IMG/VR virus record: IMGVR_UViG_3300044638_004942
Span: 1-50,788 of that record
DNA from: a virus
Reading direction: 5' to 3' (one strand)
DNA length: 50,788 nucleotides
Shown here: positions 1 through 50,788 of the stretch, piece after piece
Layout of the letters: each line of letters begins with the position of its first letter
How positions within the stretch are numbered: the first letter of the stretch is position 1
The notes under the pieces: model-generated
Seen by the model: only the letters and a program-made list of their open reading frames with translations
Database searches by the model: none
What the model was told of the DNA's origin: nothing
Program-made: the position numbers and the translations under genes

Positions 1-1884
1 AATTTCTTCAGTATTAACTCCTTCAGCGGAATCATCTTGAACATCTCCATCAATAGTATCACCCTCCTTACACGCACATAACTCACAATCGGGATAAGAT
101 AAATTAGGTAAACGTAAATGAGTAAATGTTTTCCATAAAGTTACCAGTTTTTTAATTAGATTCTTCATGTCTTTAAAGTCGGGACAAGGTCCAAATTCTA
201 TACCCGCACCAAAAACATTAATAACATCTATAATTGCGCTTATAATGGGACATATAAAGGCGATTATACTAAAAACAATTGCCACAACAACCGCTAAGAT
301 TGGCCCTAAAATATACTTCAATAACCAAGCTAAAATATGTGAAATAATTAATAATAAAATGAGAATAGGTTTAAAAACAAACATCATAATAACAAATAAA
401 AGATATATAATGTCAAATCTTAAAAATGAATCGTTTGTTGGAAATTTAACATTTTCACTTTCACAAGAATCATCCAAAATGTTTTTTATTGTTATCATTC
501 TATTTGGAAGATATCCTTTTCTATATTGGTCTATCATCTGTGACACGGTATACACTTTGTTATACAACATCTCATAAAATGTGTCCTCACAATTAATTGC
601 CGCCTGTACGTCAGCATAATCATTCCAATCTAAACTAAAGGCATATGACTTAATCGCAGTGGCATATCCAATACCTGTTTTTAATGGGTCAGTATCAGAA
701 GTTGTCCACCCATATTCTCGAACATTAGGAACTAAAAAATAACCTCGTTTAATTGCCTCACTTAATGAAGGTGATTGATTCCACTTAACTTTAAATCGAT
801 ACTTTCCTTTAGTCGGTATACCTTTATTAGGGTCATTCGATAAAACTCTTTCACCAAATTCATTTGTTATGATATAATCCAAATTCATCGGAACATCTAT
901 TAACCAAGTACCATTTTCATCAATAACTTGTCCTCCACTTTCTAATGAAACAGTTTCTAAAATAGGTTGTCCATTAATATCTTGAGCAATGGTTTGTCTT
1001 ATCGCCAAAATTTCTCCAGGACCCGCAACTAAACTACAGAAGTTACCTTGTTTTAATTTTGGTTTACAACTTCTTTTTTGGAATTGAGTTTCAGCATTTG
1101 ATATAATTGACCCCATAAAAATTGATGTTGGAGTTATGGTAATATTTGCCTCATCAGTTAAATCAAAGTCGGTTCTTGTCACACCTAAATTACACACCTC
1201 AGGTTGACCCCATAATGGTTCAACTTCTATAACACGGTTAATTGTGACAATCTGAGGTAACTCATTTAAATTAGCAGAACTTTTAAACTTTGTTCCCGCA
1301 ACTTGAGCGGGAGTGGCAACACCCATCCGAATTAAATCTTGAGGCGATAATGAAAATTCTCCAATATCTGATAAATCAACATCGACATGGATTGTTTGTG
1401 ACCCAGTAGGAACACCAAAAATCATGTAATCACCACTATCGTTAGTTTTTGCAGTATATTTAAAGTACTTGTCATAAACTTCAATTAATGTCGGGTCAAC
1501 TAATACATCATGTTTATCGAAAAAAGTTCCTGTGGGAGAGTGATTACTATATGACGGTAGATATGGTAATAAATTATATCTATATCCGTCTTCATTTAAT
1601 TCAGATAAAGTTTTATAGGGATATAAGTCAGAAATGATTGGATTTGTGATGTCTTCGTTAGTTAACGGAATAAAGACTGATACTTTGGCGTTAGGTATAC
1701 CAAAACCATCATTTGCACTAACCCTACCAATAATTACTCCGTAATCAGAACACTGTCTTGTGTAAATTTGACTCTGTAATACTTTAAGTGATAAAATTTC
1801 AAGATATTCAAATTCTTGGTCAATTAAAACCTTAATTGACTTATCTACACCTATTTGAGTTCTTATTCTATATGAATTCGACAT
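1..1884 (-). CDS. Large virion-associated protein with carboxypeptidase-regulatory-like domain and hydrophobic block (3' end outside window)
   Basis: The frame is open from an ATG at 1884 to the window edge (628 codons, no stop), so the C-terminus is missing. Residues about 40-110 read like a carboxypeptidase-regulatory/transthyretin-like beta domain ('GVIIGRVSANDGFGIPNAKV'). The middle is beta-rich. Around residues 486-560 lies a very hydrophobic stretch of about 70 residues, enough for several membrane helices ('LLFVIMMFVFKPILILLLII', then further Ile/Val/Leu blocks), followed by a Cys-containing tail ('CPDF', 'CELCAC'). It lies directly downstream of the gp6 and gp25 wedge genes, with a TATTTAT motif 15 bases before the ATG, which suggests a late virion protein. 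A membrane block is odd for a baseplate component. It could act at the host membrane during ejection, but that is inference. No exact family is recognised. Confidence 0.8.
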   Translation of the reverse strand, partial: MSNSYRIRTQIGVDKSIKVLIDQEFEYLEILSLKVLQSQIYTRQCSDYGVIIGRVSANDGFGIPNAKVSVFIPLTNEDITNPIISDLYPYKTLSELNEDGYRYNLLPYLPSYSNHSPTGTFFDKHDVLVDPTLIEVYDKYFKYTAKTNDSGDYMIFGVPTGSQTIHVDVDLSDIGEFSLSPQDLIRMGVATPAQVAGTKFKSSANLNELPQIVTINRVIEVEPLWGQPEVCNLGVTRTDFDLTDEANITITPTSIFMGSIISNAETQFQKRSCKPKLKQGNFCSLVAGPGEILAIRQTIAQDINGQPILETVSLESGGQVIDENGTWLIDVPMNLDYIITNEFGERVLSNDPNKGIPTKGKYRFKVKWNQSPSLSEAIKRGYFLVPNVREYGWTTSDTDPLKTGIGYATAIKSYAFSLDWNDYADVQAAINCEDTFYEMLYNKVYTVSQMIDQYRKGYLPNRMITIKNILDDSCESENVKFPTNDSFLRFDIIYLLFVIMMFVFKPILILLLIISHILAWLLKYILGPILAVVVAIVFSIIAFICPIISAIIDVINVFGAGIEFGPCPDFKDMKNLIKKLVTLWKTFTHLRLPNLSYPDCELCACKEGDTIDGDVQDDSAEGVNTEEI

Positions 1885-1899
1885 TATTAATCTTTTTTG

Positions 1900-1906
1900 A
1901 TAAATA
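1900..1906 (-). promoter_or_regulatory. Candidate late promoter motif
   Basis: TATTTAT on the sense strand, 15 bases before the ATG at 1884, in the gap after the gp6 gene. It matches the motif found before many genes of the window. Confidence 0.4.
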
Positions 1907-1957
1907 GTTTATATGCTACTTTCAAAAAGATAAATCATTTTTTAATAAAATAAATTA

Positions 1958-3796
1958 TCAGGAGAAATTAACTGTTTTTAAATTCTTAACCCTTACATTG
2001 ATGTCTTTACCCGGAAATCTGACTTGGTATGTCTGACTTGGTTCGGCAAAAATTGTTTCATCAATCAAATCAATTTCTCGTGTTTCAGAGTCTAAATATT
2101 TTTGGGATGTTTGAGATGATGAGTATTGTCCTCCGACTTTATTGAATACTTGTATACTTGAAACCGAGATTACCCCATTCTCACTTTGTATTTGTCTTCT
2201 AATTTCTGAAATATAAACATTTTGACCCATCTGTCTATGTGAAGGGTCAAAATAAGTTGACACTATATTAACAATCTGTGAAATTACCGCCCCTTGATTT
2301 TGACTATTATCTAAAACAACGTCAAGGTTCATAGATAAATCAATAACACTCGCAGTCTCAACTGAGATATAATCATTAATCATTCTATAGTTAGATAAGT
2401 AATTCGCAACATTATTTTTTAAAGTATTCGACACGATTTCAGTTAATTTACCCGAATCATCGTAAGATAACATTTTAATTTTAATCTTATTATTTTCCTC
2501 AGTAATTGCCGCTTTAGCAGGTGCTCCGAATTGTGATGGCATTGTTCGAATTAAAGAATCGTAATCGTTTACAGTAACCGCTCTATTTTGTGCTGAAAAA
2601 TTAAAACTAACTAAATTTCTAACTTCTTCCGTTGTTGGAGACGCAGCCCCACCAATTGCCGCAGTAACATTAATACAACTTAATGAGTTAACAACACTTG
2701 TATTTACAGAATCTGATGGACCATTAACAAAGAAAGAAACCGTACCAATTTGTGTGATAACATTAACACCTAAATTACTTCCTGTACCACCACCAATTCT
2801 ATATTGTATAAACATAGTTGTATTAGCTTTAACCGTACTACCTAACGCTAAGTTATTAGAGTACTTGTAAAGATTTAAATTATATCCGTTTCTTGCGAAT
2901 TCTCGTAATTGTTCATCAGCCGATTGTGTACCACCACCGAAAGTCATTTTCATAAATCCTTCAGGAGTATATTCAGTTATAAACTTATCACTTGTTGTAA
3001 TATACCTACCAACTTTAATTCCAGGTTGGTCAGAAACTTTAGTGGGGTCCTCAATGAAAACTCTATCCTCAATTAATGCTTTAACCTCATACCATCTATT
3101 ATCTAAACCTAAAAATTCTTGTGATGAAGGCATGTTAGCATATTGTGTGCCGTCTTTTAATAAAACACTTGTTACCCCTAAAACATTTTTTTCAGGTAGG
3201 AACATTTCAAAGAATGGTTTAACATCGTTAGGTGTCATCACTCTTTTATAAACTTTAGTAATACCATTAACAATCGTCTCTCGTTTTACAATGGTATAAT
3301 TAAGTAATTTATTATTTGAATCGAAATTAGGTATTTTTAATCTATTTGGGAATCCATCTGCATTAATTGCCGACGCAAAATCAATATCGTAAACCGTTTC
3401 AAATACTTGACCCGCACCACTAACTTGTGAACCTCTTCTTAAAATACCACAATATCTTAAATCTTCTTTATCCCCAAAAGCAGGTACTGTAATCGAAAAA
3501 TCGACTAAAGCAACTGAAGGTCTTTGACCCGGCACTTTTAATCCATATGTTCTTGCAATATTAAAGATTGATGACCTTTGTTGGGCGTATTGTAAAACAG
3601 TTTCCTGAATACTTCGGTCAATATTGAATTGTAAGTTATCACTAACTGCGGCGTTTAAGTCCAATAACGCTGAGAACACTGACGCATCATTAAAATTGTC
3701 AATTAACTCGGGATAGTATGTTCGGGTAAAATTAATTAACTCAGTTCTTATTGACTGAAAATCCCTTGTCGTATACGATATTTTTTTATTAGCCAT
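1958..3796 (-). CDS. 6: Baseplate wedge protein, gp6/gpJ-like
   Basis: A 612-residue protein whose N-terminus ('YTTRDFQSIRTELINFTRTY', then 'NDASVFSALLDLNAAVSDNL') is characteristic of T4 gp6 and the P2 gpJ family, which build the baseplate wedge ring. The C-terminal half has the mixed alpha/beta pattern of that family ('TVNDYDSLIRTMPSQFGAPA', 'ISEIRRQIQSENGVISVSSI'). Length is close to T4 gp6. It lies 6 bases downstream of the gp25-like gene, as expected for a wedge operon. The ATG at 3796 follows an A/T-rich leader with the variant motif TATTTAA. No defects are seen. The family assignment is firm; detailed contacts are inferred from T4. Confidence 0.9.
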   Translation of the reverse strand: MANKKISYTTRDFQSIRTELINFTRTYYPELIDNFNDASVFSALLDLNAAVSDNLQFNIDRSIQETVLQYAQQRSSIFNIARTYGLKVPGQRPSVALVDFSITVPAFGDKEDLRYCGILRRGSQVSGAGQVFETVYDIDFASAINADGFPNRLKIPNFDSNNKLLNYTIVKRETIVNGITKVYKRVMTPNDVKPFFEMFLPEKNVLGVTSVLLKDGTQYANMPSSQEFLGLDNRWYEVKALIEDRVFIEDPTKVSDQPGIKVGRYITTSDKFITEYTPEGFMKMTFGGGTQSADEQLREFARNGYNLNLYKYSNNLALGSTVKANTTMFIQYRIGGGTGSNLGVNVITQIGTVSFFVNGPSDSVNTSVVNSLSCINVTAAIGGAASPTTEEVRNLVSFNFSAQNRAVTVNDYDSLIRTMPSQFGAPAKAAITEENNKIKIKMLSYDDSGKLTEIVSNTLKNNVANYLSNYRMINDYISVETASVIDLSMNLDVVLDNSQNQGAVISQIVNIVSTYFDPSHRQMGQNVYISEIRRQIQSENGVISVSSIQVFNKVGGQYSSSQTSQKYLDSETREIDLIDETIFAEPSQTYQVRFPGKDINVRVKNLKTVNFS

Positions 3797-3802
3797 ATAT
3801 TA

Positions 3803-4258
3803 TTAAATATTAATGATTACGAAATCACTCTGATTAAATGCCGAATCTGTAATTATATAATCAATTTTAATTTTAGCGGTATGTTCTTTCTCACTTATAC
3901 CAGGAACTCGATAAACTCTTACGTCTCCTTGGACGTAGGTTCCTTTATCTTCTTCCCCATCAGACGCGGCAGTTACACTTATTTTTGTTATAGTAATTCC
4001 TGGAATATATTCAGAAACCGAGTCTCTTATTTCCGCTTCAATATCTGAAAATGTCGGACCATCCATAGGTTCAAAAATATACTCATAAAGTCTTGTCCCA
4101 AAATCAGGTAAATAATATCTTGTACCTTTTCTAGTTAATAATAAATGAATTAAATTTGCTCTAACCTCTTGGTCACCATCTTGTGATAACGAAAGATAAT
4201 TACCTTTTAAAGAATCTCTAAAAGGGAAGTTAATTCCATATGTTTTTCCTTCTGCCAT
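3803..4258 (-). CDS. 25: Baseplate wedge protein gp25 (GPW/gp25 family)
   Basis: 151 residues. The signature runs from 'VRANLIHLLLTRKGTRYYLP' to 'DFGTRLYEYIFEP' and then a helix starting 'SDIEAEIRDSVSEYIPGITI', which is the standard GPW/gp25 fold. In T4 this protein binds gp6 and gp53 in the inner wedge and primes sheath assembly. The start ATG at 4258 is 5 bases after a TATTTAT motif (4264-4270), so the transcript leader may be very short. The gene follows a terminator (4301-4334) that ends the nucleotide-metabolism operon, so wedge gene transcription probably starts here. gp6 follows after 6 bases. Confidence 0.92.
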   Translation of the reverse strand: MAEGKTYGINFPFRDSLKGNYLSLSQDGDQEVRANLIHLLLTRKGTRYYLPDFGTRLYEYIFEPMDGPTFSDIEAEIRDSVSEYIPGITITKISVTAASDGEEDKGTYVQGDVRVYRVPGISEKEHTAKIKIDYIITDSAFNQSDFVIINI

Positions 4259-4263
4259 ATACT

Positions 4264-4270
4264 ATAAATA
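4264..4270 (-). promoter_or_regulatory. Candidate late promoter motif
   Basis: TATTTAT on the sense strand, 5 bases before the gp25 ATG and directly after a rho-independent terminator, so a new transcript would be expected to start here. Confidence 0.4.
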
Positions 4271-4300
4271 TAGTGTTACAATATTTTCGGTGAATAGATA

Positions 4301-4334
4301 TAAAATAAAAAATCACGACATATGCCGTGATTTT
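4301..4334 (-). terminator. Rho-independent terminator after the DUF5522-like gene
   Basis: On the minus strand an AAAATCACG / CGTGATTTT stem (4326-4334 with 4309-4317, 9 bp, 8-base loop) is followed by a T-rich run. It separates the replication/nucleotide operon from the gp25-gp6 wedge genes. Confidence 0.75.
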
Positions 4335-4345
4335 CTTATTAGTAA

Positions 4346-4567
4346 TTATTTTATATTAAGAACCACATTTCCTTTTTTGTGTTTTGGTTCATATGGACAA
4401 TGTAAACAACCATTCCCACAACAACTACCCCTTCGTTTATGATAACTTTCCGTCATCACTATTCTACCTTGTTCCCAATAAAAATCGGTAGGTAAAAGTT
4501 TGTTTTTGGGAGTTATTTCTTTAATATGTAATCGGACAATCCAATCGTTAGATGCGTTTATATTCAT
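4346..4567 (-). CDS. DUF5522-like Cys-rich small protein
   Basis: 73 residues. The C-terminal half contains 'SYHKRRGSCCGNGCLHCPY', which matches my memory of the bacterial DUF5522 family (a short protein with a CCGxxCxHCPY motif). The Cys/His cluster suggests metal binding. The function is unknown. These proteins are mainly bacterial, frequent in Bacteroidota, so the gene may have been taken from a host. It starts at ATG 4567, directly after the stop of a 29-codon ORF (TAAATG), and a strong terminator follows its stop. It is the last gene of the ribonucleotide reductase operon. Confidence 0.7.
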   Translation of the reverse strand: MNINASNDWIVRLHIKEITPKNKLLPTDFYWEQGRIVMTESYHKRRGSCCGNGCLHCPYEPKHKKGNVVLNIK

Positions 4568-4657
4568 TTAATTCTTCTTTCTCTGATTATAAAACGCTAA
4601 CAATACTTGGTATGTTATCGTTACATTATTTCCCCACGATATTTTTACCTCACTCAT
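4568..4657 (-). CDS. Tiny hypothetical ORF (29 aa)
   Basis: A 29-codon frame starts at ATG 4657, 8 bases after the reductase stop, and its TAA abuts the ATG of the next gene (TAAATG). The peptide begins 'MSEVKISWGNNVTITYQVLL'. The tight packing on both sides, which leaves no spare bases, is the only support; no family is recognised. It may be a real micro-protein or merely a coupling ORF that brings ribosomes to the DUF5522-like start. Confidence 0.35.
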   Translation of the reverse strand: MSEVKISWGNNVTITYQVLLAFYNQRKKN

Positions 4658-4665
4658 TTTAAAGA

Positions 4666-6525
4666 TTATTTTATCTCACATCCATCAGCCCCACAAGCGA
4701 TTTCACCACTTAGGTTTGTTTCATCAGAATGTTCAACAACTTTAGTTAAATCAATCGAATGTAATTTTGAATAAAGTAATTCAAACTCTTCTTTTGTACA
4801 ATCAGTGAATGGTGCTTGGATGTAAGAACCATTATCGTAAGGTAATACTGATAATCCATTATAGAAATCACGATTATTCCAAAACCATTCTCCCACTAAC
4901 CCCCAATCTTCCGCCTTCAAACTAATTGTTGCCGATACGTTGTGCATATTTGAACCTCCTCTATGTCCTGGTCTAACCCACTCTTGAGTTACTTTTTTAA
5001 CTCTTTCCAATAATTGGAATGGACTTTCCGTTCTTAATATCGCTCCTTCAGGTGCCTTTTGCGGTACCGAAATTACTGCAGTATCGTGAGGTCTAAAGAA
5101 TTCGTCTTCAACTAATTCAGGGTGAAACTTACTCAAATATTGGTAAATAGACTCATTTTTTCCAACACGAATTCTTCTGATATAATAATCGTTATGCCAA
5201 GCATGAATTCCTGAAGATGTACCTAAAGTTAATGATGTTGTTCCCGCAGGTTTTACTGTCGTAGTTCTTGCAGATTTATTAATACCAATTAATTTAGCCA
5301 CTCTTTCGTTTTCTTCTTTAACAATTTTTGCCGACTCTTTCATGTTATAACCTAAAACTACTCCAGAACCGATTCCCGTCATAGAAACACCGATTAATGC
5401 GTCTTTCTCAGTTGTTCTTTTCCAAATATCTCTTAAATAATGGAAGTTAGTGTAACCCGCTTGTAATGTCCCAATAAAAGCCGCCGCTCTAACACGGTTA
5501 TTTAAATCTTCTTGTGATTCAATGTCAGAAACATTTACTTCACATAAATTACAAAACTGATTAGGTCTTAGTGCGATTTCACAACAAGGGTTTGTTCCCC
5601 AATCTTTATCATTTGTAAAATAAATTCCTGGTTCACCTGCTCCTGACGCCTCAATACGTTTCCATAAATCCATGAAAAATTCTTGGGTAATTTTATGTCT
5701 TAATAACGCCGCTGAGTTATTTGCTCTACCTCTTTGTGGATTTGTTTCCCACCAATTACCTGACTTACAAGAAATCATTTCTTGGTCATCAGCACTAAAC
5801 AATGAAATTAATGCCGCTCGTCTAATACCTCCTGCAAGAACTGCGTCAGCAATATGACAAACCATATCATGAACTTCAATAGGTGTTAATCTGTCTCCAT
5901 CTTGTTTTGATTCTAAAATTCCTTTTAATTTATGTAAACAATCTTTAAGTGGTTGAGGTCCTGGTGCTTTTCCTCCTGATGTTACAAGTTGAGCTCCTTT
6001 CTGTCTGATATCTGAGAAATCAAAATCAGGTGTTGATACTTGTTCTCCAAAATAGGATTTGAATAATACTTTAATTGCGTCCGCCCATCCTTCGATTGAG
6101 TCCCCAATTAAGTATCGTCTTTTTCTGTTCTCACTTGGTTTTCTAACTTCAGGTAATTTTTCTACGTGGTGTTTTTGTACTGAGTAACCAACACCTGTTC
6201 CACCTAATAATAGGAACATCGATTCAGAAAATGCGTCCAAGTGGTCGATTGGTAAATAAGCACAGTTATAAATTCTGTTTGGTGATATTTCAATTGGTTT
6301 TCCACCAAATTGCATTGACCTCATTGAGGGTAATACTTTCTTATCATACACCAACTTATACACCTCTTTAATCTCACTTTCAAGTGATGGGTATTTTTTA
6401 ATGTGCATGTTTATGTTTCGGGTTACTAATTCTTCCCAAGTTTCACGTCTGTTTAATTCAGGTACAAATTTTGCGTACTTCATATAGACTGTTAAGTCCG
6501 ATAAAATCTTTTGTGATGCGTCCAT
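4666..6525 (-). CDS. nrdJ: Adenosylcobalamin-dependent (class II) ribonucleoside-triphosphate reductase
   Basis: Reduces ribonucleotides to deoxyribonucleotides using a B12-derived radical. Counting from ATG 6525 (619 aa), the motifs match the monomeric Lactobacillus-type enzyme: C88 in 'YNCAY' and C325 in 'NQFCNLCEVN' as the active-site redox pair, N312/C314/E316 in 'NPCCEIAL' as the radical centre, and a C-terminal CGADGC (C611, C616) as the re-reducing pair. 'LLLGGTGVGYSVQ' and 'GGIRRAALISLFS' are typical of the family. It is shorter than the 739-aa L. leichmannii enzyme. The frame can be extended to a TTG at 6591, but that overlaps the helicase gene by 32 bases and adds only a Lys/Asn-rich stretch, so I prefer ATG 6525. 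Activity depends on host cobalamin. Confidence 0.9.
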   Translation of the reverse strand: MDASQKILSDLTVYMKYAKFVPELNRRETWEELVTRNINMHIKKYPSLESEIKEVYKLVYDKKVLPSMRSMQFGGKPIEISPNRIYNCAYLPIDHLDAFSESMFLLLGGTGVGYSVQKHHVEKLPEVRKPSENRKRRYLIGDSIEGWADAIKVLFKSYFGEQVSTPDFDFSDIRQKGAQLVTSGGKAPGPQPLKDCLHKLKGILESKQDGDRLTPIEVHDMVCHIADAVLAGGIRRAALISLFSADDQEMISCKSGNWWETNPQRGRANNSAALLRHKITQEFFMDLWKRIEASGAGEPGIYFTNDKDWGTNPCCEIALRPNQFCNLCEVNVSDIESQEDLNNRVRAAAFIGTLQAGYTNFHYLRDIWKRTTEKDALIGVSMTGIGSGVVLGYNMKESAKIVKEENERVAKLIGINKSARTTTVKPAGTTSLTLGTSSGIHAWHNDYYIRRIRVGKNESIYQYLSKFHPELVEDEFFRPHDTAVISVPQKAPEGAILRTESPFQLLERVKKVTQEWVRPGHRGGSNMHNVSATISLKAEDWGLVGEWFWNNRDFYNGLSVLPYDNGSYIQAPFTDCTKEEFELLYSKLHSIDLTKVVEHSDETNLSGEIACGADGCEIK

Positions 6526-6559
6526 AGTTCTACTAATTCTTATTTTTTTATTTTTTTGG

Positions 6560-7936
6560 TTATTGTTTTTCTCTTTCTTTTCTTTTATCAATCAAATCCT
6601 TAATTCGTTGTCTATTTCTTTCTTCTGTCTGTTCTTCAAGACCTAAGAATGTCACTGATGATTCTGTATCGATATCTAACATACCGTTATCAAATTTACA
6701 GTTTTCAAATACAACACCGTCATCACCAATTCTTGATTTAGTAATAGCAATTGTCGCCAATTTCATTTCTTTTTGTTGTAGTGATTTTGCCACGGAAATG
6801 ATTACGTGTCCAACCTGAGCTTTCTTGATTGACCCACCCATTTGGTCTGTGGTAACTACCTCTGAAGATATTGAACTTCTGTTACCTTGAGTCGCAGTCC
6901 AACCAACTAAATCTAACTCATGACACATAGATTCAAAACCTCTCATAACCGAACCTTCTGACTTCCATTCGTCACCTAAATTTTTATCAGGCACCACACA
7001 ATCAATATAATCAAGTAATACCATGTCAATCTTAATACCGTCAGCAATCATTTTTCTAATTTGTCCTTTGATTTGTAACATAGTTACGGTATCAGATGGT
7101 AATTTTTTAAGTATTAACTTATTCTCCATAGAATCTTTAATCTCTTTGACTTTAGCCATTACTTCTTCTTTCTTCGTAGTTAACTCATCAGGATGCACTT
7201 TCGTCCATAATGTGATATGTTTTCTTTGAATAATTTTAGGGTTGTCCTCAAAAAATATTTGTAGAACATTATAACCTAAATTAAATGCGTGATTTGAGAT
7301 TTTAGTTAACAATGTTGACTTACCAACACCTGTTGGTGCTAATATTACACCGATTTCACCTCGTGCTAAACCACCTTTTAAGAGTCTATCAATACCTGGG
7401 ATACCCATTGGTATTGGATGTCTATAATCTTCGTTTAAAACCTCATCTAAGTTGTTAAAAACGTCTTCCATACCATCTTGTCTCTCACCAACTTGTAACG
7501 CCTCTCTAACGAGTGTTTCCAAAGTATCGTAATTCTCAAACTCACCACCGTCAATTACTTTTTGAGCCTTTGTAATCGCCTTCTGCAATTCTTGTTGTTT
7601 ACAGAATTTCAACGCTTTCTCTTGAACAAATTCTTGTCCATCAGTCGGAGCATCTTTAATTTTTGTTAAAGTATCTAAGACAATTTTAGACGCTAATTCT
7701 TGTTGTAGTTCTGATTTTGTAATTTGTTCTAAAGTATCAAACGTTGGTGTGTGTTCGTATTTAGAGTAATACTCCTTAACCATTTGAATAATTATCTTAA
7801 AATATTTATTTTCAAAATAATTATTCTCAATTACATCAATAATTGACCTTGAAAAGTCTTTATCAACGATGATTTGGTTTAATAATTGTATCTGAAAAGT
7901 GCTTCCTAGATAATCAAAATTTTTGTTTGACGCCAT
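6560..7936 (-). CDS. 41: Replicative DNA helicase, DnaB/gp41-like
   Basis: 458 residues. The N-terminal helical domain is followed by a RecA-like ATPase core: 'GIPGIDRLLKGGL', Walker A 'APTGVGKST' at 200-208, and Walker B 'DMVLLDYID' near 304-312. This is the DnaB/T4 gp41 architecture of a hexameric 5'-3' helicase that unwinds the fork and works with a primase, which is not seen in this window. 'TQGNRSSISSEVVTTDQMGGS' near residue 350 fits the nucleotide-sensing and DNA-binding loops of the family. The ATG at 7936 is preceded by a TATTTAT motif at 7958-7964, so it may also have its own promoter. It precedes the reductase gene. Confidence 0.9.
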   Translation of the reverse strand: MASNKNFDYLGSTFQIQLLNQIIVDKDFSRSIIDVIENNYFENKYFKIIIQMVKEYYSKYEHTPTFDTLEQITKSELQQELASKIVLDTLTKIKDAPTDGQEFVQEKALKFCKQQELQKAITKAQKVIDGGEFENYDTLETLVREALQVGERQDGMEDVFNNLDEVLNEDYRHPIPMGIPGIDRLLKGGLARGEIGVILAPTGVGKSTLLTKISNHAFNLGYNVLQIFFEDNPKIIQRKHITLWTKVHPDELTTKKEEVMAKVKEIKDSMENKLILKKLPSDTVTMLQIKGQIRKMIADGIKIDMVLLDYIDCVVPDKNLGDEWKSEGSVMRGFESMCHELDLVGWTATQGNRSSISSEVVTTDQMGGSIKKAQVGHVIISVAKSLQQKEMKLATIAITKSRIGDDGVVFENCKFDNGMLDIDTESSVTFLGLEEQTEERNRQRIKDLIDKRKEREKQ

Positions 7937-7957
7937 GTGTGTTTAGTATTGTTTAAA

Positions 7958-7964
7958 ATAAATA
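7958..7964 (-). promoter_or_regulatory. Candidate late promoter motif
   Basis: TATTTAT on the sense strand, 21 bases before the helicase ATG, in the 28-base gap after the preceding gene. Confidence 0.35.
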
Positions 7965-8423
7965 TTAGACATTAGTCGGAATTCCAAGGTACTCGTACGT
8001 TAAATTTTCTCTTGAAAAAATGTCAGTTAATTCCGAAAGTATACTTTTTATATGAGGGCGTATGTCTACGGTGTATCTTATCTTTGGCGGGAAGATTTTT
8101 GCATCCATCTGTCTATGACAAATTGTCATGTCTCCATCCTTAATAAAAATGTTAAATTTTTCAGGACCGTCAGTATTTGATGTTTCAAGCATCATTGGGT
8201 TATGTGTAATCTCGTAAGAATTCTCCAACAAATAAATTGTCGACTTCATTTTTAACTCATACTCTAAAGATTCTTTTAACTCATAAAGATACTCATATAA
8301 CTCAAGCGAATTTTTCGCATCAGAGTTATAATTTCTTACGTTAAAAAATCTTTGGACAATGATGTTGTCGTTAACCATCATTAAAAATTCTAACTTTGTT
8401 ATTTCTTGGTTTTTCATAATCAT
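7965..8423 (-). CDS. Hypothetical protein in the replication operon
   Basis: 152 residues, no family recognised. It is acidic-to-neutral and mixed alpha/beta, with a helical N-terminal half ('LYEYLYELKESLEYELKMKS') and a C-terminus ending 'LTYEYLGIPTNV'. There is no signal peptide or membrane segment. It lies between the RNase H and helicase genes, which in T4-like phages is a place for replication accessory proteins; that is only a positional hint. The start is ATG 8423, 2 bases after the RNase H stop. A second ATG two codons later (8417) is equally possible. Confidence 0.7.
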   Translation of the reverse strand: MIMKNQEITKLEFLMMVNDNIIVQRFFNVRNYNSDAKNSLELYEYLYELKESLEYELKMKSTIYLLENSYEITHNPMMLETSNTDGPEKFNIFIKDGDMTICHRQMDAKIFPPKIRYTVDIRPHIKSILSELTDIFSRENLTYEYLGIPTNV

Positions 8424-8425
8424 TA

Positions 8426-9430
8426 TTATTTTTGTTTATAATTTTTCTTTTCTTTTCTTGTTAATTTTAAAAATGGGGTCAAGAAGTTTACCCAATTATT
8501 ATCCCCTTTAGGTAGATACTTAAAAAACCCATCTTCCATCATCATTTTAATGATATTCCTATGTCCTCTCCCATCTGGGTCTAAAGATTCTGTATAATAT
8601 AATTCTACGAGTGTTTTACCTTCATCGGTAATTAATGGGTTTGATAAGTCTACAATTTTTTCATTGATTTCAAAAAATTCGTTTCCGTAAATTCCTGTTT
8701 TTGTTTTTCCTGACAAAAGATTTTTTAATACTGTATTGTCTTTATCCTCAGACAACAATCTTTCAGCCTTTGATAAAATATCGGTTATATTAACCGTTTC
8801 GTCAAGTATCTCAGGAAATAATTTAATTAAAGTTTTTTCCCCTAAATAATAAATTCCATCAATATTATCGGACTTATCTCCAGATAATATCTTATAGGTT
8901 TTTACGTTCTCATGTGGAATGGAATAGTCGTAGATTTTGATTTTATCCCCGTTCTTATACGTTTGTTTTGCCGATGGGGAATAGACACTCACCTTATCTG
9001 AAATAAGTTGTGTAAGGTCTTTATCTGACGAAAAAATGGTTTTAAACTCGTTGTGAGAAATCTGACAATAGTATGCGATTAAATCATCAGCCTCGTTGTT
9101 AGTAATGTTTATCTGTCTAATAAACATCTCTTCTAAATATTGTTTTACCCTTTCGTTTTGATACTGAAATGAAGTCTCTTTATAAACATTAACTTCCTTT
9201 ACTCTATTTTCTTTGTATCTAGGATAGAGAAGTTTTCTACTTAAAGAATTATCATCTCCATCCCAAAATACAACTACCTTATCAAAATTTTGTTCTTCAA
9301 TAAATCTTCTGATAGTATTTAAAAAATGCCATATACCACCAATATGTTTACCATTATGATAAAAATCTTTTACCCCATGAAATCCAATCTTAAGGAGGTT
9401 ATTCCCATCGACTAATAATGTTTTTATCAC
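8426..9430 (-). CDS. rnh: 5'-3' exonuclease / RNase H-type flap nuclease
   Basis: 334 residues of the PIN-like 5' nuclease (FEN/T4 RNase H) family. It removes RNA primers and 5' flaps on the lagging strand. Acidic metal-binding motifs are in the expected order: 'LLVDGNNLL' at the N-terminus, 'FWDGD' near 55, 'NNEADDLIAYYC' near 112, 'SSDKDLTQL' near 135, and 'ILSGDKSDNIDG', the helix-3-turn DNA-binding region. The start appears to be GTG at 9430: an in-frame TAA immediately precedes it and the protein begins cleanly at the first beta strand. It lies 16 bases after uvsX and is probably cotranscribed with it. Confidence 0.9.
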   Translation of the reverse strand: MIKTLLVDGNNLLKIGFHGVKDFYHNGKHIGGIWHFLNTIRRFIEEQNFDKVVVFWDGDDNSLSRKLLYPRYKENRVKEVNVYKETSFQYQNERVKQYLEEMFIRQINITNNEADDLIAYYCQISHNEFKTIFSSDKDLTQLISDKVSVYSPSAKQTYKNGDKIKIYDYSIPHENVKTYKILSGDKSDNIDGIYYLGEKTLIKLFPEILDETVNITDILSKAERLLSEDKDNTVLKNLLSGKTKTGIYGNEFFEINEKIVDLSNPLITDEGKTLVELYYTESLDPDGRGHRNIIKMMMEDGFFKYLPKGDNNWVNFLTPFLKLTRKEKKNYKQK

Positions 9431-9446
9431 TTATGTTGGTTTATAG

Positions 9447-10451
9447 TTATGACTGTTCTCTTTCTTCTTTTAAATCAAAATCACCATCTGTTCCAATGAT
9501 TTCTTTCCAATAGTCGGCGTACTCTTTCTTGTATTTTTCGATAGATGCTTTTTCTTCTGTTGCTTCTTTTCCCGCAATAAATCCATGAGGTGTTACGATG
9601 ATTTTTCCATCTTCATAACCTAAACCATTAATATGGTTTTTCATTACAGATACTTTAGTTCTTGACGCAAATTTAATTGTTCTTTTATCTTTAGTTGCGG
9701 TTATTTTAGTTGTCCCAGCACCTTTTTGATTACCAAATAAAAATACTAAAGAAGAGTTTAACCAAATAGCCTCACCACCCTTCGCTTTAATCTTAGGTTG
9801 TCCAAATGGATTATCGGGTAATTCCACCCAAGGTTGGTTCACTATAATTAAAGTGTTTTCGTATTTTGAATCAGCCTTACGACTTCCTGAAATACGTTGG
9901 TTAATACCCATACCTATTTTATCGGCTAATGTAGAGGCGTTATGTTGCTTCCCACCTTTTCCTTCAAAAGTCATTTTACAAGGTACAGAACCAACTGAAT
10001 CCCACATAAAACATAAACTGTAATCTAACTCTCCTTTCTCTTGAGCATCCAATAAACTATTGATGTAATCTGTAATTTGTTCAATATAACTGAAGTTATT
10101 ATTGAATATGTAGAATCCGTCCCAATCTAATTCTCCCGTTCCTTCGTCAACCACTTGCTCACAGTCAAAACCCATTAGTTTTGCGTGCTCAAACGACCAT
10201 TTTTGTTCCGTAATAATAAACACAGGAAGTATACCTTTCTTTTGAGCATCAACCGCAGTCTTTACCAATGCCGTTGTTTTTCCTGTATCTGAGTGACCTA
10301 AAAACATATTCAAATGTCCTATTGCGGGTCCTGGTAAACCGACCGCATCTAAGAAATCATTACCCAAATCAAAAAACCTTTGGGGTTTATATTTCGCAGA
10401 CGTTGAGAATTTATCTTTAATTGACTTAAAGTCATTTTTCTTAATTGCCAT
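9447..10451 (-). CDS. uvsX: UvsX/RecA-like recombinase
   Basis: Strand-exchange ATPase. From ATG 10451 (334 aa): Walker A 'GHSDTGKTT' at 52-60, a catalytic Glu in 'IITEQKW' near 82, Walker B 'LCFMWDSVGS' near 147-155, and a RecA-like 'GGEAIWLNSSLVFLF' segment. The C-terminus is acidic, as in UvsX. The frame stays open to a GTG at 10514, but the extra residues fall inside the terminator hairpin that follows ssb and do not look like a RecA N-terminus, so I reject them. No Shine-Dalgarno sequence or TATTTAT motif precedes the ATG. Transcription may come from read-through of the ssb terminator. It functions with the SSB encoded just upstream. Confidence 0.93.
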   Translation of the reverse strand: MAIKKNDFKSIKDKFSTSAKYKPQRFFDLGNDFLDAVGLPGPAIGHLNMFLGHSDTGKTTALVKTAVDAQKKGILPVFIITEQKWSFEHAKLMGFDCEQVVDEGTGELDWDGFYIFNNNFSYIEQITDYINSLLDAQEKGELDYSLCFMWDSVGSVPCKMTFEGKGGKQHNASTLADKIGMGINQRISGSRKADSKYENTLIIVNQPWVELPDNPFGQPKIKAKGGEAIWLNSSLVFLFGNQKGAGTTKITATKDKRTIKFASRTKVSVMKNHINGLGYEDGKIIVTPHGFIAGKEATEEKASIEKYKKEYADYWKEIIGTDGDFDLKEEREQS

Positions 10452-10480
10452 ATTGTCTATGTATTTGTTAAATGTTTTGT

Positions 10481-10538
10481 TAAAAAATAAAAACTTGGAC
10501 ATATACATGGACACAATGTCCTAGTAAGTGTCCAAGTT
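10481..10538 (-). terminator. Nested rho-independent terminator after ssb
   Basis: A perfect 10-bp inverted repeat (AACTTGGACA at 10492-10501 with TGTCCAAGTT at 10529-10538) encloses a second short repeat (GGACA/TGTCC at 10509-10521). On the minus strand the stem is followed by TTTTTATTTTTT. It lies 8 bases after the ssb stop and before uvsX, so it should reduce uvsX expression relative to SSB. Confidence 0.8.
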
Positions 10539-10545
10539 CAATAAC

Positions 10546-11406
10546 TTAAAATGGGAGGTCTTCGTCAGGTGCACTATTTGCTTGTAAATCAGTTGTCGGT
10601 TGTTTTTCAGATTTACCCCCCATAGAAATTTCTGACTCATCAGAGTTTCCATATGAGTATCCACCTTTGTCACTATCCCAACGTGGAGTTTCTCCTCGTG
10701 CAATTGCTTCAAGATATTCTACAGGTTTTTTAGAATAAACGTCAGACCAAGTAAGTTCATCTGTAATCCAAGATTTTGCAGTATCAGCATCTTCGTGAAC
10801 AGGTCCTGCGTCTTCATACATAACAGTTTGGATAACTGTGTAAACCGCCCCTTTTGGGGTTTTTGCTTTGGTTAATTCAAGGATAATGTCACGACCTGTT
10901 GTTGCGTCTGTAATATCACCTTTAGCTCTCCAAATAGGAATAATTTTGTCAAGGATTCCTTCGTTTTTGTAATTGTGTTTAAAACGCCAGAATTTAACTC
11001 CGTCCGCCTCATTATCACGGTCAATTACTTTTACGATGTAAAATTTACGAGGTTTGTATTGTTTAGCAAGTTCCTTGTCAGAATCTCTGCCCGTAGACAT
11101 AAGTTCTTCGTTAACTTCACTCAAAGGTGAACGTTCGTTGTCATTCTTGCCTGGGTCAAATAACTTTACCCATTTTCCATCCACTTGAATCTCATGGAAC
11201 CATACTTCTTTAAAAGGTGAAGAACCATCAGGTGTTGGTAAGATTCTTAATCTTTTTTGACCTTGTTTCTCGTTATCCTTAAGGATTGCCGCGAAATACT
11301 TTTTCAATCTATCTTCTTGAGATATTTTTGAGGTGGAAGTATAACCACCTTGTTTTGATTGTTCGTACTGTGCTAGTACCGAATCTAGGGATTTGTTTGT
11401 CGCCAT
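10546..11406 (-). CDS. 32: Single-stranded DNA-binding protein, gp32-like
   Basis: 286 residues. It has the gp32-type layout: a basic N-terminus, an OB-like core ('RLRILPTPDGSSPFKEVWFH' near 53-72 and 'RKFYIVKVIDRDNEADGVKF' near 122), and an acidic low-complexity tail ending 'DEDLPF', the partner-docking tip shared by phage and bacterial SSBs. It coats single-stranded DNA at forks and recombination intermediates and loads UvsX. It is transcribed alone: a strong promoter lies at 11433-11463 and terminators flank the unit on both sides, fitting the high copy number SSB needs. The start ATG 11406 begins 'MATNKSLDSVLAQYEQ'. Confidence 0.9.
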   Translation of the reverse strand: MATNKSLDSVLAQYEQSKQGGYTSTSKISQEDRLKKYFAAILKDNEKQGQKRLRILPTPDGSSPFKEVWFHEIQVDGKWVKLFDPGKNDNERSPLSEVNEELMSTGRDSDKELAKQYKPRKFYIVKVIDRDNEADGVKFWRFKHNYKNEGILDKIIPIWRAKGDITDATTGRDIILELTKAKTPKGAVYTVIQTVMYEDAGPVHEDADTAKSWITDELTWSDVYSKKPVEYLEAIARGETPRWDSDKGGYSYGNSDESEISMGGKSEKQPTTDLQANSAPDEDLPF

Positions 11407-11432
11407 ATAATATAAGTTTTAATTGTTTACTA

Positions 11433-11463
11433 AGTATAAGTGTCAGCCTTTGTTTTGTCAAAT
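11433..11463 (-). promoter_or_regulatory. Strong host-type promoter for ssb
   Basis: On the minus strand TTGACA (11461-11456), a 17-base spacer and TATACT (11438-11433) give a near-consensus sigma70 promoter. The same bases also read TTTG (11463-11460), 20 bases, then TATACTTA, close to the Bacteroidota layout TTTG-N19/21-TAnnTTTG. It lies directly after a terminator and 27 bases before the ssb ATG. Confidence 0.75.
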
Positions 11464-11471
11464 AATTTAAA

Positions 11472-11499
11472 GAAAAAAAAACGGTCACTTAAGACCGTT
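11472..11499 (-). terminator. Rho-independent terminator before the ssb unit
   Basis: On the minus strand AACGGTC, a 6-base loop and GACCGTT are followed by a run of T residues (11472-11480). It ends transcription of the Pro-rich protein gene, whose stop is at 11503, and isolates ssb. Confidence 0.85.
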
Positions 11500-11502
11500 A
11501 AT

Positions 11503-12183
11503 TTACTTTAATCTCGAAAAAGTATCGATATCGGTGTCGGTGTTTTCAAAGTTTCTAAAACTTTTTTTAATATCACCAGGAGAATATGCTTCAACATCAT
11601 CTTTGGTTAAAATATACTCATTTTTTCCCGACTTTTCCATATCTTCTTGTTTATCTTCAAAAAAATCGGTTAGTTTTTGATTAAATGGTCCTGAATCCAA
11701 ACTTCTCAATTCTAATTTTTCTTCAGGGGTTTTTACTCTATATTTTTCAACCTTAGTTTCAAGGTCATTTAATTTATTCATAATTGAATCCATATCAGAA
11801 AGTTTACTCTCTAAACCTTCAAGGTGCTTAAATAAATTATCAAAATATTCTTCTTGTTTTTTCTCAACATTTTGTTGTGATTTAACTAAATCAGTTATAT
11901 CAAGTTCTTTAGACTTTTTAGTTTCACCTCCAAGTTTTTCAACGTCAGGGTCAGATGAAACATCTACAGATTCAGGTGGAACATCCCCTCCAACAGGTGG
12001 TGGTGGCATTGCTCCCGCAACAGGTGGCGGTGGAACTGCTCCCGCATCAGGTGGTGGAGGAACCGCTCCTGCGTCAGGCGGTGGTGGTAATGTAGCATCT
12101 TGCTCAGTGATATAATTGTTAATACTCTTATATCTCATGACTTCATTTAAGATTTTTACGTCTATTTTCATTTTCTTATCCAT
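11503..12183 (-). CDS. Pro-rich repeat and coiled-coil protein with (I)TE leader
   Basis: 226 residues, function unknown. Residues 1-27 form a basic/helical leader ending in 'SINNYITEQD'. Residues 33-68 are four tandem nonapeptides of the PPPPDAGAV type, a flexible linker. Residues about 85-150 are a heptad-like coiled coil ('KLSDMDSIMNKLNDLETKVE'). The C-terminal 70 residues are acidic and helical. The leader resembles those of four other proteins in this window and may be a prohead-protease site (I25-T26-E27). It overlaps the preceding 74-aa ORF by 8 bases and is followed by a terminator. A scaffold-like or internal virion role is possible but not shown. An alternative start is the Met at residue 5. 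Confidence 0.75.
   Translation of the reverse strand: MDKKMKIDVKILNEVMRYKSINNYITEQDATLPPPPDAGAVPPPPDAGAVPPPPVAGAMPPPPVGGDVPPESVDVSSDPDVEKLGGETKKSKELDITDLVKSQQNVEKKQEEYFDNLFKHLEGLESKLSDMDSIMNKLNDLETKVEKYRVKTPEEKLELRSLDSGPFNQKLTDFFEDKQEDMEKSGKNEYILTKDDVEAYSPGDIKKSFRNFENTDTDIDTFSRLK
11980..12087 (-). repeat. Four tandem 27-base repeats encoding PPPPxAGAx
   Basis: Four consecutive nonapeptide units (PPPPDAGAV twice, PPPPVAGAM, PPPPVGGDV) form a proline-rich linker in the coiled-coil protein. The DNA copies differ at third positions, so the array is not freshly duplicated. Confidence 0.85.
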
Positions 12184-12400
12184 TTAATAATTGTTTTACT
12201 CCAGTAGTTGTCTCAACTTGGATTTTTTTATTTTTAGACATAGTATTGTCCACTCTTTCGATTAGACCGTCTTTCATTCTGATTGTATAACAATCTCCTG
12301 TATCTAAATCACAAACTTGCTTATTACCGTCACCTAAATCTTTTTCGGTGTGTCGAGTATTTTTACCTAAGTAGTTATCTAAAATTAATTTTGTATTCAT
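12176..12400 (-). CDS. Small hypothetical protein
   Basis: 74 residues, no family recognised. The first 45 residues contain 'KQVCDLDTGDCYTIRMKDGL', a beta-hairpin-like stretch with two Cys that could form a small fold. The C-terminus is Lys/Thr-rich. It starts at ATG 12400, 14 bases after a TATTTAT motif, and overlaps the Pro-rich protein gene by 8 bases, so the two are probably translationally coupled. It lies between the hub-like tail gene and the replication genes. Confidence 0.65.
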   Translation of the reverse strand: MNTKLILDNYLGKNTRHTEKDLGDGNKQVCDLDTGDCYTIRMKDGLIERVDNTMSKNKKIQVETTTGVKQLLNG

Positions 12401-12414
12401 AATTTCTTTTTTAT

Positions 12415-12421
12415 ATAAATA
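12415..12421 (-). promoter_or_regulatory. Candidate late promoter motif
   Basis: TATTTAT on the sense strand, 14 bases before the ATG at 12400, in the 42-base gap after the giant hub-like gene. Confidence 0.4.
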
Positions 12422-12442
12422 TCTTTATTCTGTTAAAAATTT

Positions 12443-15400
12443 TTAAGTAAATTTAAATGTTACTGGAAACAATTTATAAAAATCAGTTCTGCTAGTGTCA
12501 GTAGTTGTCCCGTCAGCTAAAACGGGTTTACTTAACACAGTAATACTAAACGAATAGGTCCCTTTAATATCTGCCGATGATGTACTAAGAATATTACACC
12601 CTACCTCCTCTAATAACGTCTCAATATCTACCGTAAAAGTTTGTTTGTTACTTGAAATTAACGAATTAAGATTATTAAATCCTGCTCCAGTCCCACTACC
12701 ATCCCCACATTCAGAATCAATATTATAATCGAAATGAGCTCCAAATATATTATATAACCCTGTTGACCCATTAACCGTAACCGTTAACTTTTCAAACATT
12801 GGCGGATTTGCCACAGTATAAGAATTAACACCATTTAATGGTACAACAGTATTAGATGGTACGGGTGTTGGTGAAGGTGTCGGTGTTGGTGTCGGTACTA
12901 TCTGCGAGACTCCATTCCAAATATCTAAAGATTTTTGAACTTTAGATTCAATATTAGATAATTGAGTTGGGTCCATAGTGGTGTAAACATTTGAATCATT
13001 TTGTTTTGCCCCAAAATATAATATCCAAAATTTAGTAATCTCTTTTGCCGAATTATTAGGTAAAACAACCATACTGTTTTTCCATTTTTCTAATAAAATT
13101 GTAATATTATTAGTTAAATCATCAAACAATGCGTATGGTAATGTTGTTGTGTCAGATTTTAAACAAAAATAATTTTGTGCTCCGAAATATGTTGACGGTT
13201 TTTCTCCCCAATATTTTGATAAGTCGATACCCGCAAAATTATTTTCATATGCTTCAAACCCTGTCGAAGTTCCTGACTCTAAATATAATGCTGCAAACAC
13301 CGCGTATTTTAATTTACCATCATCAGGAATGTTTCTAGAGGATAATAAATTAACTATCGTATCCTTAACCTCTTTAAAAGTTACCTTACTACTTTGTGGT
13401 GTTATTGGGGTATATCTACTATAGTCTGATGCGGGAGTACAAGCTTGTGTCTGTGTTAACTCTTTACTACCATTAGCGTTTGATACCACTTTATTTTTTT
13501 GAGATATAACGTTTCCACTTGCATCCTTAGTCAATTGTTTTTTCGCCTCTTTGTTTTTAGTAATAATCGATTGTAACAAATTTGTTTTAAGTGATTGTAA
13601 ATACGCATCAATTTTAGGTAACGATGCAATAGGTTGTCTAACCCCTTCAATAATAGTATCAAAATTACCAGGACTTATATTATGATTAACACTTAATATC
13701 ATATATGGTCCACTAAACATTGGGACATGTCTTAAGTTAAAATACATTGTAGGTTGTATCATAGCGTTACCCATCATAGTTATTTGACATCCATAACTCC
13801 TATTTTTATATAAATTATATAAAGATGTACTTTGTGTTGACCCTTTTCTACCTCCACCTTGATTTGCCATCTGATTTAGTATTTCCATCCCTTCCGCAGT
13901 CGCCTTACCAGCACTTTGGTCTACTTGGAAACTTTTAAATATCTGTTGGTTTTGTGGTCCAATATCAACATTAAATCCGACCACCTTATTAGATTTATCC
14001 CAATCTTTTTTACCCACTTGATTTTCGACTAACGGATTATCACTAGCTCTACGTAAATCAAACGCATCATTTCTATAACGATAATCAACATTATTTTTTA
14101 AATCTAATTGTTCACTTGGTTTACCCGCATAAAAACAAACCAATTTTGAAGAGGAATCCCTATAATCAACATTTAAAAAGGTGCCAAACAAATTATTTGC
14201 AAAGTCTGCGGTTCCATCAATTCTTGGTATTGGGTTTTTCACCGCATTTTGTACGTTATAAAAATTAATATATGATGGGATATTCATTACCACAAAATGA
14301 TTTTCAATTAAAATACTTTGGACAAAAGATAACATAGACGCTTTTACAGGTAAGTTTAATAATCTATCCTTTAATTTGTAAACATCGATTAAAACTTTTT
14401 CTCCAATATTCCTACTCGCCCTATCTAATAATAAAACGTCTTCAAATAATGTTTTTGTTTTAAAATCATTTCCTGAAATCCATTTATCATTTAAGGCTTT
14501 AAATGTTTCCCATAATTCAACTTTAGGTTGGTTTCCTTGTAAATCAGACTCGACTTGACCTTCAGTACCAATTGTTGTTGTGGGTAACGATGATTGTAAT
14601 TTAGGTATTAAATTATTAACGATTTTTGATTGAAAATTATTAATATCCAATAAATAATTTGTCATCGCTTTATAAAACGCCCCTTCACCCGCTTTATTTA
14701 TTGGGTTAGGTACTTGGGGATATTCATCTTGTCGAGCAAACACCGTTTCAACAATGAATTGTTTATCAGTAGGTCCTGTAGATAAAGAACCAAAGAATGC
14801 AATGATGGTTTCATTTATTAATGTTTGAGTATTACCTGTGGTTGTTGGCAAAATGCTTGGTAAACTTTCATACAATATAACACCCTCTTTGTTTGATAAA
14901 TATGAAATTTTTTGTGGTCCAACTTGTCTAACCGTAATTGTGTCTCCACTTAAAAGAGTGGTAAATGAAACTTTTTTACTTGGTGATGATATCGGTGCGT
15001 CAGGTGGTGCAATCGGATTACTTTGAAATTGGTTTAACTTCTGAGTTGCATATATTTTTATTACTGTAGCAAATAATTTAATGTTATCCACCGTAAAAGC
15101 AACATTTAAATCCACAAAAAAATCCGTTATATAAGAACCATTGTCATCATAAACTAATTCAGGTATCTCTGAAAATCCCACATAGGTATATAATGTTGAC
15201 CATTCATTAGGATAGTTTGTTTTAGATGTTATTAGTGACACTCCCCCACCATTAGTTGGTATTGCATTAGGTGTCATAACAGTATATGGTTCCCAAGTAT
15301 ATGGGTCAGTTAATGGTAATGATGAAAAAGTATAAAATAGTTTCTTATCATATAAAGACGGATTACCATATTTGAATACGACATCATAATTTAAAAATTG

Positions 15401-18400
15401 TCTTAAAATATTAGTTATATTATTTGTTTGGTCGTCTTGTATTTTTTTTACAATGTTAGACCCAATATCACCTGTCACCTTTGGTATCTTTAATAAACTT
15501 CTAAATAACATCTGAAAGTTTTTAAACGTTAGAGTGGTTTCAGTTTCAGGACTATTTGCTTGATTTGATATGGTACTTGAAACATCAGAAGTACTAACCC
15601 CCAATGCTCCCGCAATAGCGTTTGCCTGTCCAATATCGTTAGTTGAATTATTTGGAGTATAATCGTAAATTGATTTTGAGAATTTTAAAAACTCTGTTTC
15701 AAATCCATCTAAAACATCTTTTTCAAAAACAGATAACATTTCACTCATTTGTGAGTAATCCTTGTCAACACCATTTATTGAGAAATTTTCTTGTTGGCTT
15801 TGTCCTGAGAAAATGTGTTTCATATACGCAAACGGTGAGGGTTTTTTAAGTTTTGACCCATCAAAGTATCCGTAGTTCGGTGCTCCCCAAAATAATCTAA
15901 CAGACCCATCATACATTGCTTGATTTGAGTTTACCTCAAATTTCATTTCGTATGACGACCCACTTGGTTTAAAACATTCATTTTTTGTTTGATTTAAAAG
16001 AGACCCTTGTGACGGCATCAAATATATATATTTTTTATCTAGTGTATCAACACTAACCGACCAAGGAATTATTCTTAAATCTCTTGATGGTATTGTTGGG
16101 TCAAACCCTTCATTAAGACTAATAATTGCATCATCAACGTAATTAATTGAAACTCCTGAGGTTATCCCTGATTGTATTGCACTATCAGTATACCCTGAAA
16201 AAACTTCATACCCTTGACAAAAGACATTGAAGTCGTTTATCAATTTAGGATAAAATCCTGTATTAATTAATGTTGAAATTTCAGACCCAATAGTGGTGTC
16301 TTTTTGTAATACAATATCGATTGGTGCTCCATTAATAATTAACCCATAATTTCGAGTATTTGCACTTGTTACAGGGTCAAAATTGGTCGTATAACTAAAC
16401 CCTGTCCAAGAGGTATCTAATATATCAATATTTTTTTCAACATACATTTTATATCTATGCCAAATAGACCCAAACTTTAATATCCATGCGTAAGGTAATT
16501 TATGTACAGCACCAAATTTCTTAAGAGCCGCAAAAATATAATCTAAATCAGTTGTGGTATTATTATCATACGTTTTAAACTTCTCCCTCATTGTTGCCAA
16601 TGGTAAACTATTAATGAAAAGATATGCAGAAGCGATGAATGGATGTTCATCATTATTTCTGAAATTTTTAACCCCCTCTTGAATTGAGTTGATAAAATAT
16701 GGTGTATTCATTATTGAGGTAGTTTGGTTATCGCTAACCTCCCCACTATAGTTAAAATATCTAACATTCCCTTCAGTAATCAATTGAGTTTCAAAAGTTC
16801 TATTTTGATACCATGTTTTTAAATCCGTTGAATTAATAACATTTGGTGTTTGTCCTGCAAGATAAACAAAGTTAGTTATTGGTCGAATACTATTAGGGGT
16901 GTTTGTGGTAACAAAACTTGTTATTAATTTTATGTTTGGATTATATTTTAAAACTTTAGTAGTATTAAGAGCCCCGTTAGCATCTAAAATTGTTGTCCCA
17001 TTTGCCAAATATGTTTTATCCCAAGTTCTATTAGTAAATGGAAAAGTATCACCTAAATCAAATTTGTTTGATGTTGTGGAATCTTCAATATATTCCGACA
17101 TAGCGATTTCATTTGGCAATGAGACCGATGGTTGTGATTCAGAACTATTTAAAATATTCACATTAATAAATTGGAATCCTCCGTTTGTAACAGTATTTTT
17201 AATGTATGGAGTATTAAAAATTCCTCTAATATAGTTTTGCCAACTTTCTCCTAATCCGCTATTTGAGAATTGTCTTAAGATTGTTGGGAAGTTAGTCGCA
17301 TTAAACCCATACTCTTTTAGTTTTTGAATAATAAAAGGATTATCATTTGATAAACTTTTAACAATGTTATTGTTTTCGGCTTCGGCAATCAGATTAGTAA
17401 TCTTATCTGCATCCGATGTAAATCCATTACTCCTTGATAGTCTTGAGTAGTATGATGTTAAAATTATTCGTTCATAAATCTCAAAGAAAAATTTAACCTC
17501 TTCCTTATTTCCATAAACCCAATTTCCAATTGGGAATTCGATAGCATCTAATGAAACCCTTTGTGGTTGGGTCAATTCATTTGAGTTTGCCGTTGGGTCG
17601 GCAGGAGGTAATGTTCTTTCAGTAAAACCTTTAATAAACTCCTCCACAAATTCTATTTCTGGCCAAACATTGAATAAATACCCCTTACTTCGATTAATAA
17701 TCTTAGGGTCACCTGGATAAGTAATTTCATATTTTTCTTGACCATCTTCTCCTGATGTTTCAACGATTAATTGTGGCCATGGATATACAGGTTCTTTAGA
17801 ATTATCTCCCGAGGAAAGATTATCTGTAGATGCTCCCGCAACTTGTTTGTCAAAAATAATATCTTTTCGATATTTATTATCTCTTTGGTTCCAAGCACTA
17901 GTATGAACATCATCCATCAATCTTAAAAACGCCTCTCCATTAGCAAAAATAACCGCCAAAACATTTCTTATGTTTGGGACAAATCCAATTCCACTGTCCT
18001 TACTTTGTAATAACTTAGATAATGCTTCTGTTAATTCTACCTCAATCTGTTGTTCTTTTTCGGTTAATATTTTGGTTAACTTATCTATTTTATCAACAAA
18101 TCGTTTATTCCCTTCAAAAACATGATAAACATAAATTGGTTGTTGTTTACCGTCACGGTCAACATATTTACCTGAATTAAAATTTTTATTCTTATCTAAC
18201 TCTGCCTGTAGCTCGGTTAAATCAGTTGGGTCTAAAGGTTCTTTATCATTATTTTTTTCCTTAAATGTTGTTACTAAATCAACGTCATTTGATGTTATTT
18301 CTATTGTAAAATCACTATAATCAATATCACAAACTATTTGACATTGTTTGGTTTTATCGTCAATTTTATATGAACCGTTTTTACCAACAGAAGTATTTTC

Positions 18401-19663
18401 ATTTAATTTTGTATTGTATTCCGCGATAAGTTTTTTTAATTCTGAAATAGCGGTATTTTGTTGTTGAAGAGTTTTAAATTCAGGTTTAAATGAATAAATT
18501 TTAGTATCACTATTATTTAAACTAACTCCACTTGATAACATCGACCCTTTCTTTAATACAAAAAAATTTTTCTTATCCATGTACTTATCAAACCAAGATA
18601 CTTTATCAGCATAATAAACATCTTTTTGGTAGGCAATTAATTGACTTCTATACGTGTCAACATTAGTTAATGGGTCTAAATTTTGTTTACTAAAAGAATC
18701 TAAAATATTTTTAATAAAATTCTCAATCCTGTTTTGCATTTGAACAAGAGTCAATTCTGGAAAATCATCAGGAATTAATCCTTTAGTTTTATACTCACTA
18801 TACATCTCCCTAACTTTTTGATATCCTCTTTCATAAATTGTATCGTCAACATTAGAAAATTGGCTTGCATTACCACTTGTTGTCTGTATTTTTACCCTTG
18901 ATTTATACATGTGCGGAGCAGCAATTAAGTATCCCATTGACACTTCACTTAAAATTGTGTACTTGTAAGTTAAAAAATTCAATTCAATATGGAAATTACC
19001 TGAGCTAGTGTTATATCTCGAAGTAAAATCTTTTAACATTATCGGTAATCGAACTGCTTTACCATAATACCCTTTTATAGTTAAATAAAATAGTGGATAC
19101 GGTAAATTAAAAAACGCGGCATAAGGTGAATTATCACCACCTTCAAATAACGCCCTTCCTTTTATGTCCTCCATAGATATATGAATGGTTGACATAAACG
19201 AAGTGTTTTGTCTTATAGAAATACTTGTAATACCTAACAATCCATTATCAGTCGAACCTGGTTTACCACCTGAGTTAATTGTTTGTCTGATATAAAAATC
19301 GGTATCGTTTTTAGGGTTGGTTACTGAGGTCTGTTTTGGTTGGTTAACTCCCTTCCCTTGAATGGTGTCTTTTCCTGTGAACTCATCGGTGTATTCATTA
19401 TCCAAAAAAGTCTTTCCCGCAGGCTTTAAAAAATTCATAGACGCCACTGAAATAGTTTGGATGGCATCATTACTTGCGGTTCCCACGGATAACTTAGTCC
19501 TTGGAAGAACTTTACACTCCAAATTGGCATACATTACTAAGTCTTCTTGTCTAACATGTCTGTCAGAGGCAACACCTTGCTCGTCAACAACTTTGTTTGG
19601 GTCAATTATTGTAATGTTATTGTAGTCGAGTTCGACCAATATGTTTTCTGGTTTACCTACCAT
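12443..19663 (-). CDS. Giant baseplate hub-like tail protein with C-terminal murein-hydrolase-like domain
   Basis: 2406 residues. The N-terminal 250 residues and a region near 1900-2030 ('SYGCQITMMGNAMIQPTMYF', 'VPMFSGPYMILSVNHNISPG') resemble hub proteins of the gp27/gpD type, where an OB-like barrel closes the tube. Residues 2093-2252 (DNA 12908-13387) look like a glucosaminidase/lysozyme-type domain: 'AALYLESGTSTGFEAYENNF' carries a candidate catalytic Glu, then 'NNFAGIDL'. A Pro/Thr linker (2254-2268) and a beta domain of about 135 residues close the protein. The T4 gp27 and gp5 lysozyme functions may thus be joined in one chain. The start is ATG 19663, overlapping the gp53-like gene by 11 bases. 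The structural role is fairly sure; hub and hydrolase assignments are inference. Confidence 0.75.
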   Translation of the reverse strand: MVGKPENILVELDYNNITIIDPNKVVDEQGVASDRHVRQEDLVMYANLECKVLPRTKLSVGTASNDAIQTISVASMNFLKPAGKTFLDNEYTDEFTGKDTIQGKGVNQPKQTSVTNPKNDTDFYIRQTINSGGKPGSTDNGLLGITSISIRQNTSFMSTIHISMEDIKGRALFEGGDNSPYAAFFNLPYPLFYLTIKGYYGKAVRLPIMLKDFTSRYNTSSGNFHIELNFLTYKYTILSEVSMGYLIAAPHMYKSRVKIQTTSGNASQFSNVDDTIYERGYQKVREMYSEYKTKGLIPDDFPELTLVQMQNRIENFIKNILDSFSKQNLDPLTNVDTYRSQLIAYQKDVYYADKVSWFDKYMDKKNFFVLKKGSMLSSGVSLNNSDTKIYSFKPEFKTLQQQNTAISELKKLIAEYNTKLNENTSVGKNGSYKIDDKTKQCQIVCDIDYSDFTIEITSNDVDLVTTFKEKNNDKEPLDPTDLTELQAELDKNKNFNSGKYVDRDGKQQPIYVYHVFEGNKRFVDKIDKLTKILTEKEQQIEVELTEALSKLLQSKDSGIGFVPNIRNVLAVIFANGEAFLRLMDDVHTSAWNQRDNKYRKDIIFDKQVAGASTDNLSSGDNSKEPVYPWPQLIVETSGEDGQEKYEITYPGDPKIINRSKGYLFNVWPEIEFVEEFIKGFTERTLPPADPTANSNELTQPQRVSLDAIEFPIGNWVYGNKEEVKFFFEIYERIILTSYYSRLSRSNGFTSDADKITNLIAEAENNNIVKSLSNDNPFIIQKLKEYGFNATNFPTILRQFSNSGLGESWQNYIRGIFNTPYIKNTVTNGGFQFINVNILNSSESQPSVSLPNEIAMSEYIEDSTTSNKFDLGDTFPFTNRTWDKTYLANGTTILDANGALNTTKVLKYNPNIKLITSFVTTNTPNSIRPITNFVYLAGQTPNVINSTDLKTWYQNRTFETQLITEGNVRYFNYSGEVSDNQTTSIMNTPYFINSIQEGVKNFRNNDEHPFIASAYLFINSLPLATMREKFKTYDNNTTTDLDYIFAALKKFGAVHKLPYAWILKFGSIWHRYKMYVEKNIDILDTSWTGFSYTTNFDPVTSANTRNYGLIINGAPIDIVLQKDTTIGSEISTLINTGFYPKLINDFNVFCQGYEVFSGYTDSAIQSGITSGVSINYVDDAIISLNEGFDPTIPSRDLRIIPWSVSVDTLDKKYIYLMPSQGSLLNQTKNECFKPSGSSYEMKFEVNSNQAMYDGSVRLFWGAPNYGYFDGSKLKKPSPFAYMKHIFSGQSQQENFSINGVDKDYSQMSEMLSVFEKDVLDGFETEFLKFSKSIYDYTPNNSTNDIGQANAIAGALGVSTSDVSSTISNQANSPETETTLTFKNFQMLFRSLLKIPKVTGDIGSNIVKKIQDDQTNNITNILRQFLNYDVVFKYGNPSLYDKKLFYTFSSLPLTDPYTWEPYTVMTPNAIPTNGGGVSLITSKTNYPNEWSTLYTYVGFSEIPELVYDDNGSYITDFFVDLNVAFTVDNIKLFATVIKIYATQKLNQFQSNPIAPPDAPISSPSKKVSFTTLLSGDTITVRQVGPQKISYLSNKEGVILYESLPSILPTTTGNTQTLINETIIAFFGSLSTGPTDKQFIVETVFARQDEYPQVPNPINKAGEGAFYKAMTNYLLDINNFQSKIVNNLIPKLQSSLPTTTIGTEGQVESDLQGNQPKVELWETFKALNDKWISGNDFKTKTLFEDVLLLDRASRNIGEKVLIDVYKLKDRLLNLPVKASMLSFVQSILIENHFVVMNIPSYINFYNVQNAVKNPIPRIDGTADFANNLFGTFLNVDYRDSSSKLVCFYAGKPSEQLDLKNNVDYRYRNDAFDLRRASDNPLVENQVGKKDWDKSNKVVGFNVDIGPQNQQIFKSFQVDQSAGKATAEGMEILNQMANQGGGRKGSTQSTSLYNLYKNRSYGCQITMMGNAMIQPTMYFNLRHVPMFSGPYMILSVNHNISPGNFDTIIEGVRQPIASLPKIDAYLQSLKTNLLQSIITKNKEAKKQLTKDASGNVISQKNKVVSNANGSKELTQTQACTPASDYSRYTPITPQSSKVTFKEVKDTIVNLLSSRNIPDDGKLKYAVFAALYLESGTSTGFEAYENNFAGIDLSKYWGEKPSTYFGAQNYFCLKSDTTTLPYALFDDLTNNITILLEKWKNSMVVLPNNSAKEITKFWILYFGAKQNDSNVYTTMDPTQLSNIESKVQKSLDIWNGVSQIVPTPTPTPSPTPVPSNTVVPLNGVNSYTVANPPMFEKLTVTVNGSTGLYNIFGAHFDYNIDSECGDGSGTGAGFNNLNSLISSNKQTFTVDIETLLEEVGCNILSTSSADIKGTYSFSITVLSKPVLADGTTTDTSRTDFYKLFPVTFKFT

Positions 19664-19976
19664 AATAGAAGAAATGATTGTCTAATTGATTTTTATAGTC
19701 CTGTAAAGAAGCTACTAAAGGAAATGGAATTGTCAAGATAGCACCGTCAGGAATATTCCATTCTTGTCCTCCATATGTTGGATTACCTTGCATAATCAAC
19801 CACCCAAAAGTTGGCGAGCCATAATATTGTTGGGAAACTTTATCCATTCTTGACTGTCCAACCTTATATATATACCTTTTATCGGTAGATTTAGTGGGTA
19901 ATGTGATATAAGGAACAACTGTTTGCTGACCATCAAGAATAAAATTGCTATATCTGTTATAATTTTGTTTTGCCAT
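19653..19976 (-). CDS. 53: LysM-like baseplate protein, gp53-like
   Basis: 107 residues. The core 'MDKVSQQYYGSPTFGWLIMQ' followed by 'IPDGAILTIPFPL' is the LysM-like pattern shared by T4 gp53 wedge proteins and P2 gpX-type tail proteins. In T4, gp53 joins neighbouring wedges and contacts gp25 and the hub. It sits directly between two giant tail genes, with its start 3 bases after the upstream stop and an 11-base overlap with the next gene, so expression is coupled. It lacks the longer N-terminal extension of T4 gp53 (196 aa), so a gpX-like role is the alternative. Confidence 0.75.
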   Translation of the reverse strand: MAKQNYNRYSNFILDGQQTVVPYITLPTKSTDKRYIYKVGQSRMDKVSQQYYGSPTFGWLIMQGNPTYGGQEWNIPDGAILTIPFPLVASLQDYKNQLDNHFFYYGR

Positions 19977-19978
19977 GG

Positions 19979-22900
19979 TTAATCAAATTTAATTTTTCCA
20001 AGATAAGTCTTTTTATTATCAGGCTCAATATTAACAGTTTTATATAAATCACTTATCCAACCTGATTGTTCTTTAACTTTAGCAGCATCGGTTAATGGAA
20101 TAGTCGTATAAGCAAATTTTCTTGTCTTACCTTTAGGATACATGGTTTCCTCAATACCGTCAGTTAATTTTTTATAATCTGAAGATTTTTTTAATTTTGT
20201 AAACATTTTTTCTTCATCCTTTAGTTCTGATTTATAATCGTCAGATAAATCATTAACAATTTTTTCAAATTTATTTTTTAAATTTACAGGGTCTTTTAAT
20301 GTTGTTAAATCACCTTTAATCACATAGTTAATAAATTCATCTTTTTTATTTTTATCGGAAAGAATTCTTGCCATAATAAAGAAAAAGGTTTTATCGTAAT
20401 TTCCAGGAACTGATGGGAACTTATCCTGATTCAACACCTTAAAGTCACCACCACGATATGGGTCACCAATAAATGCTATTTGATAGTCATTACTACCTAA
20501 TAAAGCATTAAATTTAGTGGTTGCAGCGTTTAGTGATTGGAAATCAAATACTAATTCTCTATAGGTTGTGTCAGGTATATTAGTTCCCGTTTTACTTGAT
20601 TCGCTAACTTGGGTTGTTGCCGACAAATTATAAATTCTGGGTGTATTAGTATCTAAAAGTTTACCGTCAGTCAAATTCGTAACCAAATTAATTTTTCTAA
20701 TTATCTGAACATAGTTTTGTTCAAAAACCACGACTTCTTGCATAATTGTAGTAATTCCATTTGAAAATGTTGTTTCCAAACTATTAACATAATCAACCAT
20801 ATTAGTTCTAACGTCTCTGATAGCTTTTGAATTCGGGTCAAAGTTTTTTAATAAACCTTTAATGATTGGGTTATTAGTACTATTTATTGCGGCAATTGCG
20901 TCAGTAAATTGTTTTTTAATTAAATCAGTATCTTTTTCTGTATAATTTGATTTACCATATATTTCCACCGCTCTCGGAACGGGATTAACTGTACCTCCGC
21001 TTGCAACACCTTCATTATAGTTTCGTTTTGAATTTAACATTTGTACAACCCCATAGTTATAACTTGAGTTAACACTCTCTAATTTATTGGTAACTAATTC
21101 GAAATAATTTTTAGTTTCTGTTAATAAACTATCCATAATTTTTTGATACCCAATTTCACCTGTTTGTCCACTAGGAACGGGGATATTAGTTATAATTTCT
21201 CCAATAGTTGTTCCACCATTATTTGTCGGAGGATTGTCAACATTTGCAACAGTTGCAGGTGTCTGAGACGCTAAAATAGCATCAACAACACTTTTATCTA
21301 ATGCTGAAGTATCTTCAGTCCAAACTGACCTTTCATCATATATTTCTGTATTTGCATAATAATTAAACGATAGTGCGTTTTGTAATCTTTCTACAGGTTC
21401 TTTTAGACCCATACCACCAATAATGTTGAATCCCATACTGACATTGGCAAGCATAGGTTGTATACCAATACCTTCAGGGTTCATATCAAATAATAAAGGT
21501 TCATATGAAAAAGATAATGATGTTGGGATAATCTTACTATTAACAAAATCACCTAATCTTAGAATTAATACGGGTGGTGCACCAAATGACGTATTAACTG
21601 CATCATTATATTTTGGTTTACCGTCAGTGCCAATTGTTGGAATGGTTTCTCCAGGTCTAACACATTGATTTAAAAAGGTTAGACGAGCGTTTAACCCTTC
21701 AGGAGTTGTTGAGTGGAACGCAGGATTAAAGTATTTAATCTTTTCTTTAAACGAGTCATATACCATTGGTGACTCTTGTTTAATAACTTCAAAATAATCA
21801 CACTCAGATAAAAGTCCTCTTAATATTTTCTTAGTAATCCCTTCCTTAATTTTCTTAATTGTATCAACTGTTGGTACTGGTTTTGGAACATCAACATTCA
21901 CAGTTTTAATTTCTTTAATTGGGTCAGGTGTTGGAGCAGGTTTAGGGGGTATAACAACATCAATTGTTTTAACTTTAACTCGTCTACAAGCCATAGCACT
22001 TACCGCATATATTTGTGAATTTGAGGTTACTTTACCTGTCTTATCTTTTTGATTAACTCTACAATCAACATCAAATCCTGTCGTTGTTCCTGCTATAGGG
22101 ATGACAGTTTCTTCTCCTGTTCCAGGGTCTGCCTTTATAATAAACCTACCATTAGTTATAAATGGTCCTAATGAAGCGTCCCCATCTTTGTAATTTTGGA
22201 AGAAGTTTTTAATTGAACTGATTCTTCTTTCAGACAAGGCTTTGTTATATGGAACAGTTGCAACTGCGGATGCGGAACCCTCCATAACAACACTAATTTT
22301 TGCTTCAGGATTACTTGTTAATAAATTAAACGCATCTTTAACAAAACCTTTACTAAAAGTATTAAAGTTAGTTATTACTACAGTGTTGAAGAACTGTTCA
22401 ACATTAACCTCTCTATCATCTGAGTTAAATGTGCTTTTTGCTCTATCCACGTATTTGTCAATATTACTCGTTGAGGTATAAGTCCCATATATAGATTGAT
22501 AATCAACTGTGGTTGTTGTCTCAGGATTTTTACCAGGAATATCATTTTCAAAATAGAAAGCAAAATCTAAATACTTATTTTCAAACTCCGCACCTGAAGT
22601 ATCGTCAGTTACCGCAGTTTTAGTGTTTGTATTCGGATTATTACCTGTAGTATCAGTATTTTCTTTGGAAAGTTCCGTATTAATACCTGCCCACTCTTCA
22701 TCGGTCAATCTTGGGTTATTTAAAACTTGTTGATATGTAAATAAATCCGCAGCAGGAATTGTATTATATTTTTTCGCCAATTCATAGATATCGAATTTAA
22801 CACATCCCGCAAAAAACGAATCCATAATTGAGTTTAGTTTCTCTTTGTTTTGACCCTTTAATTGTTTTTCCGCAACAATATTCATTACTGATGGGTGGTC

Positions 22901-24997
22901 AACAATCATCTTCCAAGATAAAGTCCCTGTTCTTGAGGTACTTTTATATGTGTAAATTGGTTCAGGTCTACCTAAGAAATCGGTTGGTTGGAAAGACGGC
23001 GTACTCGATTCATTAAATTTAATATCATATGGTGGGAACCACATAACTCTTCCTCCATTTGGACCTTTTTCACAAACAGGTAATTCGTCATATGTAAATC
23101 CTGGTCTACTTGATGTTCTCCACGCTAAGTTTTCAATCGAAAACATATATTTTTTGGCATACCCACCTCTTCCGTTTATATCGTCAGGCATAATGTTTGT
23201 CGACCCAGGATTTTTTAACGGAGCAATGTTTAGGTTGAATGTATTATCAAAAACGGAATTCGTAAACCTTCTTCCTGATGTAGTAATACCATCGGTCTTT
23301 TGTAAATCATTATAGGTATAATATGGAGTATCTTTGGTAAATACTCTACAGTATTCAATACCAACCTCACCTCCTGTTGTATTATCAGTATATGAAACCA
23401 CTTGGGAACCTTTGGTTATTTCTTTATATCCGTCATGGAATACTTTACTAACTTGGTTCATCGCATTACCAACATGTTTTAATCGATTAATACCTGTTAC
23501 GTTATCCGCAGAATCAATAATTCTTTGTGTTTGGTCAAGTATTGACGATTCTTTAAAGGTGATATTTGTGGACTCTCCTTTTTGATAACTTGAACTAATC
23601 TGATTAAACTCTTGGTCTAAACTTCCTGACCCTCCACCAGGTGTCGCATGAAATCCTGCATTACCTTTGTATTTAGGTGATGTCCAAACAAATTGACCAT
23701 CAATTCCTCCACCATCACTTGATGATTTACCCGCTAATCCAAAGTTTAATTTAGTTTCATTACCTTCATAAAGAATACCTAATTCAGACGGACCATAAAC
23801 AGGCGTTTGTTGTTGTTTTCCAAATGGGTCAACAGGAACTTGATTTGGTGGTGAGGTAATTGTTGACGGTTCAGCATTTTTACTACCAACATAATAACCA
23901 CCAACAAGAGTACCATTATTAGGGTTAATTAAATTAACAGTTAAATTAACAATTGCTTGTCCAACACCCAATAAACCACCATAACTTTTATCATAACTTG
24001 GTTGGTATCTATTATAATTAATATTTGCAAATAATGCCGACCTTTGTCCATTACCTGTATTGGCTAAAAATATTTGTGAGGGGTTTCTTGTTTTATTTAA
24101 AATTGGACCTAAAAAACCACCCGTTAATTGATTAATTACGTTTAATGCGGTCGATGTTTGCTTTGATTGTCCCGCATTAAGTTCGTTCTCATTAAAATAA
24201 TCACCAGGAATTGGTGAAACAGGCCAATAAGCTCCCGCCAATCTTGTCGCCAAATCAACCGCAGCTAATATAGGATTTTCAGGTACGGTAATCCTCCAAT
24301 TTTTATAAATTAAAGGTTGTTGTCCTGAAAGTAATAAACTAATTTCAAATGGGTCTTGTAACGCTTGTAAATTAACCGCACCAACCGTGTGTTGATATAT
24401 TTCAAGGGCAACTCTTTCTTCAAAAGCATATTTTAAACTTTGAGCACCTATTTTAGCCAAATATGAATCTTGGGATAAAGGTCCATTACTACCAACAGGA
24501 TTTGTCGATGTTAATATTTCAAATGGCGAATAAAATGATGCGGTAAATTGTGAATAAGGTAAATAAAGTTTGTTGTTATTTTGAATACTGTCAATAACAA
24601 CCATGTCTTTAAAACCCCCTTCAGGTCCGTAAGTGTTTTCAATAAATGCTGCATCAATAAAAAACTCATTAACTAAATCTAAAACAGTATCTGTCGGACT
24701 ATATTCCCCTTGATTTGAATTAACAGGTAGTGGCGGATTATTATATGTAATATTTAAATTGTAACCCCCATTTGGACCATATTCATTTAGTGGATATAGT
24801 TGTTGAGCATAAGGGTCTTCACTAATTAACGTATCAGGAGAATCAATAACATTTGAAACTGTTTGAGAGATTTCATAATTCAATGGTCCTGATGGTGAAG
24901 TATAAACCCCCGGCACAGTATATTGGGACAAATTTTTGGCCATCAAACTGTTTCTAAAACTTGATGTTGATATAAAAGATAAAGTACTCCCTGTCAT
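19979..24997 (-). CDS. Giant tail/baseplate protein with embedded OmpA-like domain
   Basis: 1672 residues, no whole-length family recognised. The N-terminal part has sheath-like 'YTVPGVYTSPSGP'. Two segments ('TSRTGTLSWKMIVDHPSVMN' and 'IIPTSLSFSYEPLLFDMNPE') resemble baseplate/tube-initiator proteins. Residues about 860-1012 (DNA about 21960-22415) read as an OmpA/MotB-like peptidoglycan-binding domain: 'ISVVMEGSASAVATVPYNKA' then 'LSERRISSIKNFF'. The usual Asp of the GHTD motif is replaced (GSAS), so classical diaminopimelate binding may be lost. A Pro-rich linker follows. A Lys-rich helical C-terminus ends the chain. The start is ATG 24997 after a TATTTAT motif; Met19 is an alternative. 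It heads the operon with gp53 and the hub. Confidence 0.75.
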   Translation of the reverse strand: MTGSTLSFISTSSFRNSLMAKNLSQYTVPGVYTSPSGPLNYEISQTVSNVIDSPDTLISEDPYAQQLYPLNEYGPNGGYNLNITYNNPPLPVNSNQGEYSPTDTVLDLVNEFFIDAAFIENTYGPEGGFKDMVVIDSIQNNNKLYLPYSQFTASFYSPFEILTSTNPVGSNGPLSQDSYLAKIGAQSLKYAFEERVALEIYQHTVGAVNLQALQDPFEISLLLSGQQPLIYKNWRITVPENPILAAVDLATRLAGAYWPVSPIPGDYFNENELNAGQSKQTSTALNVINQLTGGFLGPILNKTRNPSQIFLANTGNGQRSALFANINYNRYQPSYDKSYGGLLGVGQAIVNLTVNLINPNNGTLVGGYYVGSKNAEPSTITSPPNQVPVDPFGKQQQTPVYGPSELGILYEGNETKLNFGLAGKSSSDGGGIDGQFVWTSPKYKGNAGFHATPGGGSGSLDQEFNQISSSYQKGESTNITFKESSILDQTQRIIDSADNVTGINRLKHVGNAMNQVSKVFHDGYKEITKGSQVVSYTDNTTGGEVGIEYCRVFTKDTPYYTYNDLQKTDGITTSGRRFTNSVFDNTFNLNIAPLKNPGSTNIMPDDINGRGGYAKKYMFSIENLAWRTSSRPGFTYDELPVCEKGPNGGRVMWFPPYDIKFNESSTPSFQPTDFLGRPEPIYTYKSTSRTGTLSWKMIVDHPSVMNIVAEKQLKGQNKEKLNSIMDSFFAGCVKFDIYELAKKYNTIPAADLFTYQQVLNNPRLTDEEWAGINTELSKENTDTTGNNPNTNTKTAVTDDTSGAEFENKYLDFAFYFENDIPGKNPETTTTVDYQSIYGTYTSTSNIDKYVDRAKSTFNSDDREVNVEQFFNTVVITNFNTFSKGFVKDAFNLLTSNPEAKISVVMEGSASAVATVPYNKALSERRISSIKNFFQNYKDGDASLGPFITNGRFIIKADPGTGEETVIPIAGTTTGFDVDCRVNQKDKTGKVTSNSQIYAVSAMACRRVKVKTIDVVIPPKPAPTPDPIKEIKTVNVDVPKPVPTVDTIKKIKEGITKKILRGLLSECDYFEVIKQESPMVYDSFKEKIKYFNPAFHSTTPEGLNARLTFLNQCVRPGETIPTIGTDGKPKYNDAVNTSFGAPPVLILRLGDFVNSKIIPTSLSFSYEPLLFDMNPEGIGIQPMLANVSMGFNIIGGMGLKEPVERLQNALSFNYYANTEIYDERSVWTEDTSALDKSVVDAILASQTPATVANVDNPPTNNGGTTIGEIITNIPVPSGQTGEIGYQKIMDSLLTETKNYFELVTNKLESVNSSYNYGVVQMLNSKRNYNEGVASGGTVNPVPRAVEIYGKSNYTEKDTDLIKKQFTDAIAAINSTNNPIIKGLLKNFDPNSKAIRDVRTNMVDYVNSLETTFSNGITTIMQEVVVFEQNYVQIIRKINLVTNLTDGKLLDTNTPRIYNLSATTQVSESSKTGTNIPDTTYRELVFDFQSLNAATTKFNALLGSNDYQIAFIGDPYRGGDFKVLNQDKFPSVPGNYDKTFFFIMARILSDKNKKDEFINYVIKGDLTTLKDPVNLKNKFEKIVNDLSDDYKSELKDEEKMFTKLKKSSDYKKLTDGIEETMYPKGKTRKFAYTTIPLTDAAKVKEQSGWISDLYKTVNIEPDNKKTYLGKIKFD

Positions 24998-25012
24998 GTT
25001 TTATGTTTGTTT

Positions 25013-25019
25013 ATAAATA
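25013..25019 (-). promoter_or_regulatory. Candidate late promoter motif
   Basis: TATTTAT followed by AAAC on the sense strand, 15 bases before the ATG at 24997, in a 57-base intergenic gap. Confidence 0.45.
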
Positions 25020-25054
25020 GAGTTCATATCTATTTTTATATTAAAATCATCATT

Positions 25055-26935
25055 TTAAGTGGTATATTGTTTTCGTGCTTCAGTATTAGGATTAGGTTCC
25101 CCTATACCATTCGCATTATTAGCCGCAGTACCAACTGCTGAAATAATTCCTTGTTTAACTGTTTGGTCACTAAGAGCCAATAATAATTGTGAGGTATCCA
25201 TACCAGGAGCATCAACTTTAATATTTAAATTTATATCAATAGGTCCTGACATAGTTTTAGTAGTTCCTTCAGAATTATTACCCATAGGATTAGTTCCTCC
25301 TCCCATAACAAATTTATCCGTATCCAATGTTTTTATAACAAAATCATTAACTTTAATTTCGGTATTTGATGGTGGTGAAACAGGGGTGGTTATTTTTTCA
25401 TGTTCCATAACCGCATTTACTCCTTTCTTAGCGGCACCAACAAAAAATTGTAATAATGGGTTTGTAGATTCCCCTAATTCTTTAATGGACGTGGCAGTAT
25501 TATCGGTTACCTCCTTGAAAGTTCCTTTAAAGAAGGTTTCCGCTCCCTGTGCGGCAGTTGCTAACGCCTCTAAAAAAGGTGTGCCGGTATTTACAGATGT
25601 AATAAAGTTTTCTATACCACCTCCAACAACTTTTCCAATATTTTTAGATGATAACGATTCTCCACCAAGTACTTGAGTTGTTTTTTTCGCAACAGTTCTC
25701 ATCGCATCCTCGGCTTGTGTTCCAACTTTAGTTCGAGCCATCCCATAACCTGTTTTCGCAATCGCCGCAATATTCGCATCAATCGACTCTTGGGTACTCA
25801 ACTGTTGTTCTGCTAATTCTTCCATGGTTTTTGGTCGACTCGCTTCAATTAATTTTTCAAATGACTCAGGACTAGTACCGAATTTCTCAATAGCACTATT
25901 AATATCCATCTCCTCACCCTCAACATTAATTTTCATATCACCATTCGCCCCCATTTCAGTAATATTAGCCAACATCTCTTGTTGTTCTTTGGTGGCAAAT
26001 TCAGGGAATTTAATCTTACCCATTTTTTGTTCTAACTCAGCACCGCCTAAGGCCATTCTTTCTAATTCACCATTATTATACCCAAGTTCTTTACCTATTT
26101 CCATAAGTTGTCTTTTAGCCCCTGGCATAATTTCAAAATGTCCATCGGCATTAAGTTGAACAAATTGTTTTGACATTTGGGCAATTTGATTTTGGAGTTC
26201 CGCAGGGTCGTTTTGAGCTAAATCCATTAATTTTAATGGGTCCAATAAATCACCTTGAGCAACACCTAATCTTTGCATTGCCGCAGCCATTTCAATCGCT
26301 TTTTCAGGTTCAAATAATCCCTTTGCAATTTCAAGAGTTCTAGTCATATCAACCCTCAAATTAACCGCTTGTGCCGCCATTTTAGCCATTCCCTCAACAC
26401 CTCCTTGGAAATTAAATTGGTTCATAGCAGACATATTTTTTACTACCTGACCTGAAACCGCTTGAGCGTTTACCCCAATTTCTCTCGCACTATTAATAAC
26501 TTTCTCCATTTGGTTACCCACGTCATATAGTGAGAATCCTGCATTTTTAAAACCCTCAATAAGTTCTTTATTACTTTGTCCTGTTACTTTGGCGGTGGCG
26601 TAAAGTTTTTCATAAGACTCAGAAGTTAGTATAACGTTTCGACCTAATTGAGTTGCTGCCGCTTTTTGTAAATCAACAATATCACTAAATTTTCCCCCCA
26701 ATAGAGCAACACTTGTATACGCATCCGCCAATCCAGCTTTAATTGCGGTAATTTGTTCCCTACCTTGACCAAAACTTTTCGCCACTTCAGCGGCTGAAGC
26801 CTCGACATTAGCCATGGTGTCATAAATTTTGTCAATCTCAAAATTTGATTTAAAAGCCTCCTCGAATTCCCCAAACACACTTTTGGTATATTTTTTAGCT
26901 CCTTCTAAACCATCATCATCATTAGTTCCACTCAT
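25055..26935 (-). CDS. 29: Probable tail tape measure protein
   Basis: 626 residues, mostly helical, with Ala/Gln/Glu-rich segments and a central 'QFVQLNADGHFEIMPGAKRQ' stretch. It lies where tape measure genes sit: downstream of the tail tube and of a small overlapping chaperone pair, upstream of baseplate genes. By the usual rule of about 0.15 nm per residue it would set a tail of roughly 94 nm, similar to T4 (gp29, 590 aa). The C-terminal third has low-complexity Gly/Thr/Asn stretches. No lytic domain or clear membrane helix is seen. It starts at ATG 26935, 14 bases after a TATTTAT motif. The identification rests on position and composition more than sequence similarity. Confidence 0.65.
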   Translation of the reverse strand: MSGTNDDDGLEGAKKYTKSVFGEFEEAFKSNFEIDKIYDTMANVEASAAEVAKSFGQGREQITAIKAGLADAYTSVALLGGKFSDIVDLQKAAATQLGRNVILTSESYEKLYATAKVTGQSNKELIEGFKNAGFSLYDVGNQMEKVINSAREIGVNAQAVSGQVVKNMSAMNQFNFQGGVEGMAKMAAQAVNLRVDMTRTLEIAKGLFEPEKAIEMAAAMQRLGVAQGDLLDPLKLMDLAQNDPAELQNQIAQMSKQFVQLNADGHFEIMPGAKRQLMEIGKELGYNNGELERMALGGAELEQKMGKIKFPEFATKEQQEMLANITEMGANGDMKINVEGEEMDINSAIEKFGTSPESFEKLIEASRPKTMEELAEQQLSTQESIDANIAAIAKTGYGMARTKVGTQAEDAMRTVAKKTTQVLGGESLSSKNIGKVVGGGIENFITSVNTGTPFLEALATAAQGAETFFKGTFKEVTDNTATSIKELGESTNPLLQFFVGAAKKGVNAVMEHEKITTPVSPPSNTEIKVNDFVIKTLDTDKFVMGGGTNPMGNNSEGTTKTMSGPIDINLNIKVDAPGMDTSQLLLALSDQTVKQGIISAVGTAANNANGIGEPNPNTEARKQYTT

Positions 26936-26949
26936 TACTTTGTTTTACT

Positions 26950-26956
26950 ATAAATA
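26950..26956 (-). promoter_or_regulatory. Candidate late promoter motif
   Basis: TATTTAT followed by AGTAAAAC on the sense strand, 14 bases before the tape measure ATG. Confidence 0.4.
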
Positions 26957-26959
26957 CAC

Positions 26960-26995
26960 AATACACCCTTTTTTAAATTAATTTTTGGGTGTATT
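26960..26995 (-). terminator. Hairpin between chaperone and tape measure genes
   Basis: A 9-bp inverted repeat AATACACCC/GGGTGTATT (26960-26968 with 26987-26995, 18-base loop) covers the stop of the small chaperone ORF. No long T run follows, so it may be an attenuator or processing site rather than a full terminator. Confidence 0.45.
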
Positions 26996-27190
26996 ATGTT
27001 CAACTATTTTATTAATAAGAAATTTCCTTTCAAAGGTAGGCATACGATAAAAATCAGAATATGAAGTTCTGAGAAATTTTGCCATTAAATAATATTCCTC
27101 GATAAGGTGTTGTCGATATTTAGAAGAAAGGCCGAAAAAACTCAACCCCAAAGGATATCTCAAAAGATACCATTTCTCCTGATGGGGCAT
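26978..27190 (-). CDS. Tail assembly chaperone extension (probable frameshift partner)
   Basis: A frame of up to 70 codons, +1 relative to the gp26-like gene and overlapping its last 71 bases. The coherent protein-like part starts near 'FFGLSSKYRQHLIEEYYLMA' and continues 'YSDFYRMPTFERKFLINKIV', a pattern I associate with small proteins before tape measure genes in T4-like phages. This position and overlap are those of the lambda G/GT pair. Expression could be by a +1 shift at TTT TTT CGG (27140-27132), giving a fusion with the gp26-like protein. Alternatively it may start at an internal ATG (27085) with an upstream GAGGAA, unusual in this Shine-Dalgarno-poor genome, making 35 residues. The sequence alone does not decide between these. 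Confidence 0.6.
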   Translation of the reverse strand: MPHQEKWYLLRYPLGLSFFGLSSKYRQHLIEEYYLMAKFLRTSYSDFYRMPTFERKFLINKIVEHNTPKN

Positions 27191-27878
27191 ATGTTGTTTT
27201 TCTTAGGTCTAATGACGGTTCGTTTTCTTTCATAAAATTACGGATATATTTAGAATCCATAATTGGGAGAGAATCAATAAACATTGCAATTTGTCCTTTA
27301 TCAGTTGTTCCGTCAATCTCTTGAATTTGTTTATTTAATCTCCATGTTACAGTCGGCACAACTCGTCCCGCAGGGTATTGTTCACCTAATTTACTTAATT
27401 CAATAATTTCGGAATAGTTTAAAGGTTTCAATTTAATTGTGACACCTGATTTAGGTAATGTTGTTATAAACAAACCTTCTTCATTAGGTTTACTTTTAGT
27501 TTGTTTAATGTTTAATTCGTCTAAAACGACCGTTGTTACAAATGGTTTATCTGTTTTAGGGTCAGTTAGAGTAACATCATATTCCGGACCAAAAGAAGTA
27601 TTTCTTAGATAAATCATAATAGCCTCAACGTCACCATTTAAAAGTTCTTCAGGTCGTAATTCTGTTTCGTAAATTTTATTTCTAAGTAATGTTAAAATGA
27701 TATTGGTATTAGCGTTTTGGGACGCACCAATTAAAATATTTTCATCGTTTGCGGTTAAATATCCGACTTTTATTGATTTCTTTTTAGATTTGTAGAATAT
27801 TCCACCTGTAGGTAATGTAACCACATCATGAGGTAAGTTAAATCCATCAGACCCAGCTTTTATTAAATCTTGTTCCAT
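27120..27878 (-). CDS. 26: gp26-like baseplate/tail assembly protein
   Basis: 252 residues. The N-terminus 'GFNLPHDVVTLPTGGIFYKS' and following 'VGYLTANDENILIGA' match the T4 baseplate protein gp26 family (PF12322 as I recall it). In T4, gp26 takes part in hub assembly. Here the gene lies just upstream of the tape measure, like tail chaperone G of lambda, and its 3' end overlaps a +1-frame ORF. The last codons (GAG TTT TTT CGG CCT) form a slippery run with a probably rare Arg codon. It starts at ATG 27878 after the variant motif TATTTAATA. The homing endonuclease gene directly upstream separates it from the tail tube gene. Confidence 0.8.
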   Translation of the reverse strand: MEQDLIKAGSDGFNLPHDVVTLPTGGIFYKSKKKSIKVGYLTANDENILIGASQNANTNIILTLLRNKIYETELRPEELLNGDVEAIMIYLRNTSFGPEYDVTLTDPKTDKPFVTTVVLDELNIKQTKSKPNEEGLFITTLPKSGVTIKLKPLNYSEIIELSKLGEQYPAGRVVPTVTWRLNKQIQEIDGTTDKGQIAMFIDSLPIMDSKYIRNFMKENEPSLDLRKTTYAPSGEMVSFEISFGVEFFRPFF

Positions 27879-27929
27879 ATTGAATTGTTTTTATATTAAA
27901 TAATAGGATAAGTCTATTTTTTATAAAGA

Positions 27930-29510
27930 TTAATTAGTATATTCCCATCTAATATTTCCACAATCATATATCCTATAAATTTTTCGGTTAAACATAATTT
28001 GTTGTTCCGTCATATTTTTATCAAACCCATCTTTAACTAATATCGACTTTCTATACCCAAATCTATGTTTTCTTAAGTCATTAACAACATACCAATAATT
28101 TGGTTTTGATTGGGATATCTTTTTAAATTCTAATTTATTATACATTCCTCCATCAAATATTCTAATATCTGAATATGATATAATTTTATCTGGTTGATAT
28201 GTTTTAACAAAATATTTTAATAATTTTGATGCCCCACCAATTACATTATGATTTAATAAATTACAAAAACGATTTAACTCCCACTCGGTATCTTTACCCC
28301 CCATTATAATTCTACCTTTTGAAAAGGTCATAACAGAAACTAATGTTTCATCTTTAAATAACCCTAATTTTATTTTTGAATTAACATTTCCTTGGATATG
28401 ATTATCGTTTAAAAATTTAGTTGAGACTTTTGAGGTAATTTCTTTTACCACACAATGTCTACCATAAATTTTATTTTTAATTAACCCAAATTTACCTGTT
28501 AATATTGATTTAACAATTTCTTTTTTATATAACCATTCATCCTCAAAAATATGGATAAGTTTTATTCCATTTTCTTCACAATCAATCGTTTTTTGTAAAT
28601 GATAATTTTTACTTTTAAATAATTCATTATGCCAATAAACCCCATTTATTTCAATACCAATATTAAACTTCGGTAAAAATATATCCATTTCAGTTTTTTT
28701 ATTTGGTATCTTTTTGTTTGTTTCGTAATCAATGTTGAATTTTTCTAAAAAATCACAAATTTCATTTTCATACCCACTTCTATTTGAAGAACCGATAGGG
28801 TTACATTTAGAACAAACGATATAATTTCTTTTATACCTTTCATACAGTAATTGTTTTGATAATTCAGATGTTTCATTACATATGAAGCATGAAACGGTTA
28901 GAGATTCTTTCTTTATGTCAATAAAAGTGATATCAGGATATAACTCTTTAAAGGTTTTAATAATTTTATTTTTATAGTTATTAGTTTTACTATAATTTTC
29001 ATTACCATACTTTTCTAAACAAGTTTGTTTATATTTTTCAAAATTATTATAATTTTTATCACCATATTTTTCAACTCTCGTTTTTCGATTTTTTTCAAGA
29101 TTATTATAATTTTCATCACCAAATTTAATTAACTTGGTTTCTTTTTGTTTAATCATAAAATCTTTATGTTGAGGATAAAAATCAATCCCGTATTTTTTTT
29201 GGAAGGTTTCTTTTTGTCTTTTAACCATTTCCAATTTGTTACCATTAATACATTTTAAAGAACAAAATTCACCATATGGATTATCAAATCTATTTCTAAA
29301 TTTTAATCCCGAATTACAAGTAAGACATTTTGGTCTTTCCGAAAGATTATTATAATAAAACCATATTTTTTCTTTAAAAGTTAATTCCAAAGAAATGTTA
29401 ATAGAATAATCTATTATTTTTTGATATAATTGGGGATGATTATTTGATAACCATTTTTCAGTTGTTTTATATCCCGACTTATTATCTGTTGTAAAAAAAG
29501 TAAAATCCAT
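27930..29510 (-). mobile_element. Free-standing homing endonuclease, Vsr-like (EDxHD-type)
   Basis: 526-residue coding gene. Order of parts: a Cys4 zinc element (C62, C65, C83, C87); three to four repeats of the 'KYGDKNYNNFEKYKQT' type (residues about 100-178), as found in phage homing enzymes; a second Cys4 zinc element (C208, C211, C233, C236); and a nuclease domain near 247-330 with 'TEMDIFLPKFNIGIEINGVY', 'WHNE' and 'LIHIFEDEW', typical of the Vsr-related EDxHD family. A DNA-binding-like tail of about 190 residues ends the chain. It would cut phage DNA lacking the gene and spread by repair. It is inserted between the tail tube and gp26-like genes and has its own TATTTAT motif. It is markedly richer in Lys and Asn than its neighbours. 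Confidence 0.85.
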
Positions 29511-29526
29511 ATACTATCATATTATG

Positions 29527-29533
29527 ATAAATA
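29527..29533 (-). promoter_or_regulatory. Candidate late promoter motif
   Basis: TATTTAT on the sense strand, 16 bases before the homing endonuclease ATG. A small palindrome (TATCAT ATT ATGATA) follows it. Confidence 0.4.
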
Positions 29534-29574
29534 TACGGATTTTTATTTTGGGTGTAAAGGGTATGTAAAAAAAT

Positions 29575-30063
29575 CTAGTAAACCAATATACAACGGTCCA
29601 TTCTAAGTTGGGCGGTTACGGTTGCAACTTTATCATCACTATATCCTAATGAGTTAAAGTTAACGTCTTTCATCCATGTACCTTCCATAATCCACTTCTC
29701 AACAACTACCCCTGTTGGGTCTAACATCTCAAGGTCAACATTTTTCTTATATCCTGCCGCATAACCCATACGACCTGTTACAGACTCAGCACATAAACGA
29801 ACCCACTCCATAAGAGCTTGTGATGCTGAAGGTCCAATAGGGTCCCTAAACGTAACGTTTATTTCACCCCAGTTAAAACGTCCCGCAACATATGTTGAAG
29901 TGTTTAAGAAAGGAATCTCAACAGAATTTATTGTTATATGTGGTCTAGCGGCCGTTTCAACGAACCATTCATTAATCCCTAAAGTTGAAGGAAAACGAAG
30001 TATAAATCGATTGTTCCTTTTCGGTTCGTAAGGAATCGGCATTTTCATTAGTAAATCAGCCAT
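29575..30063 (-). CDS. 19: Tail tube protein, gp19-like
   Basis: 162 residues, the same length class as T4 gp19 (163). The pattern 'PKRNNRFILRFPSTLGINEW' then 'FVETAARPHI', 'VAGRFNWGEINVTFRDPIGP' and C-terminal 'VATVTAQLRMDRCILVY' is the T4 tail tube fold. It polymerises into the inner tube through which DNA leaves. The start is ATG 30063 (Met6 is a possible alternative), 34 bases after a TATTTAT motif, with an A-rich leader and no Shine-Dalgarno sequence. It is separated from the sheath by the HAD gene, unlike T4, where 18 and 19 are adjacent. Confidence 0.93.
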   Translation of the reverse strand: MADLLMKMPIPYEPKRNNRFILRFPSTLGINEWFVETAARPHITINSVEIPFLNTSTYVAGRFNWGEINVTFRDPIGPSASQALMEWVRLCAESVTGRMGYAAGYKKNVDLEMLDPTGVVVEKWIMEGTWMKDVNFNSLGYSDDKVATVTAQLRMDRCILVY

Positions 30064-30097
30064 TGTATTATTTTTTTGTTTGTTTGTTTAGTTTATT

Positions 30098-30104
30098 ATA
30101 AATA
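30098..30104 (-). promoter_or_regulatory. Candidate late promoter motif for the tail tube
   Basis: ATATTTATAATAAAC on the sense strand in the 111-base gap upstream of the tube gene, 34 bases before the ATG. No other structure is visible in this gap. Confidence 0.45.
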
Positions 30105-30174
30105 TATCGAGATGAAAAATTTTCTCTTTACTTTGTTTTTTTTTATTTTAATCTTTCTATTATAAATTGCCTAG

Positions 30175-30993
30175 TTAATATGCTTTTTTTATTCCTCCTG
30201 CAGTTAAATATGTTTTAATTATATTATCTGGTTCTTTTTCAAATGCTGATTTAACTTTTTCAACATTTCTTATATCATCATCTGAAAATCCTATTGTAGG
30301 TAGAAAATTATTAGTTACTTTGTTTTTAAGAAATGCTTTCTTATGAATTTTTGAAGACATCTCCCTAACAAATTGGACAAATTCTTTTAAAGCTTTAATT
30401 TTACCTTCTTCAGGGTTGGTTGCAGAACCTTCACCATAAGTGACAGGATAAAACTTACACATATCAAGATATTCTCTAATCATGTCTTTTTTAGACATTT
30501 CACCTTCATCGGCCAAATCTCTATATTTTTCCAAATTCTTAACTAATTCATTTGAACTAATTCCCATATGGTTAGATACAATAAGATTATAACACGCCTC
30601 TTTAATAACACTTGGGGTATGTCCCCTAGCAGTTACTATAGAAAAAATTGACCCGTTGTTAATTGCCTCAACAAAGTCTCTCCAAGCAGGACCTGGTTTA
30701 CCTAATAAAGAATCAACAATAAATTGTCTATCACCTTTTACTCCAAAGTATTTAAAAGGTTCTTTCCCAAAACCTACAATAGTGTGTCCCTCATATTCAA
30801 AAGGGTTTTTACCGATATCAGTTCTATATTCCGCAAAATCTTCAGTAGACATTCCTACCTCATCACCATCTTCATCTTTTAAAAGTATTTTAGTTGGCAT
30901 GGTCATAATATTATCATCCCAATCAAAGGCATAGTATTTCATGTCGGGAGTTCCCTCTTCTGTAATACCTTCTATAATTTTATTTTTTAACAT
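30175..30993 (-). CDS. HAD-superfamily phosphatase-like protein with (I)TE leader
   Basis: 272 residues. HAD motifs: 'YYAFDWDDNIM' (nucleophile D24, acid/base D26), 'IVTARGH' (motif II), a Lys-rich region as motif III, and 'IGFSDDDIRN' (motif IV, near 240). It should be a Mg-dependent phosphohydrolase; the substrate is unknown, and a polynucleotide or sugar phosphate is possible. Residues 1-18 ('MLKNKIIEGITEEGTPDM') precede the domain and resemble the short leaders of other proteins here, with I10-T11-E12 a possible prohead-protease site. It lies between the sheath and tube genes, in the late module, which also suggests a virion-linked role. It has a TATTTAT motif at 31006-31012 immediately after the sheath terminator. 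Confidence 0.8.
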   Translation of the reverse strand: MLKNKIIEGITEEGTPDMKYYAFDWDDNIMTMPTKILLKDEDGDEVGMSTEDFAEYRTDIGKNPFEYEGHTIVGFGKEPFKYFGVKGDRQFIVDSLLGKPGPAWRDFVEAINNGSIFSIVTARGHTPSVIKEACYNLIVSNHMGISSNELVKNLEKYRDLADEGEMSKKDMIREYLDMCKFYPVTYGEGSATNPEEGKIKALKEFVQFVREMSSKIHKKAFLKNKVTNNFLPTIGFSDDDIRNVEKVKSAFEKEPDNIIKTYLTAGGIKKAY

Positions 30994-31005
30994 ATTATTT
31001 ACTTA

Positions 31006-31012
31006 ATAAATA
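31006..31012 (-). promoter_or_regulatory. Candidate late promoter motif for the HAD gene
   Basis: TATTTAT on the sense strand, 12 bases before the ATG, directly after the sheath terminator stem. Confidence 0.4.
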
Positions 31013-31044
31013 AAGACAAGTCGAGTTTTATGTCGACTTGTCTT
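31006..31044 (-). terminator. Terminator after the tail sheath gene
   Basis: A perfect 12-bp inverted repeat, AAGACAAGTCGA (31013-31024) with TCGACTTGTCTT (31033-31044), 8-base loop, is followed on the minus strand by TATTTATT. It is the longest perfect stem in the window and lies 10 bases after the sheath stop. Confidence 0.75.
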
Positions 31045-31054
31045 AAAATTATTT

Positions 31055-34000
31055 TTAGATATTATCAAACGATGCACCTGTTGGAGTGATATAGAATGTG
31101 ATATCTATAAATTCTAACGATTTAGTTGGTTTAATATAGATTTTACCTGTCATTTGATTTCTATCCAAGTCAGCAACATCTGAAGAAACTGTTACACGGA
31201 AATCGTATAAACCTCTGTCTCTTCTAATTGCGTCTAAGATGGGGTTAACCGCGTCTAAGAAATCTTGTCTTACTTTTTCATCGTTTTGTTCAAACAATAA
31301 TCTTACTGAAACCGCAGATATTAATTTACGAGCTTGTAACAATAATCTTCTTACGTTGATTCTATCAAGAGCAGATTCTCTAATTTGCATGGTCTTGTTA
31401 CCCCAAATTACAGTTCCAACATCAGAGAAGGTTGCGATTGGGTTAATTCTACCTTTATAAAGAACGTCTCTATCTTCTTGAGTAAGTTTCTTTCTCGCTT
31501 TGATAGCACTTACGATACCACGAGTGTAACCCGCCGCAGCGAACCAAGGGAAAGCAATATTATCCGTTAACGCCAAGTTTCTTGTTACCTCAGCCGTAGC
31601 AGGTATATAGATTTGAGTGTTGTTTACAGTATCTCTTGTTAAAACCCATGGGTAATAAGTTGCCGTGTAGTTTGAGTCGATACCCGCAGTTTCCAAATTG
31701 TCTACCGCTTCTTGTGGATAAATTAAATCTAATTGGTCACCCGTTGACGGAACAAACATGTTGTAGTCAGGTGTTGTACAGATATAAACTGAATCCGCTC
31801 TATTGAACTCAATCATTTCAATTGCATCACCCACTAAGTCAGAGTGATTAATATAATCAATACCTGGTGTAACGAATACGTTAATATTAACCGCCTCAGG
31901 GTTAGAGAATGTTTGTTGTCCTAATAAGTAAGCGTAATAGTCGGTGTTTGCCCAATCTTGTCCGTTGTCACCAACAGTGATTTGTTTAAACGCTCCCCAT
32001 CCTGTAGCCGTTGGGTATTTGAATGAAGGACATGCTCCATTTCTATAACCAATTCTACCTAATACGAATCTATCCGCATTTGTTCTGTGTTCAGTATAGA
32101 TATCCCATCCGTCAAATCCTCCACGACATAATAACGAGAATTTACGTGCGTATAATCTATAATACGGATTCGCTTCGTTATCAGGGTCTGAAGTAAATGG
32201 TGCAGAACCTACATAGAAAGCCGGTGTACCACTTGTTGAGAAGTAACTTGGTATTGTAATACCACTTGCATTGATGTCCATATGGAATCCTCTTGTTCGG
32301 AAAGCCCATTCATCTCCTGAAACGTCTGTACAAACATCTAATGGTAATTGTTTACCTTTATATGTGTAAAAATCAACGTCAAAACCAACCGTATCAGAAA
32401 TACCAAGATAAGTTCTACGAACATTATCACCATTACTTCTTATGATATCATCAGCACCTGATGATAAACCAAACGGTGGATTATAAACTATTTCACCAGG
32501 AAAATCATATTTTGTTTTATAAATTGGGAATGGAGGTCTAACACCAGCATATTCTCTAAAATTATATCCCTCAAATCCACAAGGTAATGCGTCCACGGGA
32601 GCATCCTCGTTAAGTTCAATCATAACGTATTTAGAATTCAATGCGTATTCTCCATCTAATGTACCAATTTTTTTAGCGATAAAACTATTATCATTAGGGT
32701 CCATAGAACAGTTAGTGAATTTTTCAAGAACTACAGGACTATTATCTGAGTCAAAGAAATCTCTAACAATTACATCAAAAGTACCATTATTAAACGAGAT
32801 ATTAGCAATTGAAAGTTTAACTTCAATATTCGCGTCGTCACCATCAGCAATTGTTGTAAACTTAAATAAGTTGTATACTTTATTACCTCTTAATTCAGAT
32901 ACAACCCATGGTGACACAGGTGATTGATATTTTTCAAGATACCAAGCGATTGAAGTTGGGTCAACTCCTTGTCTTGCGTTAGGTAATGCCGTTAACTCAC
33001 AACTTAATCCTCTAATAAATCCTTTTCTCCAACCATAAGTTAATAATGCTTGGAATCTTTCCTCAACAAATAAAGGAACTACTGTTCTTGGTTTTGCAAA
33101 ATTAGATTGTCCAAACACTTTAGAAATGTACTTACTATCTGAATTTGATAATGATGTTTCAAAGAAGAACGGATTACCGTCTTTATCTGTCACATTAATA
33201 CCAAATGTTGAGAATGGGTTTTTGGTTACACCTGAATACGTTCCTGTACAATCTAATTGTACATCATGACCGTCAAATTGATTGTATCCGTTAACTCCAC
33301 CTGGTACTTCATATACCGCACCGTCATCACTACCATAAGTTGCCAATCCTCTTGAACGTAAGGTCGCAACAACTAAATCATCAAAATCGGTAAATGCCGT
33401 ACCTTTGTATATGTAAATTTGTCCTGTTAAATTACCTGTAAAACATTTTGTTGGTGTTGGTAATGTTGTTGTTGTTGTTGTTCCTGTTGGTGTTGGGTTA
33501 CAAGGGTCAGGTGTTGGTGTTGGTGTTGGTAACGTACTAGTTGTTGTTGTAGTACTAATTATTTCAGTTAAATCCGTAACGATTGACCAAAAAGAATAAC
33601 CACTATAAACCGCATTTCCTACATTATCAAATAATGCGTAATACCAAGGGTCATTTTGTGGTGCTGCATAGTTAATCATTGTCTCATCAACACTTTCAAC
33701 ATTAAACACATTTGTTTCCGCAGTAAAGATAGGTGAAAGTGAATTATATACATCACCTGAAATTGGTCCATAATAATAAATTGAAGAGACTTCAGTTGAT
33801 GGAGTATTCATAATATCAAAAATTTGATTTGTCATATCTTGATATAATGTTCCAGTACTACCATTAAAGTTCTCATATGGTAAGTTTAATTTTGCAGCAA
33901 TTTCTGATGGGATAGGACCTGTAAATGAAATACTATTAACACTATCGGTACAACCTGTAAATGGAATTGAGTAACTAATAACATTAGGTAATGTACATTC

Positions 34001-34405
34001 AAAAACACAATTAACTGTTTCACCTGATATACAATCGAATTCAACTGTTGTCGGATTAACGTTTGCCTTTGTGGTAATTGACCAAGATGGGCCCGCATCA
34101 TAACCTGATAAACCTAATACTCTTGTTACAAACAATTGGTTAGATTGTTGTAAGTAAGCTTTAGCGATATACGCCGCTTCATATTTAGGAATTTGTGTGT
34201 TTATGAATTTTTCAGGAGATGTTCCTCCGAAATATGCTGAAAACTCATCGAAGTTTCTGATAAAGATAGGTTCGAAAGCGGGACCTTTTTGAGTCTCACC
34301 AACAATACCTAAAGTTGTAACACCTACACTTTGTGCCACAAAACTCAAATCAACTTCAGAGGTATACACTCCAGGAGACACGAATACTTTGTTGTTTGTT
34401 GCCAT
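31055..34405 (-). CDS. 18: Tail sheath protein, gp18-like (oversized)
   Basis: 1116 residues from ATG 34405. The N-terminus 'VFVSPGVYTSEVDLSFVAQS' followed by 'GIVGETQKGPAFEPIFIRNF' and the C-terminal block 'TMQIRESALDRINVRRLLLQ' with 'FRVTVSSDVADLDRNQMTGK' are classical contractile sheath sequences. T4 gp18 has 659 residues; the extra length is in the middle, including a Thr/Pro-rich stretch near residues 280-325 ('TTTTSTLPTPTPTPDPCNPT') that likely links a surface-exposed domain. An upstream TTG at 34465 extends the frame, but the added residues are Ile/Lys-rich leader sequence containing the promoter motif, so ATG 34405 is chosen. It is followed by a strong terminator. Confidence 0.92.
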   Translation of the reverse strand: MATNNKVFVSPGVYTSEVDLSFVAQSVGVTTLGIVGETQKGPAFEPIFIRNFDEFSAYFGGTSPEKFINTQIPKYEAAYIAKAYLQQSNQLFVTRVLGLSGYDAGPSWSITTKANVNPTTVEFDCISGETVNCVFECTLPNVISYSIPFTGCTDSVNSISFTGPIPSEIAAKLNLPYENFNGSTGTLYQDMTNQIFDIMNTPSTEVSSIYYYGPISGDVYNSLSPIFTAETNVFNVESVDETMINYAAPQNDPWYYALFDNVGNAVYSGYSFWSIVTDLTEIISTTTTTSTLPTPTPTPDPCNPTPTGTTTTTTLPTPTKCFTGNLTGQIYIYKGTAFTDFDDLVVATLRSRGLATYGSDDGAVYEVPGGVNGYNQFDGHDVQLDCTGTYSGVTKNPFSTFGINVTDKDGNPFFFETSLSNSDSKYISKVFGQSNFAKPRTVVPLFVEERFQALLTYGWRKGFIRGLSCELTALPNARQGVDPTSIAWYLEKYQSPVSPWVVSELRGNKVYNLFKFTTIADGDDANIEVKLSIANISFNNGTFDVIVRDFFDSDNSPVVLEKFTNCSMDPNDNSFIAKKIGTLDGEYALNSKYVMIELNEDAPVDALPCGFEGYNFREYAGVRPPFPIYKTKYDFPGEIVYNPPFGLSSGADDIIRSNGDNVRRTYLGISDTVGFDVDFYTYKGKQLPLDVCTDVSGDEWAFRTRGFHMDINASGITIPSYFSTSGTPAFYVGSAPFTSDPDNEANPYYRLYARKFSLLCRGGFDGWDIYTEHRTNADRFVLGRIGYRNGACPSFKYPTATGWGAFKQITVGDNGQDWANTDYYAYLLGQQTFSNPEAVNINVFVTPGIDYINHSDLVGDAIEMIEFNRADSVYICTTPDYNMFVPSTGDQLDLIYPQEAVDNLETAGIDSNYTATYYPWVLTRDTVNNTQIYIPATAEVTRNLALTDNIAFPWFAAAGYTRGIVSAIKARKKLTQEDRDVLYKGRINPIATFSDVGTVIWGNKTMQIRESALDRINVRRLLLQARKLISAVSVRLLFEQNDEKVRQDFLDAVNPILDAIRRDRGLYDFRVTVSSDVADLDRNQMTGKIYIKPTKSLEFIDITFYITPTGASFDNI

Positions 34406-34442
34406 TATTTTTTTTCTTTTAGCTTGTTTATTTATTTTATAG

Positions 34443-34449
34443 ATAAATA
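34443..34449 (-). promoter_or_regulatory. Candidate late promoter motif for the sheath
   Basis: TAATATTTATCTATAAAAT on the sense strand, 37 bases before the sheath ATG. It points away from a second copy at 34487-34493, forming a divergent pair. Confidence 0.45.
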
Positions 34450-34486
34450 TTAGAAAAAAAACCAAAATACTTTACTTTGTAGTAAG

Positions 34487-34493
34487 TATTTAT
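34487..34493 (+). promoter_or_regulatory. Candidate promoter motif for the small ribbon-helix-helix gene
   Basis: TATTTAT on the plus strand, 35 bases before the ATG at 34529. It is in sense orientation for the plus-strand gene. Confidence 0.4.
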
Positions 34494-34528
34494 AAATTGG
34501 GTGGAATAAATTCTGCCTTTTTTCTACC

Positions 34529-34693
34529 ATGGACAATAAAGTAAAAAAAATAAAGAATCTAAAGATATCAATTGAGGTTCATGATATCCTAAAGACCTAT
34601 TGTGAAAAGAAGGGAATTAAAATGTATCGATTCTTAGAAAGAATGATAGTTGAGAAGTGTAAGGAGAAACCTGACGTATACGGTGAGAATTAA
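34529..34693 (+). CDS. Small ribbon-helix-helix (Arc/MetJ-like) protein
   Basis: A 54-residue frame from ATG 34529 to TAA 34693. The centre 'NLKISIEVHDILKTYCEKKG' followed by 'KMYRFLERMIVEKC' has the beta-helix-helix pattern of Arc/MetJ/CopG regulators: a short strand with alternating residues, then two helices. The first residues are very basic. Such proteins bind DNA as dimers. It is the only plus-strand gene between the sheath and gp15-like genes, diverges from the sheath gene, and overlaps the 3' end of the gp15-like gene by 4 bases. A repressor of the neighbouring late promoters is a reasonable inference, not shown. Confidence 0.7.
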   Translation: MDNKVKKIKNLKISIEVHDILKTYCEKKGIKMYRFLERMIVEKCKEKPDVYGEN

Positions 34694-35727
34694 ATTGGGT
34701 TACCAAATAACCTAATTATTGATTCTAAAGTATTATCTGTTTTAACAATCACAAATTTTAACTTATCATCCGTATTTATTTGGATTTCTGTTAAATCTGA
34801 ACCATAAAAGTCATTATTAATATAAACATCAAAACTTTCGATATTAATTGTCGAGCCGATTATTATATTTGTTGTATAATCGAATGTCTGTGAGTTAACA
34901 TTATTACCAACAACAAACAACACATTAATTTCATTACCACCTGTATTAATATCTTTCTTAACTCGTCTTTTTGTTACATTAGTATCAAACTCCACGACTT
35001 GTAAAACTCTTGAGACCGCAGGTGAAACCTCAAATTCATTTTCATCTATTAAGAACCCTAATAAAGTAAATTCATAACTTTGGATATAAAATTTTCTTTT
35101 TTCTAATTCCATAACTGATTCGTCAGAAATATTACCCATAATGATAGGGATATAATGTCCTTTTATAACTTGGTATGCCTGTCTTGAAGCAAACTTTTCT
35201 ATGACGTTTTTATTGAATTCGTTGATTTCTCTCATTCGATTACATACTATTTTAACTGTATATGTAATGTCAACAGGAACAGGTTGAGGTATTTTATATA
35301 TGTCCATACCATTTCTTTGCCCATCCCAAGTTGGTACTTGAGCATAAAAATATTGTCGTCTATTTGGGATATTATAAAGTATCGCAGGATTTGTTCCAAA
35401 TTTTACTTCAGGAACTCTTACCGTTGTAACAAACGGTGGCTCAACATTTTTATCAAGATTCTGTAAATTCCACGTCTCAGTAAATTGACTCCAATTCTGA
35501 GTTGTTACTAAAATATCAATTGTTGGTATTATCTTACCATCAATAACGGTCTTTAATTCATTTTTAACAAATTCTAAAAATCCACCATCTAAATCGGCGT
35601 GTAATAATGATTTAGGTAGATAGGTTCCATCCTTATTAATTTTGTCAACTAATTCCTGTCTTCTTGGTAGAAGAGTCTTGGATTCGGTTAAAGGAATATT
35701 TTTCTTTATTTTTTTAGGTAACGGCAT
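34690..35727 (-). CDS. 15: Tail terminator / sheath stabiliser, gp15-like
   Basis: 345 residues from ATG 35727. The pattern 'PVPVDITYTVKIVCNRMREI' followed by 'QSYEFTLLGFLIDENEFEVS' matches the central part of T4 gp15 ('IxYELSIxTR' then 'EWSLTFEVNGWMYPP' as I recall it). gp15 caps tube and sheath at the neck. It lies immediately upstream of the sheath gene, as gp15 does in T4 gene order. The first 110 residues are Lys-rich and then mixed; the last 70 form a separate beta domain. A TTG at 35736 would lengthen it by three residues and overlap the upstream stop, so it was not chosen. Confidence 0.65.
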   Translation of the reverse strand: MPLPKKIKKNIPLTESKTLLPRRQELVDKINKDGTYLPKSLLHADLDGGFLEFVKNELKTVIDGKIIPTIDILVTTQNWSQFTETWNLQNLDKNVEPPFVTTVRVPEVKFGTNPAILYNIPNRRQYFYAQVPTWDGQRNGMDIYKIPQPVPVDITYTVKIVCNRMREINEFNKNVIEKFASRQAYQVIKGHYIPIIMGNISDESVMELEKRKFYIQSYEFTLLGFLIDENEFEVSPAVSRVLQVVEFDTNVTKRRVKKDINTGGNEINVLFVVGNNVNSQTFDYTTNIIIGSTINIESFDVYINNDFYGSDLTEIQINTDDKLKFVIVKTDNTLESIIRLFGNPI

Positions 35728-35728
35728 T

Positions 35729-37144
35729 TTAATCAATAATTAAAGGTTCTTCATTAAAAACCGCTTTATTTTTACTAAGAACATCGTAGTTATAATTATC
35801 AAACACTATTACTTTTGTTCTACTTGAGAAGGCAATTTTATTAACACTTTTTTTATTTTTGTAATCTCTCATACCGTAAGTATTAATATAATATTTACCG
35901 TCTTCTTCGTTAAATGTTTTTAATGGTTTAATTTGGTAATTCACGCCATTTATAGTTACATCAACCCCATTCCATCTGTCCATCTTAGAACCATGAGGGT
36001 AGTAGGTAACATTATCAGAACCTACTTTATCTAAGAAATTTTTAACTGATAACCTCTCAAGCTCTAATCCGTTTTTAACCGAATCCCATTGTCTATCAAC
36101 TAACATTCTTGTGTATTCATCGTCATTTTTAAACAAGTCTGACATCCATTCAACAATATCATTAATTTCTTTACCTTCTTTTAAATCATCAAAATATTTT
36201 AGGTATAACAAACTATGTATTTCATCTTTAGTGTCAAAATAATTCATTATTGACCAATCCTCTAAAGGGTCATTTGTTTTTTCACCTATAGTATACACAC
36301 CCCGTAAACCAGGTGTAAAAATTTTATCTTGTTCATTCCAATTTTCAGGGAAAGCTTTTTCTAAAGCCTCCCTAACATTTGATGAGGTAATTCCTATAAA
36401 TGATGATAATTTTTGCTGATTTTTTAATGTGAAATTAGGGTTTTGATTATCAAAACTACTTTTATCTATATATGCCGATTGGTCTTTAAAATATATATCA
36501 TTCTTGTTAAAAATAAAATCACCATCAATACCCTCCAATTTAATTTTGTTAGGTATTGGGGATTCGTCTTTAACAGGAACTATCTTATTAAAATAATATC
36601 TTTTAGTTTTAAATTTTTCAAACAAACCTAATGTAATGTAAGTGTACTTTGTTGGGACACCTTCTATTTCATCTGACTCTGATAAAACGTCCGAATTAAT
36701 TTCGTTAATTACGAATAATTTATTTTTTTGGTTAATCATGTCAACCTCTTTGGCTTTGTATACGGGTTCTTCTGTTCCTTTATAAACAAAACTATCGTAT
36801 TTGTATGGGTTATAGGTAACCACATTATTTAATGGTTCATTTGGAATATTTTCACAAGGAAACTCACAATAATCCAATAGATTACCAATAACAAATGCGT
36901 GAACATTTTTTTGTTCAGTCTGTCTAACCATTTCTTTACCGCCTTTTCTAACTCTAAATTCAACATCACCTAATTTAACATAATCCGCGTGTAAAAATAC
37001 TTTATCATCATATCTAACTGAAAAAGTATGTTTATGTAAATTATAATAAACCATAACTCTATCACCAATATGTTGTTTTTCTTCATTATTTGTGACAGTT
37101 TCAAGAATCATTTTCTTTTGTCTTTCTGTAATTAATATGTTCAT
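35729..37144 (-). CDS. Protein with (I)TE leader, duplicated N-terminal domain and PD-(D/E)XK-like C-terminus
   Basis: 471 residues. The start 'MNILITERQKKMI' resembles that of the adjacent 98-aa protein and carries a possible prohead-protease site (I5-T6-E7). Residues 26-135 appear to contain two related units ('MVYYNLHKHTFSVRYDDK' and 'VTYNPYKYDSFVYKGTEE'). The C-terminus has E363, D395 in 'NGVDVTING' and 'YQIKP' (Q404, K406), the spacing of a PD-(D/E)XK nuclease fold with Gln in place of the second acid. The same motif set ends the superoxide dismutase fusion at 40506-42044. It overlaps its upstream neighbour by 4 bases (ATGA). The real function is unknown; an inactive nuclease-like fold is possible. 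Confidence 0.7.
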   Translation of the reverse strand: MNILITERQKKMILETVTNNEEKQHIGDRVMVYYNLHKHTFSVRYDDKVFLHADYVKLGDVEFRVRKGGKEMVRQTEQKNVHAFVIGNLLDYCEFPCENIPNEPLNNVVTYNPYKYDSFVYKGTEEPVYKAKEVDMINQKNKLFVINEINSDVLSESDEIEGVPTKYTYITLGLFEKFKTKRYYFNKIVPVKDESPIPNKIKLEGIDGDFIFNKNDIYFKDQSAYIDKSSFDNQNPNFTLKNQQKLSSFIGITSSNVREALEKAFPENWNEQDKIFTPGLRGVYTIGEKTNDPLEDWSIMNYFDTKDEIHSLLYLKYFDDLKEGKEINDIVEWMSDLFKNDDEYTRMLVDRQWDSVKNGLELERLSVKNFLDKVGSDNVTYYPHGSKMDRWNGVDVTINGVNYQIKPLKTFNEEDGKYYINTYGMRDYKNKKSVNKIAFSSRTKVIVFDNYNYDVLSKNKAVFNEEPLIID

Positions 37145-37437
37145 AACTCTCTTTTACTTTCTTTAAACCCTCTTTTTAGTTTATCATTATATGCTCCCGA
37201 CACAACCATTAAAAAGTCAAGTCTTTTAAACTTAATATTAGGATATCTACTTATAAATATAGTACTAACTCTTTGTGTTACCCAATTTTCATATACCCCA
37301 AAATTGTCGGGTTTATTACCTGGACCACCACGTTTAATATCATTATTCAAATGATGAATAACATAATCAACAAGGTCACTTATTTCGTATAATCTTCTTA
37401 ATACCTCTATTTGAGATTCTGTTATTAGTATTTTCAT
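37141..37437 (-). CDS. Small hypothetical protein with (I)TE leader
   Basis: 98 residues, no family recognised. It starts 'MKILITESQIEVLRRLYEI', nearly the same leader as the next gene's 'MNILITERQ'. The middle 'DYVIHHLNNDIKRGGPGNKP' and the basic C-terminus suggest a small helical nucleic-acid-associated protein, but nothing specific. It is tied to both neighbours: TAATG with the HNH gene upstream and ATGA with the nuclease-like gene downstream. Confidence 0.65.
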   Translation of the reverse strand: MKILITESQIEVLRRLYEISDLVDYVIHHLNNDIKRGGPGNKPDNFGVYENWVTQRVSTIFISRYPNIKFKRLDFLMVVSGAYNDKLKRGFKESKREL

Positions 37438-38138
37438 TATATTTTATTTCCTTTCTTTAAATTATCTTCCGCCCATAATGGTTGAAGATTTGTATAATGA
37501 CAAAGTTTATAAATCTCTTCTTCAGTTTTAGCTGAAGATAACGGAATAATATGGTCAATGTGAATATGTTTTCCCAGTAAATCCCAAGACATCCCCTCAA
37601 CAAACTTACTCTCTAAATAACTTTTTAATTCGTTAGGAGTTAAACCTATTAATTCATAAGTCGAGTTGTTTTTATTTACATTTTTTAATGTAAGATAGTA
37701 ATTTGTTCTGGTTCTAATATTTTTCCATAATTTATATATTGGGTCAATTATTTTCCTTTTTTTATCGTAGTCAGTCATATAAGTTGTATTTTTTTTATTC
37801 CATTTTTTCTTATATTCTTTAATTTTTTCTTTATTTTTTAAATAATAAACATTAGCACTTTTTTTCTTTTTTTCAGGATTATTTTTCAACCAGATAGACG
37901 ATAAAATATTAGATTTTTCTCGATTATTATCATACCATTTTTTCTTACTAATTTTACGAGATTCTTTAGTTAATTGGTTATATTGGATAAAATATTCTTT
38001 ATTTTCAGTATATCTTTTTTTTGATTCAATTTTCCTACATTCTTTACAAGACGACCTTAATCCATCTTTTGATTTTTTTTCCACACCAAAATAGGTAAAT
38101 TCTTTACCAATATTACATATTTTACATATTTTTATCAT
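37437..38138 (-). mobile_element. Free-standing HNH homing endonuclease
   Basis: 233-residue coding gene. The N-terminal zinc element (C5, C8, C31, C34) is followed by a very Lys-rich helical stretch and a C-terminal HNH core: 'HIHIDHIIPLSSAKTEEEIY' and 'NLQPLWAEDNLKKGNK' (His, His, Asn, Asn pattern of the betaBetaAlpha-metal fold). It probably cuts phage DNA at homing sites. It overlaps both neighbours by one or four bases (ATGA at its start, TAATG at its end), so it is embedded without disturbing either gene. Its extreme Lys/Asn/Tyr bias differs from its neighbours, indicating independent arrival. Confidence 0.85.
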
Positions 38139-38650
38139 AACCCTCTAAACTCATTATTTGTGACTGGTGATGCTATTATACTTCTATAAAACGGTTTGTA
38201 CCCCGCGTAACTATGTTTATTGTCCGAAATAACCCTTCCATCATTATTTACTGTGTAGTATCTAACTCTATCCTCAGTCTCATAGTACCCAATATAATCA
38301 CCAAAATTAATATCAATACCTAATTCGTCCAATTGTTTTTGATACACAGAAACTTTTAAATTACCTGGTTCAAACTGTTCAATTTTAGAATTACCTAAGT
38401 TTTTATTCTCAGGTGCCATAATTTGAACGTGTCCTTTAAATTCGATTGGAGGTAAAAATTTAATACCGTCAGACACTGTTTCTCCGTAAACGTTATCTGT
38501 TTTACTTTTTTGTTTATCAATTCTATATAATACTAAGGTGAAGTTCATATCTCCATACAACCATTCTTCTCCAAATCGGATTTCCAAATCATAATCTTCG
38601 GACCCAAAAAATTTCCCAATTCTTGTTATGGGTACTCTTAAATCACTCAT
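38135..38650 (-). CDS. Putative neck / head-closure protein
   Basis: 171 residues, beta-rich. 'FKGHVQIMAPENKNLGNSKI' and 'EQFEPGNLKVSVY' followed by 'GDYIGYYETEDRVRYYTVNN' resemble head-closure or gp14-type connectors, where a beta barrel holds the DNA in place. The assignment is weak and leans on position: it is in the operon that leads to the gp15-like terminator and next to other neck candidates. It starts at ATG 38650, with a TATTTAT motif 18 bases upstream, divergent from the SNF2 helicase gene. Confidence 0.6.
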   Translation of the reverse strand: MSDLRVPITRIGKFFGSEDYDLEIRFGEEWLYGDMNFTLVLYRIDKQKSKTDNVYGETVSDGIKFLPPIEFKGHVQIMAPENKNLGNSKIEQFEPGNLKVSVYQKQLDELGIDINFGDYIGYYETEDRVRYYTVNNDGRVISDNKHSYAGYKPFYRSIIASPVTNNEFRGL

Positions 38651-38668
38651 ATAAATTTTCTTTTATTG

Positions 38669-38675
38669 ATAAATA
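38669..38675 (-). promoter_or_regulatory. Candidate late promoter motif
   Basis: TAATATTTATCAATAAAAG on the sense strand, 18 bases before the ATG at 38650, in the divergent gap (38651-38712). Confidence 0.45.
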
Positions 38676-38712
38676 TTAAAAGATTCATTATTGTTAGGTA
38701 AAACATTAATCT

Positions 38713-40488
38713 TTGGATAATATAAACACAGGAAGTACAATCAATTTGATTGAACAAAAAGCGTTGTCGATACTTGACACGTATTCAGGTGCTAACAATT
38801 ATATTCTGAAATTAAAATTTCAAAAGGAAACTAACAAAAAGTTTTACCCCACAAGAGCTCAATCTGAATACATTATAAATTTTCATGAAACTTCACCTAA
38901 GGTCGCAAAAAAATGGGTTGACTTAGACCCCTATTTTGCAAAGAAAATTGCTGATGAAAAATTATACACCGAAATCCCTAAAGAAGTTTGGGTTGAGAAA
39001 CTTTTAGCGGAGAAGGAAAAATCTTATCATGTTTGGGGGAAAGTTCTTTCAGGAGAAACTATTCATGACTTTTGGTTACCTAAAGGGGCGTTACTTAAAA
39101 CTCATAAGACTGAGAAGGTAGAAATTGATTATTCTAAATACGACCATAGACCACCACTTACTCATCAAAAACTCGCAATTGAAAAATTAGCGGGGTCAAA
39201 ACGTTTTATTTTAGCCGATGATATGGGATTAGGCAAGACGACATCCACAATTATTGCTGCGTTAGAAACAAGTGCTAAGAAAATATTAATTATTTGTCCC
39301 GCATCATTAAAGATTAACTGGCAACGAGAAATTGAGAACTACACAGATAGAAGTGTTTATATTGCGGAAGGGAAACACTTCTCAACAGAACACGATTTTG
39401 TAATAGTTAATTACGACATCCTAAAGAATTTTTACGATTTAAAAGACAAGGAGAATTCTCTAATTACCAAAAGTAACTTTGAACTAATCATAATTGATGA
39501 GGCTCATTATATTCAGAACGGTCAAGCCCAACGAACCAAATTAGTTAATAGTTTTGTTAAAAGTGTGGATAAACTTTGGTTGTTAACAGGAACACCCATG
39601 ACCTCACGACCAATGAATTATTATAATCTATTGTTCTTAATAGAAAGCCCTGTTGCTCAGAATTGGATGGCATACGCAATCCGTTATTGTCAAGGATATC
39701 AATTCAAGGCGGGTAACCGTAAGATTTGGAATGTTAGTGGGGCGTCTAATTTGGAAGAGTTGAGAGATAGGACTTCTCGACAAGTTTTACGAAGATTAAA
39801 AACAGAGGTGTTAGATTTACCTGACAAAATCATTTCACCAATTTATTTGAGATTAAAATCAAAATTATATGAAGGCCTGATGGGGGAATATTATGATTGG
39901 TATAAAAATAAAAAAGAAGAATCCTCATCATTAACCGTGCAATTTTCTAAACTAATGAAAGTTAGACAAGTTATTGCCGAAGAAAAAATAAATGATACAA
40001 TTGAGCTAGCTCAAAACATTATTGACCAAGATAAGAAAGTCATAATTTTCACAAATTTTACAGATACATTACAAAAAATACATAGTCACTTTGGGAAACA
40101 ATCCGTTTATTTAGACGGGTCTTGCACCAAACCACAAAGACAATATGCCGTTGACCAATTTCAAGAGAATGATAAAATAAAAGTCTTTGTTGGGAACTTA
40201 AGGGCTGCGGGAGTTGGTATTACACTAACTGCTGGTGAAGCGGTTATTATGAACGATTTGTCATTTGTTCCATCTGACCACGACCAAGCTCAAGACAGGG
40301 CATATCGTTACGGACAAAAAAATAGTGTCTCAGTTTATTACCCAATTTTTGAGAATACAATTGAAGGTGTTATCTACGATATGTTATCTAAAAAGAAGAA
40401 TATTATTGATACCGTAATGGGTGATAACATAGAAGACAAGGGTGATTTTGTTGAGTTGTTAATGAATAAGATTAATAATGTGAGTTAG
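38713..40488 (+). CDS. SNF2-family helicase/translocase
   Basis: 591 residues. The N-terminal 140 residues are basic and helical, followed by a two-lobe SNF2 ATPase: Walker A 'DDMGLGKTTST' (169-179), motif Ia 'LIICPASLKINWQREI', DEAH at 262-265, 'LLTGTPMTSRP' (motif III), and 'DQAQDRAYRYGQ' (motif VI). The compact form without an insertion resembles SMARCAL1/ZRANB3-like annealing helicases and phage SNF2 proteins, and may remodel forks or recombination intermediates in the place of T4 UvsW. No ATG is available: an in-frame TAA precedes TTG 38713. A second TTG twelve codons in follows an AGGAAG, so the exact start is uncertain. Confidence 0.88.
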   Translation: MDNINTGSTINLIEQKALSILDTYSGANNYILKLKFQKETNKKFYPTRAQSEYIINFHETSPKVAKKWVDLDPYFAKKIADEKLYTEIPKEVWVEKLLAEKEKSYHVWGKVLSGETIHDFWLPKGALLKTHKTEKVEIDYSKYDHRPPLTHQKLAIEKLAGSKRFILADDMGLGKTTSTIIAALETSAKKILIICPASLKINWQREIENYTDRSVYIAEGKHFSTEHDFVIVNYDILKNFYDLKDKENSLITKSNFELIIIDEAHYIQNGQAQRTKLVNSFVKSVDKLWLLTGTPMTSRPMNYYNLLFLIESPVAQNWMAYAIRYCQGYQFKAGNRKIWNVSGASNLEELRDRTSRQVLRRLKTEVLDLPDKIISPIYLRLKSKLYEGLMGEYYDWYKNKKEESSSLTVQFSKLMKVRQVIAEEKINDTIELAQNIIDQDKKVIIFTNFTDTLQKIHSHFGKQSVYLDGSCTKPQRQYAVDQFQENDKIKVFVGNLRAAGVGITLTAGEAVIMNDLSFVPSDHDQAQDRAYRYGQKNSVSVYYPIFENTIEGVIYDMLSKKKNIIDTVMGDNIEDKGDFVELLMNKINNVS

Positions 40489-40493
40489 TTTCA

Positions 40494-40500
40494 TATTTAT
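40494..40500 (+). promoter_or_regulatory. Candidate promoter motif for the superoxide dismutase fusion
   Basis: CATATTTATATAATATG on the plus strand, with the motif ending 5 bases before the ATG at 40506, in a 17-base intergenic gap. Only the sense orientation is present. Confidence 0.4.
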
Positions 40501-40505
40501 ATAAT

Positions 40506-42044
40506 ATGAAAAAAATACAAGAAAAGATTAACATAATTACAGAACAGTTAATCGTAGAGGAAAAAAAAGACAACCAAAAACTTTTTTTGACCGAAATGAA
40601 AAAAATAGGTATTGAAAAATTACCTTACGCCTACTCATCACTTAAACAATTTATTGATGCGGAAACAATGGAATACCATTATAACAAACATTATAAAGGT
40701 TACGTTGACAAATTAAATTCCGCACTATCTAAAAAGGATTATGGTGATTTAGAGTTAGAAGACATTATCAAATCAATTGGTAAGTATGATAAGACAATAA
40801 GAAATAATGCTGGTGGAGCATTTAACCACGCATTATTTTGGAAGATGTTATCCCCAAAGACACAAACACCAAATGGTGATATCTTAGATAAGATAAAGAA
40901 AGACTTCGAAACATTCCAAAAATTTAAATCCAAATTTGAAGAGGTTTGTAAAGACCGTTTTGGTTCAGGGTGGGTTTGGTTAGTATTAACTAATCGTAAT
41001 ACTCTAAAGATTGTCTCAACACCAAACCAAGATAACCCATTAATGAATGTTGTTGAGAATGGGGGTTACCCTATTTTAGGGTTAGACTTATGGGAACATG
41101 CCTATTATTTAAAATACAGAAATAAAAAAGATGAATATATTCAGAATTTTTGGAAGTGTGTTAATTGGAAGTTTGTGAATCAATTATTAGGGATGAGGTT
41201 AAAGAAAAAAATGGATGAGTCTATTTCATTGAGAGAAGTTTTATCTGAGGGTAAATCTGAAAAATGTAGTCGAGAAATGAATGAGGCAATAAAATTTGTT
41301 TTTAACATTAATCCAAAAGTTAAAAATACTTTTAGATATGGTATTGAAAAGATACTACAAGAAATCTATCCCGATAACTATTATGGTCAAAATGAATATG
41401 GTGAAGGTCAAATGTCGGGTATCTATGATTTAGAAACTGAGGGCAGGTCGGTGATTAACAAACTTAACACCAATTATACTTGTTTTTGTATTCTATTAAC
41501 GGATATTAACAAAGTTATGAGACACGAAGGTAATCCCGAAATTAAAATTATTGGGTTAAAACCTTTTGAACAAATTAGTGAGACCAAAAAATTTGTTAAG
41601 AAATTAGAAGAATATAAATCAAGAATCTTTACCCCACAATCGGGAACATTTCAAAATTTAATGACGACTTTAGGAATCACTCACGACATGGGAGGTAAAA
41701 CCGAAGATTATGCGGTTGTTTTGTTGAAAAAACAATTTGGGGATGACAATGTAGAACAAATTGGTGAGTTAGGGAACAAAGAGGACATGATTGGGGGTAT
41801 CGACTGTAAAATAATTGTTGATGGAAAGACAAATACCGCACAAATAAAACCATTTAGTCGAATCAAACAAGAAGAAGGTAAAATCACCGTATTAGATACA
41901 GGACAAGTTAAAAAATACTCTACTGATTGGATGGTATTCACCAAAAAAAATAAAGAAGTATTAATTTTCAGTAATAAACGGGTGAAGATAACTCAAGGAG
42001 TTTATGTTTTCCATGAAGAAGATTTGATTTATACTTTAAATTGA
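40506..42044 (+). CDS. Manganese superoxide dismutase fused to PD-(D/E)XK-like domain
   Basis: 512 residues. Residues 38-230 are a full Fe/Mn superoxide dismutase: ligands H58 ('TMEYHYNKHYKGYV'), H108 ('NNAGGAFNHALFW'), D194 and H198 ('LGLDLWEHAYYLKY'). The Gly pair before H108 and Q175 in 'STPNQDNPLM' are manganese-type. It should convert superoxide to peroxide and oxygen. Residues 240-380 are helical and unknown. Residues 395-512 carry E400, D433 ('GGIDCKIIVDG') and 'QIKP' (Q446, K448), a restriction-endonuclease-like set also seen at the end of the 35729-37144 protein. The first 32 residues contain I11-T12-E13 and L28-T29-E30, possible prohead-protease sites. It stands between helicase and neck genes, in the late region. 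Confidence 0.88.
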   Translation: MKKIQEKINIITEQLIVEEKKDNQKLFLTEMKKIGIEKLPYAYSSLKQFIDAETMEYHYNKHYKGYVDKLNSALSKKDYGDLELEDIIKSIGKYDKTIRNNAGGAFNHALFWKMLSPKTQTPNGDILDKIKKDFETFQKFKSKFEEVCKDRFGSGWVWLVLTNRNTLKIVSTPNQDNPLMNVVENGGYPILGLDLWEHAYYLKYRNKKDEYIQNFWKCVNWKFVNQLLGMRLKKKMDESISLREVLSEGKSEKCSREMNEAIKFVFNINPKVKNTFRYGIEKILQEIYPDNYYGQNEYGEGQMSGIYDLETEGRSVINKLNTNYTCFCILLTDINKVMRHEGNPEIKIIGLKPFEQISETKKFVKKLEEYKSRIFTPQSGTFQNLMTTLGITHDMGGKTEDYAVVLLKKQFGDDNVEQIGELGNKEDMIGGIDCKIIVDGKTNTAQIKPFSRIKQEEGKITVLDTGQVKKYSTDWMVFTKKNKEVLIFSNKRVKITQGVYVFHEEDLIYTLN

Positions 42045-42051
42045 TATTTAT
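42045..42051 (+). promoter_or_regulatory. Candidate late promoter motif
   Basis: GATATTTATATATAAAC on the plus strand, 15 bases before the ATG at 42067, directly after the previous stop. Confidence 0.45.
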
Positions 42052-42066
42052 ATATAAACACAAACC

Positions 42067-43194
42067 ATGGCAGTTATAGCAGAACCAGAAAGAAGTCAAT
42101 TATACACAAGACTAAAACACTTGTTAGGAGCACCACTTAGAAGTGTTGAGCTCGAGGATGAGATGTTAGATTCATTACTTGCTCTATCTATTGAGGATTA
42201 TTCTCAATATGTCCAAGATTGGTTAATCGAATCCCAATGGACATCGTTATACAATCTTAATTTAGATACTCAATCATTATCAAAAGCGTTTATCACAAAA
42301 AGTTTAACTTACGAAGAAAGATATACTTATGCGTATTCTAAAATTGTTGGTTTACAGGCCGGAGGAGATTCTGTTTTAAAGAAAGATTATATACAATTAG
42401 TTAGAAATCAACAAATGTATGAAATTCCTGCTGGAAGAGAAATTAATGAATTATTATGGTTTTCTCCCGCAACGTTAAATAACATTATGTTCGACCCATG
42501 GTCTTTCGGAGCGTTAGGTGCTGGCGGCGGATTAGGTGGAGGAGGTGGTCTTGCTCAAGGAGGAGGTATGGCTGGAGGTTACTTTATGATGCCCGCTTTT
42601 GACATGTTATTGAGAATGCAAGAAATTAATATCCAAAGAAGAATGATTGCAGGTGATTTAACATATAAAATCACCGCATTACCTAATGGTAAAAAAGCAA
42701 TTCATTTAATGAATACACCTGGAGGTAAATTTGATTTTGGTAATGGTACTATGACAAAAGGTAGGGTTTGGTATCACTATTATGATGTTGAAGGTGCGGA
42801 TAGAGATAAATGTCTAAAAGATAATCCTGACATTATTAAATTACCATCAGATGTTCCTTTTGATAAAATTGATTGGGTAGATTTAAATAATCCTTCACAA
42901 ATATGGATTCGTAGATGGTTCTTCGCTTATGCGAAAGAAGCGTTATCAAGAGTTAGAGGTAAATTTAGTGGAAATATTAAAACACCTGAAAGTGAAATAA
43001 CTATGGATTACGCATCATTGGCAACTGAAGCCAAAGATGAAAAGACAAAGTTAATTGAAGAACTTATTGGTGCTGAAGGTAGGTTAACAAGATTAAAACC
43101 TGAAAAAGTTATGGAACGAGAGGCGTTACTTGCGGAAAACTTAAACAAACAGAAAAAATTTACGGCAATGCCGAGACAAATATATGTAATCTAA
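42067..43194 (+). CDS. Putative neck / head completion structural protein
   Basis: 375 residues. The N-terminal helical part ('LKHLLGAPLRSVELEDEMLD') is adaptor-like. A Gly-rich loop of about 30 residues near 150-178 ('GALGAGGGLGGGGGLAQGGG') precedes a beta-rich part and a helical C-terminus ending 'FTAMPRQIYVI'. I associate this arrangement with T4-like neck (gp13-type) proteins, but cannot align it by eye. It overlaps the next gene by one base (TAATG) and has a TATTTAT motif, supporting late expression. A virion role is likely; the exact one is open. Confidence 0.6.
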   Translation: MAVIAEPERSQLYTRLKHLLGAPLRSVELEDEMLDSLLALSIEDYSQYVQDWLIESQWTSLYNLNLDTQSLSKAFITKSLTYEERYTYAYSKIVGLQAGGDSVLKKDYIQLVRNQQMYEIPAGREINELLWFSPATLNNIMFDPWSFGALGAGGGLGGGGGLAQGGGMAGGYFMMPAFDMLLRMQEINIQRRMIAGDLTYKITALPNGKKAIHLMNTPGGKFDFGNGTMTKGRVWYHYYDVEGADRDKCLKDNPDIIKLPSDVPFDKIDWVDLNNPSQIWIRRWFFAYAKEALSRVRGKFSGNIKTPESEITMDYASLATEAKDEKTKLIEELIGAEGRLTRLKPEKVMEREALLAENLNKQKKFTAMPRQIYVI

Positions 43195-43547
43195 TGAGAA
43201 CCGTTAATTTTACACCAAGAAAAAATGTGGTTAGATATCATACAAGGATGTCACCGTCAACAATTATTGTAGATGGTACGGAAATACTCCACGAAAAAAC
43301 TCACAAGTTAAATAAAGAGTTATTAATTGTTGTAAGAGATTCTGAAAATTCTGAAGTTGTTTTAAATTCTACGGAATACACTCATGTAATTGTAAAATCT
43401 TTAATTAAAACAGTAATTAAACCTGACGTTGGGTTAATTGATGAAGAGTGGGAAGAACTTCTGTTAGAAAAAAGTTCGTGTGTTCAATTTCAATTTGTAG
43501 AAGATTCGTGGTTAATATTATCCTCAGATGGAATAAAGTTTGATTAA
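43194..43547 (+). CDS. Hypothetical protein paired with the neck protein
   Basis: 117 residues, beta-rich, no family recognised. It begins with a short basic segment 'MRTVNFTPRKNVVRYHTRM' and ends 'SWLILSSDGIKFD'. It starts within the stop of the neck gene (TAATG), so translation is coupled, and its stop overlaps the polymerase stop tail-to-tail. It may be a head-tail joining protein by position. Confidence 0.6.
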   Translation: MRTVNFTPRKNVVRYHTRMSPSTIIVDGTEILHEKTHKLNKELLIVVRDSENSEVVLNSTEYTHVIVKSLIKTVIKPDVGLIDEEWEELLLEKSSCVQFQFVEDSWLILSSDGIKFD

Positions 43548-46333
43548 ACAAACTCTTCCCATCCTTCAGACGCTAATTCATAAATATAGTCAGGGTCAAG
43601 ACCTCTCTTATCCCAATACTTAACTTCCCCTTCAGATAAAGTTAAGACTTCTTCTAACGTGTCTTGGTCACCCTGTTTAAAAGGTATACCATTAATTAGT
43701 GAACATTGGTCTTTAGTAAAGAATCCTCTATCGTCAGGTACGTTCACTAATAACCCATCACGAACCTCATTTTTAAATACAACTAATAACGGACCAATTC
43801 TTTTATTAAATGTTGCTATGGCTCTTGGAATATTATAATCACCAGTCATTTCAGGATTTTCCTCAATAACTTTTGGGTCTAACTTATAACAATTAATTTG
43901 AATCATTGAACTGTCAGATTCCTTAGGATAAACTCCATACATATCAAAATGATATTGAAGTTGTTCTGTTGTCCACCCCTTTTTAAGTTTATTTACTTTC
44001 TGAACATCTCCTTGTGAGGCTTTAGTACCATTATTAACATAATAGATAACATCACCTAATTTAACATTTAATTTATGTATGATGGATAATTCCATGTGAG
44101 CCATTCGACTCATTAATGAACCTGCTTTAGTTGTTTGAGAACAACGTTTTTTATAATCATCAATTGATAATTTAACTTTCGCTCTTTGAGCAATCTGCAT
44201 TAACGGAATTTGTTTATCGTAAATTTTTTGTAAGTATTCATAATACCATTCTACAAACTCTTGACCCTTACCTTCTAATAACATCTTAACTCCTTTATCT
44301 AAAAATACCTCAATATATAACGGTAATTTTTTAGATTTAATTGTGTTACCAGTAAGTTTAACTTTACCACTTGATTCCATTACCGCATAATTCTTACGAG
44401 CCAAGTTAATACATGAAGGCCAGGTCCCATCTGTGTCTAAGGCCATCTCCCCACGCATAAAAATATCATTAAATTCCGCAACATCGGCATCATCTCCCGT
44501 ATATTCTTTACCAACCTTAACTTTCCAATTTAAACCTTTACCAACATATCGTCTATCTTCCCAACCTTCAGGTTTTGAAAAGTTAACACCATCGGTATCC
44601 ATAACCAAAGGAGTGTAACCTTTCTTCATAAAGAATTTAATCATTTGACGAAGATACTGTCGACCAGTACATGTTATCTGTTCACCCATAAACATATCTC
44701 CCCAAGCAAATACTTGTGGTGCGGATAATGCTCCAAATAAAGAGTTAATGAAGATTTTAATTGGGAGTTGTTTACGGTCATATTTTAAAGATACCTTATT
44801 ATCTTTCTCATACCATTCCGCTGCCAAGTTTTTATACATAATACGACTATTTCTAAAATAAGCTAACAGACCTTTCATTGCCCCCGTAACATCACATTCA
44901 GGAAATACGTCATGTACTAATTGAATTGATGGGTATAGAGAAGAATAATCGAGTTTTAATACGTTTGTTGAGTAACCAACTTTAAGTAATCTTGATAACC
45001 CACCTACGAAATCAGTTTTTTCTTGTTTCTTTGGGATGGCCAGTTTATGTTTATATGACCATGCTAACATAATCATCTTCCATAATGTGGCAGTTCCCAT
45101 GGTTGAAATTCTTTCATAAGTTGTTGGAACTAATGAAGCTAATAAAAATGTTCCTTGATTAAATTCATCATCGACCAATAATGTTTCTTCTAAGTCATCA
45201 TCAAGATATCTTTCTACAATATTATCACCTGTCACTTTAATGTATGTTCCGGGAAATCTAGTGTCTAAGTCATTAAATTCAGGTTTATCTGCTCTTTTGT
45301 ATTTACCGTTTTTAACATTTAACCAATATTCATTTTTATCCTTATACATTGACCCAATCTCTTCATGGGATATGTATACACGGTCAGGAGCCTCAGCTTT
45401 AATGTACTGAGTAATATACTTCAAACCTGCGGACTTAATACCCGAATTAATCGCTTGTGCTCGTCTTACAGAGTGGATAATATCAATTACATTATAACCC
45501 CACATACCAATTTGATTATATTTCTCAACCTCATTGGCAAGTTTTAACATATTCTCACTTTGTTTGATATTATGTTTTGGATTTAAAGTGTGACAGATTT
45601 TTTTAATATCTAAGTGGAGAGCCTTACATCTTTCTAATATCCAATACCAGTCGAAGTTCGCTGAATTATATCCACCAATAATACTTGGCTTTATTTCATC
45701 GATTATTTTAAAAAATTCTACTAAACCTCTACGTTCTTCATCTTCATCTGAACATTCAATTACTTTTTGATATCCTTTATTGGTTTTGATTCCAATCATG
45801 AATATGCGACCGTCTTTTGGCTCTAATGCGGTCGTCTCTAAGTCAAATACAAATCGGGTGATGTCATTGTATTCTTCATATCCTTTAAATAAACGTTTCT
45901 CTCTTGAAATTAGATATTGTTCTACAGGAGGTAGAATCATAATCTTGTCTTTGGTATTTTCTCCCCAAGGGTCTACTCCACCCTCTCTAAAAAATTGGAT
46001 TAATTGTCGGTAACCTTTTAGACACTTAACCATATATTTTAGTCCTTGTTCTAATCGGTCATTATCTTTGGTCTCTAACTTCTCAATCATAATTCCATGT
46101 TTGGACATGGCTTCTTTCTGAAGACCTTTTGATGATTGGTAAAAATTTAAACCACGTAAATCACCGACCCAAGCAAATGGGGTAAAAGTGTCTTTACGTA
46201 TTTCTTTTCCTTTTCCAGGAATTTCTTTGATTTTATAAATTGAATCCGTTAGGTAATCAAACTCAATGGCAACGATGTGCTCTTCAGGGTCGTTCCCTTC
46301 TAGGAACGATTTAATTTCTTCTTGACTTATCAC
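43544..46333 (-). CDS. 43: DNA polymerase, family B (gp43-like) with proofreading exonuclease
   Basis: 929 residues (T4 gp43 has 898). Exonuclease: Exo I 'FDLETT' (D164, E166), Exo II 'GYNSANFDWYW' (N223, D228). Polymerase: motif A 'LDYSSLYPS' (D462), motif B 'KIFINSLFGALSA' (527-538), motif C 'MDTDG' (D579, D581). The usual Tyr of the NSLYG motif B is Phe here. It replicates the phage genome with the helicase and SSB of this window. The only usable start is GTG 46333, because an in-frame TAA lies three codons upstream. A 145-base leader with a three-codon mini-ORF and a small palindrome precedes it; T4 gp43 is known to repress its own translation through a leader hairpin. Confidence 0.93.
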   Translation of the reverse strand: MISQEEIKSFLEGNDPEEHIVAIEFDYLTDSIYKIKEIPGKGKEIRKDTFTPFAWVGDLRGLNFYQSSKGLQKEAMSKHGIMIEKLETKDNDRLEQGLKYMVKCLKGYRQLIQFFREGGVDPWGENTKDKIMILPPVEQYLISREKRLFKGYEEYNDITRFVFDLETTALEPKDGRIFMIGIKTNKGYQKVIECSDEDEERRGLVEFFKIIDEIKPSIIGGYNSANFDWYWILERCKALHLDIKKICHTLNPKHNIKQSENMLKLANEVEKYNQIGMWGYNVIDIIHSVRRAQAINSGIKSAGLKYITQYIKAEAPDRVYISHEEIGSMYKDKNEYWLNVKNGKYKRADKPEFNDLDTRFPGTYIKVTGDNIVERYLDDDLEETLLVDDEFNQGTFLLASLVPTTYERISTMGTATLWKMIMLAWSYKHKLAIPKKQEKTDFVGGLSRLLKVGYSTNVLKLDYSSLYPSIQLVHDVFPECDVTGAMKGLLAYFRNSRIMYKNLAAEWYEKDNKVSLKYDRKQLPIKIFINSLFGALSAPQVFAWGDMFMGEQITCTGRQYLRQMIKFFMKKGYTPLVMDTDGVNFSKPEGWEDRRYVGKGLNWKVKVGKEYTGDDADVAEFNDIFMRGEMALDTDGTWPSCINLARKNYAVMESSGKVKLTGNTIKSKKLPLYIEVFLDKGVKMLLEGKGQEFVEWYYEYLQKIYDKQIPLMQIAQRAKVKLSIDDYKKRCSQTTKAGSLMSRMAHMELSIIHKLNVKLGDVIYYVNNGTKASQGDVQKVNKLKKGWTTEQLQYHFDMYGVYPKESDSSMIQINCYKLDPKVIEENPEMTGDYNIPRAIATFNKRIGPLLVVFKNEVRDGLLVNVPDDRGFFTKDQCSLINGIPFKQGDQDTLEEVLTLSEGEVKYWDKRGLDPDYIYELASEGWEEFV

Positions 46334-46478
46334 TATAAATTATTTTAGTTGGTTTATTAGCTACCGAATTAGGTCGGCATTTACCTTTGTAAATAAATAT
46401 AGTTTTTGTTTTGGTTTATATCAACTAAGTTTTTGTGAAACTTTAGATTCTTCACATAATACACAAATTCTAATAGGG
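46334..46478 (-). other. Leader region of the polymerase gene
   Basis: The longest gene-free stretch in the window. On the minus strand it holds a TATTTAT motif (46393-46399), AAAGG followed by a mini-ORF ATG CCG ACC TAA (46380-46369), and an imperfect palindrome at 46363-46374. No gene of useful length is seen. Confidence 0.5.
46393..46399 (-). promoter_or_regulatory. Candidate promoter motif for the polymerase
   Basis: CTATATTTATTTAC on the sense strand, 59 bases before the GTG start, farther than for most genes with this motif. Confidence 0.3.
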
Positions 46479-46718
46479 TTATTTTTTTAATAAATTAAGT
46501 AGTTCTTTTTTTTCTTCTCTTGAAATTGGTTTACTCTTAAACATATTAACAACTTCGGTAATTTCTTCAGAAGTATATGTGTTAAGTAATGTGGTTTTTG
46601 TATTCTCACATTCTCTATATGTCATTTCATAAGCATCCTTTGAGTTATCAACCCAAACATCATTTTCTAAAGATTGTAGAAACTTATTATCACTTTTTCT
46701 TTTAATATATTTTATCAT
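46479..46718 (-). CDS. Small hypothetical protein
   Basis: 79 residues from ATG 46718. The N-terminus 'MIKYIKRKSDNKFLQSLEND' followed by 'VWVDNSKDAYEMTYRECENT' looks like a recurrent small-protein type of phages related to this one, ending with a helical 'SREEKKELLNLLKK'. No function is known. A TTG at 46757 would lengthen it by 13 residues into the preceding fibre gene, so it was not chosen. It lies between the fibre cluster and the polymerase leader. Confidence 0.65.
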   Translation of the reverse strand: MIKYIKRKSDNKFLQSLENDVWVDNSKDAYEMTYRECENTKTTLLNTYTSEEITEVVNMFKSKPISREEKKELLNLLKK

Positions 46719-46737
46719 TTTTTTAAATTTTATAAAT

Positions 46738-47952
46738 TTAATCGTTGAATACCTCAAACGTTAATGTTCCACTAGAACAGAATTGATTTACTAAATTGGT
46801 TGACATTTCTAAAAGAACTCCTCCATCTCCGGCGTCAGAGTATGTCCCTAAATAACTTGTATTTGTTTCAGAGTTTAAGTAAGTTATAAGTTCTGACATA
46901 TCATTTACTGTACCATCCCCGTAAAGTGATTGAATGTAATTTCCATTACAAAACAAAGCAATACTAGTATAATTAATAGGAAACGATGATTCCACAGTCC
47001 CACTTATTACAATTGGTGTTGTGTCTTGTTTGATTTGAATATCAATAGGAAAATAATACAAACTATCAGGAACCGCTTCAAGTATGACTGTATCAAAAAC
47101 CGCAACAATAATCGCGTCATCTTTCTCGGATAAACTTATAGGACCTATAAAAGTTTCTAATAGGTTAGGACCATAATACGGATTTGGATTTCCACCACCT
47201 AAAACAAATGTTGTGTTTCTATTAAAAGTATTATACAATGGTCCTGTGGTTGTATTAAATCCAAAATAAAGTCCTGGGTCAAAACCTTCTCCATCAACCC
47301 ACTCAATGTCAAATCCCAAATTGTTTTCTAATACTGTCACCACTAAATTACCGCTAGATACTAAAGTAGAACCGTTACTCCAATTTGTTGGTATTTCTCC
47401 TGTTGCAATGAATGCACAACCTGTTACGTTAGGATTAAAACCAGTAACTGTAATTGTTATATCATTTGTAGGCGTACTACCACTAAGTTCAGTTCCTAAT
47501 ATTGTTATTGTGTCTCCCACAACATAATCAACTCCACTTGTTACAACGGTAATTGAATTATATGTCGTTCCACATATATAAACATCAAAAGATGCCCCAC
47601 TACCCAAACCACTTGTTGTTCCTGTAAGACCGTTAAAGACTCCAGAACCATTTGTTGCGGTACCAACATAATCAATATTAAGAATTCCTCCACTTGTTAC
47701 ATCGGCAATATTACTAAAATCATCATCACTAATATAATTAGTTATTGTATAGGTTTCACCTATAATTAAACCATCATTAAAACCACCAAAACCACTTAAG
47801 GTTGTGCCAGTCTGAGAACCTAACTGAGTTAATAGTGCTTTGTAAGTTGCTAAACCACTTGTTGTTCCTGTAACATTTAAATTCCCATTAATTGTTATAT
47901 CACCATTTATGGTTTGCCCTGTTAAATTATTTACAATATATTTTGTTGCCAT
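46738..47952 (-). CDS. Tail fibre / appendage protein
   Basis: 404 residues, Gly/Thr/Asn-rich and beta-dominated. The N-terminus 'NNLTGQTINGDITINGNLNV' is a repeated-strand motif common in fibre and head-decoration proteins, followed by 'TGTTSG' linkers and several globular beta parts ('ITVVTSGVDYVVGDTITILG'). There is no enzyme motif. With its two upstream neighbours it forms an appendage cluster, so receptor binding or attachment is likely. The start is ATG 47952 after an A-rich leader without a Shine-Dalgarno sequence or TATTTAT motif. Confidence 0.7.
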   Translation of the reverse strand: MATKYIVNNLTGQTINGDITINGNLNVTGTTSGLATYKALLTQLGSQTGTTLSGFGGFNDGLIIGETYTITNYISDDDFSNIADVTSGGILNIDYVGTATNGSGVFNGLTGTTSGLGSGASFDVYICGTTYNSITVVTSGVDYVVGDTITILGTELSGSTPTNDITITVTGFNPNVTGCAFIATGEIPTNWSNGSTLVSSGNLVVTVLENNLGFDIEWVDGEGFDPGLYFGFNTTTGPLYNTFNRNTTFVLGGGNPNPYYGPNLLETFIGPISLSEKDDAIIVAVFDTVILEAVPDSLYYFPIDIQIKQDTTPIVISGTVESSFPINYTSIALFCNGNYIQSLYGDGTVNDMSELITYLNSETNTSYLGTYSDAGDGGVLLEMSTNLVNQFCSSGTLTFEVFND

Positions 47953-47972
47953 TTTTTTATTTTTTAATTTAT

Positions 47973-49049
47973 TTAGTCAATAGGTAATCCCGACTTATAA
48001 TCAACAGTTATATTACTCCACCCAATACCAAATTCATATTTCATAACTTTATCAACAACAACATATGATTCAAATTGTGTTGTACCCGAACTAACATCAC
48101 TATTAATGAAAATACCACTTAAAAAATATACATCATTTGTGGTGTTTCCTGTTGTTGCTAACGGTAAATTTGCAATAATATAATCATAAGCGTCATCTCT
48201 AATTATTTGTGTTGCCAATATCATTTGTTTATTATAGACTTCTTCAGTAGTGCCTGTAAAATTTGATAATGAATATTTGTGTGGCCATAAAATATCAGTT
48301 AATTTCCAAAAAGAATAATTACCATTGTCAAATGGTGGATTTTCTATATTTGGAGCATTAGTTAATACATTTACAACTTGGTCAATTGCTCCCGCAACTG
48401 CACCACAGGTATTATCAGTTAAACTATTTGCTTTACCTCTTCTTAACATTCTACCTGAACGTCCATCTTCAGTAACACCAATGTGTGGAGTACTTGTTAC
48501 AAACAAAGTTCCACCAAGAGTTGTTGCTACGTGACTTGCAAATGCTCCAAATCCGACACTACCAACAAACGGATAACCTGCCAATCCACCTGACATAAAT
48601 GGTCCTAAGAAAGAATTAATACTTGTTGGCCATCCACCGATATTTCCAGGTAAATATGCAGCATCCACATCATCAGAACAAATACCTTCAGCTAAAACAA
48701 TATCAGTTGATGGTATTCCTTCATTTGTGATATACTCTGTTGTATATGTTCCCCATACTTCAGATAATACCGCTCCTGAGAATGGTTGTACTCCTCCGTC
48801 AACGGTAACAGTTCTTACTGTTTGAGTATATGCACTCTGACCTGTTAATGGTGCTGGTACAATTATTTCATATGTTCTATCATATAATGGAACGTCTAAT
48901 TCGTATGTTCCATAAGGATAATCCGAAATATTATCAAATGGTATTACTTCAGACCCTAAATCAATGGTTCCACCCGTTGTGGGTAAAAAAGTAACATTTG
49001 CCGTAAGCCCTGATAAATTTGTGCTTGTTATTCTAATTCCTTGTATCAT
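47973..49049 (-). CDS. LCIB/C-type beta-carbonic-anhydrase-like protein with virion-type N-terminal domain
   Basis: 358 residues. Residues about 1-95 form a beta domain like those of fibre proteins ('GTYELDVPLYDRTYEIIVPA'). Residues about 115-330 match my memory of LCIB/C proteins (limiting-CO2-inducible, related to beta-carbonic anhydrases): 'GICSDDVDAAYLPGN' (C124, D126, D127), 'GGLAGYPFVGSVGFGAFASH', 'TPHIGVTEDGRSGRMLRRGK' (H189, R200) and 'NTCGAVAGA' (C215). C124, H189 and C215 are the expected zinc ligands, with an Asp/Arg pair in the active site. The family interconverts CO2 and bicarbonate, though some members are inactive. It lies between two fibre-type genes, so it may be virion-borne. 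Activity and location are inference. Confidence 0.72.
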   Translation of the reverse strand: MIQGIRITSTNLSGLTANVTFLPTTGGTIDLGSEVIPFDNISDYPYGTYELDVPLYDRTYEIIVPAPLTGQSAYTQTVRTVTVDGGVQPFSGAVLSEVWGTYTTEYITNEGIPSTDIVLAEGICSDDVDAAYLPGNIGGWPTSINSFLGPFMSGGLAGYPFVGSVGFGAFASHVATTLGGTLFVTSTPHIGVTEDGRSGRMLRRGKANSLTDNTCGAVAGAIDQVVNVLTNAPNIENPPFDNGNYSFWKLTDILWPHKYSLSNFTGTTEEVYNKQMILATQIIRDDAYDYIIANLPLATTGNTTNDVYFLSGIFINSDVSSGTTQFESYVVVDKVMKYEFGIGWSNITVDYKSGLPID

Positions 49050-49076
49050 TTTTTTGTTTTTTGTTTTTTTATTTTA

Positions 49077-50786
49077 TTATAATATTAAACCGAAATTCAA
49101 ATCATTTTCTGGTATGTCTAATGCGTTTAACCCACCTAAACAAGGAGCTTCAGTTAATGTTTCTATTGTTAGAACATCCACTTCATCGTAATACGATAAT
49201 CTATTATCTCCATTTTTATTTTTGAATACATTAACTGTTGTGATATCATATAACATACCCGTACTTAAACAAACATTATTAACTTCGGTATTAACAATAT
49301 TCCATTGGAATGAATCACCTACTTCATTACTCTGAAAATTATCGGAAATAGTATTATTGTAAAAGTATTCACCAATAGTATTATTTTCAAAATAGTTTCC
49401 AATTCTATTTCCTTGAGAAGATGGACCACCAAAACCAAATCCATCTTGTACCTCATTATAATTGAAATTAGTTCCTATTGTGTTATATGCGAATGAACCA
49501 TAACAATTATTATTTTCAAAATAGCTTCCAATTCTATTACCCTTAAAAATATACGTTCCAATAGTTAAGTTGGGTCCAATTGTATTATTATAAAAAACGT
49601 GTTCAATATTATTTTCGTAGAAAACTGAATATACCGTATTACCATTATATCCATTCCCAATTAAATTACGATAAAATTGTGAATAACTTTCATTTTGATT
49701 ATATCCATTACCAATATCATTATTATAGAAGTCATTATAAATTTTATTATTATTAAACTGATTTCCTATTTCATTATTTTGAAAATCTGAATTAGTCCAA
49801 ACATTATCCTCAAAGTTATTCCCAATATTGTTTCTGTAAAAAGAACCACCTAGTAAAATATTATTGTTAAAATCACTACCAATTCTGTTGTTATTAAAAT
49901 TAGAGGTAATATAGTTGTTATTAAAATTTTCACCAATTATATTACCGTCAAAATCATCATTCGTTGAGTTGTTATAAAAATCACCACCTATTTGATTATT
50001 ATCACAATTATTATTAAATGTGTTATTATAAGAACCGTCACCAATGGTGTTGTTTATGTATGACCCTGAAATAAAGACATTGTTTGCCAAAATAAATGGG
50101 TTCCCAAACCACCCAAGTGATAAATTTGAGTAGTTACCAACATAGTTGTTAATTGCGTCACTAAATGTTGTGTATTCGTAAACTTGGTCTTGTCTTAGAT
50201 TAGGTTGGTAATAACTCATTACACCATCATCATTTCCAGAATAATAAGGTGAGTCGGTAGTTACACTTATTGTTACACCTGATATAATCGCCAAAGAATT
50301 GCTCACAACAGATATAACTTCAAAAAATGAAGGACTTAAATTTCGTATCGAAACAATCGACCCTGAACCAAAATTTGAGTTAAATGTTGTACCAGTATTA
50401 CCATATAATACACCAGTTGTCCCTGTTAAACCACTTATTCCAACAAGACCACCTAATGGACTATTTTCGTTATATGAATATCCACGATATCTTTTAAATA
50501 AAATACTTCTGTTATCATAATCAGTTCTATTATTAAAGTTATCAATTCTTTCAGTAATTCTACCTTTAGCGGGACTGCTGGTTACTTCAGTTGTGTTCCA
50601 AGTTATATCGTATGTTATTCTATCTTGAGGATATAGTGTTGAATAAACGGTAGGTGAAAACCCTGTTGTAGATATTGCCAATAATAAAATTGGCTCTGTT
50701 GTTCCTGTTTTATAGTTACCCGTTGTTATTGGGGTTTTAGTATTATCATAATTTGGTTGGTCGTAACACGTTTGGAAGTCAATCAT
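49077..50786 (-). CDS. Fibre/spike protein with nonapeptide beta-solenoid
   Basis: 569 residues from ATG 50786, two bases from the window edge, so the true start may lie outside. Residues 1-240 are beta-rich. Residues about 242-498 consist of roughly 28 nonapeptide units of the type 'DFYNNDIGN', with aromatic residues and an Asn pair at fixed positions, which should fold as a right-handed beta-solenoid with Asn ladders. About 70 non-repeat residues ('LSTGMLYDITTVNVFKNKNG') close the protein. Such solenoids are typical of phage spikes and receptor-binding fibres. No enzymatic motif is seen. It is the first gene of the appendage cluster in this window. Confidence 0.75.
   Translation of the reverse strand: MIDFQTCYDQPNYDNTKTPITTGNYKTGTTEPILLLAISTTGFSPTVYSTLYPQDRITYDITWNTTEVTSSPAKGRITERIDNFNNRTDYDNRSILFKRYRGYSYNENSPLGGLVGISGLTGTTGVLYGNTGTTFNSNFGSGSIVSIRNLSPSFFEVISVVSNSLAIISGVTISVTTDSPYYSGNDDGVMSYYQPNLRQDQVYEYTTFSDAINNYVGNYSNLSLGWFGNPFILANNVFISGSYINNTIGDGSYNNTFNNNCDNNQIGGDFYNNSTNDDFDGNIIGENFNNNYITSNFNNNRIGSDFNNNILLGGSFYRNNIGNNFEDNVWTNSDFQNNEIGNQFNNNKIYNDFYNNDIGNGYNQNESYSQFYRNLIGNGYNGNTVYSVFYENNIEHVFYNNTIGPNLTIGTYIFKGNRIGSYFENNNCYGSFAYNTIGTNFNYNEVQDGFGFGGPSSQGNRIGNYFENNTIGEYFYNNTISDNFQSNEVGDSFQWNIVNTEVNNVCLSTGMLYDITTVNVFKNKNGDNRLSYYDEVDVLTIETLTEAPCLGGLNALDIPENDLNFGLIL
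49287..50063 (-). repeat. Array of about 28 degenerate 27-base units (xFxNNxIGx)
   Basis: Codes for the beta-solenoid of the spike-like protein. Units diverge in sequence but keep the aromatic, Asn-Asn and Ile-Gly positions. The period is mostly nine residues, with a few ten-residue and interrupted units (for example near residues 405-415 and 450-458). Confidence 0.75.
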
Positions 50787-50788
50787 CA

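What the first reader, a model, noticed from the sequence alone, without database searches (positions are those of the whole stretch)
40506..42044. Manganese superoxide dismutase fused to a restriction-endonuclease-like domain
All four metal ligands and the manganese-type Gly-Gly and Gln signatures are intact in residues 38-230. The C-terminal 120 residues have an E...D...QxK set typical of PD-(D/E)XK folds. I know of no described fusion of this kind. A phage-borne superoxide scavenger tied to a DNA-active domain could protect packaged or incoming DNA, or sense oxidative stress.
Basis: partly seen in the sequence, partly recalled or inferred. Interest (0 to 1): 0.85.

Follow-up and report, generated by a model that had tools for sequence, protein, structure and literature searches.

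The report
Phage antioxidant enzyme fused to nuclease
Large T4-like water phages carry one gene that joins a superoxide-destroying enzyme to a DNA-cutting-type domain, and its signals suggest it is packed into the virus head, cut into pieces there and injected into the host; the join is real and widespread, the packing is inferred.

Summary
The fusion is real. ORF 40506-42044 (512 aa) holds a complete Mn-type superoxide dismutase (SOD; residues 36-226; Pfam E 4e-39 and 6e-23) and a C-terminal domain (254-512) that AlphaFold2 models well (pLDDT 88.5, pTM 0.81) and Foldseek places among PD-(D/E)XK nucleases (I-Ssp6803I, archaeal Hjc). E400, D433, Q446 and K448 are invariant in 45 relatives. Both domains are under strong purifying selection. 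The fusion is not an assembly join: at least 21 lineages under 85% identical carry it in one frame, between an SNF2-like helicase gene and a neck gene.

The same locus is modular. Relatives have SOD alone, nuclease alone, neither, or SOD joined to other domains. One 309-aa form keeps the pre-SOD linker as a deletion scar. Domain boundaries carry (L/I/V)xE sites, the T4 prohead-protease motif; the gene has a short N-terminal leader and the TATTTATA element found before structural genes; a related phage encodes a gp21-type protease. Best reading: a late, capsid-targeted cargo polyprotein that the prohead protease splits, delivering SOD and nuclease with the DNA. Packaging, cleavage and both activities are untested. 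I found no published description; a UniProt relative (A0A6J5L953) is named only "superoxide dismutase".

The parts
40506..42044 (+). Fusion ORF, 512 aa: leader - SOD - linker - helical + PD-(D/E)XK domain
   Evidence: full-length homologs in one frame on many contigs
40494..40501 (+). TATTTATA, late-promoter-like element 12 nt before the start codon
   Evidence: exact TATTTATA in 29 of 52 distinct fusion upstream regions versus 1 for the reverse-oriented control
40506..40595 (+). N-terminal leader, residues 1-30, predicted disordered; (I/L)xE at E13 (17/21 lineages) and (L/I/V)xE at E30 (21/21)
40611..41183 (+). Fe/Mn superoxide dismutase, residues 36-226, Mn-type signatures, all four ligands
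41184..41264 (+). Linker, residues 227-253, low pLDDT at 233-251; conserved E238 (LNE|S in most, MDE|S here) and E248 (LSE|G)
41265..41642 (+). Helical part of the C-terminal domain with invariant GRS..N..NTNY
41643..42041 (+). PD-(D/E)XK-like fold: E400, D433, Q446, K448 invariant
38713..40488 (+). SNF2-like helicase, conserved upstream neighbour
42067..43194 (+). Neck / head-tail adaptor-like gene, conserved downstream neighbour, with its own TATTTATA at 42045-42052
35729..37144 (-). Paralogous cargo protein: leader MNILITERQ + Phage_L5_gp82 domain + VLSE|S + same helical/PD-(D/E)XK domain
   Evidence: BLASTP E 5e-6; hhalign E 2e-8

Best explanation
It is a late-expressed, modular cargo polyprotein of T4-like large phages. 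A short N-terminal leader acts as a capsid targeting sequence and brings the protein into the prohead. The gp21-type prohead protease cuts after (L/I/V)xE at the leader end, before SOD and between SOD and the nuclease. Free Mn-SOD and a free PD-(D/E)XK nuclease are then packaged with the DNA and enter the host at infection. There SOD would remove superoxide during early takeover, and the nuclease would cut DNA that is not the phage's own (host, plasmid or rival phage). Shown here: the fusion, the folds, conserved active-site residues, purifying selection, module exchange at one locus, conserved (L/I/V)xE boundaries, the shared TATTTATA element, and presence of the protease gene in a relative. 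Inferred: packaging, cleavage, ejection, both activities and the targets.
For: Conserved fusion and synteny. Both domains under purifying selection (pairwise dN/dS 0.02-0.10). Nuclease fold and E-D-QxK kept in the family, in the window paralog and in a 735-kb phage homolog. Modularity at the locus: 42 SOD+nuclease, 24 SOD without this nuclease, 12 nuclease only, 2 neither among 80 (redundant) neck-gene loci. Forms include leader+SOD, HExxH-motif domain+SOD, and SOD followed by other domains. A deletion scar of SOD is visible in L093-type proteins. One partner domain also occurs next door as stand-alone proteins with their own leader (L225). Linkers are disordered; four of six conserved linker glutamates have L/I/V (rarely M) at -2. 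T4 gp21 cuts after L/I-X-E, and ten-residue capsid targeting sequences are known (PMC9026906). Relative G001 encodes Peptidase_S77 beside a Gp23-type capsid protein whose N-terminus has LINE|A. TATTTATA precedes baseplate, tail-tube, neck and scaffold genes, leader proteins and the fusion. A distant phage SOD in PA5oct carries an 'ESI-MS/MS' note.
Against: No proteomics exists for these uncultured phages. The fusion leader does not itself match the leader families of the same genome above control. (L/I)xE is a short motif and common in K/E/L-rich sequence: across all proteins of G001 and G002 it is only slightly enriched in the first 30 residues. E238 has Met at -2 in this window, L020 lacks the E248 site, and a few E13 are Lys. 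The protease gene was found in relative G001, not in the 50.8-kb window, which is a fragment, nor in fragment G002. The gene sits beside a helicase gene as well as a neck gene.
Confidence: 0.6

Rival explanations
1. Intracellular bifunctional enzyme: the uncut protein works in the infected cell, SOD lowering superoxide during replication as an auxiliary metabolic gene and the nuclease acting in phage recombination or Holliday-junction resolution.
For: Closest solved folds include Hjc resolvases; neighbours include an SNF2-like helicase and DNA polymerase; freshwater phages commonly carry SOD and this was read as host oxidative-stress relief (PMC6802176).
Against: Free loss and swap of either module, conserved (L/I/V)xE linkers, and a promoter element shared with structural genes fit cargo better; the neck gene is an equally conserved neighbour.
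Confidence: 0.25
2. The nuclease domain is a mobile homing-endonuclease-like element that invaded an SOD gene and its neighbours.
For: Best PDB hit is the homing enzyme I-Ssp6803I; a paralog sits in a gene 3-4 kb away and is present in some lineages only; true homing and HNH endonuclease genes lie in the window.
Against: At this locus the nuclease occurs across divergent lineages (down to about 47% identity) at the same syntenic place with dN/dS 0.04-0.10, no intron or intein is seen, and the nuclease also stands without SOD behind the same kind of leader.
Confidence: 0.08
3. Redox-gated nuclease: SOD senses or produces a redox signal (peroxide) that controls the nuclease in cis.
For: Physical fusion; one invariant Cys (C254) at the junction.
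Against: Modules exist separately and in other combinations; C254 is also invariant in SOD-less forms; the linker is disordered and carries likely protease sites.
Confidence: 0.04
4. Assembly or frameshift artefact joining two genes.
For: SOD without the nuclease and nuclease without SOD do occur in relatives.
Against: At least 21 lineages under 85% identical carry the join in frame on independent contigs.
Confidence: 0.01

Closest known systems
Phage T4 internal head proteins (IPI, IPII, IPIII, Alt) with capsid targeting sequences cut by gp21
   Same: Short N-terminal leader ending near (I/L)xE, gp21-type protease and Gp23-type capsid in a related phage, cargo unrelated to head building.
   Different: T4 internal proteins carry one cargo each; here several enzymes are strung together with sites between them, and packaging is not shown.
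Bacterial Fe/Mn superoxide dismutases and stand-alone phage SODs (PA5oct, Vibrio phage 2.275.O)
   Same: Full SOD domain with all ligands.
   Different: Those are single-domain genes; the SODs of this locus form their own group, at most 47% identical to the cellular ones found.
PD-(D/E)XK nucleases I-Ssp6803I and archaeal Hjc
   Same: Predicted fold and E-D-QxK residue order.
   Different: No sequence match in Pfam or PDB; extra helical part; role unknown.
UniProt A0A6J5L953, 'superoxide dismutase [uncultured Caudovirales phage]', 501 aa
   Same: Full-length homolog, 50% identical by Foldseek alignment.
   Different: Nothing essential; its name covers only the SOD half.
Virion SOD of giant viruses (e.g. 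Megavirus)
   Same: SOD listed among virion-packaged enzymes of giant viruses, with a Megavirus SOD cited (PMC9405923).
   Different: Megavirus has Cu,Zn type, eukaryotic hosts, no fusion.

Membership tests
Fe/Mn superoxide dismutase | Sod_Fe_N and Sod_Fe_C domains | tested here: met
   Pfam E 6e-23 and 4e-39
Fe/Mn superoxide dismutase | Three His and one Asp metal ligands | tested here: met
   H58, H108, D194, H198 by alignment to solved MnSODs, conserved in the family
Fe/Mn superoxide dismutase | Dismutase activity and metal (Mn or Fe) | not testable with these tools
   Mn predicted from Gln175 and Gly-Gly only
PD-(D/E)XK nuclease superfamily | Core alpha/beta fold | tested here: met
   AF2 pLDDT 88.5, pTM 0.81; Foldseek PDB top hits probability 0.9-1.0, E 0.01-0.1, TM by target about 0.45
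PD-(D/E)XK nuclease superfamily | Acidic residues and (D/E/Q)xK in order | tested here: met
   E400, D433, Q446, K448 invariant in 45 sequences
PD-(D/E)XK nuclease superfamily | Metal-dependent DNA cleavage | not testable with these tools
   No assay
T4-type capsid-targeted internal head protein | N-terminal leader with L/I-x-E cleavage site | tested here: met
   E13 in 17/21 and E30 in 21/21 lineages, L/I/V at -2
T4-type capsid-targeted internal head protein | Leader shared with other packaged proteins of the same phage | tested here: not met
   Fusion leader does not beat control against leader families of G001 or G002
T4-type capsid-targeted internal head protein | gp21-type protease in the phage | tested here: inconclusive
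   Peptidase_S77 E 1e-24 in relative G001; not in fragment G002; the window itself is a fragment and was not shown to hold one
T4-type capsid-targeted internal head protein | Present inside virions in cut form | not testable with these tools
   No proteomics of these phages
Homing endonuclease | Sporadic presence with an intron, intein or cleavable empty site | tested here: not met
   Syntenic across divergent lineages, in-frame domain, no intron or intein seen

The most novel reading that the evidence does not exclude
Large T4-like phages encode a multi-enzyme cargo polyprotein. Capsid targeting leader, HExxH-motif domain, SOD and nuclease modules are strung together, exchanged among lineages, and cut apart by the prohead protease so that several enzymes are injected at once. 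This would be a phage counterpart of polyprotein processing, used for delivered effectors.
Probability: 0.45. Interest if true: 0.85.

Novelty: new variant of a known kind. Interest (0 to 1): 0.7.

Why it matters
If right, it shows that phages deliver an antioxidant enzyme and a nuclease into the cell with their DNA, and that one locus acts as an exchangeable cargo bay. It would give a readable sequence code (leader plus (L/I/V)xE joints plus late element) for predicting which unknown phage proteins travel inside virions, which is an open problem for large phages. It also changes the reading of phage SOD from a metabolic helper during infection to a possible early-entry factor.

Tried and rejected
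Assembly join: rejected by many independent contigs. Pfam, PHROGs and PDB sequence searches of the C-terminal half gave nothing usable, so structure comparison was needed. Search for the fusion in 84,980 bacterial and archaeal genomes found none. Host inference from the SOD tree: nearest cellular SOD is a Fluviicola (Bacteroidota) sequence, but on a long, weakly supported branch, and sampling was limited to two short peptide patterns, so no host is claimed. Global enrichment of (L/I)xE in N-termini is weak, so it is not used as proof. The T4 late motif TATAAATA is not enriched in the window; its reverse complement, TATTTATA, is the one that precedes genes on the sense strand. The third domain of L247-type proteins is not a detectable relative of this nuclease; that of L232 is only a weak match. 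DNA modification as protection from the nuclease: a thymidylate-synthase-family gene was found in G002 only, not informative. No paper hit for the leader peptides.

Full report
What is there. The ORF at 40506-42044 encodes 512 residues. Residues 36-226 are a complete Fe/Mn superoxide dismutase (Pfam E 6e-23 and 4e-39; solved MnSODs down to E 8e-58). The ligands H58, H108, D194, H198, the Gly-Gly and the Mn-type Gln175 are in place and conserved. Residues 254-512 match no Pfam or PHROG model. With 45 relatives AlphaFold2 gives pLDDT 88.5 and pTM 0.81. Foldseek against the PDB lists I-Ssp6803I and archaeal Hjc resolvases first, probability 0.9-1.0 but E-values of only 0.01-0.1, over about 130 columns; among viral models, PD-(D/E)XK proteins and resolvases follow. 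E400, D433, Q446 and K448 are invariant.

It is not a join made by assembly. A scan with the C-terminal half gave 47 contigs, of which 43 hold SOD and C-terminal domain in one frame. A wider scan kept 80 loci, 55 with SOD. At 85% identity there remain 21 lineages. Gene order SNF2-like helicase, fusion, neck gene, DNA polymerase is kept. Pairwise dN/dS is 0.02-0.10 for both halves.

The locus is modular. Starting from the neck gene, 80 loci (not de-duplicated) show SOD+nuclease 42, SOD without recognisable nuclease 24, nuclease only 12, neither 2. The 'SOD without this nuclease' class is diverse: leader+SOD alone; a domain with an HExxH motif (AHEWVHEW) before SOD; SOD followed by a diverged nuclease-like part (L244: hhalign E 1e-4; L232: weak) or by an unrelated domain (L247); and L225, whose last domain also occurs beside it as separate 149-aa proteins that carry their own leader MKIIISESQYKLIKEN. 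In L244 a leader-like stretch (KKIIITEEQKKLIEA) lies inside the chain before a third domain. L093-type proteins keep 'NEMKKIEIEKL' and then run straight into 'KSIISEGKSERC', which looks like an in-frame removal of SOD. The SODs of this locus group together whatever their partner. A paralog of the nuclease unit sits nearby at 35729-37144 behind a different leader and a Phage_L5_gp82 domain, and a stand-alone homolog exists in a 735-kb phage.

Why cargo. The two linkers, residues 2-42 and 233-251, are predicted disordered. Within them six glutamates are conserved; four (13, 30, 238, 248) have L, I or V (rarely M) two places before. T4 gp21 cuts after L/I-X-E, and ten residues suffice as a capsid targeting sequence (PMC9026906). 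SPN3US gp245 likewise cuts after A-X-E (PMC10052503). Relative G001 has a Peptidase_S77 gene near a Gp23-type capsid gene whose N-terminus reads ...HLINE|ASS. Modules begin and end at these sites. In the shortest SOD-less forms the leader is only 14 residues ending LSE or LNE.

Shared regulation. TATTTATA lies within 60 nt upstream of 39 ORFs in G001, against 12 for the same word in the other orientation, and of 35 against 11 in G002. The genes include baseplate, tail tube, neck and scaffold genes and many leader proteins. The fusion has it at -12 here; 29 of 52 distinct fusion upstream regions have it exactly, against 1 for the control word, and most others have TATTTAT. I read it as a late promoter element; transcription was not tested.

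What weakens the cargo reading. The fusion's leader does not match the recurring leader families (MKKIIRLTESDL..., MKIIITESQ..., MNLQENIxRI..., MKDLIRKILRE...) above control. (L/I)xE is a short motif and the genome-wide N-terminal excess is small. No member has been seen in a virion; the only hint is the 'ESI-MS/MS' note on the distant SOD of PA5oct. In the related phage MIJ3 ESI-MS/MS marks confirmed structural proteins (PMC6892783).

Function. SOD after entry could protect phage or host iron enzymes and DNA during takeover. The nuclease could attack host, plasmid or rival DNA. Both are inference. Freshwater phages with SOD were described before as relieving host oxidative stress (PMC6802176). 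Because SOD and nuclease are separable and probably cut apart, a redox-controlled nuclease is unlikely.

Known or new. I found no paper on an SOD-nuclease fusion or on phage cargo polyproteins; the library holds open-licence papers only. A full-length relative is in UniProt under the name superoxide dismutase (A0A6J5L953), so the sequence type is on record but undescribed. I file it as a new variant of the T4-type internal head protein idea, with membership unproven because packaging could not be tested and the shared-leader test was not met.

Noticed in passing
G001 and G002 (L055-L080), many genes; window 35729-37144 and 37141-37437: Several families of short N-terminal leaders with (L/I)xE sites (MKKIIRLTESDL.., MKIIITESQ.., MNLQENIxRI.., MKDLIRKILRE..) recur on otherwise unrelated proteins: 18 and 13 by pattern against 0-1 at internal control positions. 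A candidate signal for virion cargo.
   Followed up: partly
window 4263, 25012, 26949, 30097, 40494, 42045; G001, G002: TATTTATA stands 11-50 nt before structural and leader-protein genes, strongly orientation-dependent; likely the late promoter of this phage group.
   Followed up: partly
window 35729-37144: Phage_L5_gp82 domain joined to a paralog of the nuclease unit, with VLSE|S between; some relatives have the L5_gp82 part without the nuclease.
   Followed up: partly
L240 3840-4964, L254 3863-4966, L232 2864-4978, L225 2002-3525, L247 2877-4970: Domain with an HExxH motif (AHEWVHEW/AHEWTHEY), likely a metallopeptidase, fused before SOD at the same locus.
   Followed up: partly
L059 5590-5982 (G001 85590-85985): WYL-domain protein behind a leader-like start MKLIGSLKSLITE|A.
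   Followed up: no
window 37437-38138; L012 10329-11030; L250 724-1419: HNH/endonuclease VII-like genes sit at different places around this locus in different phages, as mobile endonucleases do.
   Followed up: no
BFVD A0A8D9CCA0 (1113 aa, uncultured marine phage): Contains the same helical plus nuclease unit (TM 0.82 by query) inside a much longer protein; its other domains were not readable here.
   Followed up: no
window 11503-12183 and G002 72202-72897: Proline-rich proteins share a start of the type RY.SIN.YI(T/V)EQDATLPPPP, again with an xxE site.
   Followed up: no

Follow-up and report, generated by a model that had tools for sequence, protein, structure and literature searches.

The LCIB family of carbonic anhydrases is known from algal CO2-concentrating mechanisms. 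Its LCIB/LCIC-type beta-carbonic anhydrases (PF18599; PtLCIB4 5b5y, 6kfs, Chlamydomonas LCIB 5k5w, LCIC 5b5x) are algal or bacterial. The family also has cellular members in Bacteroidota, Spirochaetota and Chloroflexota; these stand alone, being about 231 aa long and free of added modules.

Most enzymes known from phage fibres cleave or alter surface polymers. A carbonic anhydrase fold of the alpha type, with its zinc site lost, is found in the vaccinia virus protein D8. This protein is an envelope adhesin that binds chondroitin sulfate (PMC4256255). Regarding architecture, the head fibres gp21 and gp29 of phage crAss001, encoded in the structural gene region, combine a short N-terminal capsid-binding part with a displayed C-terminal domain (PMC10172136). 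The gp29 fibre is dimeric, as proteins of the beta-carbonic anhydrase type usually are.

The stretch of DNA analysed here (the window), a virus record of 50.8 kb, represents part of the genome of a contractile-tail phage. Its genes include those for sheath, tube and baseplate proteins, for replication and for ribonucleotide reductase. This phage, an uncultured one from freshwater, carries an algal-type LCIB carbonic anhydrase on an apparent virion fibre protein, as do about a hundred relatives. The phage copies share with LCIB and LCIC the family, the fold of the whole domain and the aligned zinc and catalytic residues, and PtLCIB4 likewise has Ser after the zinc Cys. They differ in forming a phage-only clade, in being fused to fibre-type modules and in being encoded by tailed phages. 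With the stand-alone cellular proteins they have the invariant residues C124, D126, H173, H189, R203 and C215 in common, but these proteins belong to a separate clade and, among those sampled, have E at position 127 and usually F at 125. The likeness to D8 would lie in a carbonic anhydrase fold displayed on the virion within a surface-binding protein. However, D8 has an unrelated carbonic anhydrase fold and belongs to an animal virus, whereas the beta-type LCIB domain of the phages keeps the full catalytic set. The displayed domain of gp29 differs in being Ig-like rather than LCIB.

LCIB/C family membership and fold

The product of the minus-strand gene listed first in Table 1 is a true member of the LCIB/C beta-carbonic anhydrase family. 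The original prediction had proposed this membership from the motifs C124-S-D-D, H189-I-G, C215-G-A and GGLAGYPF...GFGAF, all of which lie at the positions it gave, and the profile search bears it out: residues 103-333 of the 358-aa product match Pfam PF18599 (LCIB_C_CA) with 97.8 bits (cut-off 25; E 7.5e-28). Eight further phage proteins score 84.7-115.5 bits on the same profile. A phmmer search of the PDB with the 358-aa protein returned 6kfs as the best match (E 1.2e-13), with PtLCIB4 at 9e-10; the related PDB sequences are eight in number, every one of them LCIB-type. Identity between the LCIB domain of the window and the solved homologues is about 22%.

The AlphaFold2 model in use was built from 69 phage and cellular sequences and has a mean pLDDT of 81, with most of the domain above 85. 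Its weak regions are the N-terminal domain and loop 130-136 (pLDDT <50), which is close to the C124 loop. It superseded an earlier AlphaFold model from 33 close sequences, which was poor at residues 121-178 and better for the N-terminal domain. Residues 71-352 match 6kfs and PtLCIB4 at Z 26, with an rmsd of 2.3 A over 237-242 residues. The Chlamydomonas proteins LCIB and LCIC follow at Z 20, and then the classical beta-carbonic anhydrases at Z 10-12. The Pfam, PDB and fold matches rule out a chance or convergent motif. Like its relatives, the LCIB domain is probably dimeric. Among the viral structures of BFVD, neither AlphaFold model has a match at E <0.001.

Table 1. Features of the LCIB gene and its neighbours in the window.
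Feature	Position	Strand	Basis or remark
LCIB gene, CDS 358 aa, ATG start	47973..49049	-	N-terminal beta domain + LCIB/C-type beta-carbonic anhydrase domain
N-terminal domain, residues 1-66, exchangeable module (N1 type)	48852..49049	-	Occurs without LCIB in other fibre-cluster proteins
LCIB/C beta-carbonic anhydrase domain, residues 71-352	47994..48839	-	PF18599; Z 26.5 to 6kfs, 26.3 to PtLCIB4
C124-S125-D126, putative zinc Cys + beta-carbonic anhydrase C-x-D motif	48672..48680	-	Aligns with PtLCIB4 C-S47-D
H173, equivalent of PtLCIB4 H88	48531..48533	-	Alignment; 78/78 phage copies
H189, putative zinc His	48483..48485	-	Alignment; 78/78 phage copies
R203, invariant Arg	48441..48443	-	78/78 phage copies
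C215, putative second zinc Cys	48405..48407	-	Alignment; 78/78 phage copies
Next downstream neighbour, fibre-like protein, 404 aa	46738..47952	-	C-terminal domain of its family fused to LCIB in L117
Upstream fibre-cluster protein with NNNxIG repeats	49077..50786	-	5' end lost at contig edge; relatives 643-857 aa

Modules, gene context and distribution

In nearly all phage copies, the LCIB domain is preceded by an additional N-terminal module; these modules are of several kinds and fall into eight unrelated clusters. Modules N1, N3 and N7/N8 also head non-LCIB proteins of the same gene clusters; the N1 type of the window occurs without LCIB in fibre-cluster proteins of L106, L104, L067, L328, L321 and L293. 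The N-terminal domain of the window is 66% identical to residues 1-68 of the L328 protein, which then continues with about 620 aa unrelated to LCIB. This L328 gene (1875-3956) and its counterpart in L321 (412-2472) each encode the window-type N-terminal domain joined to an unknown sequence of about 620 aa that has no Pfam match. In L053/L054, the LCIB domain is nested within a 776-aa protein. The C-terminal domain of the L117 LCIB protein weakly but significantly resembles that of the family of the downstream neighbour in the window (C5_L117 against L057 1437-2417, E 8e-5). The proposal of a modular protein within a fibre cluster thus agrees with the modules common to non-LCIB fibre-cluster proteins and with the domain swap seen in L328. 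The more specific likeness of the N-terminal beta domain to neighbouring fibre proteins holds for the fibre clusters of related phages, but not for the complete neighbours within the window. PHROGs and Pfam searches of the N-terminal modules gave no named family, and tblastn of four N-terminal types against INPHARED gave weak matches only, those of the N7 type often being tail fibre genes at E ~1.

The surroundings of the gene are structural in several phages. In L221, a head-tail adaptor gene lies on one side of it and the tail sheath and tube genes on the other; in L133 and L187 it comes downstream of the major head protein gene, and in L186 a tail fibre gene precedes it by a few genes. In a crAss-like group, with a major capsid protein (MCP) related to Crassvirales and a portal of phrog_6547, it follows the MCP gene by a few genes; IMG/VR contigs with LCIB in this portal-MCP structural module are L182, L178, L179, L175, L204, L189 and L169. 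By analogy with crAss001, the LCIB protein of this group could form a head fibre that bears an enzyme domain. No sequence similarity was found between its N-terminus and crAss001 gp21/gp29 or known head fibre N-termini. An exception to the structural context is the 202-kb phage L166, whose two tandem copies have no recognisable structural genes beside them.

A further comparison concerns the slot upstream of the DNA polymerase gene. Among 80 polymerase-matched relatives, 47 have at least 3 kb upstream of this gene, and three of these 47 carry LCIB there. Other relatives have LamG-like, repeat or unknown fibre genes in the slot, including lectin-like LamG genes in L282. Since its content varies among relatives, the slot behaves as an exchangeable receptor-contact cassette. 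Beside the polymerase gene of the related phage L268, the fibre slot holds a papain-family cysteine protease gene (8236-8919; PF00112, 28.7 bits), and genes that look glycosyltransferase-like from their sequence are found among the upstream fibre cluster in L077, L211, L264 and L310. Domain swapping and gene context make an indirect but strong case for placing the phage LCIB proteins on the virion.

By its DNA polymerase, the window phage comes closest to phages of Salinibacter and Nostoc/Anabaena; by its tail tube protein, to a Microcystis phage, an uncultured phage, and phages of Rhodothermus and Flavobacterium. Its host is likely a member of the Bacteroidota. Three other minus-strand genes of the window deserve mention. 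The tail sheath protein (31055-34465) has 1136 aa, of which the best family match spans only residues ~845-1134; compared with the 576-aa sheath of L221, it has a very large N-terminal extension or insertion. A 2406-aa protein (12443-19663) has no PHROGs match, and a homing endonuclease-like gene (27930-29510; phrog_3339) sits between the baseplate hub and tail tube genes.

Three scans of IMG/VR gave 61, 77 and at least 80 loci (101 confirmed in the third), with much overlap among scans; several counts were drawn from related contigs and hence are not independent. The phage LCIB domains form a single monophyletic clade (support 100/100); the cellular LCIB proteins of Bacteroidota, Spirochaetota and Chloroflexota fall outside it, and the separating branch has a length of 1.47 changes per site. 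The family is present in 25 of 247 sampled Bacteroidota genomes and in one of 121 Chloroflexota genomes, each sample including the genome on which the search was centred. Searched with three LCIB variants, the cultured phages in INPHARED gave no LCIB domain, and the literature on LCIB with phage, or on carbonic anhydrase with tail fiber or jumbo phage, yielded nothing relevant. Tandem LCIB gene pairs occur in L127/L166 (L166 8001-10067), L168 (7998-10122), L186 (7851-9889) and L193 (6856-8906). By analogy with LCIB/LCIC, the tandem pairs perhaps form heterodimers.

Active-site residues and selection

The active site was compared across 78 distinct phage proteins, 77 of which span every active-site position, the 78th ending at a contig edge. 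The proposed zinc residues C124, H189 and C215 occur in the expected order and are invariant in the phage copies; in the alignment, the zinc His and the second Cys of PtLCIB4 stand opposite H189 and C215, respectively. The full C-D-H-H-R-C set (124/126/173/189/203/215) is present in 77/77 phage proteins covering all sites, and the same six residues are invariant across the 69 phage and cellular sequences, 28 of them cellular. Of the D126/R200 pair named in the original prediction, D126 stands (77/77). R200 is kept in only 50/78 phage copies and is excluded as the catalytic Arg in favour of R203. The invariant H173 was absent from the earlier residue list. Position 125, after the zinc Cys, is Ser in 72/77 phage proteins, or Ala. 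PDB titles record that S47R and H88A variants of PtLCIB4 were crystallised. Residues characteristic of the phage clade itself are W/F99-G100, D127, D129 and P188.

The LCIB domain is under purifying selection according to codon comparisons, with an omega of 0.20 over the domain and the lowest dN/dS (0.00-0.13) in the four active-site segments. Conserved residues are not proof of activity, because Chlamydomonas LCIB and LCIC have the fold and the zinc site, yet are inactive in vitro (PMC8825250). For the diatom proteins PtLCIB3 and PtLCIB4, apparently constitutive activity has been reported (PMC9614477), and the phage proteins resemble these rather than LCIB/LCIC in having Ser/Ala after the zinc Cys. 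The invariant catalytic set, an S125 of the PtLCIB4 type and the low active-site dN/dS favour retained chemistry over a bare scaffold.

Competing readings of the phage LCIB proteins

The best explanation, considered rather probable, is an exchangeable virion fibre or decoration domain whose zinc beta-carbonic anhydrase site has been kept by selection and which would act on CO2/HCO3-, or bind a ligand in that site, at the cell surface. The small N-terminal beta domain would serve for mounting, as a module that several of the fibre-cluster proteins in these phages have in common. The distal two thirds would be an LCIB-type domain with a putative Cys-His-Cys zinc site and the C-x-D, His and Arg catalytic set, mounted where relatives mount other distal fibre domains, that is, in an exchangeable adhesin slot. 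A working or near-working zinc pocket for CO2/bicarbonate would thereby be presented at the host surface. The likeliest chemistry would be reversible CO2 hydration on contact with a respiring cell, altering local pH and bicarbonate, or else bicarbonate binding as a cue. Candidate benefits to the phage, all speculative, include local acidification, a cue for a respiring host and pocket-based receptor contact. Retained zinc chemistry is favoured because every copy keeps the full site; from the sequences, we infer virion presence, zinc binding and activity of the LCIB protein.

The main rival holds that the fold has been reused for adhesion, as a receptor-binding module whose zinc site is structural or part of a ligand pocket, with no meaningful carbonic anhydrase activity. 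The variable slot, which elsewhere holds lectin-like LamG genes, the precedent of D8 for a carbonic anhydrase fold as a virion adhesin (PMC4256255) and the site retained without activity in Chlamydomonas LCIB (PMC8825250) all speak for it. However, a pure scaffold should have lost some of the six residues over 77 proteins and many fibre types, and none has been lost; dN/dS is also lowest precisely in the active-site segments. Adhesion without catalysis is thus a serious but unlikely reading.

An intracellular enzyme that shifts the carbon or pH balance of the host during infection, outside the virion, would suit a metabolic enzyme family whose cellular relatives are stand-alone proteins of ~231 aa. 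Such an auxiliary metabolic role is improbable, given the extra N-terminal modules on almost all phage copies, several of them common to fibre proteins, the placement of the genes in structural modules and the nesting of the L053 domain in a 776-aa protein. Beta-carbonic anhydrase-like folds also occur in carbonyl sulfide (COS) and CS2 hydrolases. A comparable change of substrate in the phage clade, to which its long branch and its own conserved residues could point, is very improbable: all residues matched to the PtLCIB4 site are retained, and there are no grounds for expecting such substrates at a cell surface.

The preferred reading of a virion-borne zinc domain can be widened to the proposal that several tailed-phage lineages, both contractile-tail phages related to those of Bacteroidota and crAss-like phages, equip their tail or head fibres with a catalytically active LCIB carbonic anhydrase and, when adsorbing, exploit CO2/bicarbonate chemistry at the host surface, an undescribed virion activity. 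This proposal is tentative and is regarded as possible rather than probable. The genes suggest that phage particles may expose a CO2/bicarbonate enzyme or the binding pocket of one. For the LCIB family, they add a clade from uncultured phages that is both old and diverse. A conserved carbonic anhydrase on fibres, if true, would bring a new kind of chemistry to the contact between phage and host, or provide a trigger or receptor pocket dependent on bicarbonate. Either outcome would be informative: an active enzyme, or a second carbonic anhydrase fold recruited to a virion surface after vaccinia D8.
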